Of a DNA stretch of 34,589 nt, positions 1-34,589 are shown in pieces. Source of the DNA: Schwartzia sp. (in: firmicutes) (GTDB lineage: Bacteria > Bacillota > Negativicutes > Selenomonadales > Selenomonadaceae); the NCBI GenBank assembly GCA_017444395.1, contig JAFSWT010000067.1, positions 1 through 34,589 on the forward strand, read 5' to 3'. The notes beneath the pieces were generated by a model that was given only the letters and a program-made list of their open reading frames with translations, was not told the DNA's origin and ran no database searches. Positions within the stretch are counted from its first letter, which is position 1; every line of letters starts with the position of its first letter. Made by a program: the position numbers and the translations under genes.

Positions 1-1
1 C

Positions 2-199
2 GGCGCCTGCATCGGTGGAGCCGCGGGCGGCGCGGTGGAAGCGGCAGCCCGGGTAGGCGCGTCGACACTGGGCATATCGGGGCTGCCGTTGGCGGCGGCG
101 ACGGACAACATCCCGATGTATCTGGCCGGGCTATTGGCATCTTATGCCGTCGGCTTCGCCGCCACCTGGCTGCTGGGCTTCGATGACCCGGTGGATTGA
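2..199 (+). CDS. PTS sugar transporter EIIC, C-terminal fragment
   Basis: The first 65 codons in frame 2 read as the end of a membrane protein and stop with TGA at 197-199; the 5' part lies outside the window. The fragment is glycine- and alanine-rich, has one clear hydrophobic helix (about residues 40-59), and ends in LLGFDDPVD. A final helix followed by a GF(K/D)DP tail is typical of the glucose/beta-glucoside superfamily of phosphotransferase EIIC permeases, which move and phosphorylate a sugar across the inner membrane. No EIIA domain follows, so the protein ends with EIIC. The sugar cannot be told from this piece. It is unrelated in function to the arginine genes that follow about 100 bases later, and no terminator is visible between them. 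Confidence 0.6.
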   Translation, partial: GACIGGAAGGAVEAAARVGASTLGISGLPLAAATDNIPMYLAGLLASYAVGFAATWLLGFDDPVD

Positions 200-241
200 A
201 CGGAGCGAATGTCATATCGTCGAAAAAAAACAAACAGCATC

Positions 242-271
242 TTGCGTTTTTATGCAAAGAAAGTGTATAAT
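242..271 (+). promoter_or_regulatory. argC promoter with possible arginine-repressor site
   Basis: TTGCGT (242-247) and TATAAT (266-271) are spaced by 18 bases, about 30 bases ahead of the argC start. The sequence around the -10, TGTATAATTATAAA (264-277), matches 7 of the 10 fixed positions of the TGAAT-N4-ATTCA pattern bound by ArgR/AhrC. It also shares TATAATTAYAAA with the argF promoter. Arginine repression here is an inference. Confidence 0.55.
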
Positions 272-303
272 TATAAAATCTTCATTCCGAGGAGGAACCA
301 TTG

Positions 304-1338
304 ATGAAAGTCAGCATCATCGGCGCTACCGGATACGCCGGCGCTGAGCTCCTGCGGCTGCTTGCCGGCCATCCCGGGGCAGAGGTCGTACACCTGACCT
401 CCGAAAGCTACACCGGAAAACCGGTTTCCGAGGTCTATCCCCATCTGGCCGGCCTTTACGATCAGCGGTTGGAAAGCCTCGACGATCTCGAACGCATCGG
501 AGCGGACAGCGATTTCATCTTCATCGGTCTGCCCGCCGGCCACGCCATGGAAATCGGACGAAAGCTGGCCGGCCAGCCGGTGCGGATCATCGATCTGGGC
601 GCCGATTACCGCTTCCGTGACATTGCCACCTATGAGGCATGGTACAAGGTCAGGCATACCCATCCGGAGGCGCGGCGGGTTTATGGATTGGCGGAGCTCT
701 ACCGGGAGGATATTCGCACTGCCCCCATCATCGGCAATGCCGGTTGCTATACGACAGCCTCGATTCTGGCGCTGGCTCCGTTGGTGAAGAATGGTCTCAT
801 AGATTTGAAGACCGTTGTTGTGGACGCCGCCTCCGGCGTTTCCGGCGCCGGCCGTTCGGCCAAGCTACCGAACCATTTCCCCGAGCTTTATGACAATTTC
901 AAAGCCTATGGCGCTGTCAGCCACCGCCATACGCCGGAAATCGAGCAGGCGCTCACGGACCTCGGCGGCGAGGCGGTGACGCTGAATTTCACGCCGCACC
1001 TGGTCCCCATGTCCCGCGGCATCCTGGCTACCGCCTATGCCATGCTTCGGGACGGCGTGACGGAGACAGCGGTGGACGAGGCGTTCCGGACGCTCTACGC
1101 GGGAGAATACTTCATCCGTCTGCGGGGCCGCGGCTCCTATCCCGAGACGAAATACGTCCGGGGCTCGAACTTCTGCGACCTCGGCTGGCACATCGACCCA
1201 CGCACCCATCGCGTCATCGTCTTCTCGGCCATTGACAATCTGGTCAAGGGCGCGGCCGGTCAGGCGGTGCAGAATTTCAACATCGCCGCCGGCTTCGACG
1301 AAACGCTGGGCTTGAAGCTGGCGCCGGTGTATCCGTAA
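304..1338 (+). CDS. argC: N-acetyl-gamma-glutamyl-phosphate reductase
   Basis: ArgC reduces N-acetylglutamyl 5-phosphate to the semialdehyde with NADPH, the third step of arginine synthesis, in the cytoplasm. The 344-residue protein has the family's usual length. It opens with the nucleotide-binding loop GATGYAGAEL near residues 7-16 and carries the active-site cysteine in IIGNAGCYTT (C148). I place the start at ATG 304 rather than the in-frame TTG at 301, because GGAGGA at 291-296 is then seven bases upstream. It is the first gene of an arginine cluster, with argJ 34 bases downstream. Identification is secure. Confidence 0.97.
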   Translation: MKVSIIGATGYAGAELLRLLAGHPGAEVVHLTSESYTGKPVSEVYPHLAGLYDQRLESLDDLERIGADSDFIFIGLPAGHAMEIGRKLAGQPVRIIDLGADYRFRDIATYEAWYKVRHTHPEARRVYGLAELYREDIRTAPIIGNAGCYTTASILALAPLVKNGLIDLKTVVVDAASGVSGAGRSAKLPNHFPELYDNFKAYGAVSHRHTPEIEQALTDLGGEAVTLNFTPHLVPMSRGILATAYAMLRDGVTETAVDEAFRTLYAGEYFIRLRGRGSYPETKYVRGSNFCDLGWHIDPRTHRVIVFSAIDNLVKGAAGQAVQNFNIAAGFDETLGLKLAPVYP

Positions 1339-1372
1339 GTAATCCATAGTTATAAAGGGAGGAAACAGCAAT

Positions 1373-2584
1373 ATGTTCAGTGAAAACCATGTCAAGCAGG
1401 GCGTGACGTTCCCGAAGGGATTCAAGGCGGCGGGCGTCAAGGCCGGAATCAAGAAGAGCGGCAATCTCGACCTGGCGGTCATCTATACGGAGCGGGCGGC
1501 GGCGGTGGCCGGCGTTTTTACCCAGAATCAGGTGGCGGCGGCGCCGGTCTATGTGTCGAAGGAGGTTGTCGCCGGTGGCAAGGCCCACGCGATAGCCGCC
1601 AACGCCGGTTGCGCCAATGCCTGCACCGGCCAAAAGGGCCTGGAGGACGCCCGGGCAATGGCGGCGCTGACCGCTCAGGCGGTGGGTTGCGCGGCCGGCG
1701 AGGTGCTGGTGGCATCCACCGGCGTCATCGGCGTCAATCTGCCGATGGACAAGATGAAGGCTGGCATCGAAAAGGCGGCGGCGGAGCTGTCGGAAACGGG
1801 CAGTGAAAACGCCGGCAACGCCATCGTCACCACCGATACCTATTCCAAAGCCGGGGCGACAGAGGTGGAGATCGGCGGCAAGAAAGTTCGCTTTGGCGTC
1901 ATCGCCAAGGGCTCCGGCATGATCCAGCCGAATATGGCTACGATGCTCTGCTTCATCACCACCGACTGCGCCATCGCCCGTCCGCTCCTGCAGCAGGCCC
2001 TGTCGGAAATCACCGAAGTGACCTTCAACATGATTTCCATTGACGGCGACATGAGCACCAACGACATGGTGGTGGTGCTGGCCAACGGCGCCGCCGGCAA
2101 CCCGGAAATCACCGCGAAAGGGCCGGACTACGATGTGTTTTATCAGACGCTGAAGGAGCTTTGTACCGGTATTGCCCGGAGGATTGCCGCCGACGGCGAG
2201 GGGGCCACGAAGTTCCTGACGATTGCGGTCAAAGGCGCCAAGTCTTTTGCCGATGCCAAGCAGGTCGCCATGAGCGTAGCGAAGTCGCCGCTGGTGAAGA
2301 CGGCGTTCTTTGGCCAGGACCCGAACTGGGGCCGCGTCATCTGCGCCGTGGGGTATGCCGGGGTGCCGATGGTGCCGGAAAAGACGGTGGTGAAATTCGG
2401 CGATATCCCGGTTTACGCGCATGGCGTCGGGGCGGAGTTCGATGAGGCGGCGCTGCGGCAGGTTATGGCGGCCCATGATATCGTTATCGCCATCGACCTG
2501 GGGCTGGGCGACGCCGATGCCACCGTCTGGTCCTGCGACTTCTCCTATGAGTATGTAAAGATCAACGGCGAGTACCACACCTGA
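1373..2584 (+). CDS. argJ: Bifunctional ornithine acetyltransferase / N-acetylglutamate synthase
   Basis: ArgJ moves the acetyl group from N-acetylornithine to glutamate, recycling acetate in the cyclic arginine pathway; many members can also acetylate glutamate from acetyl-CoA. The 403-residue chain contains the self-cleavage and catalytic motif in MIQPNMATML. Cleavage is expected before T190, giving alpha and beta chains, and this threonine is the nucleophile. The start is ATG 1373 with GGGAGG about nine bases upstream. No argE or argA is in the window, which fits a cyclic pathway that depends on ArgJ. Whether this copy is bifunctional or transferase-only cannot be read from the sequence. 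Confidence 0.96.
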   Translation: MFSENHVKQGVTFPKGFKAAGVKAGIKKSGNLDLAVIYTERAAAVAGVFTQNQVAAAPVYVSKEVVAGGKAHAIAANAGCANACTGQKGLEDARAMAALTAQAVGCAAGEVLVASTGVIGVNLPMDKMKAGIEKAAAELSETGSENAGNAIVTTDTYSKAGATEVEIGGKKVRFGVIAKGSGMIQPNMATMLCFITTDCAIARPLLQQALSEITEVTFNMISIDGDMSTNDMVVVLANGAAGNPEITAKGPDYDVFYQTLKELCTGIARRIAADGEGATKFLTIAVKGAKSFADAKQVAMSVAKSPLVKTAFFGQDPNWGRVICAVGYAGVPMVPEKTVVKFGDIPVYAHGVGAEFDEAALRQVMAAHDIVIAIDLGLGDADATVWSCDFSYEYVKINGEYHT

Positions 2585-2590
2585 TACTGA

Positions 2591-2714
2591 TTTTCGATAA
2601 GAAGATTCTTATCGAAAATACGCCTGCTACGCAGGCTACAGCCGCGCTTGCAGCGCGTCTGATGTCTCATACACTCGCTGTAAGAAATAAAATTTCTAAC
2701 AGCGAGTAGTATGA
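2591..2714. repeat. Block of four tandem hairpins between argJ and argB
   Basis: Nearly the whole argJ-argB gap is built of inverted repeats. Hairpin 1 pairs TTTTCGATAAGAA (2591-2603) with 2606-2618, perfect over 13 bases. Hairpin 2 is GCCTGC-TAC-GCAGGC (2622-2636). Hairpin 3 is CGCGCT-TGC-AGCGCG (2643-2657). Hairpin 4 pairs 2667-2688 with 2692-2714 around an AAA loop, with one mismatch and one unpaired base. None is followed directly by a T run, so these are not ordinary terminators. The block ends two bases before the argB ribosome-binding site. It may be a dispersed palindromic element or an mRNA processing or stability device. Confidence 0.85.
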
Positions 2715-2729
2715 CAGGAGGCGAAAAGA

Positions 2730-3614
2730 ATGCAAATGCACAAGGCAACCGCCAATATTCTGGTGGATGCGCTGCCGTATATCCGGAAGTTCTACGGCAA
2801 GACAATGGTCATCAAGTACGGCGGCAACGCCATGTTGAGCGACGAGCTGAAGACGAAGGTCGTTCAGGATATCACGCTGATGAAATACATCGGCATCCAT
2901 CCGGTCATCGTTCACGGCGGCGGACCTGACATCACCGGTTTCCTGGAGCGGGTGGGCAAGAAGGCGGAGTTCGTGAGTGGCCTGCGGGTCACGGATCAGG
3001 AGACGATGGAGATCGTGGAGATGGTCCTCATCGGCAAGGTCAATTCCGAGATCGTGAACCGCCTCAACCAGTGCGGCGGACAGGCCATCGGCCTTTCCGG
3101 CAAAGACGCGGGACTCATCCGGGCAACGAAGAAACTGGCCGAGATTCACAAGGACGGCCGGGTGGAAAAGGCTGATATCGGCTATGTGGGCGAGGTAAAG
3201 GAAATCAACGCCCAGGCCCTGAATGATCTACTGGAAAAGGGGTATATCCCGGTGGTGGCCCCGGTGGGGGTCGGGGATGAGGGCGAGAGTTACAACATCA
3301 ACGCCGATTACGTCGCCGCCGAGGTGGCGGGGGCACTTCGGGCCGAGAAACTGCTGCTGTTGACCGATGTCGAGGGCATCTATAAGGATTACGAGGATAA
3401 AAGCTCGTTCCTCTCGTCGCTGACGGAGACCGAAGCTCTGGCCTACATCGACGACGGCACAATCTCCGGCGGCATGATTCCAAAGGTGGAGGCGTGCCTT
3501 ACCGCGCTGACGAAGGGAGCGAAGAAGACCTCCATCATCGACGGCCGCCTGCCGCATTCGCTACTGTTGGAGCTTTTCACTTCTCAGGGCATCGGAACGG
3601 AAATCGTGAGATAA
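2730..3614 (+). CDS. argB: Acetylglutamate kinase, arginine-sensitive type
   Basis: ArgB phosphorylates N-acetylglutamate with ATP, the second step of arginine synthesis and usually the controlled one. The 294-residue protein has the amino-acid-kinase signature: KYGGNAM with K29, and the substrate loop VHGGGPD near residues 61-67. An N-terminal helix of about 20 residues (through ALPYIRKFYGK) precedes the kinase core. This extension is found in hexameric, arginine-inhibited enzymes and is missing from the shorter E. coli type, so feedback inhibition by arginine is likely. AGGAGG at 2716-2721 supports ATG 2730. The hairpin block sits directly upstream; argD follows after 12 bases. Confidence 0.97.
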   Translation: MQMHKATANILVDALPYIRKFYGKTMVIKYGGNAMLSDELKTKVVQDITLMKYIGIHPVIVHGGGPDITGFLERVGKKAEFVSGLRVTDQETMEIVEMVLIGKVNSEIVNRLNQCGGQAIGLSGKDAGLIRATKKLAEIHKDGRVEKADIGYVGEVKEINAQALNDLLEKGYIPVVAPVGVGDEGESYNINADYVAAEVAGALRAEKLLLLTDVEGIYKDYEDKSSFLSSLTETEALAYIDDGTISGGMIPKVEACLTALTKGAKKTSIIDGRLPHSLLLELFTSQGIGTEIVR

Positions 3615-3626
3615 GGAGCAGCTGCT

Positions 3627-4826
3627 ATGAAAGAAACGAAGGAACAGATCGTTCAAAAGGACCGGGATTCCTATATTCCTGTCTTTGCCCGCTATGACAT
3701 CGTCCTCGATCACGGGGACGGCATGTATGTCTATGATACGGACGGCAGGAAATACATTGATTACCTGGGCGGTATCGCCGTGAATGTCCTGGGGCACAAC
3801 CACCCGGCGCTGGTAAAGGCGGTGGCGGAGCAGGCGGGGCGGATGATCCACTGCTCGAACCTTTACTACACCCAGGCCCAGGCGGACGCCGCCGGAAAGC
3901 TCGTAAAACGCAGCGGGCTGGGCAAGGTGTTCTTCGGCAACTCCGGCGCCGAGGCCAACGAGGGGGCCATCAAGCTGGCCCGGAAATACGCCTGGCGGAA
4001 GGACCCGGAAAAAATCCAAATCATCGTCGCCAACCACAGCTTCCACGGCCGCACATTGGCAACGCTGACCGCCACCGGCCAGCCGAAGTACCATGAGGGC
4101 TTCGGACCGCTGCCGGCGGGGTTTGAGTACGTCGATTTCGGCGACTATGACGCTATCGAAGCGCGGATGAGCGACAAGACCTGTGCCGTCATGCTGGAAA
4201 CCATTCAGGGCGAGGGTGGCGTTCATGTGCCGCCGGCGGATTATTACCGGAAAATCCGGGCGCTCTGCGACCGGTACGATGCCTGCCTGATTCTCGACGA
4301 GATTCAGTGCGGCATGGGGCGGACGGGGCATTTCTTCGCTTACGAGCAGTTCGGTATCAAGCCGGATATCGTAACATTGGCCAAGGGCCTGGCGGGGGGC
4401 GTCCCCATCGGCGCTTTCATCGCCAGTGACAAAGTCGCGGCTGCCTTCCAGGCCGGCGACCACGGCTCCACCTTCGGCGGCAATCCTCTGGCCTGCGCCG
4501 CCGCCAATGTCGTGCTGGACACCGTGAGCCGGCCGGAATTCCTGGCGCAGGTGGCCCGGGTGGGCGCGTATCTGCGGCAAAAGCTGGAATCACTGCAGCA
4601 GCAGTACCCATCGCTGATCACCGAGGTCCGGGGCGCCGGGCTGATGCTGGGGATGCAACTCACGAAGCCGGGGCGCGACATCGTGAACGCCTGCCTTGAA
4701 CAGGGCGCCATCATAAACTGCACCGCCGGCGACGTCCTGCGCTTTGTGCCGCCGCTCATCGCCGAAGAAAAAGATGTGGACGAGCTCATCGCCATTATGG
4801 AAAAGGTCTTACCGGCCTTCGCGTAA
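3627..4826 (+). CDS. argD: Acetylornithine aminotransferase
   Basis: ArgD is a class III PLP enzyme that converts N-acetylglutamate semialdehyde and glutamate to N-acetylornithine and 2-oxoglutarate. The 399-residue protein has FGNSGAEANE near residues 103-112 (PLP phosphate binding), LDEIQCGMGRTG at 223-234 with the PLP-contacting aspartate, and the Schiff-base lysine K253 in TLAKGLAGG. AAGGAG overlapping the argB stop serves ATG 3627. Related enzymes can also act in lysine synthesis; dapA lies in this window, but sharing of the enzyme is only a possibility. It is clearly distinct from the second class III aminotransferase at 10077-11369. Confidence 0.95.
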   Translation: MKETKEQIVQKDRDSYIPVFARYDIVLDHGDGMYVYDTDGRKYIDYLGGIAVNVLGHNHPALVKAVAEQAGRMIHCSNLYYTQAQADAAGKLVKRSGLGKVFFGNSGAEANEGAIKLARKYAWRKDPEKIQIIVANHSFHGRTLATLTATGQPKYHEGFGPLPAGFEYVDFGDYDAIEARMSDKTCAVMLETIQGEGGVHVPPADYYRKIRALCDRYDACLILDEIQCGMGRTGHFFAYEQFGIKPDIVTLAKGLAGGVPIGAFIASDKVAAAFQAGDHGSTFGGNPLACAAANVVLDTVSRPEFLAQVARVGAYLRQKLESLQQQYPSLITEVRGAGLMLGMQLTKPGRDIVNACLEQGAIINCTAGDVLRFVPPLIAEEKDVDELIAIMEKVLPAFA

Positions 4827-4834
4827 ACGATATC

Positions 4835-4863
4835 TTGTAATGGCGAGGAATCCGGTATATAAT
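4835..4863 (+). promoter_or_regulatory. argF promoter
   Basis: TTGTAA (4835-4840) and TATAAT (4858-4863) have a 17-base spacer in the 72-base argD-argF gap, so argFGH can be transcribed separately from argCJBD. The sequence TATATAATTACAAA (4856-4869) matches the segment at the argC -10 (264-277) in 12 of 14 positions, suggesting a shared repressor site. Assignment to ArgR is inferred. Confidence 0.65.
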
Positions 4864-4898
4864 TACAAACGTTATTTGCTTTTTGGGAGGTTTTATCC

Positions 4899-5831
<933 letters not shown>

Positions 5832-5919
5832 CGCGATGGGTGTGCTTCCGGAGCCGGATAGCATGTGTTTTACAGGTATCAAATATCATTGCATATAAAC
5901 GAAAAGGAGCTGTTCATTC

Positions 5920-7137
5920 ATGGCAAAGGTAAAGAAAGTAGCGTTGGCGTACTCTGGCGGACTGGATACGTCCTGCATCATTCCCTGGCTGAAGGAAAAC
6001 TATGACGACTGCGATGTCATCGCCGTCTGCGCTGACATCGGGCAGGGGGATGAGCTCAACGTCGTGAAGGAGAAGGCGCTGAAGTCCGGCGCCTCGAAGG
6101 TGTTCATCGCCGACCTCACCGAGGAATTCCTGACGGAGTATGTTTGGCCGACGCTGAAGGCGGGCGCCGTCTATGAGGGCAAGTACCTGCTGGGGACCTC
6201 TTTCGCCCGGCCGTTGATTGCCAAGAAGCTGGTGGAAATCGCCAAGCAGGAGGGCTGCGACGCCGTCGCTCACGGCGCTACCGGCAAAGGCAACGACCAG
6301 GTGCGCTTTGAGCTTTCGGTCAAGGCGCTGGCGCCGCAGCTTCGCATCATCGCCCCCTGGCGTGAGTGGGAGCTGAAGTCCCGCGAGGAGGAAATCGAGT
6401 ACGCGAAGAAGCACGACATCCCCATCGCCATTGACAACAAGACCTACAGCATGGACCGCAATATCTGGCACCTTTCCCATGAGGGTTCCGACCTCGAGGA
6501 TCCCTGGAATGCGCCGCAGGACAATATGTTCCTGGTCACTCAGGTTCCGGAGAAAGCCCCGGACGAGGACGAGCATCTCACCGTCGATTTCGAGGCCGGG
6601 GTCCCGGTGGCCGTGAACAGCAAGCGTATGAGCGCCACCGAGCTGTTGACGACGCTGAACGAGATCGGCGCCCGCCACGGCATCGGCATCACCGATATCT
6701 GCGAGAACCGCCTGGTGGGCATGAAGTCCCGCGGCGTCTATGAGAACCCGGGCGGCGCCATCCTTTACTACGCCCACCGCGAACTGGAGTACCTCTGCCT
6801 CGACCGGGCGACGCTTCACTACAAGGACCTGGTGGCTCAGCGCTACGCCGAACTCGTCTATGACGGCCTTTGGTTCACCCAGCTCCGGGAGGCGCTGGAC
6901 GCCTTCGTGGACAGCACCCAGCGCACCGTCACCGGCACCGTCCGCCTGCGCCTTTACAAGGGCAATATCATGTCGGCGGGCGCGAAGTCGAAGTATTCGC
7001 TTTACAACAAGGAGTATGTCACCTTCGAGGAGGACGAGGTCTATAATCAGGCCGACGGCACCGGATTCATCAACCTCTTTGGCCTGCCGCTGAAGGTCCG
7101 GGCGCTGATGCAGGAAAAGACGGGGCTTCTCAAATGA
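5920..7137 (+). CDS. argG: Argininosuccinate synthase
   Basis: ArgG joins citrulline and aspartate using ATP (to AMP and pyrophosphate). The 405-residue protein has the PP-loop ATP site AYSGGLDTS at residues 10-18 and a second characteristic stretch [15 protein letters not shown] near residues 115-129. AAGGAG at 5904-5909 supports ATG 5920. An 88-base gap separates it from argF. A weak promoter-like pair (TTTACA 5869-5874, CATATA 5892-5897) is visible but unconvincing. The stop overlaps the argH start by four bases (ATGA), so the last two pathway enzymes are translationally coupled. Confidence 0.98.
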
Positions 7138-8561
7138 GTGAGAAGCTCTGGGGTGGGCGCTTCGCGAAATCGACGGACGAGATGATCAACGATTTCCAGG
7201 CCTCCATCGGCTTCGACAAACGCCTGTACCGCGAGGATATCGCCGGCAGTCTCGCCCATGCCGCCATGCTGGCGGCGTGCGGCATCATTTCCCGCGAGGA
7301 CGAGGAGAAAATCGCGGCCGGGCTCAAGGCGATTCTCCGTGATATCGAGGAGGGACGCTTCTCCTTTGATGTCGCCCTTGAGGATATCCACATGAATATC
7401 GAGAAGCGCCTGACCGACGCGATTGGCGAGGCCGGCGGCCGTCTGCACACGGCCCGCAGCCGCAACGATCAGGTGGCCCTCGATATGCACCTTTACGTCC
7501 GTCGCGAGGTGGCGGCGGTGGCGGAGCATATCCTCGACTTGCAGCGGGCGCTGGCAGGGACGGCGGCGAAATACCGGGATGTCATCATGCCCGGCTATAC
7601 GCATCTGCAGCGGGCGCAGCCCATCCTGCTGGCCCATCACCTGCTGGCGTATTTCGCCATGCTGGGGCGGGATTTCGACCGCTTTGCCGGCGTCTGGCAG
7701 CGGGCGGACATCATGCCGCTGGGGGCCGGGGCGCTGGCGGGGACGACGTTCCCCATCGACCGGGAATTCGTGGCCAGGCGGCTGCACTTCGAGCGGATTT
7801 ACGGCAACAGCCTCGACGCTGTCAGCGATCGCGACTACATACTGGAGTTCCTGGCCGCTGCCTCGATTCTCATGGTGCATCTGTCGCGGCTCAGCGAGGA
7901 AATCATCCTCTGGTGCACCCGGGAGTTTTCCTTCATCGAGCTCGACGACGCTCACTGCACCGGTTCCAGTATGATGCCGCAGAAGAAGAATCCCGATGTA
8001 TCTGAATTGGTGCGCGGCAAGACCGGGCGCGTTGTCGGCCATCTGATGGCGATGCTGACGGCGGTCAAAGGTTTGCCGCTGGCCTACAACAAGGACCTGC
8101 AGGAGGACAAGGAGGGGCTGTTCGACGCCATCGATACGGTGAAGTTCAGCCTGGCCGTTTATGCCCGTCTGCTGCGGGGCATGAAGGTGAACCGCGAAAT
8201 CATGCGGCGGGCGGTGGATGAGGATTTTTCCAACGCCACCGATTTGGCCGACTACCTGGCGAAAAAGGGCCTGCCCTTCCGCGAAGCCCATGCCGTCGCC
8301 GGCCGGGCCGTGCAGTATTGCATCGAACGGCAGAAGTGGCTGAAAGACCTCACGACGGAGGAGTTCCGGGCGCTGTCGCCGCTGTTCGCGGACGATATCC
8401 GGGAGGCCATCTCGCCTGAGGCCTGCGTGAAAAACCGCAATTCCCTCGGCGGCACCTCCAACGCGCAGGTTGACCGCCAGCTCGAAGCGGCCGAAGCGCT
8501 CATCGAAAGCGGCGCGAAACTGGTCGCTGACTGGGAAAGCCGCCTGCCGGAAATCGGTTGA
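7134..8561 (+). CDS. argH: Argininosuccinate lyase
   Basis: ArgH splits argininosuccinate into arginine and fumarate, the last step of the pathway. The 475-residue protein belongs to the fumarase/aspartase superfamily and carries its signature [12 protein letters not shown] (residues 277-288), with the catalytic serine in the flexible loop at S278/S279, and [10 protein letters not shown] around residue 155 with the conserved histidine. The length is normal and there is no fused argA domain. The start overlaps argG by ATGA with no clear ribosome-binding site, implying coupling. A strong terminator follows 32 bases after the stop, closing the cluster. Confidence 0.98.
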
Positions 8562-8593
8562 ATAATTGTTTCCTTTGGGCGCGTTTATCAAAT

Positions 8594-8639
8594 GCAACGA
8601 AAAGAGCCTTCGCATTTACGCGAAGGCTCTTTTCGTTGC
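8594..8639. terminator. Bidirectional terminator between argH and the CNNM gene
   Basis: A perfect 20-bp stem (8594-8613 with 8620-8639) surrounds the loop ATTTAC. The GC-rich core GAGCCTTCGC/GCGAAGGCTC is flanked by AAAA on one side and TTTT on the other, so it can act as an intrinsic terminator on both strands. It sits between convergent genes ending at 8561 and 8656. Confidence 0.92.
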
Positions 8640-8655
8640 GGCGGGACGCGCTTTG

Positions 8656-9999
8656 TCAGGCGACCGGCTCGTCAGGAGAGGAGTTTTTTCCGTCGTCGTT
8701 CTGGGTTACCAGAATCTTGTCAATGCGGGCGCGGTCCATGCGAAGAATTTCAAAGGTGAATTCGTTCCAGACGCAACTTTCGCCGACTTGGGGGATATAG
8801 CCGAAGTACGACGTCAGGCAACCGCCCATCGTTTGGTAGTGGTCTTTTATCTCGTTGGGCAGTTCCTCGATGTCAAACTTTTCCTTGAAGTCGTTGATAT
8901 CGCAAAGCCCGTCTACGAACCAGGAGTTCTCGCTGCGGGCGGTAATCTGTTCCGATTCGCGCTCGTCGGCGGGACTGGTGTAGCCGATGATTTCCGTCAG
9001 GATGTCGCTGAGGGTGATGAAGCCGATGAGGCCGCCGTATTCGTCCAGTACCACCGCTTCGTGGATGCCGCTTTTCTGGAAGCGTTCCAGCACCCGGAAC
9101 ATCTCCAGGGAGCGGGGGATGAGGAGCGGCTTCTTGATGTAGGGCTGAATGTCCAATGGCTTGCGGGCGATAGCGGCATTCAGTAAATCCTTGGCGTACA
9201 GGATGCCGCAGAAATCATCGAGATTGTTCTTTCCCACCGGGAAAACCGTGTCCGGGTTCTTCTTGATGAGTTGGAGATTGTAGGGGAGGGGGTCCTCAAT
9301 ATCGAGCCACTGCATCCGGGTTCGCGGCGTCATCAGTGAGTAGGCGGTTTGGTCGCTCATGCGGAAAATGCGGTCCACCATGTCCTGCTCCGTTTTTTCG
9401 AAGGTGCCGTCCTCCGTGCCTTGTTCGATGAGATCCTTGACTTCGTCTTCGGTCACAGTGTCTTCGATGTGCGGGTTCATGCCGAAAAGCAGCAGCACCG
9501 CGTTGGCCGAGGAGGAAAGAAAGCGCACCAGCGGCCGGGAGACGCGCTCCAGAAGGCCCAGCGTCCGGCTGTTTTCCATCAGTACGCGTTCCGGGTCCTG
9601 CAGGGCAATCTTTCGCGGGATGAACTCCCCGATGAGAAGCGTCAGATACAGCACTGTCAGTACGCAGAGAAGGACCGCCAGACCGTAAAACCGGGTGAAG
9701 AACCCGAACCGCGCCGCCAGAAACGGGGCGGCAAAGATGCCGATGACCAGCCCCAGCAGGATGCTGGTGGCGGTGATGCCAATCTGAGCCACCGACAGGA
9801 GGTCCTCCGGTGCTTCCAGAATATCCAGCGCTTTGCCGGCGCGTTCGTCTCCGCCGTCGGCGAACCGCTCCAGACGGCTCCGCCGGCTCTCGGCGATGGC
9901 TGTCTCGAAGCGGGACAGGAAGCTGTTGACGCCTATACAGACAGCGAGGAAAAGGAGATAGAGTAATATGTCGGAACTATCCACAAAAAGCCACCACAT
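8656..9999 (-). CDS. CNNM/CorC (HlyC)-type membrane protein
   Basis: This is a 447-residue inner-membrane protein of the hemolysin C/CorC/CNNM family, linked in characterised members to magnesium or other divalent cation export. An N-terminal DUF21-type domain (about 8-195) has hydrophobic segments near 10-28, 70-97 and 104-123 and the conserved GEFIPRKIAL stretch. A CBS pair follows (about 220-340, starting at MTPR 223-226), then a CorC_HlyC domain (about 355-437). Substrate is not readable. The annotated ATG at 9999 has AAAGGA only about two bases upstream; a GTG five codons in (giving DSSDILLYLL) is an alternative start. The gene lies 77 bases after the aminotransferase on the same strand and ends at a shared terminator. 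Confidence 0.88.
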   Translation of the reverse strand: MWWLFVDSSDILLYLLFLAVCIGVNSFLSRFETAIAESRRSRLERFADGGDERAGKALDILEAPEDLLSVAQIGITATSILLGLVIGIFAAPFLAARFGFFTRFYGLAVLLCVLTVLYLTLLIGEFIPRKIALQDPERVLMENSRTLGLLERVSRPLVRFLSSSANAVLLLFGMNPHIEDTVTEDEVKDLIEQGTEDGTFEKTEQDMVDRIFRMSDQTAYSLMTPRTRMQWLDIEDPLPYNLQLIKKNPDTVFPVGKNNLDDFCGILYAKDLLNAAIARKPLDIQPYIKKPLLIPRSLEMFRVLERFQKSGIHEAVVLDEYGGLIGFITLSDILTEIIGYTSPADERESEQITARSENSWFVDGLCDINDFKEKFDIEELPNEIKDHYQTMGGCLTSYFGYIPQVGESCVWNEFTFEILRMDRARIDKILVTQNDDGKNSSPDEPVA

Positions 10000-10076
10000 T
10001 TCCTTTCATGCAATCCGGGATTGCCGCCGGCTTTTGCGCCGGGCAGCGGATCAAAATATACAGCCGGGCAGAAGTA

Positions 10077-11369
10077 TCAAAGATTCTCTTCCTTCAGCAC
10101 ATCGTCAAGGGAATTCAGGACATCGCTGATATCTCCGGCGCTGATGACCAGCGGCGGCTGGAAAGCCATGACGTTGCGGCTGAGGCCGTTCTTGCCGATG
10201 ATGAAGCCCCGGTCTTTCATCTTTTCCAGTACCCGGTCCAGTTCCTCCGGCGCCGGGGATTTGTCAGGCCGGACGAACTCGGCGCCCCGCATGAGGCCGA
10301 GGCCGCGGATGTCGCCGATGACCGGGTGACGCGTCTGGAGTTCCGCCAGGCCGTCCGCGAGTTCCTGCCCCCTCGTCTCGGCGTTTTTCGCCAGTTGATG
10401 GTCTTCGATATAGCGGAGCACCGCCAGCCCTGCCGCCGAGGAGACCGGGTTGCCGCCGAGGGTGGAGGCCCCCGGCTGGGTGTAGGTATCGGCGATGCGG
10501 GCCGGCGCGATGAAGGCGCTGATGGGGGCGCCGTTCCCCAGCGCCTTCGCCATCGTCATGATGTCGGGGACGACGTCGAAGTGCTCGATGGCAAACAGCT
10601 TCCCGGTGCGGGCGAAGCCCGTCTGGACCTCGTCGATGATGAGAAGTGCCCCGTGGGCGTGGAGAATCTCCTGCAGCCGTTTGAAGTAGCCGGGCGGCGG
10701 CGTGACGATGCCGGCGTTTCCCTGGATGGGCTCGGCGATCAGCGCCGCGGGCCGGCCTGAGGTCGCGGTAGCAATGATGTCCTCCGCCATATCGGCACAG
10801 GCCAGGTTGCACTCGGGATGATGCTTTCCCAAAGGACAGCGGTAGCAGTAGGGGTTTGGCAGGAAGTGGATGCCGCCTACGGGATCCGGGTCAGTGCGCC
10901 ACATTCCAATGCCGGTGAGGCTCATGGCCAGCTTCGTCCGTCCGTGGAGTCCGCCCCGGAGCGCGAGATATTCACTGCGGCCGGTGTAGATGGCCGCCAG
11001 CAGCAGCGCGCCCTCATTCGCTTCGGTGCCGGTGGAGCAGAAAAAGGATTTCTGCAGGTCGCCGGGGGTGACACGGGCCAGTTGCTCCGCCAGATTGACG
11101 CAGTTCTCCGTCAGATAGATATTGCAGACATGCTGCAGGACGCCGGCCTGTTCCTGAATCGCTTCCACGATTTCCGGGTTGCAGTGGCCGCAGTTCATGA
11201 CCGAGACGCCGGAAAAACAATCGAGATATTTCCTGCCGGTATGGTCGTAGAGATACTGCATGGAGCCGCGCACGAACTGTGGCGGCTTTTGGTAAAAATG
11301 ACCGAGGCAGGGCATGATGTAGCGTTTTCTCTTTTCCAGCACCGCATCCGGGCCGAGGTATTCGTTCAT
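10077..11369 (-). CDS. Class III aminotransferase, AGXT2-like
   Basis: This 430-residue PLP-dependent aminotransferase has STGTEANEGA near residues 112-121, IIDEVQTGFARTG near 244-256 and Schiff-base lysine K275 in MAKALGNGAP. Its N-terminus and a cysteine-rich insertion, C175-x2-C178-x8-C187-x3-C191, place it with the branch that includes alanine-glyoxylate aminotransferase 2 and beta-amino-acid:pyruvate aminotransferases rather than with ArgD. The substrate is unknown. A strong AGGAGG serves ATG 11369 and lies next to the stop of the upstream U32 gene (12-base gap), so the two are surely co-transcribed. The cysteines could bind a metal or a disulfide; that is a guess. Confidence 0.85.
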   Translation of the reverse strand: MNEYLGPDAVLEKRKRYIMPCLGHFYQKPPQFVRGSMQYLYDHTGRKYLDCFSGVSVMNCGHCNPEIVEAIQEQAGVLQHVCNIYLTENCVNLAEQLARVTPGDLQKSFFCSTGTEANEGALLLAAIYTGRSEYLALRGGLHGRTKLAMSLTGIGMWRTDPDPVGGIHFLPNPYCYRCPLGKHHPECNLACADMAEDIIATATSGRPAALIAEPIQGNAGIVTPPPGYFKRLQEILHAHGALLIIDEVQTGFARTGKLFAIEHFDVVPDIMTMAKALGNGAPISAFIAPARIADTYTQPGASTLGGNPVSSAAGLAVLRYIEDHQLAKNAETRGQELADGLAELQTRHPVIGDIRGLGLMRGAEFVRPDKSPAPEELDRVLEKMKDRGFIIGKNGLSRNVMAFQPPLVISAGDISDVLNSLDDVLKEENL

Positions 11370-11381
11370 GGTCAGTCCCTC

Positions 11382-13295
11382 CTATTTTGAGGCGTCAAAG
11401 AGGAAAGCGCCGATGCCGAAGGGGCGGGGGCTTTCCTTTTCCAGCGCCGCCAGCGCTTCGGTGTCAGCGGCGAAATTGCCGTCGGCCAGCGCGTTCAGCG
11501 CCCGGCGGTAAAGGCGGGTCACTTTCCCCGTGAGCGCCGGGCTGTAAGTCTGGGCTTCGACACGGTAACAGGCCGCGCCTTCCAGCGCCGCCAGATACGG
11601 GTACAGGCAGAGGTCCCGGGTGAAGAAGATATGGTCGCGGCCATGTTGGTCGCGGCGGATGGGATGACGCGCCCCGGTCTCGTCCACCAGCGCGTAGTGA
11701 TGGTCGTCCACCGTGTATCCCTGGGACAGCGCCGGGATATCGTGGTCGCAGATCATTGATTCATAAGCGCCGTGGACGATGACCTCCAGCGGCGGTGCTT
11801 CGTCCTGCAGGATGGCCCGCATTTGCGGCAGGGAGAGCTCCAGCGAGAGCGTGGAAAGGGATACCCGGTACTGCTTCCAGAAGCGGGCCGCCAGATGGTT
11901 GAATACATTGAAGGAGAAATCCGTCTGGAGCGGCAGGCAGGTCTGCTCCGCCGCCAGCTTCAGGCTGCCGGGATTTCCCAGCAGGAGCCCGGCCGGATGT
12001 AACCGTTCCATTTCGTAGAAGAACTGTTCCATCTCGCCGACCAACCGATGGCGGGTACTGCGCGGCGTTGAGACCACGATGCGGACGCCGAACTCTCTGG
12101 CCAGGTCCTTCGCCCGGCGAAGATCCGCCAGCGTCCAGGGACGGCGCGGGCGGTAGGTTTCGCCGCCGACATAGACGACGTCGGCACCGTTGTCGCAGGC
12201 GGCCAGCAAGCTGTCGATATCGGCGACGCGGACCGCCAGTGTCCGGTAGCCCCCGTCAGACGATCCGGTGCCAGACACAGCCGGCGCTTTGTCCAATCCT
12301 GCCTCCGGTTTTGCCTTGCTGAAGAAGCGGGGTTCACGCTGACCGTCATAGTCGATGGCCCGGGCGTCGGGTTGGCCGAAGGCGAAGGAGGTCGTGAAAT
12401 CCCGGGCCCGGTTCTCGTAGAGATCACGCCAGGCCGCTTCGTCCGTCATGTAGCCGGCGGGATCGGCGATATAGGCGTCGATGGCCCGCCGGTAGGTACT
12501 GACGATCCGGCGCACGAATTCCGGCGGACGCATCCGTCCCTCAATCTTGAAGGAATAGACGCCCGACTGGATCAGGGCCGGCAGGTCACGGTACAGGCAC
12601 ATGTCTTTCAGTGCCAGTTTGTAGGGGCCGGGGTTGCCGTCGCTCTCGTATTCGCCCGTCGTTTCGTCCAGCAGGCGGTAAGGCCAGCGGCAGGGCTTCA
12701 GGCAACGGCCCCGGTTGCTGCTCTGTCCGAACAACACGCCGGAATGATAGCACTGGCCGCTTTCGGCGATGCACATATCGCCGTGAATGAAGTATTCCAG
12801 TTCCAGCCCGGTTTCCTGCCGGAGCAGCGTGAGTTCGGCCAGCGTCATCTCGCGGCTGGCGACGATCCGGGTTACGCCGTGCTCTTTCAGAAGGCGCATG
12901 GCCGGCGCGTTGTGAATGTTCATCATCACCGAAGCGTGAAGCGGGATGTGGACGCCCAGACGGTGAACGAGCTCAATCACCGCCATGTCCTGCACCAGAA
13001 TGGCGTCGGGGCGGATGGTGTCAAGGAAGGAGAGAAACTCCTCCAGCTCCGGCAGTTCCTTTTCGCTGATCAGGTTGTTGATGGTGACATAGAGCCGCAC
13101 CCGGTGGCGGTGCGTGTACTGAATCGCCTCCGCCAGGGCCTCGTTGGTGAAATTCATGTCCTGCCGGTGCAGGCGCATATTGAAATGCTTGCCGCCGAGA
13201 TAGACCGCGTCGGCACCGGCCTCCACCGCCGCTTCCAGGGCTTCCCGGTTGCCCGCCGGCGCCAAAAGTTCTACGGAATCACGCTGTAAGATCAC
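11382..13295 (-). CDS. Two-domain U32 family protein, probable RNA hydroxylase
   Basis: This 637-residue protein belongs to peptidase family U32, whose characterised bacterial members (RlhA, TrhP, UbiU/V) are mostly Fe-S hydroxylation factors rather than collagenases. The N-terminal domain (about 8-330) opens with VELLAPAGNREAL and carries the family signature around residues 167-202, with C175, C182, C198 and C233 in the spacing expected of a [4Fe-4S] site. The second half (about 350-590) repeats the pattern in degenerate form: VADIDSLLAACDNGADVVYVGG, then VIVHGAYE, with C516 and C563 but no C-x6-C pair. The size and doubled layout resemble RlhA (23S rRNA C2501 hydroxylation), which is my best guess. 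The start is GTG 13295 with AAAGGAG about 11 bases upstream. It leads the operon with the aminotransferase and CNNM genes. Confidence 0.85.
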   Translation of the reverse strand: MILQRDSVELLAPAGNREALEAAVEAGADAVYLGGKHFNMRLHRQDMNFTNEALAEAIQYTHRHRVRLYVTINNLISEKELPELEEFLSFLDTIRPDAILVQDMAVIELVHRLGVHIPLHASVMMNIHNAPAMRLLKEHGVTRIVASREMTLAELTLLRQETGLELEYFIHGDMCIAESGQCYHSGVLFGQSSNRGRCLKPCRWPYRLLDETTGEYESDGNPGPYKLALKDMCLYRDLPALIQSGVYSFKIEGRMRPPEFVRRIVSTYRRAIDAYIADPAGYMTDEAAWRDLYENRARDFTTSFAFGQPDARAIDYDGQREPRFFSKAKPEAGLDKAPAVSGTGSSDGGYRTLAVRVADIDSLLAACDNGADVVYVGGETYRPRRPWTLADLRRAKDLAREFGVRIVVSTPRSTRHRLVGEMEQFFYEMERLHPAGLLLGNPGSLKLAAEQTCLPLQTDFSFNVFNHLAARFWKQYRVSLSTLSLELSLPQMRAILQDEAPPLEVIVHGAYESMICDHDIPALSQGYTVDDHHYALVDETGARHPIRRDQHGRDHIFFTRDLCLYPYLAALEGAACYRVEAQTYSPALTGKVTRLYRRALNALADGNFAADTEALAALEKESPRPFGIGAFLFDASK

Positions 13296-13330
13296 TTCGC
13301 TCGCGCTCCTTTAGGATATGCTTTCTTCAT

Positions 13331-13359
13331 ATTATAGCAAGTTCCCCCGCATTCGTAAA
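13331..13359 (-). promoter_or_regulatory. Promoter of the U32-aminotransferase-CNNM operon
   Basis: On the minus strand TTTACG (13354-13359) and TATAAT (13331-13336) are separated by exactly 17 bases, about 35 bases ahead of the U32 start. The -35 overlaps the loop of the hairpin at 13342-13369. Confidence 0.7.
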
Positions 13360-13369
13360 TGCGGGGGAA
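13342..13369. terminator. Hairpin after tadA, overlapping the next promoter
   Basis: A perfect 12-bp stem (TTCCCCCGCATT 13342-13353 with 13358-13369) has a CGTA loop. It lies 36 bases past the tadA stop and probably ends that transcript. It lacks a long T run on the minus strand, and it spans the -35 and spacer of the U32 promoter, so it could also serve a regulatory role. Confidence 0.6.
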
Positions 13370-13404
13370 TAAGATATCACCGTTTCAGGATGGGGAGACG
13401 TCGA

Positions 13405-13872
13405 TCAACCGTTTGACCCGCCGCGCCGGGCACGGAAAAACGTCTGGAGCAGAGCCCGGCACTCGTCCTCGGCAATGCCGGCGGTCACTTCAAGATGGTG
13501 GTTCAGGGAGGGGTGGGCGGGGATGTTGAAGATGGACTCCACGCTGCCGGCCCGTGCGTCCGGCACACCATAGACGACACGCTTCAGGCGTGCCATCACC
13601 AGAGCACCAGCGCACATCGGGCAGGGCTCCAGCGTGACATAGAGCGTACAACCACTGAGGCGCCATCGTCCGAGACGGCGTCCGCCCTCGCGGATGGCGA
13701 TGATCTCGGCGTGGGCGGTGGCGTCATGGTCGGTCTCCCGGCGGTTATGGGCGCGCACAACGACGCCGCCCTCATCATCGACGAGGACGGCGCCAATGGG
13801 AACCTCTCCCTGTTCCATCGCTTTTCGCGCTTCCGTCAGGGCAAGCTGCATGTATTCCGGATCACTTCTCAT
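13405..13872 (-). CDS. tadA: tRNA-specific adenosine deaminase
   Basis: TadA deaminates the wobble adenosine A34 of tRNA-Arg(ACG) to inosine. The 155-residue protein has the zinc-dependent cytidine-deaminase-fold motifs: HAE (H54, catalytic E56) and PCPMC (C84 and C87 as zinc ligands). GAGGAAC about eight bases upstream serves ATG 13872. The start lies inside the end of the upstream small gene (11-base overlap), so translation is probably coupled. In many Firmicutes tadA neighbours an SRP RNA or tRNA-Ser gene; neither is visible here. Confidence 0.96.
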   Translation of the reverse strand: MRSDPEYMQLALTEARKAMEQGEVPIGAVLVDDEGGVVVRAHNRRETDHDATAHAEIIAIREGGRRLGRWRLSGCTLYVTLEPCPMCAGALVMARLKRVVYGVPDARAGSVESIFNIPAHPSLNHHLEVTAGIAEDECRALLQTFFRARRGGSNG

Positions 13873-14134
13873 ACGAACGGTTCCTCAACCTCTCAAATAC
13901 CGAAGGATAGTCGTGGCCGCTGACCGGGTTTCCCAAATTCAGATCCAGGACATATGGAGCCTCCGGGGCATCCTCCGGCTCATTCACGGGGCGCTTCCGG
14001 CGCATCTCCCGCGCCAGTTGCTGGTCAAAATCCTGTCCGGCCGCCCCGGATGAACTGCGGCGCTGCCGGAAAAACTGTCCCACATTGTTGGCAACCTTCC
14101 TGATGGCTGAAACCTTCTCAACCCGTCTGTCCAT
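13862..14134 (-). CDS. Small conserved-looking protein upstream of tadA
   Basis: I do not recognise this 90-residue protein. A strong GAGGAGGG nine bases ahead of ATG 14134 and an 11-base overlap with tadA argue that it is real. The N-terminal half is basic and predicted helical (several RR pairs, QFFRQRR), without a signal peptide or membrane segment. The C-terminal part is proline- and acid-rich, then contains a motif-like stretch APYVLDLNLGNP followed by a basic tail. The basic character would fit an RNA- or ribosome-associated protein working with TadA, but this is speculation from position only. Confidence 0.7.
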   Translation of the reverse strand: MDRRVEKVSAIRKVANNVGQFFRQRRSSSGAAGQDFDQQLAREMRRKRPVNEPEDAPEAPYVLDLNLGNPVSGHDYPSVFERLRNRSYEK

Positions 14135-14258
14135 ATCGGATCCCTCCTCATGAAACGAAAACGAGAGGACGCGTTCATGGTATATGGCGCGTCGTGGCGG
14201 CAGCCCTGCCCGGGACGGAAAGCGGAAAAACGATGGAAACGGAGAAAAAACGAGGGCG

Positions 14259-14924
14259 TCATCGGGGAGGATGGGGGAATATGACTTTTTCCAGAAGCTC
14301 CAGGGGCTTTTCGAGCAAAACCCGGGCCCCGCTCGCCGTCAGTTCCTCCCGGGGGCGGAAGCCCCAAAGAACACCGACAGGCAGCGCCCCTGAGCGTACG
14401 GCGGTCTCCATGTCCACGGCGGTGTCGCCGAGGTAGGCCGTCTCCTCCGGCCGGATCCCAAGCCGCTCCATGACATAGAGCGCGTTTGCCGGGTCGGGTT
14501 TCGGTGGCACGGACGGCCGGTCGCCGGTGAAGGCGTCAAAGGTTCCGGCCGCGAAGAGCTTTCCGAGAACCGCTTCCGCCGCTGTCTGGTGCTTGTTGGT
14601 ACAGACAGCCAGCTTAACGCCGCGGGCCCGGAGAGCGGCCAGCAGCTCGGGAATGCCGTCGTAGGGACGCGTATGCTCCAACAGGCGGCGGGCGTATATT
14701 TCCTTATACGTCGCCAGTGCCCGCTCCGTTTCTTCCGGACCGGCATCGGGGAGCAGACGTTCAACGAGTTTTCGCGACCCATTGCCGACGAAATAGCGGT
14801 AAGCATCGGCCGGGTGGGTCGTCTGGCCAAGAGACGAGAGCAATTCGTTGCCGCTGGCCGCGAGATCCGCCAGGGAATCCACCAGCGTGCCGTCAAGGTC
14901 AAATACTACAGCCCGGTAAACCAT
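14259..14924 (-). CDS. gph: Phosphoglycolate phosphatase-like HAD hydrolase
   Basis: This 221-residue HAD-superfamily phosphatase has the nucleophile motif FDLDGTLVDS (D9, with D11 as acid/base), motif II in VCTNK, the conserved lysine in KPDPANALYVMERLG and motif III GDTAVDM. The cap region between motifs I and II is the helical type seen in phosphoglycolate phosphatases, which clear 2-phosphoglycolate from DNA repair or oxygenation side reactions. Substrate assignment within HAD proteins is uncertain; pyrophosphatase PpaX is an alternative. GGAGGAG upstream of ATG 14924 decides the start; the frame stays open for 37 codons upstream but has no good start there. It follows the DUF2939-like gene by 25 bases. 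Confidence 0.85.
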   Translation of the reverse strand: MVYRAVVFDLDGTLVDSLADLAASGNELLSSLGQTTHPADAYRYFVGNGSRKLVERLLPDAGPEETERALATYKEIYARRLLEHTRPYDGIPELLAALRARGVKLAVCTNKHQTAAEAVLGKLFAAGTFDAFTGDRPSVPPKPDPANALYVMERLGIRPEETAYLGDTAVDMETAVRSGALPVGVLWGFRPREELTASGARVLLEKPLELLEKVIFPHPPR

Positions 14925-14949
14925 CGGCTTCTCCTCCTTCCCTGTAGTA

Positions 14950-16014
14950 TCAGATGTGCTCCACCGAGGCCTGAAGGCGGTGCAGCAGGCGCTCCTGCTC
15001 CTGCTCCATAGTCCGGGCTTCGTGCAAAAGCTCATTGGCCCGGCGGATCGTGGCCGCGTCCCTGGTGTCCAGCCACTCGCCGTAGAGTTGGCAGTACTCG
15101 ATACGGGTTTTGGTTATGCGTAGGCGCAACCGGTGAATGGACTGTGCCTGCGTCGGAACCGTCATGCTTTCCAGCGCTTTCAGACGTGCCTGCCAATCCG
15201 GCAGCAGCGCGCCCGTTACGATTTCGCGCAGGGCCTGGCGAACTATGGTGTCTCCGAGGCTCCGGCCCCGCATGATAGCGGATCGTTTCTGATCCGTCTC
15301 CCGGACAAAGGCGTCATGCCGTTCCAAAACCGGGGCGGACGTTTCAAGATATTCCCGGAGCTGTGCCTGTCGCGTTTGGGCGATGAAGGCGATGAAATCG
15401 CGGAAATTCACCAACTCCTTGACCTGCCAGCGACCGGAGTCTGTCTGAACGAGGCGTGCCTGAAGGATGAAGTCTTCTTTTGCCTCCGCCGGCCGGAGAC
15501 GCAAGTGGGCCGTGGCAGTGCCGTTTTCAGTATCCTTCTTCAGGGAATCGATGCCGGCAAAGGAAATATTCCGCAGACCGAGTTTAGCGAGAATCAGCCC
15601 GGAGTCTACTGACGTTTCTGCCTCGTTCGCCGGTTCGGAGTTGCCGCCCCAGACGCCGGTACGGACGAAATCCTGGAGAACGCTGCGGAAGCTGTTCTGC
15701 AAAGGAATACGGAACATTGCTGCCAAATTGCTGATGGAATCGCGGGACGCGTCCGTGAGAGAGCGGTCGGCGTCCATCATGCCGGCCAGCACGGCCTCAA
15801 CGGCGCTGGTGGTCAGCTGCTCGATGTCCACATACTGGTCAAAGGTCTGCTGGTCGTGGCTGGTGATTGCGTGCTGAATCTGACGCAGGGCGTATTCCGG
15901 CGATTTCGTATAGGAACCGAAGTACCAGACGCCCGCTCCGGCCAGCACCGCCGCCAGCACTGCCAGCGCGGCAATCAGCCGGGACTTTCCCGGCCTGGGA
16001 AACTGAAAAGACAT
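14950..16014 (-). CDS. Membrane-anchored DUF2939-like protein
   Basis: The 354-residue protein starts with a short basic stretch and one hydrophobic segment (about residues 13-33), then a soluble extracytoplasmic part. Just after the anchor comes SPEYALRQIQHAI, then a TFDQYVDIEQL stretch, a pattern I associate with DUF2939 proteins; the function of that family is unknown. The last 100 residues are rich in Arg, Glu and Leu and are probably coiled coil. It is preceded by a good promoter and followed by gph 25 bases later. No catalytic motif is visible. Confidence 0.7.
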   Translation of the reverse strand: MSFQFPRPGKSRLIAALAVLAAVLAGAGVWYFGSYTKSPEYALRQIQHAITSHDQQTFDQYVDIEQLTTSAVEAVLAGMMDADRSLTDASRDSISNLAAMFRIPLQNSFRSVLQDFVRTGVWGGNSEPANEAETSVDSGLILAKLGLRNISFAGIDSLKKDTENGTATAHLRLRPAEAKEDFILQARLVQTDSGRWQVKELVNFRDFIAFIAQTRQAQLREYLETSAPVLERHDAFVRETDQKRSAIMRGRSLGDTIVRQALREIVTGALLPDWQARLKALESMTVPTQAQSIHRLRLRITKTRIEYCQLYGEWLDTRDAATIRRANELLHEARTMEQEQERLLHRLQASVEHI

Positions 16015-16061
16015 TGGGCTCCATCCCTTCTCTCGGAAAACCGGGATATTCTCTCGCTTTC

Positions 16062-16090
16062 ATTATGCACCTAATTCCTTGATTTCGCAA
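16062..16090 (-). promoter_or_regulatory. Promoter of the DUF2939-like/gph transcript
   Basis: On the minus strand TTGCGA (16085-16090) and CATAAT (16062-16067) have a 17-base spacer, about 50 bases ahead of the 16014 start. It is divergent from the map promoter. Confidence 0.6.
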
Positions 16091-16171
16091 GGGTTTTCCG
16101 TTAATAACCGGCAAATATCGCTCGTGACGATGAAAAAAACACCCGGTTCGCTGAAAAAAACGACGCATTTG

Positions 16172-16180
16172 TGATATACT
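16172..16180 (+). promoter_or_regulatory. Extended -10 promoter of map
   Basis: TGATATACT (16172-16180) is an extended -10 element (TGn plus TATACT) about 75 bases ahead of the map start. No convincing -35 is present, as is common with extended -10 promoters. Confidence 0.45.
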
Positions 16181-16253
16181 ATGGTCGTCATATTTTTCCC
16201 GGCGGCAGTAAATGGCCGGGCGTGGGAAACAGAAACAGGATGGGAGCGGACGA

Positions 16254-17126
16254 ATGAACAGGAATGAGCTTTGCTGGTGTGGCAGCGGAAAGAAGTATAA
16301 GCATTGTCATCTGGCCTTTGACGCCCGGTTGGATGAAATACGATTCGATTTTTTCAAGGGGCAGGTGCGTCCGCCCCACAAGATCATCAATAACGCCGAA
16401 GATATCGAGGCAATCCGACGGGCCGGCGTCGTCAACGGCGGCGCCCTCGACCGGGTGGCGGAGATGATTGGCCCCGGCGTCGATACGGCGACGCTGGACC
16501 GGGCGGCGGATGACTACATCACGTCCCACGGCGGAGTGTCCGCTTGTCTGGACTATGAGGGGTATCCCAAGAGCGTTTGCATCTCCATCAACGATGTTGT
16601 CTGCCACGGCATTCCTTCGCCGGATACCATTCTGCGGGAGGGGGACATCGTCAACGTCGATATCACGACGATCCTGGACGGCTACTTTGCCGACGCTTCG
16701 CGAATGTTCATGATCGGCGAAGTCTCACCAGCGGCCCGGCGGCTGGTGGAGTTGACGAAGGAATGCATGGAACTCGGTATCGCCGCCGCCGGTCCCTGGC
16801 GCTGGCTGGGAGACATCGGCGACGCCTGCGGCAGCCACGCCAAAAAGAACGGCTACTCCGTCGTGACGGCTCTGGGCGGTCACGGGGTGGGGAAGGCCTT
16901 CCATCTGGAACCTTTTGTGCCCCATGTAGGCAAGCCGGGAACGGGGATGCTCCTGGTGCCCGGCATGGTGCTGACGGTAGAGCCGATGATCAACGAGGGT
17001 ACGCATAAGGTCACCACCGATCCGGTGGACGGCTGGACGGTCCGCACGAAGGACCACCGGCTTTCCGCCCAGTGGGAAAAGACCATCCTGATCACGGAAA
17101 CGGGAACGGAGGTATTGGCAAGCTGA
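16254..17126 (+). CDS. map: Methionine aminopeptidase with N-terminal SEC-C zinc motif
   Basis: This protein removes the initiator methionine from nascent proteins. The 290-residue chain begins with a SEC-C motif (ELCWCGSGKKYKHCH, residues 5-19), a zinc-binding module that in SecA and in this MetAP subtype aids ribosome or protein binding. The catalytic pita-bread domain follows, with metal ligands D136, D147, H210, E244 and E275. The start is ATG 16254, with GGGAG seven bases upstream; the frame is open 14 codons further up, but that would place residues before the SEC-C motif and lacks a ribosome-binding site. The stop TGA overlaps the ATG of the helicase by one base (TGATG). Confidence 0.95.
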   Translation: MNRNELCWCGSGKKYKHCHLAFDARLDEIRFDFFKGQVRPPHKIINNAEDIEAIRRAGVVNGGALDRVAEMIGPGVDTATLDRAADDYITSHGGVSACLDYEGYPKSVCISINDVVCHGIPSPDTILREGDIVNVDITTILDGYFADASRMFMIGEVSPAARRLVELTKECMELGIAAAGPWRWLGDIGDACGSHAKKNGYSVVTALGGHGVGKAFHLEPFVPHVGKPGTGMLLVPGMVLTVEPMINEGTHKVTTDPVDGWTVRTKDHRLSAQWEKTILITETGTEVLAS

Positions 17127-18406
17127 TGGCATCGTTTACGGAACTTCCCGTGCGGGAAGAGGCGCTGGAGATACTGCGGCGAAACGGCATCACCGAGCCC
17201 ACGCCGGTGCAGCAGGCAGCGATTCCCGTGGCGCGGGCAGGTCGTGACGCCGTCGTGCAGGCGCCTACCGGCACCGGCAAGACACTGGCTTTCCTGTTGC
17301 CGCTCATGGAGCGCATGAAACCCGGCGTCGATGTGGTGCAGGGCCTTGTTGTGACGCCCACCCGGGAGTTGGCCCAGCAGATTGCCCGGGTGGCGAAGGA
17401 ACTCGCGCCGGCGTTTGACCTGACGGTTCTCGCCATTTACGGCGGCGATGATATCGAACGCCAGAAAGAAAAGCTCGGTCGTCATCCCCAACTCATCGTC
17501 GGTACACCGGGCCGTTTGTTGGACCATATGCGCCATCACACCCTGCGGTTGGAAACCGCCAGCAGGATCGTGCTGGACGAAGCCGATGAAATGCTGAAAC
17601 TGGGCTTCCTGGAGGATGTGACGGCCATCCTGGAAGCGCTGGCGAAAGACCGGCAGATCCTGCTCTTTTCCGCTACGATTCCCGACCGCATACGGGCGCT
17701 GGCCCGCCGCTTCATGACGCGCCCGGAGGAAATCCGCATCGAGAGCGGACAGGCGGCTCTCGCCGTCATCCGGCAGACTGTCATCAATACCACCGAGGAA
17801 ACGAAGCTGGATCAGCTTTGTGAACTCATCAATACCCGCCAGCCCTATCTGATGATGGTATTCGCCGCCACGCGGCAACGCGTTCGCGCCCTGACACTGG
17901 CGCTGGCAAAGCGGGGGTATCTGGTGGACGAGCTCTCAGGCGACCTCACGCAGGCACAGCGGGCGCTCGTCCTGCGCCGTTTCCGTCAGGCGGAGCTGCA
18001 GATCCTGGTGACGACCGACATCGCGGCCCGGGGCCTGGACATCGAGGGCGTGACGCAGGTGGTGAACTACGACCTGCCCCGGACCACTGAGGACTACGTT
18101 CACCGTGTGGGCCGCACCGGCCGGGCCGGGCATGACGGCGAAGCGATCACTTTCGTCACCGCTCGTCAGTACGATCAGCTTCGCCGCATCGAGGCCGGGA
18201 TTCAGCGGCGCATCGAAAAGCAGCAATCCCCGCGCCGCCCCCGGAAGGAAAAGGCCCGGGAAGTCGCGCTGGCAAAGGCGCGCCGTGAACATCGGACAGA
18301 AGCGAAGAAAACAACCCGCCCCTTGAGCAAATACGCGAACCGCAAAGGCGCCGGCCATAAAGGGCGCAATCCGCGGAGCCGGCGGAACCCGGCGGGGAAA
18401 AAATGA
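17126..18406 (+). CDS. DEAD-box RNA helicase
   Basis: This 426-residue ATP-dependent RNA helicase has the DEAD-box motifs in order: Q motif region at the N-terminus (F4 through TPVQQAAIP), Walker A APTGTGKT (46-53), PTRELAQQ, TPGRLLD, DEAD (151-154), SAT, then ARGLDIEG and HRVGRTGRAG. A tail of about 60 residues rich in Lys and Arg follows the core, of the kind that anchors such helicases to structured RNA. A role in ribosome assembly or mRNA decay (CshA/DeaD type) is likely, but the exact ortholog cannot be fixed. I take ATG 17126, which overlaps the map stop, rather than the upstream start at 17072. Confidence 0.94.
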   Translation: MASFTELPVREEALEILRRNGITEPTPVQQAAIPVARAGRDAVVQAPTGTGKTLAFLLPLMERMKPGVDVVQGLVVTPTRELAQQIARVAKELAPAFDLTVLAIYGGDDIERQKEKLGRHPQLIVGTPGRLLDHMRHHTLRLETASRIVLDEADEMLKLGFLEDVTAILEALAKDRQILLFSATIPDRIRALARRFMTRPEEIRIESGQAALAVIRQTVINTTEETKLDQLCELINTRQPYLMMVFAATRQRVRALTLALAKRGYLVDELSGDLTQAQRALVLRRFRQAELQILVTTDIAARGLDIEGVTQVVNYDLPRTTEDYVHRVGRTGRAGHDGEAITFVTARQYDQLRRIEAGIQRRIEKQQSPRRPRKEKAREVALAKARREHRTEAKKTTRPLSKYANRKGAGHKGRNPRSRRNPAGKK

Positions 18407-18463
18407 CAGGCTGAACGACGAACTGGCAGACAAGTCTCAAACCGGACAGGAAGGATGATTGCT

Positions 18464-19921
18464 ATGGCAGGGAGTCACTTGAACCGTGACCGCAATATTT
18501 CGATGATGATGGATCTCTATGAGTTGACGATGGCCAACGGATATTTCCGGCAGCACAGCGTCAACGCCCGGGTGGCCTTTGATGTCTTTTTCCGCAAGAA
18601 TCCCGAGGCGGGCGGTTTTTCCATTTTCGCCGGCCTCGAGCAGATATTGGAATATCTGGAGGAAATGCACTTTTCCCCGGAGGATATTGCCTACCTCCGC
18701 AAGCTCAATCTCTTTGACGACCGGTTCCTTGATTATCTGGCGGACTTCCGTTTCACCGGCGATGTGTACGCCTTTCCCGAAGGCACGGTGATGTATCCCG
18801 GTGAACCGGTCATCACCGTCGTTGCCAATCTCGTGGAGGCGCAACTGGTAGAGACCGAGATTCTGGCTCAGGTGAACCACCAGTCTTTGATTGCCACCAA
18901 GGCCCGGCGCATCGTCAAGGCGGCCGGGGGACGGCCGGTTTCGGATTTCGGCGCCCGCCGGGCCCACAACAACGATGCTGCCATTTACGGGGCGCGGGCT
19001 GCCTACATCGGCGGCGTTGTCGGAACCGCCACCGTGGCGGCCGGCCAGTATTTCGATATTCCCGTGGGCGGCACCATGGCCCACAGCTGGGTCATGTACT
19101 ACAAGGACGAGCTCGACGCCTTCCGCCGCTTTGCCGCCCTTTACCCTGACAACTGCATCCTGCTCATCGATACCTTCGATGTCCTGCGGTCCGGTCTGCC
19201 CCATGCCATCGAAGTTTTCCGGGAAATGCGGGCGAAGGGGATTCGCTCAAAGAATTACGGCATCCGCATCGACAGCGGCGACCTCGCCTATCTTACGAAA
19301 AAAACGCGGCAAAAACTTGATGCCGCGGGCTTCGAGGACGCGAAGATCGTCATTTCCAACAGCCTCGATGAATACACCATCTCCTCCATCCTGAGCCAGG
19401 GCGGTCAGGTGGATTCCTTCGGTGTCGGCGAGCGCATGATCACATCGAAGAACGATCCCGTTTTCGGCGCCGTCTATAAGCTTTGTGCCGTCGAGGAAAA
19501 CGGGGAGATGGATCCGCGAATCAAGGTCTCGGAGGTCATCGAGAAGGTCACGAACCCTGGCCTTAAAGAAGTCTATCGCATTTATGACCAGAGCGGCCGG
19601 GCGGTGGCGGAACTCATCGCCAAGAAGGGCGAAGCCATCGACCTCAATGCCTCTGACGAATTCATTGACACCGAGCGGCCCTGGAAGGTCCGCCATTTCG
19701 AGAACTGCACCGCGAAAAAGCTCCAGCGCCTGGTAATGGAGGGTGGTAAGCGTACGACTCCGCCGGTACCGGTGAAGGACATCGCCGCTTTCGTGCGCCG
19801 TCAGCTCTCCACCGAGATCTGGGAGGAGGAGCAGCGCTTCGAGAATCCCCACAAGCATTTCATGGACATGACACCGGCTTATTACAAGATGAAGATGTCC
19901 ATGCTGAGTCAGGAGGTCTAG
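18464..19921 (+). CDS. pncB: Nicotinate phosphoribosyltransferase
   Basis: PncB joins nicotinate with PRPP to give nicotinate mononucleotide in the Preiss-Handler route to NAD. The 485-residue protein has the family landmarks LYELTMANGYF near the N-terminus, SDFGARRAHNN (about residues 160-170), GGTMAHSWVM with the probable phosphorylated H207, and a TFDVLRSG stretch. ATG 18464 is chosen because AGGAAGG (18448-18454) is nine bases upstream; the in-frame ATG 18455 would touch that site. It follows the helicase by 57 bases with no terminator. Its TAG stop overlaps that of the convergent ogt gene. Confidence 0.95.
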   Translation: MAGSHLNRDRNISMMMDLYELTMANGYFRQHSVNARVAFDVFFRKNPEAGGFSIFAGLEQILEYLEEMHFSPEDIAYLRKLNLFDDRFLDYLADFRFTGDVYAFPEGTVMYPGEPVITVVANLVEAQLVETEILAQVNHQSLIATKARRIVKAAGGRPVSDFGARRAHNNDAAIYGARAAYIGGVVGTATVAAGQYFDIPVGGTMAHSWVMYYKDELDAFRRFAALYPDNCILLIDTFDVLRSGLPHAIEVFREMRAKGIRSKNYGIRIDSGDLAYLTKKTRQKLDAAGFEDAKIVISNSLDEYTISSILSQGGQVDSFGVGERMITSKNDPVFGAVYKLCAVEENGEMDPRIKVSEVIEKVTNPGLKEVYRIYDQSGRAVAELIAKKGEAIDLNASDEFIDTERPWKVRHFENCTAKKLQRLVMEGGKRTTPPVPVKDIAAFVRRQLSTEIWEEEQRFENPHKHFMDMTPAYYKMKMSMLSQEV

Positions 19922-20475
19922 CGCGCGGCAGGAGAATCTCCCGGCAACACGCCGGGGCCGTCAGATCGTCCGATGCCCGGTAAAGATACGCCTTCCAGCG
20001 CTAAAAGGTATTGCTTTCGGTGGAGACCACCGGCATAGCCAGTGAGCCTGCCGTTTGTCCCGACAACGCGGTGGCAGGGAATGATGAGCGATATTGGATT
20101 GTGCCCGATGGCGCCGCCGGTTGCCCGGGCGGACATTTGACGAAGCCCTCTTTGCCTGGCAATGCGTTGCGCGATTTCGCCGTAGGTCATCGTCTGTCCA
20201 AAGGGAATCGTCAGCAGGATTTTCCAGACCGCCTGGCGAAAGGCGGTCGCCTTCAGGGAGAGCGGTGGGGTAAAATCCGGCGCTTTCCCGCGGAAGTAGA
20301 TACCCAGCCATTCGACGGCCTGTTCGAAAACGGGCAGCGACCGGTCTTCGTGCTTTTCACCCAGAACAGTGCCATAATACTTCTGTCCGTCGAACCACAG
20401 TCCGGTCAGGGCAGTTCCGTCGCTGGCCAGCGTGATGCCGCCCAGCGGAGAATCATAGTGCCAGGTATAGTCCAT
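19918..20475 (-). CDS. ogt: Methylated-DNA-protein-cysteine methyltransferase
   Basis: This suicide repair protein transfers methyl groups from O6-methylguanine to its own cysteine. The 185-residue chain has the active-site PCHRV (C134) preceded by the conserved ATGGAIGHNP stretch, and a short N-terminal ribonuclease-H-like domain. It lacks an Ada regulatory domain, so it is the Ogt/MGMT type. AAAGGAAC serves ATG 20475. It is the second gene after a 3-methyladenine glycosylase on the same strand (72-base gap), giving a base-alkylation repair pair. Its stop is interleaved with the pncB stop in CTAG. Confidence 0.95.
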   Translation of the reverse strand: MDYTWHYDSPLGGITLASDGTALTGLWFDGQKYYGTVLGEKHEDRSLPVFEQAVEWLGIYFRGKAPDFTPPLSLKATAFRQAVWKILLTIPFGQTMTYGEIAQRIARQRGLRQMSARATGGAIGHNPISLIIPCHRVVGTNGRLTGYAGGLHRKQYLLALEGVSLPGIGRSDGPGVLPGDSPAAR

Positions 20476-20547
20476 GGTCAGGTTCCTTTCATAAGCCCGG
20501 GGAAGATTCAGACGTTGGCGGTTTAGTATCTGCGGTCGGCGAGTGGT

Positions 20548-21225
20548 TTATCGGGGGCGGTTCCCGGACGGCACTTTGGGGCGTGGCGGGTTCTTCTTTG
20601 GCGCATAATCGTGCATTTCCGGGATGGCTCCTCCGGCCACTGCCCAGAAATACAGGCTGGCTACACTGCAACAAGGGGACAGGCGCCGGCGGTATTTCTC
20701 AAACAGCTTTCGGCTGATTTTTCGATGGTGGTAGACCATCCGCATACCCCGCTGGATGGCGAGGTCATCGAAACTGAAAATGTTTGGTCGTTGCAGGCAA
20801 AACAGCAGAATCATTTCCGCCGTCCATACGCCAATCCCTTTCAGTCCCGCCAGGGCCCGGATCGCTTCTTCGTCGGTCATTTTTTCCACGGCGGCAAGGT
20901 CAAACGCGCCTCGCAGGACTTTTTCCGAGAAATCCTTGATGTATTCGGCTTTTCGGAATGACATGCCGAAGGATTGCAATTCTTTTACAGATGCCTTGCC
21001 GATGGCCGCCGGCGTCACTTCGCCCCAGGCGTCGTTCAGGCGCTGCCAGATTGTCTGTTGCGCCTTGGTGGAAATCTGCTGGCCGATGATATGATGCACG
21101 ACCGAGGAAAACAGGTCACTGTCCACCGTCCGTTCAATCGGTCCGATCTTGTCGATGACTTCGCCCAGCCGGGCGTCCCGGGATTTGAGGTAATCGGTTT
21201 CCTTTTCGCTGTAGAGGAAGTACAT
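20548..21225 (-). CDS. DNA-3-methyladenine glycosylase 2 family (HhH-GPD)
   Basis: This base-excision glycosylase removes alkylated bases. The 225-residue protein is the compact HhH-GPD type without the N-terminal domain of E. coli AlkA. IIGQQISTKAQ is near residues 46-56, the helix-hairpin-helix LAGLKGIGVWTAEM is near 125-138, and the catalytic aspartate is D153 or D154 in FSFDDLAIQRG. It ends in a Pro/Lys/Arg-rich tail of about 20 residues that may aid DNA binding. AAAGGAG upstream supports ATG 21225. It is co-directional with ogt. Confidence 0.92.
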   Translation of the reverse strand: MYFLYSEKETDYLKSRDARLGEVIDKIGPIERTVDSDLFSSVVHHIIGQQISTKAQQTIWQRLNDAWGEVTPAAIGKASVKELQSFGMSFRKAEYIKDFSEKVLRGAFDLAAVEKMTDEEAIRALAGLKGIGVWTAEMILLFCLQRPNIFSFDDLAIQRGMRMVYHHRKISRKLFEKYRRRLSPCCSVASLYFWAVAGGAIPEMHDYAPKKNPPRPKVPSGNRPR

Positions 21226-21286
21226 GGTGGATGACTCCTTTTCTCCAAACAGGACAGAGATATCGCTTATGACGCTCCTTGCTGAT

Positions 21287-21316
21287 ATTATAAGGCTTTA
21301 CCGGCCCGGGGCGCAA
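21287..21316 (-). promoter_or_regulatory. Promoter of the glycosylase-ogt pair
   Basis: On the minus strand TTGCGC (21311-21316) and TATAAT (21287-21292) have an 18-base spacer, about 60 bases ahead of the glycosylase start. No Ada-box-like repeat is evident. Confidence 0.55.
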
Positions 21317-21398
21317 CCGTTGTTTCCACCGGTCAGGAATCAACGGCTGACGTGCGGGCAACAGGAATCGTTGAAAGAAACAACCCCCAGGAAAAGGC

Positions 21399-21443
21399 GA
21401 AAAGCCCGTTTTCACCGGAAACTCCGGCGATTACGGGCTTTTC
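21399..21443. terminator. Terminator after the LPP20-like gene
   Basis: An 11-bp stem (GAAAAGCCCGT 21399-21409 with 21433-21443) has an internal CCGG/CCGG mini-stem in the loop. The minus-strand transcript reads CGGGCTTTTC then CGCC and TTTTCC. It ends the exported-protein unit. The flanking AAAA and TTTT allow activity on both strands. Confidence 0.85.
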
Positions 21444-21476
21444 TTGGGTATATGTGCATTTCCGGCCGTGAAATTT

Positions 21477-22421
21477 CTAACGGACGAAAACCACCGCCGT
21501 CTGGTCGAGGAAATGGGTTTTCTGGTTCTCGGTGAGCAGCAGGTTCGCGTCGTTGACGGTGATGACCGGGTTGAAATAATGGTCAACGCCGACGGCACGG
21601 AGGATCAGCGGATTCGAGCCGGCCCGGGCAACCTTGCTGGTGAGGTCCGGGCTGTAGCCGGCCATGCCGTTGTGGATGACTGTCTTGGAGTCGAGATTCT
21701 TGTAGCCGTAAATCTTCTCGCCCGCCGTGGTCTTGATGACGGGGGACATGGCGGTACGAAGGCCGAGGCCGGTGCAGTCGATGATGACGCCGGTGTAGGG
21801 GCCGCCGTTATTGCTATACGTGGGCTGATAGACAGGGGGCGCCGGCACGGACGGGACGGAGGGAACAGACGGGATAGACGGGACAACGGGCGGCGCCGTG
21901 GTCGTGGTGGTCGTTGTCGTGGTCGTCGTGGTCGTCGTCGGGGGCAGCGCCGAGTAGGGGTTTTCCTCGGGCTCCGGCTGCAACGTCGCCGGGAAGGGGT
22001 CACGCACCGCGGTTTGCGGCAGGACAGCCGAGGCCAAAGAGGAGATGCTGCCGAACAGGGGCACCGCCATGACGACATGGTAGGAACCGTCGGATTCATA
22101 GCTTTCACGGACGATGGTCGCGCCTTTGATGAGGGCCGAGACCCGCGTGGTCACGACGTCGCTGGCGAGCTGCAGTTCACGGACGGTGGTCTCCGAGGTG
22201 ACCTGGACGCCGCTGAGTTGCTCCGCCAGATTGCGCTGGGCGTCCACGATGGCGGCCCGGCGGGCGGCCAGGCGGGCCTGGGCCGGGAGCGCCGCGTAGG
22301 TGGGCGGCAGGCCGAAGCCGTCCGCCTCGACCCGGTTGGCGTCGAAGTTCGCCGCGGCGAAAGCGGTGGCGGACAGTGCCAACAGGCAGAGCAGGGTAAG
22401 CAGCAAGAATAATTTTTTCAT
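21477..22421 (-). CDS. Exported LPP20-like protein with polythreonine linker
   Basis: The 314-residue protein has a signal peptide (hydrophobic 4-20, probable cleavage after AFA at 22, no lipobox cysteine). A domain at about 45-125 (AARRAAIVDAQRNLAEQL through SYHVVMAVPL) resembles the LPP20/FlgT-N fold. A low-complexity linker has 14 consecutive threonines (T162-T175) and PSIPSVPSVPSVP repeats, and a C-terminal domain (about 207-314) of unknown kind follows. The linker suggests two globular parts held apart outside the inner membrane. AAGGAGGAG serves ATG 22421. It is the second gene after the FlgT-like gene (32-base gap), and the two N-terminal domains look related. Function unknown. Confidence 0.8.
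   Translation of the reverse strand: MKKLFLLLTLLCLLALSATAFAAANFDANRVEADGFGLPPTYAALPAQARLAARRAAIVDAQRNLAEQLSGVQVTSETTVRELQLASDVVTTRVSALIKGATIVRESYESDGSYHVVMAVPLFGSISSLASAVLPQTAVRDPFPATLQPEPEENPYSALPPTTTTTTTTTTTTTTAPPVVPSIPSVPSVPSVPAPPVYQPTYSNNGGPYTGVIIDCTGLGLRTAMSPVIKTTAGEKIYGYKNLDSKTVIHNGMAGYSPDLTSKVARAGSNPLILRAVGVDHYFNPVITVNDANLLLTENQKTHFLDQTAVVFVR
21897..21938 (-). repeat. 14-codon threonine tract inside the LPP20-like gene
   Basis: Fourteen consecutive ACN codons (minus strand), mixing ACC, ACG, ACA and ACT-type third bases, encode T162-T175. The three-base periodicity could allow in-frame expansion or contraction of the linker by slippage, though the mixed third bases would lower the rate. 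Confidence 0.85.
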
Positions 22422-22453
22422 GGTTTCTCCTCCTTTTTTTCATTCCGGCCGCA

Positions 22454-23557
22454 TCAGATGCGGATGTATTCGGAGTTCATCTCCCGGATTACCACGCCTT
22501 CGCGTTCCAGCGCCTGGGCCAGGTCGTAGGCGGTGCCGTTGTAGTTGACATCAATCTGCATATTGCCGCCCTGGGCACTGCGGACATAGATGTTGTTGAC
22601 ACCGTCAAGACGGCTGAGCCAGCCGTAGGCCTCGGACATGGTTCCCAAAGCGTTGTTGGTCACCAGGATGGTTACGTGCTGCTCCGGGTTTGCCGCTTTC
22701 TTCAGCGCCCCCCGGGACAATGCCTTGACCAGATCCTTCGCTGCCTTGCGCAGAGCCGCACGGGCCGCATCGCTTCCGCTCCGTGAAGAGTGGGCGTCGA
22801 AGGAGCCGGCGTAGGCGATTTCGCCGGTGTTGGCGTTTACCATGCGAACGGAGATGGTCACATCCGCTTTGGAGTAGCCGATACCGCCGAAAACCGGGAT
22901 AACCTGTTCCAGGACCGAGGACCAGTCGTTGCTGGCGACTTCCACCAGCCCGGTCACCAGATAATCCACGTTGAAATGGGACTGGAGCATCTGCACCAGG
23001 TCCTCGTCGCCCTCGAATACCGCGTTGGCTATGCGGTTCCTGACGGAGGCGTCAATCTGGTTCATATCGACGATGCGCATGAAGCCGTTATCCTGGAGGC
23101 TGGCCATCACCAGATTTTCGATGGATGGGTTTGAACTGCGGTCGTGGGCGTTGATGAAGAGGACTCCGATGCGCGGATCCTGCATATTGGCGCTGACGAG
23201 GGCTCTTTTCTGCAGGTGCGACATCAGATCGGTATTCAGGAGGTCCGAGCTCACGTTGGCGCGGATGGTGACGGAGTAGATAGCGTTCGCGTAGCTCTGG
23301 CTCAGGATCTGGTAGCCGTTGATGTAGCCCTCGGAGTGAGTGAAGATCTTGTCGCTGATTACGCGGTAGTTCTCTACGTAAGTCCGGCTGTCGATGAGTA
23401 CGCCAACCTCTTGTTCAATGGCCTGCCGCATGGCATTGTGCAGGGCGTCCCGCTCTGTGGCGCCCTGTCCCGTTGCCGTGACCGTGCCGGCCAGTGCCGT
23501 CGCCACCGTACACAGGAGCAGAAGGGCCGTCAGCCCAAGGGCTCGGATTGTTCTCAT
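22454..23557 (-). CDS. Exported FlgT-like protein
   Basis: The 367-residue protein has a signal peptide (hydrophobic 7-20, probable cleavage after ALA at 23). Three domains follow: an N-terminal FlgT-like domain (about 24-105, GQGATERDALHNAMRQAIEQ through YSVTIRANV), a middle CsgG/TolB-N-like domain (about 129-285, IGVLFIN... VDYLVTGLVEV ... ADVTISVRMV) and a small C-terminal domain (294-367). FlgT builds the H-ring of the Vibrio flagellar motor, but this fold is also seen in outer-membrane proteins unrelated to flagella, and no flagellar gene is present here. A role in an envelope assembly spanning the periplasm is inferred. GGAGG supports ATG 23557. It is first in a two-gene unit with the LPP20-like gene. 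Confidence 0.78.
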   Translation of the reverse strand: MRTIRALGLTALLLLCTVATALAGTVTATGQGATERDALHNAMRQAIEQEVGVLIDSRTYVENYRVISDKIFTHSEGYINGYQILSQSYANAIYSVTIRANVSSDLLNTDLMSHLQKRALVSANMQDPRIGVLFINAHDRSSNPSIENLVMASLQDNGFMRIVDMNQIDASVRNRIANAVFEGDEDLVQMLQSHFNVDYLVTGLVEVASNDWSSVLEQVIPVFGGIGYSKADVTISVRMVNANTGEIAYAGSFDAHSSRSGSDAARAALRKAAKDLVKALSRGALKKAANPEQHVTILVTNNALGTMSEAYGWLSRLDGVNNIYVRSAQGGNMQIDVNYNGTAYDLAQALEREGVVIREMNSEYIRI

Positions 23558-23683
23558 GCCCTATCCCTCCCCGTTTGGTTTGTTCTGTCTATATTGTCGT
23601 GGAGAACCATTAGAAGCCTTTTGGGCTAAAATTAGAATCAGATGAAATATTTCATGGTGCCGCTTTCACCGGATTCGAAGCAA

Positions 23684-24046
23684 TCATGATTTGTCGCCGC
23701 CATTCGCCGGCTGTCCGGCGCAGGCCGCCAGCTGCGGTATGTTCTTCATGTCCGCCGCAAACAGCGATTCCATGTTCTCCCGGAACTCGTAGTACAGACA
23801 GTCGGAATCGTAGCGCCAGGAGCTCCCCTCCAGCCCGTCGGCCGTTGGCGTACGATAGTTGAGGGTGATGAGGAATTCATCGTCAGCATCCTCCTGCAGC
23901 CGGAACTCGGCTTCAATGACGCCGCATTGCAAAAAGCCCAGCCGGCCCTCCGTGAAATAGTCGTCCATGCGGGATTCGACGATGATTTTGCGCATTTCCC
24001 GGAAAGAATCCTCCGTAAACCTTGACCAATCGAAATCCATGATCAT
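23684..24046 (-). CDS. Small acidic protein of unknown function
   Basis: I do not recognise this 120-residue protein. AAAGGAG five bases ahead of ATG 24046 and a TATAAT further up (24082-24087, minus strand) support it. It is acidic, with no signal peptide or membrane segment. The sequence alternates predicted helix (residues 5-30) and strands (LGFLQCGVIEAEFRL; EFLITLNYRT), and a C-terminal helix contains two alanine-rich turns and one cysteine. It stands alone on the minus strand, 126 bases from the FlgT-like gene. Co-transcription with the latter is possible because no clear terminator intervenes. Confidence 0.65.
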   Translation of the reverse strand: MIMDFDWSRFTEDSFREMRKIIVESRMDDYFTEGRLGFLQCGVIEAEFRLQEDADDEFLITLNYRTPTADGLEGSSWRYDSDCLYYEFRENMESLFAADMKNIPQLAACAGQPANGGDKS

Positions 24047-24081
24047 TCACGCTCCTTTGCCGCGGGGGCAATTTTTTACTC

Positions 24082-24087
24082 ATTATA
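24082..24087 (-). promoter_or_regulatory. -10 element for the small gene at 24046
   Basis: A consensus TATAAT lies on the minus strand about 35 bases ahead of the start. The -35 region is poor, so only the -10 is claimed. Confidence 0.4.
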
Positions 24088-24148
24088 CGCTGAATCGGGG
24101 GTAAAATCCATGCTTTCTTGAAAAAACCGGACAGAGAGAACGGAAAAG

Positions 24149-24190
24149 GGACGGTGTCCGGGCACGTAGTGCAAGCTTGACGTCAGCTTG
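24149..24190. repeat. Three tandem small hairpins upstream of the cysS cluster
   Basis: GGAC-GGT-GTCC (24149-24159), GCAC-GTA-GTGC (24162-24172) and CAAGCT-TGACGTC-AGCTTG (24172-24190) follow one another. The array resembles hairpins 2 and 3 of the argJ-argB block in style (short stems, three-base loops). The -35 of the next promoter sits in the third hairpin. Confidence 0.6.
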
Positions 24191-24206
24191 TCAGGAAGTG
24201 TATTAT
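24177..24206 (+). promoter_or_regulatory. Promoter of the cysS cluster
   Basis: TTGACG (24177-24182) and TATTAT (24201-24206) have an 18-base spacer, about 65 bases ahead of the first small gene. No T-box or other tRNA-sensing leader motif is visible between promoter and gene. Confidence 0.5.
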
Positions 24207-24270
24207 ATCCTTATGGTTTAAAGAGTAAAGTCCGGGCGATGAACACGGCAGCGTGAGGAAGCGGGGAGTT

Positions 24271-24543
24271 ATGGATTATATTGAAGCAATCAATCAGGCG
24301 GGCATGAACTGCCTGATGGCGGAGAATGAATTGTCGATGCACCGGCTGATGGGGGGCCTCGGCACGAGGAAGATGAAAGCGGCGAAAGAGACGCACGAGG
24401 CGGCGATGAAGGCGCTTTTCGATGTGTTGCGCGCCAGCGGCCGCACGGTGGAGGAGTTGGAGACGCTCCGGGATGAGAATGGGAATTCGCCGTTCACTTA
24501 CGGCATTCTGGAGATGCTGCGACGGGATTTTGGGAAATACTGA
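24271..24543 (+). CDS. Small helical protein preceding cysS
   Basis: I do not recognise this 90-residue protein. It looks all-helical, with a methionine-rich N-terminus (NCLMAENELSMHRLMGGL), a central charged helix (KAAKETHEAAMKALFDVL) and a C-terminal helix ending RRDFGKY. There is no signal peptide. I choose ATG 24271, preceded by AGGAAG and GGGGAG, over GTG 24253, six codons up. It ends 18 bases before cysS on the same strand and so is probably the first gene of that operon. Coding-like composition and position make it likely real. Confidence 0.7.
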   Translation: MDYIEAINQAGMNCLMAENELSMHRLMGGLGTRKMKAAKETHEAAMKALFDVLRASGRTVEELETLRDENGNSPFTYGILEMLRRDFGKY

Positions 24544-24561
24544 TTGGGAGAGGACAGAATA

Positions 24562-25992
24562 ATGGCAAGACAGATTACCGTCTATAATACCATGACGCGG
24601 CGAAAGGAGACGTTCCGTCCGCTGGAAGAGGGGAAAGCCGGCATTTACGTCTGCGGTGTGACGCCTTACAACGATCCGCATATCGGCAATGCCAGGCCCT
24701 TCGTGATCTGGGACGTAATCCGGCGTTTCTTCAAGAAATGCGGCTATGAGGTGCGATATATCCAGAACTTCACCGACGTGGACGACAAGATCATCAAGGT
24801 GTCCCATGAGCAGGGCTGTACCTGGAAGGAGGTTGCCGAAAAGTATATAGCAGCGTATTTCACGGCTATGGATGCCCTTAACGTGCGCCGGGCCGATGTC
24901 TATCCGCGGGTATCGGAGACGATTCCCGAGATCATCGGCATGGTACAGGGCCTCATCGACAAGGGGTACGCTTACGAGTTGGAGGGCGACGTCTACTACA
25001 GTGTTGAGAGCTTTCCCAACTACGGCTGCCTCAGCGGGCGTAGCCTGGATGATATGATGGCCGGGGCCCGGGTGGAGGTGGATGAGCGCAAGCGGAATCC
25101 GATGGATTTTGCCCTCTGGAAAGCCGCGAAACCGGGAGAGCCGTTCTGGGAGAGCCCCTGGGGTAAGGGACGGCCCGGCTGGCATATCGAGTGTTCTGCC
25201 ATGTCGCTCAAGTATCTCGGGGAGAGTTTTGATTTTCACGGCGGTGGCAGCGATCTCATCTTCCCGCACCATGAGAATGAAATTGCCCAGTCCCGTGCCT
25301 TTTGCGGCCGCGCCGATTCCTTTGCCCGCTACTGGGTGCACAACGGTTTCATCACCATCCGCGAGGAGAAGATGAGCAAGTCGAAGAACAACTTCCTGAC
25401 GGTGACAGATATCCTGAAGGAGTATTCCGGCGAGGTGGTGCGGTTCTTCATCCTCCAGACGCATTATCGAAGCCCGCTGGATTTCAGCGACGAGCGGCTG
25501 CGGGATGCCCGGGCGGGATTGTCAAGGCTTTCGGCGGCAAAGGAGAATCTGGCGGCGCTGGCGAAGCGGGACGGGAGTTCCGATTCCGCGAAGGCACTGG
25601 CGGAAAAACTGGCGGCCCTGCGGGAAGATTTCTACACGGCGATGGCGGATGATTTCAATACAGCGCTGGCCGCCAGCTATCTGTTTGCGGCGGCGCGAGA
25701 CATCAACGCCTATTACAACGAGGTGATGAACCGCGGCCTGGACTTTGACGCGGCAAATTTCGCGGCAGTCCGGGCGGATTTTGACGACATGGCGGAAATC
25801 CTCGGCATTCTGGAGCAGACGGCAGCGGCCGGCACCGATGAAGACGCGGCCATCGACGCGCTGGTGGAGGAACGGCTGGCGGCCCGCAAGGCGAAGGACT
25901 GGGCCCGGGCGGACGCGATTCGGGACGAGCTCAAGGCGCGGGGTATCCTGCTGGAGGACTCAGCGGCGGGCACCCGGTGGAAACGGGCATGA
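24562..25992 (+). CDS. cysS: Cysteinyl-tRNA synthetase
   Basis: CysS charges tRNA-Cys with cysteine. The 476-residue class I synthetase has the HIGH-type motif PHIGN (39-43), KMSKS (270-274) and four zinc ligands that select cysteine: C31, C211, H236 and E240. The C-terminal helical and anticodon-binding parts are complete. ATG 24562, with GAGAGGA seven bases upstream, is preferred over the in-frame TTG 24544. The stop overlaps the mrnC start (ATGA). cysS-mrnC-rlmB-rae1 order is a long-conserved Firmicutes arrangement. Confidence 0.98.
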   Translation: MARQITVYNTMTRRKETFRPLEEGKAGIYVCGVTPYNDPHIGNARPFVIWDVIRRFFKKCGYEVRYIQNFTDVDDKIIKVSHEQGCTWKEVAEKYIAAYFTAMDALNVRRADVYPRVSETIPEIIGMVQGLIDKGYAYELEGDVYYSVESFPNYGCLSGRSLDDMMAGARVEVDERKRNPMDFALWKAAKPGEPFWESPWGKGRPGWHIECSAMSLKYLGESFDFHGGGSDLIFPHHENEIAQSRAFCGRADSFARYWVHNGFITIREEKMSKSKNNFLTVTDILKEYSGEVVRFFILQTHYRSPLDFSDERLRDARAGLSRLSAAKENLAALAKRDGSSDSAKALAEKLAALREDFYTAMADDFNTALAASYLFAAARDINAYYNEVMNRGLDFDAANFAAVRADFDDMAEILGILEQTAAAGTDEDAAIDALVEERLAARKAKDWARADAIRDELKARGILLEDSAAGTRWKRA

Positions 25993-26504
25993 AGTTCGCG
26001 GATTTTCAGAAGCTCGTCCGCATGATGTTCGAGCCGGATGCGAGCGGCGCCCCGCGGCAGCGTTACGGGAGTGTTGAGGCCCGGTCGCTGAATCCGCTGG
26101 TGGCGGCCTATATCGGCGACGCTTATTATCATCTTTTCGTGCGGCGGCGGCTGCTTGCCTATGAGCAGAGCAAGGTACAGGTGCTGGACCGCTTCAGCGC
26201 TCAGATTGTTTCCGCTGCCTGGCAGGCCCGGGCCTACCAGGCCATCGAGTCGTCGCTTACGGAGGCGGAGCGGGATGTTTTCCGTCGGGGACGCAACGCG
26301 CACAGTCACGCGCCTCGTGTCGCCAGCGTGCGGGATTATCACGCCAGCACCGGTTTTGAGGCACTCCTGGGGACGCTGTGGTTGAACGGCGAGAACGCGC
26401 GGTTGGAGGAGATCGCCGAAGCGGCTTTTCAGGCGTCTGCCCGAGCGATGATGGCGGCGCGGCCCGAAGGGGAAGAAAGCAAAAAAGGGGAACCGAAATC
26501 ATGA
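25989..26504 (+). CDS. mrnC: Mini-ribonuclease III
   Basis: Mini-III trims the ends of 23S rRNA precursor as a dimer of RNase III catalytic domains without a dsRNA-binding domain. The 171-residue protein shows [16 protein letters not shown] with catalytic D44 near the N-terminus and the second signature [11 protein letters not shown] with its glutamate near residue 122. Length is slightly above the usual 130-150 because of a charged C-terminal tail. ATG 25989 overlaps the cysS stop by four bases; thyX overlaps its own stop in the same way. Confidence 0.95.
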
Positions 26505-27190
26505 TCAAAGTGACGCTTTTGGAGCATACACCGGAGCCGGAGCGGGTCGTAGCCATGGCGGCCCGGCTCTGTTATTCGCCCTCGGGGGCGGCGGAGCTCA
26601 AGGAGAAACTGCCGGAGGCAAAAGTGGCGGACATGGTGAAAATGCTGGTGGAAATGGGCCATGCCTCGACGTTGGAGCATGTTTCCTTCACCTTTGGCAT
26701 TGAAGGAATCTCACGGGTACTGACCCATCAGCTGGTGCGTCACCGCATCGCTTCCTATTCGCAGCAATCCCAACGCTATGTGGCGGCCCATGACTTCGCC
26801 TGCGTGATGCCGCCTTCCATCGCGGCTGTGCCGGAGGCGAAAGCGAGGTTCGAAGCGCTCATGCAATCCATCCGCGAAGCCTATGATGCGTTCACGGAAC
26901 TCGGCATTCCGAAAGAGGACGCCCGTTACGTGCTGGCGAACGCGGCGGAGACGAAAATCGTGGTGACGATGAACGCCCGCTCGCTGCATCACTTCTTCAA
27001 CCTGCGTTGCTGTAACCGGGCCCAGTGGGAAATCCGGGAAATGGCGTACCAGATGCTGGCCGAGGCGAAAAAAGTAGCGCCGCTGCTCTTTAGGAACGCC
27101 GGGGCCTCTTGCGTGCAGACCGGCCGCTGTCCGGAGGGCAAGATGACCTGCGGACGCTTTGCTGAGATGATGAAGCTCAGGGAGCCTTGA
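26501..27190 (+). CDS. thyX: Flavin-dependent thymidylate synthase
   Basis: ThyX makes dTMP from dUMP with methylene-tetrahydrofolate, FAD and NADPH, giving tetrahydrofolate back directly. The 229-residue protein has the diagnostic RHR-x7-S motif (R80-H81-R82 ... S90, followed by QRY). [13 protein letters not shown] in the second half is the usual flavin- and substrate-binding stretch, and the C-terminus carries several cysteines. ATG 26501 overlaps the mrnC stop (ATGA), with AAGGGGAA upstream. Its placement between mrnC and rlmB has, to my recollection, been seen in other anaerobic Firmicutes and reflects operon insertion rather than shared function. Confidence 0.97.
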
Positions 27191-27192
27191 CG

Positions 27193-28101
27193 ATGATGGA
27201 GAAGAAGCGCGGGGCAAAATCGGGCGGTCGCAAGCCAGAGATGAAAAAGTCCGTCGGGGTCGATTCTCTTGTGAATCGTTCGGTGAAGAAGGCTGTTCCT
27301 TCTCCGGCGAAGGATGTGGTTGCGGAATCGCTGATTCCTCTCCCCGAGGACGCGGTTGTCGGTCGGAACGCGGTGCTGGAACTCCTGAAGGGCGGGCGGG
27401 ACGTGAACCGCCTGCTGGTGGCGGAGGGAAGTCCGGCGGGCTCCCTGACGGAGATTTTGGCCCGGGCCCGGGCGCAGGGGGTTGTCATTGAAACGGTAAG
27501 CCGGAATCGTCTTGAGACTATCGCTGCCGGCTGGCGCCATCAAGGGGTATTGGCTTACGCGGCGCCGGTCCCTTACGCTGACCTCGACGAGCTGCTGGAC
27601 AGCGCGGCGGCGCAGGATTCGCCGCCATTCCTGTTGCTGTTGGATGGCATCGAGGACCCGCAGAACCTCGGGGCTATTCTCCGGACGGCGGACGCTACCG
27701 GCGTCTCGGGCGTCGTAATCCCAAAGCGGCGGAGCTGCCCGTTGTCGGCGGCGGTGGCCAAAACATCCGCCGGTGCTGTGGAATATGTCCCGGTAGCCCG
27801 GACAGCGAATCTCGTCCAGACCATCGGACGGCTCAAGGAGCGGGGCTACTGGGTGGCCGGTGCCGATATGGCGGGAAAGGCGGACTATTACGAGACGGAC
27901 CTAACCGGGGCGATGGCACTGGTCATTGGCGGCGAGGGCAAAGGGCTTTCCCGTCTGGTAAAGGAGAAATGCGATTTCCTGGTGCGATTGCCGATGGTGG
28001 GGCGTATCAATTCCCTGAACGCCTCTGTGGCAGCGGCGGTATTGATGTATGAGGTGGTGCGCCAGCGGCGGCAGAAAACGCCGGAACAGTCCGGAAAATG
28101 A
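27193..28101 (+). CDS. rlmB: 23S rRNA (guanosine-2'-O)-methyltransferase RlmB
   Basis: RlmB is a TrmH/SpoU-family enzyme that methylates the ribose of G2251 in the 23S peptidyl-transferase loop. The 302-residue protein has a lysine-rich leader of about 50 residues, the L30e-like substrate-binding domain (VVGRNAVLELLKGG ...), and the knotted SPOUT domain with LLDGIEDPQNLGAILRTAD, VIGGEGKGLS and PMVGRINSLNASVAAAV. ATG 27193 is two bases past the thyX stop with GGGAG nine bases upstream; a second ATG follows immediately. Related TrmH-family enzymes differ in target, but the rae1 neighbour favours RlmB. Confidence 0.93.
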   Translation: MMEKKRGAKSGGRKPEMKKSVGVDSLVNRSVKKAVPSPAKDVVAESLIPLPEDAVVGRNAVLELLKGGRDVNRLLVAEGSPAGSLTEILARARAQGVVIETVSRNRLETIAAGWRHQGVLAYAAPVPYADLDELLDSAAAQDSPPFLLLLDGIEDPQNLGAILRTADATGVSGVVIPKRRSCPLSAAVAKTSAGAVEYVPVARTANLVQTIGRLKERGYWVAGADMAGKADYYETDLTGAMALVIGGEGKGLSRLVKEKCDFLVRLPMVGRINSLNASVAAAVLMYEVVRQRRQKTPEQSGK

Positions 28102-28131
28102 TTGTGGCACAGGACCGGGGGAGAGGGCGGT

Positions 28132-28665
28132 ATGGCGGAAAAACGGGAGCATTACATCGTGGACGGCTATAACGTCATCCACGCCTGGCCGGAACTTCGG
28201 GGACTGGCAGCGGAGGAACTGGCCGAAGCGCGGGACCGTTTGGTGCACCGGATGGCGGAATTCGGTGCTTACGAGGGCTATGACATGACCATCGTATTCG
28301 ATGCGTTGTTCACTAACGACGAAGCCCGTGAGGATAAGCGCGATGCGCATCTTTCCGTCATCTACACGGCGGCGGGAGAGACGGCGGACAGTTATATCGA
28401 GCGGCTGGCCTACGAATCAGTCCGGGCGGGGCGCGAGGTCCATGTGGTCACTTCCGACGGCGCCGAGCAGACGGTTATTTTGGGGGCGGGCGCCTATCGC
28501 CTGCCGCCGCGGGAACTATGGCGGCGGGTGAGGAAATGCCGGGAAAAGATGCGGCGCGAGTACCTGTTTCCCTATGCCGGGCCCATCGCCCGCAGTGCGG
28601 TTTCCGACCGCCTCGACCGTGACACGGCCGCGCGGCTCGACCAGTGGCGTCGCCGGCGCGATTGA
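28132..28665 (+). CDS. rae1: Rae1/YacP NYN-domain ribonuclease
   Basis: Rae1 (YacP) enters the ribosomal A site and cuts certain mRNAs during translation in Bacillus. The 177-residue protein is a PIN/NYN-domain nuclease: YIVDGYNVIHAW with D11 and N14, an acidic stretch in IVFDALF, and TAAGETADSYIERLA with the third acidic cluster. These would bind the metal. ATG 28132, preceded by GGGGGAG and GAGAGGG, is used; the open frame reaches back to the rlmB stop but has no better site. It follows rlmB by 30 bases. The sigH gene that follows in Bacillus is replaced here by an M16 protease gene. Confidence 0.92.
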   Translation: MAEKREHYIVDGYNVIHAWPELRGLAAEELAEARDRLVHRMAEFGAYEGYDMTIVFDALFTNDEAREDKRDAHLSVIYTAAGETADSYIERLAYESVRAGREVHVVTSDGAEQTVILGAGAYRLPPRELWRRVRKCREKMRREYLFPYAGPIARSAVSDRLDRDTAARLDQWRRRRD

Positions 28666-28726
28666 TGAAAAATGCAAAGACAGCGATTGCCGATTAACCA
28701 ATATACGAATGAAAAGAGGGTTTCCA

Positions 28727-31642
28727 ATGAAAGTTAACGATGTGATTCATGGATTTCGTCTGAAGAAAACGCGCCCGATCCCGGAGGTGGACTCGGTTTC
28801 CTTCGAGTTCCTCCACGAGAAAAGCGGGGCGCGTCTCTTTTATTTGCAGAACGACGACGACAACAAGGTGTTTTTCATCGGCTTCCGTACGCCGCCATCG
28901 GACGATACCGGCGTGCCGCATATCATCGAGCATTCTGTCCTTTGCGGTTCGCGGAAATTTCCGCTGAAAGAACCCTTTGTGGAGCTGGTGAAAGGCTCGC
29001 TCAACACCTTCCTGAATGCCATGACCTATCCCGACAAGACCGTCTATCCGGTGGCCAGCCGCAATGACAAGGATTTCCAGAATCTCATGGACGTTTACCT
29101 TGACGCGGTGTTTTACCCGGTCCTTCATCAGAAGCCGGAGATCCTGATGCAGGAGGGCTGGCATTACGAGGTGGAGTCGCCGGAACAGCCGCTCCAATAC
29201 AGCGGTGTCGTCTATAACGAAATGAAGGGGGCGACCTCGTCACCGGAGGATCTTTTGGAGACGGCGGTTCTGAAATCCCTGTACCCGGATACCACCTACC
29301 ATTTTGAGTCCGGCGGCAATCCGGAGCGCATCCCGGACTTGACGATGGAGAAATTCACTGGCTTCCACAAGAAATACTACCATCCTTCCAATAGCTATAT
29401 CTATCTCTATGGCGATCTGGATATTGAGGAGAAGCTGGCTTTCCTGGACCAGGCGTATCTTTCGGCGTTCAGTAAGGCCAATGTCGATTCCACGATTGAC
29501 AATCAGAAACCCTTCGACGGTTTGCGGCGGATCAGAGAACGGTATCCTGTCGGCGCTGACGAAGATGAAAAGGGCAAGACCTATCTGAGCTGGAATTTGG
29601 TCGTCGATGACGGTGGGGAGCAGTTGACGAGAGTGGCCCTGGCTGTCCTGGTACACGCGCTCTTTACCACGGATGCGGCCCCGGTGCGCCAGGCACTGCT
29701 TGACGCCGGAATCGGCAAGGACATGATGGCGTTTTTGGAAAACGATCTCTGCCAGCCGCATTTTTCCGTCGAGGTGACGAACGCCGAGGCGGAGGACGAG
29801 GACCGGTTCCATGAGGTATGCCGAGGCACGTTGGAAAAACTTGCGAATCAGGGCATTGACCAGATGCTTTTGGAAGCGTCGCTCAATATCATGGAATTCA
29901 AGCTGCGGGAGGCGGATTTCAATCAGACACCGAAAGGGCTGGTTTATGGCCTGGGCGTCATGAGCCGGTGGCTCTATGACCGGGATCCCGCGGAAGCGCT
30001 TTTTTACGAGGATATTTTGAAGACCCTGCGGGAAGGGTTGGACAATGGCTTCTATGAGAAGGTGCTGCGGCAGTTCCTGCTGGAAAATCCGCACCAGACG
30101 CTGGTGACGATGGTGCCTGACCGGACGATGGCGGCGGCCCGGGAGGCGGAGACGGAGAAAAGACTGGCGGCGAAGAAGGCGGCTATGACGCCGGCGGAGG
30201 TCGAAGAAGTCGTGACGATGACCGCCCGGCTCAAGGAGATGCAGGCCGCGCCGGACCGTCCCGAGGATTTGGCGAAAATTCCCCTGCTGGCGCTTTCGGA
30301 TATCAGGAGAGAGGCGGAAGAATTGCCGCTGGAGGAGCGCAGCCTGGCGGGGCAGACGATTCTCTACAGCGATATTTCCACGCACGGCATCGCCTATCTC
30401 AACCTGTACTTCGACGCCGACGTGCTGACGCCGGAGGAGCAGCTCTACGCGTATTTCCTTTGCGATATTTTGGGGGCCGTGGATACGGATCGTCATTCCT
30501 ACAGTGAACTGACGACGTTGAAGAACCTTCATACCGGTGGCATCAGTTTCGACCTCGGGACGCAGTCCCAATACAAGGACGAAACGATTTGGCACGCCAA
30601 GGGCGTCATCAAGGCCCGGGTTCTGGTCCGTAAAGCCGGGGAACTGTGTGCCCTCCTGGCAGAGATCCTGACCGCTTCGCAATTCACGGATCGGAAACGG
30701 ATGAAGGAATTGACGGATCAGTGCCTGGCCGGTTGCGAACGGGAAATCATGAACCTGCCCCAGCAGGTCATGGCCAGACGGTTGGGCTCCTATATCAGTC
30801 CCGCTGCCCGGTTTGATGCCCGGGGCGACCTGCCGTATTACGACTTTATCAAGGAATTGAGTCGCCGGTTTGACGAGCAGATCGAAGCGGCGAGCGAAAA
30901 GCTCACGGCGGTGATGGGCAAGTTGTTCCGCCGTCAGGGGCTGGTTCTGGGATTGACCACGGCGGCAGCGGACTATGAGGCGGTAGCCGGACCGCTGACG
31001 GACTTTTTGACTGCGCTTCCGGAAACCGAATGGCCGGCGGTGGCGAAGCCGGTGGCTTATACGAAAAACGAGGGTCTGGCCACTTCCAGCCGGGTGCAAT
31101 ACGTGGGCAAGGGAGCCAATTTCCGTCAGCTGGGCTTTCCGCTGACCGGCTCCATGCGGGTGCTGGAGACCATCATGCGCTATGGCTATCTTTGGACGAA
31201 GGTGCGCGTCCAGGGCGGTGCCTATGGCGCATCGGCCCAGTTCACCAACGATGGCCGGATGCTCTTTACCTCCTATCGTGATCCGAATCTCGCTGAGACG
31301 CTGGCGGTTTATGACCAGGTGCCGGAGTATCTGGCAGGCTTTGACGCCTCTGAGCGGGAAATGACGAAGTATATCATCGGCACGATGAGCGTTCTGGATA
31401 TGCCGCTGACGCCGCAGATGAAAGGCAGCATCGCCCTCATCCGGCATATGTGCGGCATTACCTTAGCGGACCGTCAGCGGCTCCGGGACGAAATCCTGTC
31501 CACCGGGGTTAAAGAAATCCGGGCGCTGGCCGAGGTCGTTGCCGCCGGGCTTCGAGAGGATACATTCTGCGTCTTTGGCAATGAGGAAAAGCTGCGGGAG
31601 AACGCCGGGCGCTTCAGCCACATCCTTCAGGTCATGGAATGA
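28727..31642 (+). CDS. M16C zinc metallopeptidase, presequence-protease type
   Basis: This large clamshell protease (971 residues) belongs to family M16C, with PreP and falcilysin, which degrade peptides of intermediate size. The inverted zinc motif HIIEH gives H65, catalytic E68 and H69; the third ligand is E165 in VVYNEMKGA. The C-terminal half supplies the substrate-clamping R827 and Y833 in RVQGGAYG. There is no signal peptide, so a cytoplasmic peptide-clearing role is likely. ATG 28727 is chosen with AGAGGG upstream; the frame stays open into the rae1 gene but has no usable site there. The 61-base gap to rae1 lacks a terminator. Confidence 0.94.
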   Translation: MKVNDVIHGFRLKKTRPIPEVDSVSFEFLHEKSGARLFYLQNDDDNKVFFIGFRTPPSDDTGVPHIIEHSVLCGSRKFPLKEPFVELVKGSLNTFLNAMTYPDKTVYPVASRNDKDFQNLMDVYLDAVFYPVLHQKPEILMQEGWHYEVESPEQPLQYSGVVYNEMKGATSSPEDLLETAVLKSLYPDTTYHFESGGNPERIPDLTMEKFTGFHKKYYHPSNSYIYLYGDLDIEEKLAFLDQAYLSAFSKANVDSTIDNQKPFDGLRRIRERYPVGADEDEKGKTYLSWNLVVDDGGEQLTRVALAVLVHALFTTDAAPVRQALLDAGIGKDMMAFLENDLCQPHFSVEVTNAEAEDEDRFHEVCRGTLEKLANQGIDQMLLEASLNIMEFKLREADFNQTPKGLVYGLGVMSRWLYDRDPAEALFYEDILKTLREGLDNGFYEKVLRQFLLENPHQTLVTMVPDRTMAAAREAETEKRLAAKKAAMTPAEVEEVVTMTARLKEMQAAPDRPEDLAKIPLLALSDIRREAEELPLEERSLAGQTILYSDISTHGIAYLNLYFDADVLTPEEQLYAYFLCDILGAVDTDRHSYSELTTLKNLHTGGISFDLGTQSQYKDETIWHAKGVIKARVLVRKAGELCALLAEILTASQFTDRKRMKELTDQCLAGCEREIMNLPQQVMARRLGSYISPAARFDARGDLPYYDFIKELSRRFDEQIEAASEKLTAVMGKLFRRQGLVLGLTTAAADYEAVAGPLTDFLTALPETEWPAVAKPVAYTKNEGLATSSRVQYVGKGANFRQLGFPLTGSMRVLETIMRYGYLWTKVRVQGGAYGASAQFTNDGRMLFTSYRDPNLAETLAVYDQVPEYLAGFDASEREMTKYIIGTMSVLDMPLTPQMKGSIALIRHMCGITLADRQRLRDEILSTGVKEIRALAEVVAAGLREDTFCVFGNEEKLRENAGRFSHILQVME

Positions 31643-31684
31643 CGCTCTTCAACCCGGTGAACATGTGCCCTTGCCGTGTTTCGC

Positions 31685-31700
31685 GGGAAATGGCTTTCCC
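31685..31700 (+). other. Small hairpin between the M16 gene and dapA promoter
   Basis: GGGAAA-TGGC-TTTCCC forms a perfect 6-bp hairpin 42 bases after the protease stop, without a T run after it. Its right arm overlaps the -35 region of the dapA promoter. It is a weak terminator at best. Confidence 0.35.
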
Positions 31701-31714
31701 ACCGGGGAAGGGTA

Positions 31715-31723
31715 TGATATAAT
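31715..31723 (+). promoter_or_regulatory. dapA promoter, extended -10
   Basis: TGATATAAT (31715-31723) is a full extended -10. A weak TTTCCC lies 17 bases upstream of the hexamer. The leader of about 70 bases contains a 5-bp hairpin CGGGA-AGGTA-TCCCG (31759-31773) but no lysine-riboswitch-like structure. Confidence 0.65.
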
Positions 31724-31801
31724 AGAAAATATAGAAAGTGCGCCCCGGCGCGTTTTATCGGGAAGGTATCCCGGAGTTTACTAAGGAAAAGGGGTTTTAG
31801 C

Positions 31802-32689
31802 ATGAAGAAGCTCATCTTCCGCGGAGCCGGCGTCGCCATTGTCACGCCGTTTACCGCCGACGGCATCAATTTCCCCGAATTTGGCCGCATCATTGACGAC
31901 CAGATTGCCCACGGGACTGACGCCATCATTGTCGCCGGCACCACCGGCGAGGCGGCGACGATGGACGACGCCGAGCACAAGGCGGCCATCAAATTCGCGG
32001 TGGAGCACGTGAAGAAGCGGGTCCCGGTCATCGCCGGCACCGGCTCCAACGACACCGCCTTCGCCATCCAGCTCTCGCAATACGCGGAATCAGTAGGCGC
32101 CGATGGATTGCTTCTCGTCACGCCCTACTACAATAAATGCACCCAGAAGGGCCTGGTGCAGCACTTCACGGCCATCGCCGACAGCGTGCATATCCCGTGC
32201 ATCCTTTACAACGTGCCGTCACGCACCGGCGTTACCATCAAGGTCGAGACCTACGCGGCGCTGTCGAAGCATCCGAACATCGTGGCGGCGAAGGAGGCCA
32301 GCGGCGACCTTTCGGCAATCCTTCGCATTCGCCGGGCCTGCGGTGAGGATCTGGCCATATACTCCGGCAATGATGATCAGATCGTGCCCATCCTGTCGCT
32401 GGGCGGGCAGGGCGTCATTTCGGTCCTGTCCAACGTCGCGCCCCAGGCGACGCATGATATCTGCCAGCTCTATTTCGACGGCCGGGTGACTGAGTCGGCG
32501 AAACTCCAGATTGAGTACGCCGATTTGGTGGATGCCCTGTTCTCGGAGGTCAATCCCATCCCCGTCAAGACGGCGATGCGGCTATTGGGTTGGGATGCCG
32601 GCGTGCTTCGGCTGCCGCTTTCAGAGATGGAGCCGGCGAATCTCAAGAAGCTGGAGGCGGCTCTTCGGGCGCATGGCTTGTTGAAATGA
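31802..32689 (+). CDS. dapA: 4-hydroxy-tetrahydrodipicolinate synthase
   Basis: DapA condenses pyruvate with aspartate semialdehyde, the first committed step to diaminopimelate and lysine, supplying peptidoglycan as well. The 295-residue TIM-barrel protein has GTTGE (46-50) with the catalytic threonine T47, Y136 in YNVPSRTG with R141 for the substrate carboxylate, and the Schiff-base lysine K164 in AAKEASGDL. These match E. coli positions with an offset of three. AAAAGGGG is seven bases ahead of ATG 31802. No other lysine gene is adjacent, so it is probably transcribed alone or with the desulfoferrodoxin gene 63 bases on. Confidence 0.96.
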   Translation: MKKLIFRGAGVAIVTPFTADGINFPEFGRIIDDQIAHGTDAIIVAGTTGEAATMDDAEHKAAIKFAVEHVKKRVPVIAGTGSNDTAFAIQLSQYAESVGADGLLLVTPYYNKCTQKGLVQHFTAIADSVHIPCILYNVPSRTGVTIKVETYAALSKHPNIVAAKEASGDLSAILRIRRACGEDLAIYSGNDDQIVPILSLGGQGVISVLSNVAPQATHDICQLYFDGRVTESAKLQIEYADLVDALFSEVNPIPVKTAMRLLGWDAGVLRLPLSEMEPANLKKLEAALRAHGLLK

Positions 32690-32752
32690 CCTGCCGTAGA
32701 GGACAGGTTTCCGGGAAACGGTGATTTTGAGTCAAAGAAAGGAGCTTGTGTC

Positions 32753-33136
32753 ATGGCCAAAGGAAAATTCTTTGAGTGCAAGAAATGCGGTAATCTTGTC
32801 GGCTTGCTCCGGGAGGGGAAATGTCCCGTCCAGTGTTGCGGTGAGCCTCTGACGGAATTGGTGCCGAATACGGTAGATGCCTCGGCGGAGAAGCATGTTC
32901 CGGTCATCACCCGGGAGGGCGCCAACATTGTCGTCAGGGTTGGCAGCGCCGCGCACCCGATGACGGAGGAACATTTGATTGAGTGGATCTATCTCGCGAC
33001 CAAACAGGGGGGACAGCGCAAGACGCTGACGGCCGGCGGCGCGCCGGAGGCGGTTTTTGCCCTGACGGCCGGCGATGAGCCGATCGCGGCTTATGCGTAT
33101 TGCAACCTGCATGGGCTCTGGATGGCGAAGGCATAA
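32753..33136 (+). CDS. dfx: Desulfoferrodoxin (two-iron superoxide reductase)
   Basis: Superoxide reductase turns superoxide to hydrogen peroxide without making oxygen, typical of anaerobes. The 127-residue protein has the N-terminal rubredoxin-like centre I (C9, C12, C28, C29) and the catalytic centre II ligands H48, H68, H74, C117 and H120, with the functional E46-K47 pair before H48. It is therefore the full two-centre form. GAAAGGAGC serves ATG 32753. The gap to dapA holds a small GTTTC-CGG-GAAAC hairpin (32707-32719). An exported-protein gene follows 15 bases later, probably in the same transcript. No rubredoxin gene is in view as electron donor. Confidence 0.97.
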   Translation: MAKGKFFECKKCGNLVGLLREGKCPVQCCGEPLTELVPNTVDASAEKHVPVITREGANIVVRVGSAAHPMTEEHLIEWIYLATKQGGQRKTLTAGGAPEAVFALTAGDEPIAAYAYCNLHGLWMAKA

Positions 33137-33151
33137 GAAGGGGCGGATGAT

Positions 33152-33775
33152 ATGAAATTTTTACGGATATGTTTTTTGATTGCTGTTCTGTTGGCGACAG
33201 CCGTTCCGGGGGCATTGGCCTATACCGACAAAGCTACGATTGCTGAGGAGGCCGGGAGCGATTTTGTACGGATTGAACGGCTGGCGTTGGCGGCACCGCT
33301 CTATATGCCGGTCCGGGAAGCCCCTTCACGGGAGGAACTGCAACAGATCCTTGATACCCAGCCGACCGTCACGAAGCGTCAGATTGTGACTTACGAAGCT
33401 GTGGTACAGAATATCGCCCGGGACAAGGGCGTCGATATCCGGACAAAGGATCGCCATGTGGCCGCCAAGCTTTTCCGTGACAACGTCGGCCAGTACGCCG
33501 ATGCCTATGTCCTGCTGACCATCGCCAACAGCAGCCGCGCCTGCTTCTATTTCGATATCTTCCAGGCGGGCACGAACCGTCTCCTGTATTCCTACCAGCT
33601 CATCACGGATACGGATGAGAAAGAGGACGTCAAGACCTATACGATGTTGGTGAATCAGTTCTACAAGGCGCTGGATGCGTCGATACAGGAGGAAATCAAA
33701 GCCCAGGAAAAGAAGGCCCGGGACGCGGCCAGGGAGAAAGAGAAAAAGGACGCGAAGCGGCAGGAAAACAAGTAA
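33152..33775 (+). CDS. Exported protein with charged C-terminal tail
   Basis: The 207-residue protein has a clear signal peptide (hydrophobic 7-20, probable cleavage after ALA at 23) and no lipobox. The mature domain (about 30-170) includes QYADAYVLLTIANSS, ACFYFDIFQAGT and LYSYQLIT, an alternating pattern like the nucleotide-free Rossmann-like fold of CsgG/TolB-N proteins; this resemblance is by eye only. The last 35 residues are almost all Lys, Glu, Ala and Arg and should form a single charged helix. AAGGGG upstream supports ATG 33152. It follows desulfoferrodoxin closely and ends at a strong terminator. Function unknown. Confidence 0.75.
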   Translation: MKFLRICFLIAVLLATAVPGALAYTDKATIAEEAGSDFVRIERLALAAPLYMPVREAPSREELQQILDTQPTVTKRQIVTYEAVVQNIARDKGVDIRTKDRHVAAKLFRDNVGQYADAYVLLTIANSSRACFYFDIFQAGTNRLLYSYQLITDTDEKEDVKTYTMLVNQFYKALDASIQEEIKAQEKKARDAAREKEKKDAKRQENK

Positions 33776-33778
33776 TAA

Positions 33779-33831
33779 CGCGCATGAAAAAACACGATGC
33801 GGGAAAATCGCATCGTGTTTTTTTATGCGCG
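33779..33831. terminator. Long bidirectional terminator
   Basis: A 23-base stem (33779-33801 with 33809-33831, one G-T position) has the loop GGAAAAT. The core CACGATGCG/CGCATCGTG is flanked by six A and seven T, so it terminates transcripts from both the exported-protein gene and the convergent TPR gene. Confidence 0.93.
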
Positions 33832-33926
33832 AATCGATGAATGGCCGGACATCCGTCAACGCGGAGGGAAACGGTATGTGTTTCGGTTTTTCAGAAGACG
33901 GGATTTGGAGAAAGATGCCGGAGCCG

Positions 33927-34589
33927 TCATTCCCCTTCTTCATTCTGGGGAGTACCGTTCAACCGGGCGACGTATTTCTCCGGGATCCCGGTCTGGGGGG
34001 CCATGCTGAGCGCCCGGGAGAAAGCCTGGAACGCGCTTTCCTCGTCGCCTCGGCCGTCATAGACGAGGCCGGTGACCAGATGCGTGCCGGCGAAGCGTCC
34101 TGGCGCCAGTTGCTCCACCCGGGCGCAGTCCGCCAGCGCCGCCTCGTCATGCCCCAGCGCCTGATGGGCAAAGGCCCGGATCATGAGGTTACGGGCATCG
34201 CCGGGCGACGCCTGCTCGACGATGTTGCACTCCGTCAGCGCCGCTTCATGGTTGTTCTGCTGATGATAGGCCAGGCTCTTCTGCGTGTGGCCGAACGTGC
34301 TGTCCGGATCGCAGAGCAGCAGCCGGTCCGCCTCATGGAGCGCCTCCTCCGGCAGCCCCATGGAATTGTATTGCTCCGCCTTGCGCTGATAGGTGGAAAT
34401 GTTTTCCTCGTTCTTCCGCTGCGCCTTGGCCCGCTTCTTCGCGATCTTTTCCTGATACTTCTGTTCTTCTTCCAGCAGCTTCTCGCGATTACCGGTCTGG
34501 GCGTCATCCCGGTAGGCCGCCGTCACCATCCGTTCCAGTTCGGAGGCCAGCCCCTTGGTCTGGATGGCTTCCTTCAACGGCCGGTAAAC
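33927..34589 (-). CDS. TPR-repeat protein, N-terminus cut off by window end
   Basis: The visible C-terminal 220 residues run to the window edge with no stop and no ribosome-binding site before the first TTG, so the true start lies beyond 34589. After an N-terminal stretch, a strongly charged coiled-coil region (EKLLEEEQKYQEKIAKKRAKAQRKNEE) leads into about four tetratricopeptide-like helical hairpins (AEQYNSMGLPEEALHEADRL, SLAYHQQNNHEAALTECN, AFAHQALGHDEAALADCA, GLVYDGRGDEESAFQAFSRA). TPRs mediate protein-protein binding; partners are unknown. It is convergent with the exported-protein gene across a terminator. Confidence 0.8.
   Translation of the reverse strand, partial: VYRPLKEAIQTKGLASELERMVTAAYRDDAQTGNREKLLEEEQKYQEKIAKKRAKAQRKNEENISTYQRKAEQYNSMGLPEEALHEADRLLLCDPDSTFGHTQKSLAYHQQNNHEAALTECNIVEQASPGDARNLMIRAFAHQALGHDEAALADCARVEQLAPGRFAGTHLVTGLVYDGRGDEESAFQAFSRALSMAPQTGIPEKYVARLNGTPQNEEGE

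Follow-up and report, generated by a model that had tools for sequence, protein, structure and literature searches.

The window, by which we mean the whole stretch of 34,589 nucleotides analysed here, carries argJ (1373–2584, + strand, NCBIfam ArgJ) followed by argB (2730–3614, + strand, NCBIfam argB), with a gap of 145 nt between them. Of this gap, 127 nt (2585–2711, +) are taken up by a sequence running from TACTG to TAGTA, which lies between the argJ stop codon, TGA at 2582–2584 (+), and a second TGA at 2712–2714 (+); a spacer with the argB ribosome-binding site (2715–2729, +) completes it. Elsewhere in the window, open reading frames of 1022 aa (28574–31642, +) and 417 aa (24211–25464, −) have no NCBIfam match at 1e-10.

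An earlier note on this DNA had described four tandem hairpins between argJ and argB, and inverted repeats and folding both confirm them. Hairpin 1 (2590–2619, +), left terminal and A/T-rich, is a perfect inverted repeat of 14 bp (2590–2603/2606–2619) whose letters vary among the copies described below. Hairpin 2 (2622–2636, +) is a repeat of 6 bp (2622–2627/2631–2636), GCCTGC/GCAGGC here and GCGTGC/GCACGC in other copies of the alignment, while hairpin 3 (2639–2661, +) is G/C-rich and paired at 9 of 10 positions (2639–2648/2652–2661); hairpins 1 and 3 are also evident from the fold and from covariation. Hairpin 4, the right terminal one, is paired at 15 of 16 positions (2673–2688/2692–2707) and extended by 2667–2672/2709–2714; together with the linker TCTCAT it spans 2665–2714 (+), the part matched by our hairpin-4 model, R1. 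It is built of a variable outer stem and GTAA/TAAC with an A.A mismatch, followed by TAGTA and TGA. The block thus stands as first described, with its limits corrected to 2585–2711 plus the flanking TGA at 2582–2584 and 2712–2714.

The region 2580–2725 folds at −68.2 kcal/mol, whereas shuffled versions average −33.4 (sd 3.65; z −9.5) and none of 200 folds as low. In raw energy the block is unexceptional: owing to the GC content, 60% in the window against 43% in the element, 39 of 1723 sliding 132-nt windows of the sequence reach the same energy or a lower one. Elsewhere in the arg cluster the gaps fold weakly (−0.7, −1.3, −12.2 and −15.9 kcal/mol), bearing out the earlier remark that they hold no comparable structure. 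It also holds that no T run follows any stem on the + strand, and we rejected a transcription terminator on this ground; the − strand has a weak terminator-like match at hairpin 2. A known RNA family was likewise rejected, there being no Rfam match at the gathering score and a sole weak match with E 0.26, and a tRNA-related sequence was tried and rejected.

The origin of the block is apparent from the other genome of the genus (G001), whose ArgB is 91% identical to that of the window. There the argB leader directly follows the argJ stop codon (...ACC TGA CAGGAGGCCGAAGGA ATG), while the site in the window reads ...ACC TGA [127 bp] TGA CAGGAGGCGAAAAGA ATG, with a near-identical spacer before argB; the insertion therefore comprises 127 bp and brought with it a second copy of the argJ stop codon, TGA. 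The two TGA copies at 2582–2584 and 2712–2714 are accordingly the halves of a 3-bp target duplication. Because the insertion hit the stop codon itself, argJ kept its stop and argB its ribosome-binding site.

The same sequence is dispersed through the window's own genome (2.29 Mb in 163 contigs, 79% complete). A DNA search with 2580–2730 gave 26 matches with E < 1e-5, which reduce to 23 distinct loci including the window once the reverse self-match is removed and split matches are joined, and a further two (C151:593 and C153:3768) come from the hairpin model, so that the family occupies at least 25 loci. These are spread over different contigs and both strands. Copies of the family with both ends readable measure 102–176 bp; they are short, non-coding and numerous, as expected of miniature inverted-repeat transposable elements (MITEs). 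This is the outcome that the earlier note had set as the sign of a dispersed element when it suggested comparing the block with the rest of the genome. We conclude that the block is very probably a copy of a non-autonomous, MITE-like mobile element family of rumen Selenomonadaceae. The earlier suggestion that a REP/MITE-like dispersed element had landed in the operon is therefore upheld by the copies, the empty site and the target duplications, but not as regards REPs in the strict sense, since there is no conserved GTAG, TNA is duplicated and 9 of the 11 carriers searched have no Y1 transposase.

The same note had offered as its other explanation an RNA structure setting the ratio of ArgCJ to ArgB, and a cis-acting regulator of argB, kept for setting the ArgJ:ArgB ratio or for processing of the operon mRNA, would indeed account for a very stable folded spacer within an operon, the long stems of which could serve as RNase III substrates. 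As the origin of the block we regard this as highly improbable. We examined 30 argB loci of relatives, of which 27 (including the window's) have ArgJ just upstream; the terminal-hairpin model matches the window's locus and none of the other 29, the opposite of the conservation at argB alone that had been proposed as the mark of a regulator. The 26 other argJ–argB gaps measure 15–118 nt and are without the element, some having short inverted repeats of their own, and G001 is without the insertion. In addition, the same sequence stands beside many other genes in both orientations, and the Rfam search described above gave nothing for such a regulator. A side effect of the element on ArgB expression is possible: the insertion added 130 nt, mostly structured, to a spacing that is 15 nt in G001, which may have cost argJ–argB translational coupling or exposed a stem to cleavage.

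Beyond the window's genome, model R1 has matches in 21 of 189 genomes of the order and in 21 of 380 of the class; since both scans give 21 genomes, there is no R1 match outside the family Selenomonadaceae, in which 8 of 30 genera are carriers. Per-genome counts from a preceding scan with the model are inflated, as palindromes match the other strand too; the scan of the order is the cleaner count and scores at most 31 candidates per genome. The genome with the empty site, G001, gave zero matches by DNA search and three by R1, so the family is present there too. Scanning the named genome collection for an exact pattern returned 41 stretches, 40 of them titled Schwartzia, Selenomonadaceae or Selenomonadales and many from the rumen. 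The sole non-Selenomonadales record is a full copy with TTA repeats (L213, JAFUYB010000096.1) on a contig titled Lachnospiraceae, possibly a case of transfer, mis-binning or mislabelling. Cargo of a phage or plasmid was rejected as an explanation, given zero viral contigs and no plasmid or phage match.

The target duplication is general in the family. Among 95 distinct copies, the left end (TNA-TAC plus stem) was recognised in 65, and 60 had TNA on both sides, the other 35 being left out of the count because an end was not recognised. The flanking TNA are identical in 54 of these 60 copies (18 TAA, 18 TGA, 14 TCA and 4 TTA), compared to 17.6 expected by independence, and unequal in 6; these six and the 35 uncounted copies are points against the mobile-element account. 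Three of the 60 (L144, L183 and L186) represent one orthologous insertion. The end-finder used for this count made no use of repeat equality, whereas that of a 42-copy survey favoured equal repeats. Of 59 copies, 54 have a pyrimidine (C or T) directly before the left TNA, and farther upstream T or A is preferred; the right side shows no matching preference, so that the insertion target is asymmetric. In this account every element opens with TACTA, closes with TAGTA and comprises one to several hairpins, and it inserts at (Y)TNA, duplicating the three bases TNA.

Gene calls around the copies relied on codon scores trained on seven window genes and are crude in relatives. On these calls, 41 of 65 copies lie between co-directional genes (20 sense, 21 antisense), nine between convergent and three between divergent genes, 12 have an unclear neighbour, and none lies within a called gene. 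There is no orientation preference, which argues against a strand-specific RNA function. As at argJ, the duplicated TNA doubles as the stop codon of a neighbouring gene in 21 of the 65 (a raw count). Such frequent insertion on stop codons suggests how the elements spread through operons without breaking genes, and the hairpins would be tolerated in mRNA between genes.

The arms of the hairpins covary. Among 42 copies examined, we aligned the 26 that have all four hairpins, leaving out 16; the copies had been picked by DNA similarity and were aligned without structure. Standard pairs make up 97.6% of 831 cells in this alignment, and two-sided changes occur in 16 of the 32 pairs, with 106 two-sided cells against 12 one-sided, a result reached in 0 of 500 shuffles; pairing falls to 30–40% when the partner is slid by 1–3 columns. 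In a separate alignment of hairpin 4 (30 rows, without L008, the end of which is repeated), 99.0% of 390 cells are paired and 61 changes are two-sided. This hairpin consists of a freely varying outer stem and an inner stem, between which GTAA/TAAC with its A.A mismatch is kept in nearly all 30 copies. What the two ends of the element have in common is TACTA/TAGTA, so that terminal inverted repeats are present but, at five bases, short for a MITE. It is the fold of the ends, more than their sequence, that the family preserves.

We propose that the elements are moved by an enzyme acting in trans, which, given the covariation of the arms, would recognise the ends at least partly by folded shape. 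Covariation could also arise with arm pairing being irrelevant to movement, through correction of one arm from the other by template switching in quasi-palindromes, which would produce just such an excess of two-sided over one-sided changes with few G-U pairs. We think this rather unlikely, as correction would erase the A.A mismatch that persists in hairpin 4, and as the orthologous copies L144 and L186 differ, by eye, by nine single-base changes without compensation.

Such fixed copies bear on the role of pairing in the host as well. A second common insertion, an old one shared by both species of the genus, is represented by L121 (G000:C153, in the window's own genome) and L119 (G001:C8), both flanks of which match at 89–92%. 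Their neighbours are presumably rpsP and khpA, to judge by eye, with the insertion at the stop codon of the rpsP-like gene. L121 carries an extra module and L119 does not. Hairpin 1 is quite different in the two copies, and hairpin 4 shows one compensated pair (CCTTG/CAAGG versus CCCTG/CAGGG), which also fits selection for structure at a fixed site and is a point against the mobile-element account. Because fixed copies drift, pairing seems to matter for the element's movement and not for host function, as judged from the sequences of these few loci.

Among the enzymes that might move the family, an IS5-group (IS1031-like) DDE transposase is suggested by the 3-bp TNA duplication, as such duplications are known for IS1031, and the equal TNA repeats counted above agree with this rule of the family. 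We nevertheless consider it unlikely that these are MITEs of such a transposase. Ends that share five bases while their arms vary are unlike a protein-binding terminal inverted repeat, and the family is without the extended terminal inverted repeat of IS1031-type elements. PF13586 is present in 0 of 21 carriers and PF13359 in two of 21, with matches almost only in G121, and none of 15 PF01609 loci has its gene between paired TNATACT ends. The same was true of the genes at 13 PF00665 (rve) loci. Neither an autonomous copy nor a transposase between such ends turned up in these draft genomes for the enzyme families covered, and 0.95 Mb of fetched loci yielded no longer element bearing them. This absence is a point against the mobile-element account, but weak evidence, because multi-copy transposons, IS among them, are easily lost from draft metagenome assemblies.

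A second alternative is a REP-like element mobilised by a tyrosine transposase of the IS200/IS605 type (RAYT), an enzyme that recognises hairpins in single-stranded DNA, with which the imperfect hairpins, the covariation of their arms and the conserved mismatch adjoining a short conserved foot would all agree. This appears quite improbable to us, since the Y1_Tnp domain (PF01797) was found in two of 11 carriers searched and is absent from the window's genome (G000, 79% complete) as well as from G133 and G135, both about 100% complete. There is also no conserved GTAG: the foot is TAGTA, with a varying base before it, and the CGTC that most copies have sits in the inner linker, away from the ends. 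Enzymes of this class are not known to make a 3-bp target duplication, which counts against them here.

A more tentative proposal, which we put forward as doubtful, is an uncharacterised transposition system. It would read the ends by folded shape (a TACTA foot, a stem of any sequence and a fixed A.A mismatch between GTAA and TAAC) and yet make 3-base staggered cuts in a duplex target at YTNA, and single hairpins of 38–43 bp (L020, L049, L140) could be its minimal mobile unit, from which the longer arrays would have been built.

We found no description of the family in the open-licence literature on Selenomonadaceae or Negativicutes repeats, MITEs and IS1031/TNA, and it is apparently undescribed. 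Elements of this general kind are covered by a review of bacterial MITEs (PMC10969869). Compared by description only, the family resembles bcr1–bcr3 of Bacillus cereus, short MITE-like intergenic elements in untranslated regions and inside operons (PMC3446304), with a difference in host group. The BOX repeats of Streptococcus pneumoniae, modular repeats with end modules, a variable interior and predicted stem-loops (PMC3049150), are alike in all these respects, again compared by description only, whereas the present family shows covarying end hairpins and, backed by an empty site, a TNA duplication. REPs, small palindromes with an unpaired foot, often arrayed and associated with RAYT transposases (PMC3733652), are 20–40 bp long against 127 bp here, and differ in the target duplication, the lack of a conserved GTAG and the absence of Y1 in most carriers. 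Unlike ordinary IS-derived MITEs, the family combines a five-base inverted repeat with covarying ends. The analysis settles the content of the arg operon gap and defines a family with exact ends, a target rule and a host range. A target duplication together with ends conserved in shape and variable in sequence fits neither the usual DDE-type MITE nor the usual REP/RAYT pair, and the mover is therefore worth finding.

The interior of the element is modular. Besides the single-hairpin copies, of 38 bp (L020) and 43 bp (L049 and L140), there are two-hairpin copies of 102 bp (L045 and L048) and copies with a different hairpin 2 (L032, L033 and L042), and in four cases (C134, C142, C76 and C151:593) an extra module of about 50 to 100 bp lies between hairpins 3 and 4. 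In L080, L081, L082, L185 and L192, GCCTGTGCCC...GGGTATAA stands in place of the hairpin-4 GTAA, forming a small extra hairpin at the conserved mismatch. One further copy, L085, holds within the loop of its hairpin 1 an unrelated miniature element of 457 bp (L085:451-907, equivalent to G000:C126:2450-2906), which has inverted ends of its own (GGCTCAATCA.../...TGATTGAACC) and is flanked by an 8-bp duplication, GAATTTTA.

Follow-up and report, generated by a model that had tools for sequence, protein, structure and literature searches.

An exported FlgT-like and FlgP-like protein pair independent of flagella, a candidate envelope scaffold of Selenomonadaceae

In the window (the whole analysed stretch of 34,589 nucleotides, from a Schwartzia-like Selenomonadaceae genome of a rumen diderm Firmicute), a two-gene unit encodes the exported proteins P1 and P2 (Table 1). 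These proteins bring together known folds in a new combination, as a coupled pair that is uncoupled from flagella: among the genomes that we compared, P1 is always accompanied by P2, and the pair is independent of flagella. From their domain composition and by analogy with flagellar rings, the chances are about even that the two proteins serve as core subunits of a periplasmic, non-flagellar scaffold located under the outer membrane and similar to the H-ring or the basal disk.

Table 1. Features of the P1-P2 unit (window positions) and examples of the F2 gene in related genomes
Feature	Position	Strand	Description	Basis
P1	22454..23557	-	367 aa, transcribed first, exported, FlgT-N/M-like	ORF; CsgG PF03783 4.6e-6; AF2 model
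P1 signal peptide	23489..23557	-	aa 1-23, TALA|G, SPase I type, no lipobox	
P1 SHS2 (FlgP / FlgT-N / LPP20) domain	23186..23488	-	aa 24-124, hairpin insert and C-terminal helix	
P1 middle domain, TolB-N/PelC/CsgG/FlgT-M fold	22688..23185	-	aa 125-290	Pfam and fold matches
P1 C-terminal beta-alpha-beta-beta-alpha-beta domain	22457..22687	-	aa 291-367	model
P1-P2 spacer	22422..22453	-	32 nt, with a strong P2 Shine-Dalgarno, GGAGGAG	
P2	21477..22421	-	314 aa, exported, FlgP domain, linker and Tp0624 D2	ORF; LPP20 PF02169; FlgP 9hmf_C
P2 signal peptide	22356..22421	-	aa 1-22, AFA|A, SPase I type, no lipobox	
P2 FlgP/LPP20 SHS2 domain	22059..22331	-	aa 31-121, with hairpin insert	profile match to FlgP
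P2 Thr/Pro linker	21801..21953	-	aa 157-207; length varies among relatives	
P2 C-terminal domain, Tp0624 D2 homologue	21480..21800	-	aa 208-314	5jir_B
Intrinsic terminator hairpin 3' of P2	21399..21443	-	-32.2 kcal/mol, z -7.0	
F2, example 1	L085:4762-5652			
F2, example 2	L082:8207-9073			
F2, example 3	L091:7006-7851			
F2, example 4	L087:6048-6983			

The initial annotation had described two signal-peptide proteins encoded back to back with their own terminator. Both reading frames and both SPase I type signals were recovered, and the stability of the hairpin found after P2 was equalled in 0 of 200 shuffles, so that the terminator holds as well. The neighbouring genes have housekeeping functions (NAPRTase, MGMT, HhH-GPD, CysRS, an RNase III-like protein, ThyX, a SpoU methylase and an arginine cluster). 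As had been noted, a flagellar or curli context is missing: a scan of 20 window proteins revealed no such gene, and no pore, barrel or polysaccharide gene was present among the neighbours scanned in the window. This lack of flagellar context concerns the neighbourhood but not the organism, as the Selenomonadaceae-like genome carrying the window (G000, 79% complete) possesses FliG (contig C90) and FlgI (contig C155) elsewhere. Its close relatives include Schwartzia succinivorans DSM 10502, with a P1 59% identical and a P2 about 66% identical. Upstream of P1 and on the same strand, a 120-aa open reading frame (23684-24046) gave no Pfam match; it was rejected as a conserved upstream gene, since it shows no similarity to the S. 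succinivorans gene at that place. A comparison with PHROGs gave no useful match.

In P1, the Pfam CsgG signature (PF03783) covers aa 219-290 and part of the profile, with 26.5 bits for a cut-off of 20.8, while the FlgT_N and LPP20 matches both fall below their cut-offs and FlgT_C (PF16538) gave no Pfam match. A profile of 28 P1 relatives aligned with Campylobacter jejuni FlgP (9hmf_C; E 3e-7) with no gap in the SHS2 domain. The AF2 model of P1, based on seven sequences, is of moderate quality (pLDDT 65), the hairpin being its weakest part. From aa 24 to 124, the model presents a strand, a helix, a hairpin, two strands and a helix, followed by an alpha/beta domain (aa 125-290); the strands at the hairpin insert (64-67 and 70-73) are predicted with low confidence. 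The C-terminal domain is modelled with a pLDDT of 69-82, and its ferredoxin-like sequence matches are weak (E 0.1). Using Foldseek, the best PDB match of this model was Vibrio FlgT (3w1e; E 4e-9), with LpoB also among the matches. A second structural aligner covered two domains of FlgT with residues 24-289 (Z 13.4), and matched the middle domain with PelC (Z 12.5), TolB (Z 11-12) and CsgG (Z 9-11.6). The large rmsd to one FlgT entry indicates that the domains of P1 are placed differently relative to each other. P1 thus corresponds to the N and M domains of FlgT with another C-terminal domain. The FlgT-like assignment and the CsgG/TolB-N-like domain that the initial annotation had proposed for the first protein are thus borne out, the former by the structure prediction that it had called for.

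In P2, LPP20 (PF02169; E 5.2e-6, 27.2 bits, cut-off 25.9) was the sole Pfam domain found, in line with the LPP20-like assignment made at first. The match with FlgP (9hmf_C) reached 2e-12 with the single sequence and 9.6e-26 with a profile of 31 sequences, gap-free over the SHS2 domain. The AF2 model of P2, based on five sequences, was discarded as unusable (pLDDT 37). The extended Thr/Pro linker was correctly described; it contains 14 Thr plus Pro, and its Thr codons are mixed (ACG/ACC/ACA), showing that it is not a DNA microsatellite. In contrast, the C-terminal domain that follows was wrongly taken as new. The C-terminal part of the P2 profile matches Treponema pallidum Tp0624 (5jir_B; E 6.4e-10 over 122 profile positions), and this match falls on the D2 domain (domain limits of PMC5104382), so that the C-terminal domain of P2 is already known structurally, although absent from Pfam and NCBIfam. 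In 2016, D2 was a fold without relatives, and no D2 had been found without D1 (PMC5104382). Both Tp0624 and P2 present a smaller alpha/beta domain ahead of D2, but P2 ends with D2 and does not possess the C-terminal OmpA-like domain of Tp0624 (5jir; PMC5104382). A D2-like domain is also encoded alone, as an exported protein (L126:3072-3500, L127:3040-3468, L128:3696-4127 and L129:3122-3619).

P1 and P2 had been described as apparently related in their N-terminal domains, and a profile-profile comparison identifies these as homologous (probability 98.9, E 1e-17), with 31% identity across 108 columns. Ring formation in the FlgP/FlgT family is correlated with the presence of an insert that separates the SHS2 helix from the second strand and that both FlgP and FlgT possess (PMC12222027). 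As P1 and P2 align without gaps with FlgP over this insert, both carry the ring-correlated hairpin, and a lateral assembly would be expected. Their export signals are predicted to be cleavable Sec signals of the SPase I type. No lipobox was found in P1 or P2, and none was convincing among their relatives; the LPP20-type lipoprotein status is therefore not retained. FlgP itself is a lipid-anchored lipoprotein.

We then compared the gene content of 100 genomes (G000 plus relatives), with a threshold of E < 1e-10 for the presence of P1. P1 was found in 44 genomes and P2 in 59. P2 accompanies P1 in all 44 genomes and in 29 out of 29 genera (Fisher test, P = 1.5e-15), even when the genes are encoded at distant places (split loci). 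The distance matrices of P1 and P2 are correlated (r = 0.78, 0 out of 2000 permutations as high), which partly reflects a shared species history. Neither gene is associated with flagella (Fisher test, P = 0.29 for P1 and P = 0.09 for P2; P = 1.0 within family). Using FliG, FlhA and FlgI as flagellar markers, six genomes possess P2 with none of the three detected (G008, G011, G023, G039, G056 and G089), and five of them also carry P1, G023 having P2 only; conversely, P2 is absent from 31 flagellates. The strict co-occurrence with flagella that the initial annotation had named as a refutation was thus not seen. With FliG alone, eight P2 genomes appeared to be flagellum-less, two of which (G027 and G057) were reassigned to the flagellates because FlhA was found in both, and FlgI too in G057. 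Moreover, P2 is under purifying selection in a genus without detected flagellar genes, with a dN/dS of 0.08 between two species of genus g11. Secretin co-occurrence was also considered as a link with type IV pili, and was uninformative, secretins being found in 95 of the 100 genomes.

In many Negativicutes, P1 or P2 adjoins the gene of an exported protein, F2, with CsgG, FlgT_M and FlgT_C Pfam signatures, and several loci present the order F2-P1-P2 (L085, L095, L133, L136, L082 and L091). F2 matches CsgG (1.9e-19), its relatives also match Pfam LpoB, and F2 is homologous to the middle domain of P1. A homology of F2 with FlgO was rejected, as Pfam gives FlgT_M, FlgT_C and CsgG but not FlgO. F2 was not found in the 79%-complete G000, the window lineage presenting P1-P2 only. 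The FlgT_C part of F2 also matches TsaP (5.6e-14), a secretin collar protein. G029 has several P1/F2 copies, one of which (L125:4713-6679) is separated by metabolic genes from a flagellar operon about 8 kb downstream of it (FliF at L125:16067-17656).

The presence of flagellar-ring modules together with their persistence in bacteria without flagella makes a scaffold on the outer-membrane side probable. After Sec export and cleavage of the signal peptides, the SHS2 domains of P1 and P2 would probably polymerise laterally by means of the FlgP-type beta-hairpin insert. The resulting arcs or rings would lie against the outer membrane on its periplasmic side and possibly serve as an envelope scaffold or anchor. 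P1 would contribute a FlgT-M/TolB-N/PelC-type domain, whose fold is found elsewhere in rings or docked on outer-membrane complexes, and the D2 domain of P2, on its flexible Thr/Pro tether, would probably extend to a partner or the cell wall. F2 (CsgG/FlgT_M plus FlgT_C) may be the third subunit completing the set in many relatives. The scaffold is favoured by the gap-free homology with FlgP over the insert, by FlgT being the best structural match of P1 across two domains, by the restriction of P1 to genomes with P2, by the correlated distances, by the adjacency of F2, by the lack of association with flagella and by the low dN/dS. Conversely, P1 and P2 lack the lipobox of FlgP, so that their placement at the outer membrane is inferred only; the distance correlation is in part shared history, the P1 model is moderate, that of P2 unusable, and F2 was not found in G000. 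SHS2 and TolB-N folds are also known from proteins without ring assembly, which weighs on the same side.

It is conceivable, though rather unlikely, that P1 and P2 are soluble periplasmic adaptors or regulators of the TolB or LpoB type, contacting peptidoglycan enzymes or outer-membrane proteins, with SHS2 as a mere interaction module and no rings. TolB-N is a close fold match of the P1 middle domain, LpoB appears both in Foldseek and among the Pfam matches of F2 relatives, some of the big clusters described below encode peptidoglycan hydrolases, and the missing lipobox fits such adaptors too. However, the ring-correlated hairpin is kept in both proteins, and the same two folds make rings in FlgP and FlgT (PMC12222027), PelC and CsgG. 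We regard it as improbable that the pair represents flagellar accessories of Selenomonadaceae, i.e. an H-ring or basal disk encoded away from the flagellar operons. The closest characterised homologs are indeed flagellar, G000 has FliG and FlgI, and the G029 copy is near a flagellar operon, although separated from it by metabolic genes; against this stand the six genomes that lack all three markers but carry P2, five of them with P1 as well, the 31 flagellates without P2, the absence of any association within the family and the window scans, in which flagellar genes were not found.

P1 might also be a PelC- or CsgG-like collar of a system exporting polysaccharide or protein across the outer membrane, but this is improbable. 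The PelC dodecamer and CsgG are both matched by the P1 middle domain, and F2 resembles CsgG and the secretin collar TsaP. Among the scanned neighbours, however, pore, barrel and polysaccharide genes were not found, P1 has no lipid anchor, and secretins are so widespread in the 100 genomes that the pair is not tracked by them. More generally, P1 and F2 share the fold of the CsgG/PelC/TolB-N/LpoB group, but P1 is neither a predicted lipoprotein nor located beside curli, Pel or Tol genes.

The scaffold reading can be compared with the flagellar structures that it resembles. P1 and P2 share the SHS2 domain and hairpin insert of C. jejuni FlgP (basal disk, 9hmf; PMC12222027), but they are non-lipoproteins with extra domains and are also found without flagella. 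The order and the fold of FlgT-N and FlgT-M in Vibrio FlgT (H-ring; 3w1e, 8z5n) are those of P1; both proteins are periplasmic (P1 by its signal peptide) and neither is lipidated. Unlike FlgT, P1 has a different C-terminal domain, FlgT_C being carried by the separate protein F2 or absent, and it is not tied to flagella. No paper linking LPP20 or FlgT with Negativicutes was found in the literature searched.

The H-ring and the basal disk are regarded as torque-raising inventions of the flagellum. If the scaffold exists, they would gain a non-flagellar relative, a widespread set of the same modules that selection maintains as a coupled pair in bacteria lacking flagella, and their origin would become testable. 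The envelope of diderm Firmicutes, which is poorly known, would also gain a structural element. More tentatively, the pair could belong to a FlgP/FlgT-type outer-membrane ring machine without flagella, sister or source of the H-ring and basal disk, in which case the flagellar rings would have been recruited from a general envelope scaffold. The homology of P2 also offers a route to the function of the orphan D2 domain of Tp0624.

Finally, larger clusters (L077, L081, L084, L131, L132, L135 and L138; e.g. L084:3582-13975, L077:4036-17229 and L081:3019-17101) contain further exported proteins around P1, F2 and P2 paralogs. They share the conserved, uncharacterised families F10, F11 and F12, and some encode NlpC/P60 or M23 peptidoglycan hydrolases, ricin-type lectins or dockerin domains. 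In one of these proteins (L084:11343-12887), a CsgG domain is fused to type I dockerin repeats, which is unusual in a ring-type protein of the periplasm or outer membrane.
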